A DNA stretch of 11,927 bases from Planctomycetota bacterium (GTDB lineage: Bacteria > Planctomycetota > UBA1135), in the NCBI GenBank assembly GCA_029243845.1, contig JAQWRF010000127.1, positions 1-11,927 on the forward strand, read 5' to 3'. Of this stretch, positions 1-11,927 are shown in pieces. The notes below the pieces were generated by a model. The model had not been told where the DNA came from and ran no database searches. It saw only the letters and a list, made by a program, of their open reading frames with translations. A program made the translations under genes and the position numbers. Position 1 is the stretch's first letter; the number at the start of each line of letters is the position of its first letter.

Positions 1-1893
1 GGCGCCTGTTTAGCTAGCCTTATTGCGTCTTTCCTCGGTGGTGAAAATCACTCTTGGTATGCCCTAATATTTCCTTTAGTTCTTGGCAATATTGCAGTAG
101 CGTCGATTCTTTCGTTAGTTTTGGTGCCGTTTTCACGCACAAATAATCACTCCTGGGGCAAATTTTCCTTTATTGTTTGTTTTGCGCCTTGTTATGTGAT
201 GATGTTAAGAATTTCGTACGCGCCAATTTTTTTAATAGTAGTCGGCATCATCACGCTCGCTCTATTAGTGATTAAGTTCCGTTACATACCGCATATTTCT
301 GTGAGAAGCAACGGCATTATTATTATTCTTGCCTTGTGCGCTGTAATTGGAGGTAGCTACAAAAACCACCTACACTTAAAGAGCGTTAATAAGGCGCTCA
401 GTGTTCCGCAGTTGGCAAAATTTGAAAGCACGGGGCTAGTAGCGCCCGACATCATTCTCGTTTCACTTGACACCTTGCGTGCGGACGCCATTGTCGGGGA
501 GCGAAGCCCACATTATGACTTACCGTTTTTTGATGGCATGCGCGATCGCGGCCAATGGTGGGACTACGCGTATTCATCAAGCAATCAGACCTTACCGGGA
601 CACGCCTCGATGTTGTCAGGCAAAGATGCCTTGGCCAGTGGCGTCCGCTACAACTTCAATCAGTTGCCAGGACCGGACAAGCTGCATTTGATATCTGAAT
701 ATTTCAAGAAGGCCGACTATAAAACAGCAGGGGTCATTTCCAATGCGTTAATTGCCGGTAACATGGGCTTCAGCCGAGGCTTTGATTTATATGATGACAT
801 CACCACTCCCCGTTTTGGATTGCGCACGGCTTGCGAGAATTACTTATCTAAGGCTAGTTGGCTCGGGATACTGGTTCCAGGGAAATTCGTTTCGGCATTA
901 TTGTCAAAAACAAGTTTTCGCGCCTTGCAAAAGCCACCGCGTGGTATGGGTGCCTACAACATGCGTGAGCGCGGTAAAGTAATTAATGAGCAAGCCATTA
1001 GTGCTTTAGACCAACTTTATGAAAACGAGCAGCCCTTTTTCTTCTTTTTGCATTACATTGATGTTCACCATCCGTATGGCGCGCCGCAACCTTTTGATGG
1101 CTTGTTAACCAAGGGGCTTACCCCTTTGCCAGATCGCTATCAGCCAACCGAACGGCTTGACGGCATGATCACCCTCGATCAACTCGATGTCCTGCGTGCA
1201 GAGCTGAAAAGCGATGATCTGCAAATTCACCGCGAGGCCCTTGCGGCAGCAAATTACTACCACCAAGTATATTTAGAGAATTTGCTATTCCTCGACAGCT
1301 TGCTCGAAGAGATTCGTGGCTATGTTGAGAAATCTCAAAGACCTACTTTATGGGTAATTACCGCCGACCATGGCGAACATTTCGCTGAGAATGATGTCAT
1401 CTTGCACGGCAACCACATGTTTCAAGATTCGATTCGCGTACCATTCATTCTTACTGGGCCCGGCATTGATGAAAATATGCGCCGCGGCGGAATACCTGAT
1501 GTCGCTGATATCGGGCCTACCTTGCTTGAGTACGCCGGCATTGCAATACCGCAAACCATGAACGGCCGCTCGCTCTTAGGTAATCACGATTTACCGCCGA
1601 AACTACATGTTGTTACCGATGACGTGCGCCTCATGCTACGCATGGCGGATTACAAGTTAATCGCGGTCCGCGAAGGTGATTCGGTGAAGGCCACCCACGT
1701 TTACAATCTTGCCGAAGACCCGAACGAGCTCGACAATTTACTTGGACGCAGCGCAATGCAAGAAGAGCTCCTCGACGCGCTCAGTGAAGAATTACAGCGC
1801 GACACCTTTGAAGGCGGTGACGGTAATTTATCAGCCGAGCAAAATGCTGCGCTGGACGAGCTGGGATACGCTGATTCACACGAAAATCACTAG
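1..1893 (+). CDS. Membrane-anchored sulfatase / phosphotransferase-superfamily protein, 5' end missing
   Basis: The frame is open to the left edge, so the gene starts upstream; the TTG at 121 is only an internal codon. 630 codons are visible (numbered from base 1). Residues about 1-120 hold four or five hydrophobic segments (about 1-13, 20-40, 54-92, 105-118), followed by an extracytoplasmic alkaline-phosphatase-superfamily domain. Visible landmarks are the metal-site motif SLDTLRAD (Asp157), SNQTLPGHASMLSGK with Thr197 in the nucleophile position, ADHGEHF (Asp456-His457), HGNHMFQDSIRVPF, and a C-terminal YNLAEDPNELDNL typical of S1-type sulfatases. The usual sulfatase C/S-x-P-x-R is T-L-P-G-H here, so formylglycine maturation is not expected. 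A Thr nucleophile is known in lipoteichoic acid synthase and phosphoethanolamine transferases, so a lipid- or glycan-modifying transferase or hydrolase on the outer face of the inner membrane is plausible. The substrate cannot be read from sequence. Family confidence is high, exact function low. Confidence 0.88.
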   Translation, partial: GACLASLIASFLGGENHSWYALIFPLVLGNIAVASILSLVLVPFSRTNNHSWGKFSFIVCFAPCYVMMLRISYAPIFLIVVGIITLALLVIKFRYIPHISVRSNGIIIILALCAVIGGSYKNHLHLKSVNKALSVPQLAKFESTGLVAPDIILVSLDTLRADAIVGERSPHYDLPFFDGMRDRGQWWDYAYSSSNQTLPGHASMLSGKDALASGVRYNFNQLPGPDKLHLISEYFKKADYKTAGVISNALIAGNMGFSRGFDLYDDITTPRFGLRTACENYLSKASWLGILVPGKFVSALLSKTSFRALQKPPRGMGAYNMRERGKVINEQAISALDQLYENEQPFFFFLHYIDVHHPYGAPQPFDGLLTKGLTPLPDRYQPTERLDGMITLDQLDVLRAELKSDDLQIHREALAAANYYHQVYLENLLFLDSLLEEIRGYVEKSQRPTLWVITADHGEHFAENDVILHGNHMFQDSIRVPFILTGPGIDENMRRGGIPDVADIGPTLLEYAGIAIPQTMNGRSLLGNHDLPPKLHVVTDDVRLMLRMADYKLIAVREGDSVKATHVYNLAEDPNELDNLLGRSAMQEELLDALSEELQRDTFEGGDGNLSAEQNAALDELGYADSHENH

Positions 1894-1979
1894 TCTTTCC
1901 GAGCACCCAGCGGCAGAATGGCCCCAAAGCTACTCTCAGTGCTTTATCTTTATACTAGGTTCATGGCTTGTCCAAAAAA

Positions 1980-2026
1980 ACACTACAAAATGTGTTTGCA
2001 TATAGTTCACGCACTACATATTGTGG
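1980..2026 (+). promoter_or_regulatory. Tandem NrdR boxes in the nrdAB promoter
   Basis: Two 16-base sites, ACACTACAAAATGTGT (1980-1995) and GCACTACATATTGTGG (2011-2026), each match the NrdR-box consensus ACACTATATATAGTGT at 12 of 16 positions, with both half-sites conserved. They start 31 bases apart, about three helical turns, the spacing known for cooperative NrdR binding. They lie 62-108 bases before the nrdA ATG. A likely promoter overlaps them: TTGCAT (1996-2001), 17 bases, TATTGT (2019-2024), whose -10 falls inside the second box. TTCACG/TATAGC (2006-2034) and TATACG at 2073-2078 are alternatives. The expected logic is repression of nrdAB by dATP-loaded NrdR; no nrdR gene is in the window. 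Confidence 0.85.
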
Positions 2027-2087
2027 TCTATAGCGGCTACTATTGCCCCCCTTTTAACTAATAATTCACTCTTATACGAGAACAATA

Positions 2088-4490
2088 ATGCACGAGACCG
2101 AAACTGCAGTGGCTGAGCAAAAAACAGCCGAAAACACTGGTTCAAGCGTAGGAATGCGCATCGAAAAGCGCAACGGCAGCTTTGAACCCGTCGACCTCAA
2201 CAAAATCGTACGCGCTATTCAGCTACACAGTCATGACCTAACAAAAGTCGATCCGATGATTGTTGCAACACGCACAATATCTGGTATCTACGATGGCGCC
2301 ACTACGGCCGAGCTCGACCAACTGGCTATTCAAACCGCTGCTTCTTATATTGCAACAGAGCCTGAATATTCGCAATTAGCAGCACGCATGCTTAATACTT
2401 TTATTGGCAAAGAAGTGCGTCACAGAGATATTCAATCCTTCTCTCAGTCTATTCGTTATGGTCACGAACAAGGGTTAGTTAACGATCACGTTTTTGATTT
2501 CGTCCGCGCTAATCGCCGCAAGCTTAATGACGCAATCGACAAAGAGCGTGGCAAGTTATTTCAGTATTTCGGACTGCGTACGGTTTACGATCGCTACTTG
2601 CTGAAAGATCCACATACGCGCATGGTAACTGAGATTCCTCAGTACTTCTTTATGCGTGTTGCTTGTGGCTTGGCCGAAACTCCAAATGAGGCGATTGAGT
2701 TTTACAACCTGATTAGCTCGCTCGAGTATATGCCTTCGTCCCCTACTTTGTTCAACTCGGCTACTTGTCGTACTCAGCTAAGCTCTTGCTACTTGCTTGA
2801 CTCTCCACAGGATAGTCTCGATTCTATCTACAATCGCTACAAGGATATCGCGTGTCTATCAAAATACGCGGGAGGCATCGGCTTGTCTTACTCGCGCGTG
2901 CGCGCCAAAGGTTCTCTGATTCGTGGAACGAACGGCAAATCAAACGGAATTATCCCGTTTTTGAACACACTCGACGCGTCAATCGCTGCAGTCAATCAAG
3001 GCGGGCGACGCAAGGGCGCCGCATGTGTTTACCTCGAAACATGGCACGCGGACATTCTTGAATTCTTAGAGCTGCGTGACAACACTGGTGATGAAATGCG
3101 CCGCACGCATAATCTCAACCTTGCAAACTGGGTACCTGACTTATTCATGCAACGCGTTAAGGACGGAGGCGGCTGGTCGTTGTTCGACCCTAAAGATGTG
3201 CCGCACTTTGTCGACATTTTCGGTGACGAATTCGCCACAGAGTATGCTCGCGCCGAAGAGGCCGGTCTTGCTCGCGAAGTTATTCCAGCTCGCGACCTGT
3301 ACTCCCGCATGATGCGCACCCTGGCGCAGACCGGCAATGGTTGGATGACTTTCAAAGATAGCTGTAACACTAAAGCGAACCAAACAGGCAAGCCAAACAA
3401 CACTATCCACCTCTCCAACTTGTGCACCGAGATTCTTGAAGTGACCTCAGAGAAAGAAACCGCGGTATGCAATCTTGGATCAATCAATCTAGGCCGCATG
3501 GTTAAAAATGGCGCTGTCGATTTCGACCGCATCGGCCAAATCGTTGAGCGCGCAGTTACTTTTCTTGACCGCGTTATCGACATCAATTTCTACCCAACAG
3601 AAGACGCGGCTGCCTCAAACTCGCGCTGGCGCCCAGTTGGTTTCGGCATGATGGGCCTGCAAGACGCTTACTTTAAGTTGCGCCTGCCATTCGACAGTCC
3701 TGAGGCTAAAGATTTATCAAAGCGCATACAAGAGCATATTTATTACCACGCTCTTAAAGCTTCTAACGAGTTGGCCATCAAAAACGGGGCGCACGAAGCC
3801 TTTGCCGAGACTCGCGCCGCTAAAGGGGATTTGCAATTTGATTTGTGGGGCGTGACTCCGAGTGACAATGGTCGTTTCGAAGAACTACGCAAGAGCATCG
3901 TCGAGCACGGGCTGCGCAACTCACTAATGATTGCGATTGCGCCAACAGCGACAATCGCCACAATTAGTGGCTGTTACGAATGTGTTGAGCCACAAGTTTC
4001 AAACTTGTTTAAGCGCGAAACTTTGTCTGGTGATTTCATCCAAATTAATAACTACCTTGTTGCCGACCTTCAGGAAAAAGGTCTCTGGACCGAAGAAGTT
4101 CGTGCGGCAATCAAGAGAGCCGAAGGTTCGATTCAAGATGTTGATGTCATCCCTGACGAGATGAAGCAGCTTTACCGCACCGCCTGGGAAATTCCTATGA
4201 AGTCTCTAATTGACATGGCTGCCGACCGCGGCGCTTACATTGATCAGTCTCAATCACTGAACTTGTTCATGGAGTCACCAAGCATAGGCAAAATGTCTTC
4301 GATGTACATGTACGCCTGGGAACAAGGAGTCAAAACCACCTACTACTTGCGTTCGCGCCCAGCGACGCGCATTCGCCAGACCGATGGCAGCGACGCAGCT
4401 AATGCGACTGAACCGGTCACGCAATACACTGCCGACGAAGCACTGGCTTGCTCTTTAGAAAACCCTGAATCCTGCGACGCCTGCCAATAA
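2088..4490 (+). CDS. nrdA: Ribonucleoside-diphosphate reductase class Ia, alpha (catalytic) subunit
   Basis: NrdA reduces ribonucleoside diphosphates to deoxy forms in the cytoplasm, using a radical passed from NrdB. The protein is 800 aa (E. coli 761). Residues about 22-110 form one N-terminal ATP-cone (RIEKRNGSFEPVDLNKI), so activity is probably switched by ATP/dATP. Catalytic residues are all in place: redox cysteines C234 (LSSCYLL) and C461 (AVCNLGSINL), the N444-L-C446-T-E448 loop carrying the thiyl-radical cysteine, the radical-relay tyrosine pair Y752-Y753 (TTYYLRSRP), and a C-terminal C796-x-x-C799 shuttle that must be re-reduced by a thioredoxin or glutaredoxin. The RRKGA-CVYLETWHADILEF stretch is closer to the Pseudomonas-type NrdA than to the E. 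coli type. The start is the ATG after a weak GAG stretch (2078-2082). nrdB follows after 5 bases, so the two are one operon. Confidence 0.97.
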   Translation: MHETETAVAEQKTAENTGSSVGMRIEKRNGSFEPVDLNKIVRAIQLHSHDLTKVDPMIVATRTISGIYDGATTAELDQLAIQTAASYIATEPEYSQLAARMLNTFIGKEVRHRDIQSFSQSIRYGHEQGLVNDHVFDFVRANRRKLNDAIDKERGKLFQYFGLRTVYDRYLLKDPHTRMVTEIPQYFFMRVACGLAETPNEAIEFYNLISSLEYMPSSPTLFNSATCRTQLSSCYLLDSPQDSLDSIYNRYKDIACLSKYAGGIGLSYSRVRAKGSLIRGTNGKSNGIIPFLNTLDASIAAVNQGGRRKGAACVYLETWHADILEFLELRDNTGDEMRRTHNLNLANWVPDLFMQRVKDGGGWSLFDPKDVPHFVDIFGDEFATEYARAEEAGLAREVIPARDLYSRMMRTLAQTGNGWMTFKDSCNTKANQTGKPNNTIHLSNLCTEILEVTSEKETAVCNLGSINLGRMVKNGAVDFDRIGQIVERAVTFLDRVIDINFYPTEDAAASNSRWRPVGFGMMGLQDAYFKLRLPFDSPEAKDLSKRIQEHIYYHALKASNELAIKNGAHEAFAETRAAKGDLQFDLWGVTPSDNGRFEELRKSIVEHGLRNSLMIAIAPTATIATISGCYECVEPQVSNLFKRETLSGDFIQINNYLVADLQEKGLWTEEVRAAIKRAEGSIQDVDVIPDEMKQLYRTAWEIPMKSLIDMAADRGAYIDQSQSLNLFMESPSIGKMSSMYMYAWEQGVKTTYYLRSRPATRIRQTDGSDAANATEPVTQYTADEALACSLENPESCDACQ

Positions 4491-4495
4491 CAGTT

Positions 4496-5506
4496 ATGCG
4501 TAAAAACTCAATCCTTGATCCGGGCTTCGAATTAACCCTTCGCCCAATGCGCTACCCTTTGTTCTACGACATGTACAAAGATGCTATCAAAAACACGTGG
4601 ACCGTTGACGAAGTCGATTTCTCAACGGACATCGTTGACCTGCGCGAAAAAGTTTCTGAAAGCGAGCGTCATTTGATTCAACGCTTGGTTGCATTCTTTG
4701 CGACTGGCGACGCAATCGTGTCGAATAATCTTGTGCTGAATCTTTACAAGCACATCAACTCTCCGGAAGGTCGTTTGTACCTGTCGCGCCAGCTTTACGA
4801 AGAGGCGTTGCATGTGCAATTTTACCTGACTCTTCTAGATACTTACATCCCCGAGCCTGAAGAGCGCAATGAAGCGTTTGCCGCGATTCACAACATCCCT
4901 TCCATCAAGAAGAAGGCCGACTTCTGCTTTAAATGGATGGGGTCGATCAGCAAGCTTGAAGAAATCAAGAACGACGACGACCGCCGCTCCTTCCTGTTGA
5001 ATCTTATTTGTTTCGCCGGCTGCATTGAAGGAATGTTCTTCTTCGCTGCTTTCGCTTACGTTTACTTCTTGCGCTCCAAAGGACTGCTTAACGGTCTTGC
5101 CTCAGGCACCAACTGGGTATTCCGCGACGAGTCTTGTCATATGGAGTTTGCTTTTGAAGTCGTCGCAACAGTGCGCGAAGAGTACCCGCACTTGTTTGAT
5201 GACGAAATGCGCCTTCAAGTAATCGAAATGATGGAAGAAGCACTTGAGTGCGAGATGACATTCGCTACCGACCTCCTCCAAGAGGGAGTCCCTGGTTTAT
5301 CTATCGCTGACATGCGTACTTACCTCGAGTTCTGCGCTGACCAGCGTTTGCAAAACCTCGGCATGAAGCATCACTACGGCAGCAAGAATCCTTTCAAGTT
5401 CATGGAGTTGCAAGACGTTCAAGAGCTGTCCAACTTCTTTGAGCGCCGTGTATCGGCTTATCAAGTTGGAGTCGAAGGTGATGTCGCTTTCGACGAGGCG
5501 TTTTAA
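4496..5506 (+). CDS. nrdB: Ribonucleoside-diphosphate reductase class Ia, beta (radical) subunit
   Basis: NrdB holds the diferric-tyrosyl radical that starts catalysis in NrdA. The protein is 336 aa, slightly shorter than E. coli NrdB (376). Every expected ligand can be placed: D72 (FFATGD), E103 and H106 (EEALH), the radical tyrosine Y110 four residues after H106, E178 (CIEGMFF), and E212 and H215 (RDESCH). Retention of the tyrosine argues for a standard class Ia rather than a Tyr-less class Ic enzyme. Y322 near the C-terminus is the likely relay tyrosine (E. coli Y356), followed by an acidic-hydrophobic tail ending DEAF that should dock into NrdA. The ATG is 5 bases after the nrdA stop and has no Shine-Dalgarno sequence, so translation is probably coupled to nrdA. 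Its stop TAA directly abuts the stop of the opposing gene. Confidence 0.97.
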   Translation: MRKNSILDPGFELTLRPMRYPLFYDMYKDAIKNTWTVDEVDFSTDIVDLREKVSESERHLIQRLVAFFATGDAIVSNNLVLNLYKHINSPEGRLYLSRQLYEEALHVQFYLTLLDTYIPEPEERNEAFAAIHNIPSIKKKADFCFKWMGSISKLEEIKNDDDRRSFLLNLICFAGCIEGMFFFAAFAYVYFLRSKGLLNGLASGTNWVFRDESCHMEFAFEVVATVREEYPHLFDDEMRLQVIEMMEEALECEMTFATDLLQEGVPGLSIADMRTYLEFCADQRLQNLGMKHHYGSKNPFKFMELQDVQELSNFFERRVSAYQVGVEGDVAFDEAF

Positions 5507-5794
5507 TTAACTGCCTTTAGGCTCAGCTTTATCAAGGTGCTGGTTTATCATTTCTGATGATTGACCAGCACCTTGTCGTATGGCATCGTTAGTTTTATCT
5601 TCACCGTTAATAAAATATGAAGCAACGAGCACCAACGCAACTATTGCCAACAGCAATAGAAACAACTTGATTGCAACTCTCATCAGCATGAGCAAAGCGA
5701 AAATAACGACAATCGCCGCCAGCACAGCCCAGACAGGGCTAGCATCAAAAAAGGCTAGGTAGCGCTCAAACAACGATGGTATCGACCAATTCAT
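5507..5794 (-). CDS. Small hydrophobic membrane protein, unknown function
   Basis: A 95-aa protein with a short N-terminal segment, two adjacent hydrophobic helices (about 20-38 and 40-62) and a hydrophilic, mildly charged tail (63-95). I do not recognise a family; topology suggests a small inner-membrane protein with the tail exposed. Its reality is supported by strong hydrophobic patterning, a snug fit between convergent nrdB (stop codons back to back, TAATTA) and divergent rpe (36 bases away), and an AGGAG before the ATG. That AGGAG touches the ATG with no spacer, too close for a normal ribosome site. A TACTCT hexamer on the minus strand (5802-5807) sits at -13 to -8 of the ATG and could be a -10 for a nearly leaderless mRNA. 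The 3' third of the gene contains the long hairpin at 5533-5575. Confidence 0.7.
   Translation of the reverse strand: MNWSIPSLFERYLAFFDASPVWAVLAAIVVIFALLMLMRVAIKLFLLLLAIVALVLVASYFINGEDKTNDAIRQGAGQSSEMINQHLDKAEPKGS
5533..5575. repeat. Long inverted repeat (hairpin) downstream of nrdB
   Basis: CAAGGTGCTGGT (5533-5544) and ACCAGCACCTTG (5564-5575) are a perfect 12-bp inverted repeat. The 19-base loop can extend by five more pairs (5547-5551 with 5557-5561) after a 2x2 internal loop. It begins 27 bases after the nrdB stop, so in nrdAB mRNA it would be a 3'-end hairpin. No T-run follows on either strand, so it is not a classical intrinsic terminator; it may protect or define the nrdAB 3' end with other factors. 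It also encodes residues near the C-terminus of the opposing small membrane protein. Confidence 0.7.
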
Positions 5795-5818
5795 CTCCTA
5801 TAGAGTAACCGTCTCTGC

Positions 5819-5824
5819 TAAACT
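5819..5824 (+). promoter_or_regulatory. Putative leaderless -10 element of rpe
   Basis: TAAACT occupies -12 to -7 relative to the rpe ATG at 5831, so transcription would start at the A of the start codon. No good -35 is visible in the 36-base gap shared with the divergent membrane-protein gene, and there is no Shine-Dalgarno sequence. The same position is used before the GumN-like gene. Confidence 0.5.
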
Positions 5825-5830
5825 TTTACA

Positions 5831-6508
5831 ATGCAATTACCGATTCGCGTCGCCCCTTCCCTGTTAGCCTCGGATTTCACCAACCTGAAATCCGAGCTGG
5901 CGCGCGCCGAAGCTGCGGGAGCCGACTGGCATCACGTCGACGTGATGGACGGCCACTTCGTACCGAATTTGTCGATTGGTCCTCCCGTCGTTCAATCCAT
6001 AAAGAAAGTGTCGGGCATCCCGCTCGACGTTCATCTGATGATTGAGAATCCTGGTGAATGGGCAGACATTTACGCCAAAGCAGGCGCCGACATCCTCAGC
6101 TTTCACTACGAGGCGGCGGCCGACAACTTTGAGGCTACCTTAAACCAGTTCAAAGATACTGGCTGCAAAGTAGGCGTAGCATTAAATCCACCTTGCGGTG
6201 TTGAGGTTCTAAAACCATACCTCAAAGACATCGACATGGTGTTAATCATGTCAGTCAACGCTGGTTTCGGCGGCCAAAGCTTTATGCCAGAAGTTCTAAG
6301 CAAAGTCAGTCAACTGCGCGAATGGGGATACGATGGCGACATCCAAATCGATGGTGGCATTAGCGATAAAACGATTGGCCCATGCCTCGCTGCCGGCGCC
6401 AATGTGTTTGTCGCCGGAAGCTACCTCTATGGTGCTGATTCCATGCCCGAGGCGCTCCAAGAACTACACAATAAGGTAGAATATAAAGATGGCATTTCGC
6501 ATTCGTAA
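5831..6508 (+). CDS. rpe: Ribulose-phosphate 3-epimerase
   Basis: Interconverts D-ribulose 5-phosphate and D-xylulose 5-phosphate in the cytosolic pentose phosphate pathway. At 225 aa it has normal family length and a complete TIM barrel: APSLLASDF near the N-terminus, metal ligands H35 and D37 (HVDVMDGHFVPN), H68 (DVHLMIENP) and D174 (IDGGI); D37 and D174 are the acid/base pair. The phosphate-gripping loop normally reads N-P-G-F-G-G-Q; here it is NAGFGGQSF (Ala144 for Pro). The second phosphate site AGSYLYG also departs from the common AGSAIF/V. Both changes are conservative in size, so activity is expected. The ATG at 5831 puts APSLLASDF at residue 8, as in homologues. Its last 20 bases overlap accD, so the pair should be co-transcribed and translationally coupled. 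Confidence 0.95.
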   Translation: MQLPIRVAPSLLASDFTNLKSELARAEAAGADWHHVDVMDGHFVPNLSIGPPVVQSIKKVSGIPLDVHLMIENPGEWADIYAKAGADILSFHYEAAADNFEATLNQFKDTGCKVGVALNPPCGVEVLKPYLKDIDMVLIMSVNAGFGGQSFMPEVLSKVSQLREWGYDGDIQIDGGISDKTIGPCLAAGANVFVAGSYLYGADSMPEALQELHNKVEYKDGISHS

Positions 6509-7316
6509 GAAGAAAGACGTACCAGGTGGCTTGTTCAGTAAGTGCAAGTCGTGTGGCAAGATGATCTACTCGAAAGAACTCGAGCAGAATTTGTATGTGT
6601 GCACCGAATGTAATTTTCATAGCACCATCAGCGCGCGCAAGCGTATTGAAATAACTGTCGACCCAGGAACTTTCAACGAACATTTCACCGACCTTAAACC
6701 AGAAGATCGCCTCGACTTCGTCGACAGTGTTCCTTACTCAGAGAAAATCGCTAAGGCTCAAGAACGCACGGGTAACTCTGATGCATGCCTAGCAGGGCTA
6801 TGCGAGATTGACGGCAAGCAAGTCGCCATGGCCGTCCTCGATTTCACTTTCATGGGTGGATCTATGGGAGAAGTTGTAGGCGAAAAAATCACGCGTACTG
6901 TTGAACTTGCTACCGAGAATAATTGCCCAATGATTATTTACTCGGCATCTGGCGGCGCGCGCATGCACGAAGGAGCTATTTCTTTAATGCAGATGGCGAA
7001 GACTTGTGGCGCGCTAAAGAAGTTTTCGGAGGCCGGAGGGTTATCCATTTCTGTGCTGACAAACCCGACTACCGGTGGAGTGACCGCCTCGTTCGCCATG
7101 GTTTGCGACTTCACTATCGCCGAACCCGAAGCTCTAATAGGCTTTGCAGGGCCGAGAGTCATTCAAAACACGATTCGCCAAGATTTACCTGAGGGCTTCC
7201 AGCGTTCCGAATTTCTGCTAGAACACGGTCAAGTCGACTGTATTGTCTCACGCTCTGAAATGCGCGCCAAACTAGCTCTACTGCTCGAATACATGGGCGC
7301 CAAGCGTCGCGCATAA
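6489..7316 (+). CDS. accD: Acetyl-CoA carboxylase carboxyltransferase subunit beta
   Basis: AccD with AccA moves the carboxyl group from carboxybiotin to acetyl-CoA, giving malonyl-CoA for fatty acid synthesis. The protein is 275 aa, shorter than E. coli AccD (304) because it lacks the acidic C-terminal tail. A four-cysteine zinc ribbon is at C19, C22, C38 and C41. The carboxyltransferase core shows MGGSMGEVVGEKITR, the oxyanion-hole SASGGARMHEG, SLMQMAKT, PTTGGVTASFA and ALIGFAGPRVI. The ATG at 6489 lies inside rpe (different frame, 20-base overlap) and gives the expected short basic lead-in to the zinc ribbon. An AAGG at 6473-6476 is 12 bases upstream, long for a ribosome site, so coupling to rpe translation is likely. 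folC, the usual gammaproteobacterial follower, is absent; a receiver-like gene follows 43 bases later. Confidence 0.97.
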   Translation: MAFRIRKKKDVPGGLFSKCKSCGKMIYSKELEQNLYVCTECNFHSTISARKRIEITVDPGTFNEHFTDLKPEDRLDFVDSVPYSEKIAKAQERTGNSDACLAGLCEIDGKQVAMAVLDFTFMGGSMGEVVGEKITRTVELATENNCPMIIYSASGGARMHEGAISLMQMAKTCGALKKFSEAGGLSISVLTNPTTGGVTASFAMVCDFTIAEPEALIGFAGPRVIQNTIRQDLPEGFQRSEFLLEHGQVDCIVSRSEMRAKLALLLEYMGAKRRA

Positions 7317-7359
7317 AAATTTAAGTATTCCGGCGGGCTAGCCGATAAAGACGAGCCCA

Positions 7360-7833
7360 ATGGATACACCCTTCAACAATACACCCGCAGGCGATAATGC
7401 CTCGAGTTCAAAAAGCCCTGCAACGGGCTCGCAGTTTCTCAATTTTTCAGGAATGCGCGCGCTAGTTTTGCGCGAGCATGCATGGGATTGCACTTCTCTT
7501 CCGCAGCAATTGCGTGAATTGCAGATAGAGGCGCAATTCAGCCCATGCGCTTCGGGAGCAGCAGCCATGCTGCACCATGCAGAAAGAAACGGCCTGGCAT
7601 TCGATTTGCTATTAGTCGAGTCACACAGCAACAGCCGCAACTGCTTGAACATTAGCTCTGCGCTGTGCCTGCATTTAACTCATCCGCCAAAGGTAATCCT
7701 GATGGCTGATGCGACACATGGCTTCACATTCAGCGGCCTCAATAAAAGCGGTGTAGATGCCATCCTAGCTCCGGATGCCTCCACTCCTAACCTGAAACGC
7801 TTGCTGAACTCGATTATTCGTTTGTCTGCGTAA
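7360..7833 (+). CDS. Degenerate response-regulator receiver-like protein
   Basis: A 157-aa soluble protein. After a low-complexity Ser/Asn/Ala N-terminus (1-31), residues 32-157 follow the beta-alpha pattern of a receiver domain: MRALVL (beta1), LPQQLRELQIEAQF (alpha1 to beta2), FDLLLVES (beta3), PPKVILMADATHG (beta4), SGVDAILAP (beta5) and a final helix. The chemical residues are missing: the beta1 acidic pair aligns with R38-E39, the phosphoacceptor Asp with E87, the beta4 Thr/Ser with A116, and the beta5 Lys of K-P with A137. If the alignment holds, it is a pseudo-receiver that cannot be phosphorylated normally, with Glu perhaps a fixed phosphomimic. Only a weak GAG lies before the ATG at 7360; M32 (preceded by AGGA) is an alternative start that would leave just the domain. 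Role unknown. It lies 43 bases after accD, probably in the same transcript. Confidence 0.65.
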   Translation: MDTPFNNTPAGDNASSSKSPATGSQFLNFSGMRALVLREHAWDCTSLPQQLRELQIEAQFSPCASGAAAMLHHAERNGLAFDLLLVESHSNSRNCLNISSALCLHLTHPPKVILMADATHGFTFSGLNKSGVDAILAPDASTPNLKRLLNSIIRLSA

Positions 7834-7840
7834 TTTTCTG

Positions 7841-7869
7841 TAGTCAAGGGGTGGATTTTCCGCTATACT
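7841..7869 (+). promoter_or_regulatory. Promoter of tRNA-Asn
   Basis: TAGTCA (7841-7846), a 17-base spacer and TATACT (7864-7869) form a sigma70-type promoter about seven bases before a likely start near 7876. The following CGCCTCC is a GC-rich discriminator of the kind seen in stringently controlled stable-RNA promoters. The -35 matches 4 of 6 consensus bases and the -10 matches 5 of 6. Confidence 0.65.
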
Positions 7870-7882
7870 TCGCCTCCATAAT

Positions 7883-7958
7883 TCCTCGATAGCTCAGTTG
7901 GTAGAGCAGCTGACTGTTAATCAGCTTGTCACAGGTTCAAGTCCTGTTCGAGGAGCCA
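7883..7958 (+). tRNA. tRNA-Asn (anticodon GUU)
   Basis: The 76-base cloverleaf has a perfect 7-bp acceptor stem (TCCTCGA 7883-7889 with TCGAGGA 7948-7954), D-arm AGCTCAGTTGGTAGAGC, anticodon arm GCTGA-CTGTTAA-TCAGC with anticodon GTT at 7916-7918, T-arm ACAGG-TTCAAGT-CCTGT, discriminator G7955 and an encoded CCA (7956-7958). It lies alone between its own promoter and terminator. Confidence 0.97.
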
Positions 7959-7965
7959 AATCAAA

Positions 7966-7998
7966 AGTCACTAGCCTCACGGCTAGTGGCTTTTTTTT
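7966..7998 (+). terminator. Intrinsic terminator of tRNA-Asn
   Basis: AGTCACTAGCC (7966-7976) pairs with GGCTAGTGGCT (7981-7991), including one G-U pair, around the loop TCAC. The stem is followed by eight T residues (7991-7998). It separates the tRNA from the selenoprotein gene, which therefore needs its own promoter. Confidence 0.9.
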
Positions 7999-8034
7999 AT
8001 TGCGCTAACATGCCGGATTTCTTAGCGTATCCAT

Positions 8035-8054
8035 TACAATCGGGCACTGTGCCC
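8035..8054 (+). promoter_or_regulatory. Candidate promoter -10 and adjacent palindrome of the selenoprotein gene
   Basis: TACAAT (8035-8040) is a 5-of-6 match to a -10 hexamer, 27 bases before the ATG at 8068. Immediately after it lies GGGCACTGTGCCC (8042-8054), a 13-base dyad with six perfect pairs around one central base, covering the predicted start site. That position suits an operator; as RNA it could form a small 5-bp hairpin. No convincing -35 is seen. Confidence 0.4.
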
Positions 8055-8067
8055 TTGTAAAACTAAC

Positions 8068-9090
8068 ATGAAAAAACTTCTCACCCTCGCCCTGCTAGTT
8101 GCAGGCTCATCCGCTGCTATAGCTCAAGAAGAGCATGGCGCCAAATGGTACGCCGACTTCGATGAAGCGGCTGCCGTCGCTGCTGAAACTGGCCGTGACA
8201 TGATTGTCGATTTTACCGGCTCAGACTGGTGAAGTTGGTGCACAAAACTGCACGAACGTGTTTTCGTGCACAGTGAATTTTACACTGCAGCCCAGAATGA
8301 TTTTGTTTTGGTTTCACTCGACTTCCCACAAGGAGAAGAGGCCAAGGCGGCTGTGCCAAACCCACAGCGCAACGACGAGTTAATGGCGAAATATGGCGTG
8401 CAGGGCTTCCCCACCGTAATGATTGTCAGTGCTACAGGCGAGGCTTATGGCCAAACAGGCTACAAAGACCTCGACCCTGTGGACTATTTGGCTGATGTTG
8501 CCACCATTCGTGATACCGGCAAAAAAGCACTGGTAGCTGTGCGTGAACTCGAGGCCGAGTTTGCTGATGCAGAAGACAAGGTTGCTGTTGCCGTTCGCGC
8601 CGCTGGCGAACTTAGCAAGATGGAAGCCGGCTCACCAGCAATTGCTGGATATGCTGATATCGTCCGTCAAGGCATTGCACTGACTCAAGAGCCTGCGGTA
8701 AAGATCGATCTTCTTCGAGCTGCCGTTATGGCGACAGGCGCTACTGAAGACGACATTAAACTTATCGCAGATTGGGATCCGAAAAACGAACACGGGTTGA
8801 TGGTGATGGTTGTCATTAGCAAGATGAACTCTTTGGGTTCGATAGAAGACCTGCCTGTCTTTGTGGATCTTGCAGAAAAGCTGCATGCCACGGGCAACGT
8901 CACTGCCGATGAAGATTCACGTTCCATTTACATTACTTGTGCATTCTTTTGTGCCCAATACCTAGATGACGAAGCCAACGCCAAAGTGTGGGCGCAACGC
9001 GCAACTGATTTGGGCGGACTCGACGAGCGCATGCAAGAAGTTGTTGACGGAATTCTTGAAGAAGCTGTCGAGGTAGAGCCTGACTTCTAG
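8068..9090 (+). CDS. Exported thioredoxin-fold selenoprotein (UGA read as selenocysteine, U-x-x-C active site)
   Basis: The ATG at 8068 opens a frame that runs through UGA at 8230-8232 (codon 55) to TAG at 9088-9090, giving 340 aa. Residues 1-19 are a signal peptide (KK, hydrophobic core, cleavage after A17-I-A19), so the product acts in the periplasm. The thioredoxin fold covers about 27-150: DMIVDFTGSDW then U55-S-W-C58, and GFPT with cis-Pro115. Known thioredoxin-family relatives read GSDWC-x-W-C here, so the UGA replaces the nucleophilic cysteine. The frame is unshifted and both halves are needed for the fold, which argues against a decayed gene. Residues 150-340 are acidic, helical and unrecognised. 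No Shine-Dalgarno sequence is seen. A thiol-disulfide reductase or peroxide-reducing role is likely; the substrate is unknown. A called gene starting at GTG 8266 would be an artefact lacking signal and active site. The selAB/selC/selD genes are not in the window. Confidence 0.87.
8230..8270 (+). promoter_or_regulatory. Selenocysteine UGA codon with candidate bacterial SECIS hairpin
   Basis: TGA at 8230-8232 is followed by a perfect 8-bp stem, TGCACGAA (8249-8256) with TTCGTGCA (8263-8270), closing the loop CGTGTT (8257-8262). The loop begins 25 bases after the UGA and has G as its second base. Bacterial SECIS elements are known to sit just 3' of the UGA inside the coding region, with a loop roughly 16-37 bases away and a G among the first loop bases, so this one fits. 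A shift gives an alternative tetraloop CGTG with two bulged U. The stem encodes L-H-E-R-V-F-V-H, where relatives usually show a different K-L-x-x-E-V-F pattern, consistent with RNA-level constraint. Confidence 0.75.
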
Positions 9091-9093
9091 AAA

Positions 9094-9115
9094 GGTGGCG
9101 CATCGATGCGCCACC
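9094..9115. repeat. Perfect 22-base palindrome after the selenoprotein gene
   Basis: GGTGGCGCATCGATGCGCCACC is a perfect dyad starting three bases after the stop codon. As RNA it folds into an 8-9 bp GC-rich hairpin with a 4-6 base loop. It has no T-run of its own; a full terminator follows eight bases later. It may block 3' exonucleases, pause polymerase or bind a protein. Confidence 0.6.
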
Positions 9116-9122
9116 AGGGTAT

Positions 9123-9162
9123 AAGGTTAGAGTGGTCATAAAGGCCGCTTTAACCTTTTTTT
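9123..9162 (+). terminator. Intrinsic terminator of the selenoprotein gene
   Basis: AAGGTTA (9123-9129) pairs with TAACCTT (9151-9157), and the stem continues inward through about eight more pairs including G-U (9130-9137 with 9143-9150) to a five-base loop. The 3' arm runs into seven T residues (9156-9162). It ends the selenoprotein transcript and isolates it from the b562-like gene. Confidence 0.88.
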
Positions 9163-9208
9163 GTGTCGCATATACGTTGGTCGCTGCAGTGCACAAGTGC
9201 CCGGGAAC

Positions 9209-9217
9209 TGATACAAT
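9209..9217 (+). promoter_or_regulatory. Extended -10 promoter upstream of the b562-like gene
   Basis: TGATACAAT is an extended -10 (TG-n-TACAAT, 5 of 6 in the hexamer). There is no good -35, which extended -10 promoters can lack. Transcription from near 9224 would give a leader of about 115 bases. Confidence 0.5.
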
Positions 9218-9224
9218 AAGAGTT

Positions 9225-9284
9225 GCACCAGAGTGCTGATAACCAGTAATTCTGGTCCGTCAAAGATTCTAGTTTGTCATGGAC
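9225..9284 (+). promoter_or_regulatory. Structured leader with three successive hairpins
   Basis: The predicted leader contains GCAC-CAGA-GTGC (9225-9236), CCAG-TAAT-T-CTGG (9243-9255) and a larger element pairing GTCC (9255-9258) with GGAC (9281-9284) and CAAA (9261-9264) with TTTG (9273-9276); the second and third share G9255 and may compete. I do not recognise a known riboswitch or ncRNA class. The short stems could be chance. Confidence 0.3.
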
Positions 9285-9338
9285 ACCGTGGGGGTTGAAC
9301 TTGATAAGCTGCGAACCTTTGGCGGCCTTTTCTTTTAG
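9279..9338 (+). CDS. Possible leader mini-ORF ahead of the b562-like gene
   Basis: ATG at 9279 opens a 19-codon frame (MDTVGVELDKLRTFGGLFF) whose TAG ends one base before the ATG of the b562-like gene (TAGcATG). That arrangement favours termination-reinitiation, and the downstream gene has no Shine-Dalgarno sequence. The mini-ORF has none either, and an open frame this short is common by chance. Confidence 0.25.
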   Translation: MDTVGVELDKLRTFGGLFF

Positions 9339-9339
9339 C

Positions 9340-9804
9340 ATGATAAAACTCTTTTCTACTCTCTTTATTGCTGGCCTAATTGCTGCCGGCTTTACCGTAA
9401 TGACTTTCTCTCAAGACCCTGGTCAAGATTCAGGGCATGAGCATAGCGATTCGCCGCTCGAAGAGATTATGGAGCAAATGAAAGACCACATGCGCGCAGT
9501 GCGCAAGTCTATTCCTGAGGTCGAGCAACACGCCAAGTGCATTAAAGACATTCAAGCAATGCAGCAACTCGCGATTGATGGGCTGCCGTATTGCCCCGAT
9601 TATTCTGGGGAAGCAGGCATTGAAAAAGCTAAATACGAAATTAATTTCAAGCGTCGACTGTTGACTCTAGCCGACACTCTGCTTGAGCTAGAGTTAGCAT
9701 TACACGAAGGCGACATCGAGGCGGCTAACGCACACTATAAGAGTTTGCGTAATGCCAAAGAAAGCTCGCATGAGATATACGATCCTGAAGACGACGACGA
9801 TTAG
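9340..9804 (+). CDS. Cytochrome b562-like exported four-helix-bundle protein
   Basis: A 154-aa protein with a hydrophobic N-terminal signal or anchor (2-23), a His/Asp/Ser-rich linker (25-38) and four predicted helices. It resembles cytochrome b562: PLEEIMEQMKDHMRAVRK aligns with the N-terminal helix and places M44 at the axial Met, and LRNAKESSHEIYDP aligns with the last helix and places H144 at the axial His. Both ligands of non-covalent haem b therefore seem present. Members with these residues are periplasmic electron carriers; others in the family have lost haem. Unusual features are two extra cysteines (C67, C85) that could form a disulfide between helices, and an acidic EDDDD tail. The ATG at 9340 is chosen because the signal begins there; the frame extends back to TTG 9274 without a better start. 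The stop overlaps that of the opposing gene by four bases. Physiological partners are not known. Confidence 0.72.
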   Translation: MIKLFSTLFIAGLIAAGFTVMTFSQDPGQDSGHEHSDSPLEEIMEQMKDHMRAVRKSIPEVEQHAKCIKDIQAMQQLAIDGLPYCPDYSGEAGIEKAKYEINFKRRLLTLADTLLELELALHEGDIEAANAHYKSLRNAKESSHEIYDPEDDDD

Positions 9805-10832
9805 TCTTTACTCTTTTCGCCGGGTCCGATGCTAAGTAGTATCGCTACTGGTCGCGTACGCTCAGAGCTGAGCAGCATAATCTGAATGGCTGAAGTCAGA
9901 GGCACTGCCAAAAACGCGCCGACGACTCCCCATATTCCGGCCCACACCACAACGGACACCACGACCACTAGTGGCGAGAGGTTGAGTTCGCGTCCGAGTA
10001 TTTTAGGTTCGATATATGAGCCTAAAGTTAAGTTGATGACTAAATAGGCCCCCATCACGGTGAGCGCTGTTGACCATGGTGCGCCACTACCCAGTGCTGT
10101 AATGGTCGGGAAGAATCCTGCGATAATTGAGCCGAAAGTTGGAATGAAGTTCAGCAGGAAAGTTAACAAGCTAAATAACAAGGCATATGGCACATCGAGG
10201 CTTACAAGCACGACGTAGCACAGTGAACCCGTCAGTAACGACACGGCCGTTTTCACAGACAGATAGCGCTGAATGCCGCGCGCCATTTTTTCTAGCATCT
10301 GAGATGCTTCATCTTTACGGCTTCCGGCAATGGACAAAATTTTACGCCTGAATATTTTTTGCTCGGCGAAGATAAAGCTCATGTAAATCATTATTAACAT
10401 CAAACCTTTTGCAAACCCAACACCGCCCCCAATCAGCCCGCTAGCGACTCCCTGTAAGTCGGACTTTTTAAGAGAGTCCACTATTAAGTTTTGCACTCTC
10501 TCAGGGATGGACGACTTCACCAATTGGTCATGCACGCCGTCGACTAATGTTTCCGCGCCTGAATTAGTGAAAAACTCTTCGATAGACGACTGCAGCATCA
10601 AGCCGCCCTGAGCCAAGCCTAAACCAATCAGCGCCACCAGGAACACGACTGCAATCGTTGGCGGGATTTTCAACCGTGCAAGCCTAACGATAACTGGCTG
10701 CAACATTGAGGCGAGTAAAAAAGCGATAACTAGCGGCTGCAAAATACTAGCCCCGACATGTAACACCCAGCCCACTAGAATAGTAGCGATGATTGCGAGC
10801 AGCGCGACAAAGGTGCGGTTGGCAGTATCCAT
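9801..10832 (-). CDS. AI-2E/PerM-family membrane permease
   Basis: A 343-aa polytopic inner-membrane protein of the AI-2E transporter (PerM/UPF0118) family, usually about 350 aa with eight helices. Hydrophobic segments are near 6-28, 30-48, 58-80, 143-160, 200-250 (several) and 260-325. Family signatures are LNFIPTFGSIIAGFFPTI and EPKILGRELNLSPL followed by VWAGIWGVVGAFLAVPLT. The hydrophilic stretch 83-130 is the usual extracytoplasmic loop. Family members are variously linked to autoinducer-2 export or Na+/H+ exchange; substrate assignment from sequence is not safe. Start ATG 10830-10832 has no Shine-Dalgarno sequence; TAATCT on the minus strand (10841-10846) at -14 to -9 may be its -10. 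It is divergent from the GumN-like gene (37-base gap) and convergent with the b562-like gene. Confidence 0.92.
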   Translation of the reverse strand: MDTANRTFVALLAIIATILVGWVLHVGASILQPLVIAFLLASMLQPVIVRLARLKIPPTIAVVFLVALIGLGLAQGGLMLQSSIEEFFTNSGAETLVDGVHDQLVKSSIPERVQNLIVDSLKKSDLQGVASGLIGGGVGFAKGLMLIMIYMSFIFAEQKIFRRKILSIAGSRKDEASQMLEKMARGIQRYLSVKTAVSLLTGSLCYVVLVSLDVPYALLFSLLTFLLNFIPTFGSIIAGFFPTITALGSGAPWSTALTVMGAYLVINLTLGSYIEPKILGRELNLSPLVVVVSVVVWAGIWGVVGAFLAVPLTSAIQIMLLSSERTRPVAILLSIGPGEKSKD

Positions 10833-10857
10833 TAAACACTAGATTAGTACGCTTGGT

Positions 10858-10863
10858 TATACT
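10858..10863 (+). promoter_or_regulatory. Putative leaderless -10 element of the GumN-like gene
   Basis: TATACT occupies exactly -12 to -7 relative to the ATG at 10870, which would place the transcript start on the A of AUG. No Shine-Dalgarno sequence and no clear -35 are present in the 37-base divergent gap. Confidence 0.5.
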
Positions 10864-10869
10864 TAACAA

Positions 10870-11793
10870 ATGAATAAGTGGATTAAATATTGCGCAATTG
10901 CTGCGCTGACAATCGGGAGCATCTTCATCTCATGCTCTGAGGGAGCGCCGGTGCCAAGCGTCACCGAACAGAACCCCCTACTCTGGAAGGTTACCAGCGA
11001 GAACAACACCTCGTACCTATTTGGCACCATGCACGTTGCCGATCCGCGGGTTACGACCTTGGCGCCTGCCGTTGAAGCCGCATTTGCTGCGTCCGACGCC
11101 ATCTTCACCGAGCTTAAAGAGTCTCAAGTTGAGTTGTCCGGGAGGGTCACTGTAGAGGGCAGGCTGCCTGAGGGCACCCACCTGAGCGATCTGATACCTG
11201 CCGACATGTATGCCAAAATAAATGAATTGGTTGAATCAAACAAGATGATTATGAATGAGATGAATAGTAGCCGCCCCTGGATGGTGGGCATGTATTTACA
11301 GCTGATTGACGCGATGCCTTATATGCAAGGTGTTGCATTGGACATGCAACTGACTAATCGCGCACGCGAAGAGGGCAAAGAAGTGGGTGGTATCGAAACC
11401 ATCGATGAGCAACTTGCAGCACTCGCCTTTGGCAGCGAAGAAGAACAAATTAAATTATTGGGCATAGCCATTGACAACATGATTGAAAAATCCGACAACG
11501 AAATTTCGGACATCGAGTTAATGCTTAATGACTACCTTCAAGGTGACATCGATGGTCTATGGGAATTCGCCAATGCTGAACTCCTTGATGCTAGCCAACT
11601 AGAAAAGGACGCCTTCGATGCCCTGCTTACTGTACGTAATGACAACATGGCTGACCGTATCAACAAGCGCATCAGAGCTAATCCGGAATCTATGACTTTC
11701 TATGCCTTTGGGGCATTGCACTTTGCCGGACCTCAGGGGGTCGGAGAATTGCTCAAAGGCATGGGCTATGAAGTAGAACGCGTTGCAAAGTGA
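10870..11793 (+). CDS. TraB/GumN-family protein, probable lipoprotein
   Basis: A 307-aa exported protein of the TraB/GumN (TIKI-like) family. The N-terminus is a signal with a lipobox-like F-I-S-C22, so lipidation at C22 is possible though position -3 (Phe) is not ideal. Family motifs are present in order: LLWKVTSENNTSYLFGTMHVAD (11-residue GTMH core about residue 52), RPWMVGMYLQ, GIETIDEQLAAL, a helical spacer, and the C-terminal FYAFGALHFAGPQGVGELL with GYEVERV. The paired G-x-M-H and G-A-L-H histidines are the proposed metal ligands in the TIKI protease relatives. Bacterial function is largely unassigned; a periplasmic metal-dependent hydrolase is a reasonable inference. No Shine-Dalgarno sequence; probably leaderless. 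It converges on the gene fragment at the right edge. Confidence 0.9.
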   Translation: MNKWIKYCAIAALTIGSIFISCSEGAPVPSVTEQNPLLWKVTSENNTSYLFGTMHVADPRVTTLAPAVEAAFAASDAIFTELKESQVELSGRVTVEGRLPEGTHLSDLIPADMYAKINELVESNKMIMNEMNSSRPWMVGMYLQLIDAMPYMQGVALDMQLTNRAREEGKEVGGIETIDEQLAALAFGSEEEQIKLLGIAIDNMIEKSDNEISDIELMLNDYLQGDIDGLWEFANAELLDASQLEKDAFDALLTVRNDNMADRINKRIRANPESMTFYAFGALHFAGPQGVGELLKGMGYEVERVAK

Positions 11794-11799
11794 AGCGCT

Positions 11800-11835
11800 A
11801 CCTTTTTAGAAGAGACTATATATAGTCAAGAAGGT
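11800..11835. terminator. Dyad between convergent genes, possible terminator
   Basis: GACTATATATAGTC (11814-11827) is a perfect 14-base palindrome, flanked by ACCTT (11800-11804) that can pair with AAGGT (11831-11835), giving a longer hairpin with a one-sided bulge. It lies seven bases after the GumN-like stop and overlaps the stop of the opposing gene. There is no clean T-run downstream on the plus strand; on the minus strand the 3' arm contains TTTTT-like sequence (complement of 11803-11807 is A-rich), so terminator activity is uncertain. Confidence 0.4.
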
Positions 11836-11926
11836 TACTGCCATCGACGACTTCTTTAGCCGGCTCACCTTTCAGAAATATAGCGCAGCTATTACCACGC
11901 AATAACGCTTTACCGTGTTCATGGAC
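11816..11926 (-). CDS. C-terminal fragment of an unrecognised protein
   Basis: The minus strand reads open from the right edge for 36 codons to a TAG at 11816-11818. The peptide begins VHEHGKALLRGNSCAIFLKG and ends EVVDGSNLLDYI. The alternation (G-x-x-x-L-x-G-n-x-x-A-I-F-L ... V-V-D-G-S) looks like a beta-rich C-terminus; it faintly recalls the tail of cyanophycinase/peptidase S51-type proteins, but 36 residues do not support a family call. Convergent orientation and a clean stop next to the dyad make it likely to be a real gene end. Confidence 0.45.
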   Translation of the reverse strand, partial: VHEHGKALLRGNSCAIFLKGEPAKEVVDGSNLLDYI

Positions 11927-11927
11927 G

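Follow-up and report, generated by a model that had tools for sequence, protein, structure and literature searches.

A predicted selenocysteine-containing, DsbH-like thioredoxin-fold protein with a helical tail in a Planctomycetota bacterium

The window analysed here (the whole stretch of 11,927 nucleotides, contig JAQWRF010000127.1 of assembly GCA_029243845.1, from a Planctomycetota bacterium) contains a reading frame interrupted by a single UGA, which raises the question of whether this codon is read as selenocysteine (Sec), is a true stop or is a mistake in the sequence. The frame runs unshifted from ATG 8068 to TAG 9088-9090 and encodes 340 residues with UGA as Sec; its sole internal stop is the TGA at 8230-8232 (codon 55), which occupies the first position of the motif GSDW-U-SW-C. 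Re-reading confirmed what a preliminary description of this DNA had reported, namely one frame (8068-9090) broken only at codon 55. Its warning that standard gene calling would miss the signal peptide and the active site was also justified: the open reading frame listed under translation table 11 starts only at GTG 8266 (274 aa), so that both are lost. The gene has the following features.

8068..9090, plus strand: predicted selenoprotein gene (340 aa), whose product has a signal-like N-terminus followed by a thioredoxin domain of DsbH-like type and a helical tail resembling TPR
8068..8124, plus strand: probable Sec-type signal peptide, residues 1-19 (MKKLLTLALLVAGSSAAIA), recognized by eye from the translation
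8146..8430, plus strand: Thioredoxin_7 domain, residues 27-121 (PF13899, 54.6 bits against a Pfam gathering cut-off of 27)
8230..8232, plus strand: TGA codon 55, read as selenocysteine, at the nucleophile position of U-S-W-C
8239..8241, plus strand: TGC codon 58, the resolving Cys
8249..8270, plus strand: SECIS-like hairpin UGCACGAA[CGUGUU]UUCGUGCA, with 8 pairs and a 6-base loop at 8257-8262
8476..9060, plus strand: helical C-terminal region resembling TPR (residues 137-331), in which D237, N240 and G243 are conserved

Residues G51, S52, W54, Cys58 and P115, and D237 in the tail, are 100% conserved in 90 aligned rows. A structure model (four sequences, mean pLDDT 79) places helices over residues 137-331, bearing out the added helical C-terminal region of 190 residues proposed earlier; as modelled, this tail appears TPR-like. 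The protein had also been described as exported, and to the eye the N-terminus (MKKLLTLALLVAGSSAAIA-Q) looks signal-like; on this basis the protein is probably exported. The tail carries a second Cys pair, C291 and C295 (CAFFC, window 8938-8952), which all three genus members share; of 90 rows, 32 have Cys at position 295.

In the class, a protein search at E 0.001 gave matches in 137 of 154 genomes; across the phylum, at E 1e-20, it gave matches in 124 of 392 sampled genomes (the class-level and order-level selections are the same 154 genomes). Column 55 was read in 97 rows, drawn from most of the full-length matches and some partial ones, with two rows each from G045, G118 and G119; certain listed paralogous matches lie outside this set. 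Cys occupies the column in 84 rows, TGA in 12 and Ser in 1 (codons TGC 71, TGT 13, TGA 12 and TCG 1), the in-frame UGA thus aligning with Cys as is characteristic of a bacterial selenoprotein; the preliminary description had staked its reading on Cys at this column in homologues, and the expectation held. The TGA rows come from G000 (the window's genome), G110, G111, G113, G100, G099, G097, G109, G112, G048, G049 and G194; 11 of these genomes belong to the class, three as members of the window's genus and eight as further genomes. Two named records (L050 and L051) are letter for letter the G110 and G111 genes and so add no evidence, and L052 repeats G072. Five distant or thioredoxin-only matches lie outside the 97 rows: L068 and L069 have Cys at the column, L063 has TGA, L062 is unaligned there, and one of the two matches in L067 has Cys and the other does not.

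Three of the individual relatives are of separate interest. The single Ser (TCG) is found in L121 (G107), which reads DWSQWC and keeps the resolving Cys. Outside the class, a short relative consisting of the thioredoxin part alone (L145, G194:C42:1-4000) reads GSDWUGYC. A distant thioredoxin-like gene (L063, from G064) has TDW-UGA-SWC and may be a further selenoprotein.

The frame and its TGA are kept in all three genus members (G000, G110 and G111), the two mates being 91% and 75% identical to the window gene. Whole-gene dN/dS is 0.24 (G000/G110) and 0.11 (G000/G111), with the lowest values upstream of the UGA: across residues 20-54 there are no nonsynonymous and 7 synonymous changes between G000 and G110, and pN is 0.036 against a pS of 0.562 between G000 and G111. 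Residues 73-340 also give values below 1 (0.33 and 0.09, respectively). A frame of 340 codons containing no more than one stop would arise by chance with a probability of about 9e-7, a crude estimate from the base composition of the window; we regard the evolutionary evidence, drawn from the sequences compared, as the stronger argument for the frame.

The SECIS element of bacterial selenoproteins is a hairpin closely following the UGA, with a GU-bearing loop. The hairpin at 8249-8270, with its CGUGUU loop, is of this kind, and it falls within the interval (8230-8275) that the preliminary description had marked for such a search. It sits 17-38 bases downstream of the UGA, its loop beginning 25 bases after it, and its sequence is identical across the three genus members; a terminator scan also detects the stem, on the minus strand. 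In all eight other long-form TGA members CGUG starts 19 bases after the UGA and the stem is of a different build, seven of the eight forming CCUC[CGUGNN]GAGG with at least 4 pairs. G112 has no stem of at least 4 pairs around CGUG, only a shorter one; CGUG is absent from G194, where the hairpin that follows the TGA instead has 6 pairs and the loop AGUUU. In the window's genus Arg lies two codons further on, shifted along with the CGUG loop. A CGUG-loop hairpin is present in 10 of 12 TGA rows and in 0 of the 85 others, a contrast whose Fisher value is overstated because the rows are related and the motif was picked after the TGA rows had been viewed; a hairpin under -3 kcal/mol with a GU-bearing loop is found in 11 of 12 TGA rows versus 6 of 85 others.

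When the 50 bases following the UGA are folded for minimum energy, G000 and G110 adopt other pairings in place of the hairpin, and TGA rows are set apart from others only weakly (mean z -1.17 in 12 rows versus -0.55 in 31). G000 and G111, whose genes are 73.8% identical overall, share an identical run of 46 bases (8249-8294); shuffling codon columns within residues 20-135 produced a run at least this long in 34 of 5000 trials. Codons for the same residue are identical between these two genomes in 14 of 15 cases at 8248-8292, a stretch picked post hoc, versus 101 of 213 elsewhere. Among 8 distinct rows set into the hairpin register by hand, 86% of cells are paired and 4 pairs show changes at both positions, a result equalled by 0 of 500 shuffles. 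The two-sided changes come from one row each, three from the window's genus and one from G112; because of this and the hand-placed register, covariation is taken as supporting evidence only.

Much of the decoding machinery was identified in G000, a draft of 1.80 Mb in 391 contigs that is 84.8% complete. The preliminary description had named selA, selB, selC and selD as the genes to look for, with the greatest weight on selB and selC. Both of these were found, as tRNA-Sec(UCA) (74.7 bits, gathering 47, anticodon TCA) and a selB of 265.9 bits, or 293.6 with its in-frame neighbour (cut-off 242.25); selD is represented by a fragment of 194 bits (cut-off 125) interrupted by a contig end, and selA has no match in this incomplete draft. 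The searches for tRNA-Sec and selD covered G000 alone. Across the class, selB is above cut-off in 139 of 154 genomes, and so is selA in the same number, G110 and G111 among them. Within the 11 class genomes with the TGA form, selA is above cut-off in nine (not G000 or G109) and selB in nine (not G112 or G049), each genome having at least one of the two; draft incompleteness is the simplest reading of the missing genes. No second UGA gene was found when G000 was searched for the Thioredoxin_7 and TsoB families, which makes the window gene the only selenoprotein demonstrable for this genome.

These data bear on several ways in which codon 55 might not encode Sec. Were the UGA a true stop, the gene would be decaying, or only the 274-residue part from GTG 8266 would be made. 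Table-11 gene finding does yield just that part, and selA was not found in the draft, but the strong constraint on residues 20-54 and the presence of TGA at this column in 11 class genomes make a true stop very improbable. A sequencing or assembly error for TGC or TGT would fit both the usual Cys of the family and an assembly in 391 contigs; however, the TGA is kept in both genus mates, which makes error or decay very unlikely, and it recurs at column 55 in ten other class genomes (the mates and eight more), so that a base-calling error is not credible and this explanation has next to no likelihood. Plain readthrough or near-cognate suppression, inserting Trp or another residue, draws on the fact that the inserted residue is not readable from sequence. 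A related proposal, a selenium-dependent switch between short and long products, has a precedent in the regulated termination at UGA known for selenoprotein genes under selenium shortage. Against these stand a column that is mostly Cys, with Trp in none of 97 rows, other G000 genes that end in TGA, a dedicated tRNA-Sec and SelB in the genome, and a hairpin tied to the TGA state; we consider them improbable. A genome-wide reassignment of TGA to Trp was also considered and is rejected because TGA ends other genes (it is the stop codon of TraB in the window, and of 6 among 34 long open frames from loci L001-L019, some of which overlap) and no row has Trp at the column. Residue 55 is very likely Sec, as judged from these comparisons.

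Selenoproteins in which Sec serves as the nucleophile of a thioredoxin fold are well known, and surveys such as the Global Ocean Sampling have reportedly recovered thioredoxin-like UxxC selenoproteins; the window gene is of this known kind. The preliminary description did not recall its family as a described Sec family, and this stands to the extent that no NCBIfam model reaches its cut-off with the protein, the comparison having been made with NCBIfam. The best match, and the closest to the thioredoxin domain, is DsbH of Chlamydia (NF043050; PDB 2JU5), at 84 bits against a cut-off of 190. The fold is of the DsbH type; in the window protein, unlike in DsbH, Sec takes the place of the first Cys, and the thioredoxin domain is followed by some 200 helical residues. 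DsbD gamma (C-terminal) domains are among the further matches, but the window protein lacks the membrane domain of DsbD, and a separate DsbD-like protein is encoded in G000. TsoB (NF045694), a rhodanese/DsbD fusion-like protein that NCBIfam names as a selenoprotein, aligns at residues 7-142 (52.8 bits, cut-off 805); Pfam shows no rhodanese or membrane part in the window protein. The thioredoxin part also aligns weakly with the thioredoxin-like (seleno)proteins that NCBIfam names Trx7/PDZ (NF041199) and VPGUxxT (NF041382 and NF041383), at 18.5, 17.1 and 13.9 bits against cut-offs of 300, 350 and 275; in contrast to these, the window protein has the motif GSDWUxxC and a tail with no PDZ match.

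The genomic surroundings bear on what the protein does. Rfam at gathering level finds nothing in the window beyond the tRNA; the neighbouring features are as follows.

7963..7994, plus strand: terminator-like hairpin separating tRNA-Asn from the selenoprotein gene (consensus match only)
9123..9157, plus strand: terminator-like hairpin 3' of the selenoprotein gene (consensus match only)
9340..9804, plus strand: neighbouring gene for a probably exported cytochrome-b562-like protein (PF07361)

The cytochrome-b562-like protein has no NCBIfam match at E 0.01, and a relative of it occurs within the fetched stretch of 7 of the 18 loci compared, the window's included. In G111, G113, G100, G099 and G097, all Sec forms, the next same-strand open reading frame is an ECF sigma gene, with sigma domains identified by Pfam in the first three and by similarity in G099 and G097 (its coordinates in G111 are L066:1051-1848; the others lie in L070, L071, L072 and L073). 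In G111 it lies between the Sec thioredoxin gene and the cytochrome-b562-like gene. No ECF sigma gene is found beside the window gene or in the G109, G048 and G049 stretches, and the G110 contig ends at that point.

These neighbours raise the alternative that the protein is a real selenoprotein whose main job is not disulfide reduction, being instead, for example, peroxidase-like, a partner in methionine-sulfoxide repair, or a redox sensor acting with an ECF sigma factor. Besides the adjacency in five Sec genomes, the fetched stretches include the sigma gene at 5 of 10 Sec loci versus 1 of 8 Cys loci compared. Set against this are its absence from the window, where the selenoprotein gene is flanked by the two terminator-like hairpins, its absence from the three other stretches named above, and a thioredoxin domain nearest to DsbH, with DsbD gamma domains among its further matches; we regard such a role as unlikely. 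Judged from sequence, we have some preference for an exported enzyme that acts as a disulfide reductase or in repair and is supplied with electrons by DsbD.

Taken as a whole, the reading that we prefer is of an exported Sec thioredoxin-fold enzyme, decoded by SelB and the hairpin and having a reductase or repair role with a DsbD-like electron donor (probability roughly 0.85). During translation SelB, which we infer to bind the hairpin at 8249-8270, would bring Sec-tRNA to the UGA at 8230-8232, and the finished selenoprotein would then be exported. Sec55 would serve as nucleophile, with Cys58 in the resolving position. Most likely the enzyme would reduce or repair oxidised proteins of the cell envelope and would itself be re-reduced by the DsbD-like membrane protein that G000 encodes; the helical tail may bind substrates or partners.

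The distribution of Sec and Cys within the family was examined in a tree of 90 rows computed without the SECIS columns and omitting seven rows (six partial ones and G194, a single thioredoxin domain). In this quick tree, which needs at least 3 Cys/Sec changes, one set of ten rows has nine with Sec and encloses the Cys-bearing G102; G048 and G049 are placed elsewhere. Constraining all 11 Sec rows of the tree and G102 to one clade gives a higher likelihood (p-AU 0.612), as does constraining the nine same-family Sec rows without G102 (p-AU 0.669). Neither constraint is rejected, and a single origin of Sec with loss in G102 is therefore allowed; independent origins are not demonstrated, despite the minimum of 3 changes.

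G048 and G049 (L060 and L061) belong to another family, and their active-site and SECIS stretch is far closer to G099 than is the rest of the gene. Residues 56-72 of G048 are 76% shared with G099, versus 35% on average and at most 59% (G117) for Cys rows, and its other regions are on average no nearer to Sec rows than to Cys rows. In a tail-only tree G048 and G049 group with the Cys rows of their own family; a thioredoxin-only tree is poorly resolved. Their likeness to G099 may have arisen by convergence that the hairpin imposed, or else through movement of a cassette. It is possible, if on balance doubtful, that the Sec signal has moved or been re-invented within the family, the SECIS having slid two codons with Sec kept or Sec having been gained a second time, and that a Sec-plus-SECIS cassette is mobile.

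The gene represents a Sec/Cys family that automatic annotation would cut to its tail, with signal peptide and active site lost, and it directs attention to a Planctomycetota class in which almost every genome carries selA (139 of 154 genomes above cut-off). Its relatives with Cys, Sec and Ser, together with SECIS-like hairpins in two registers, form a natural series for sulfur/selenium exchange; if the slide of the SECIS or a second gain is true, the family would be one in which the exchange of Cys and Sec may be watched.
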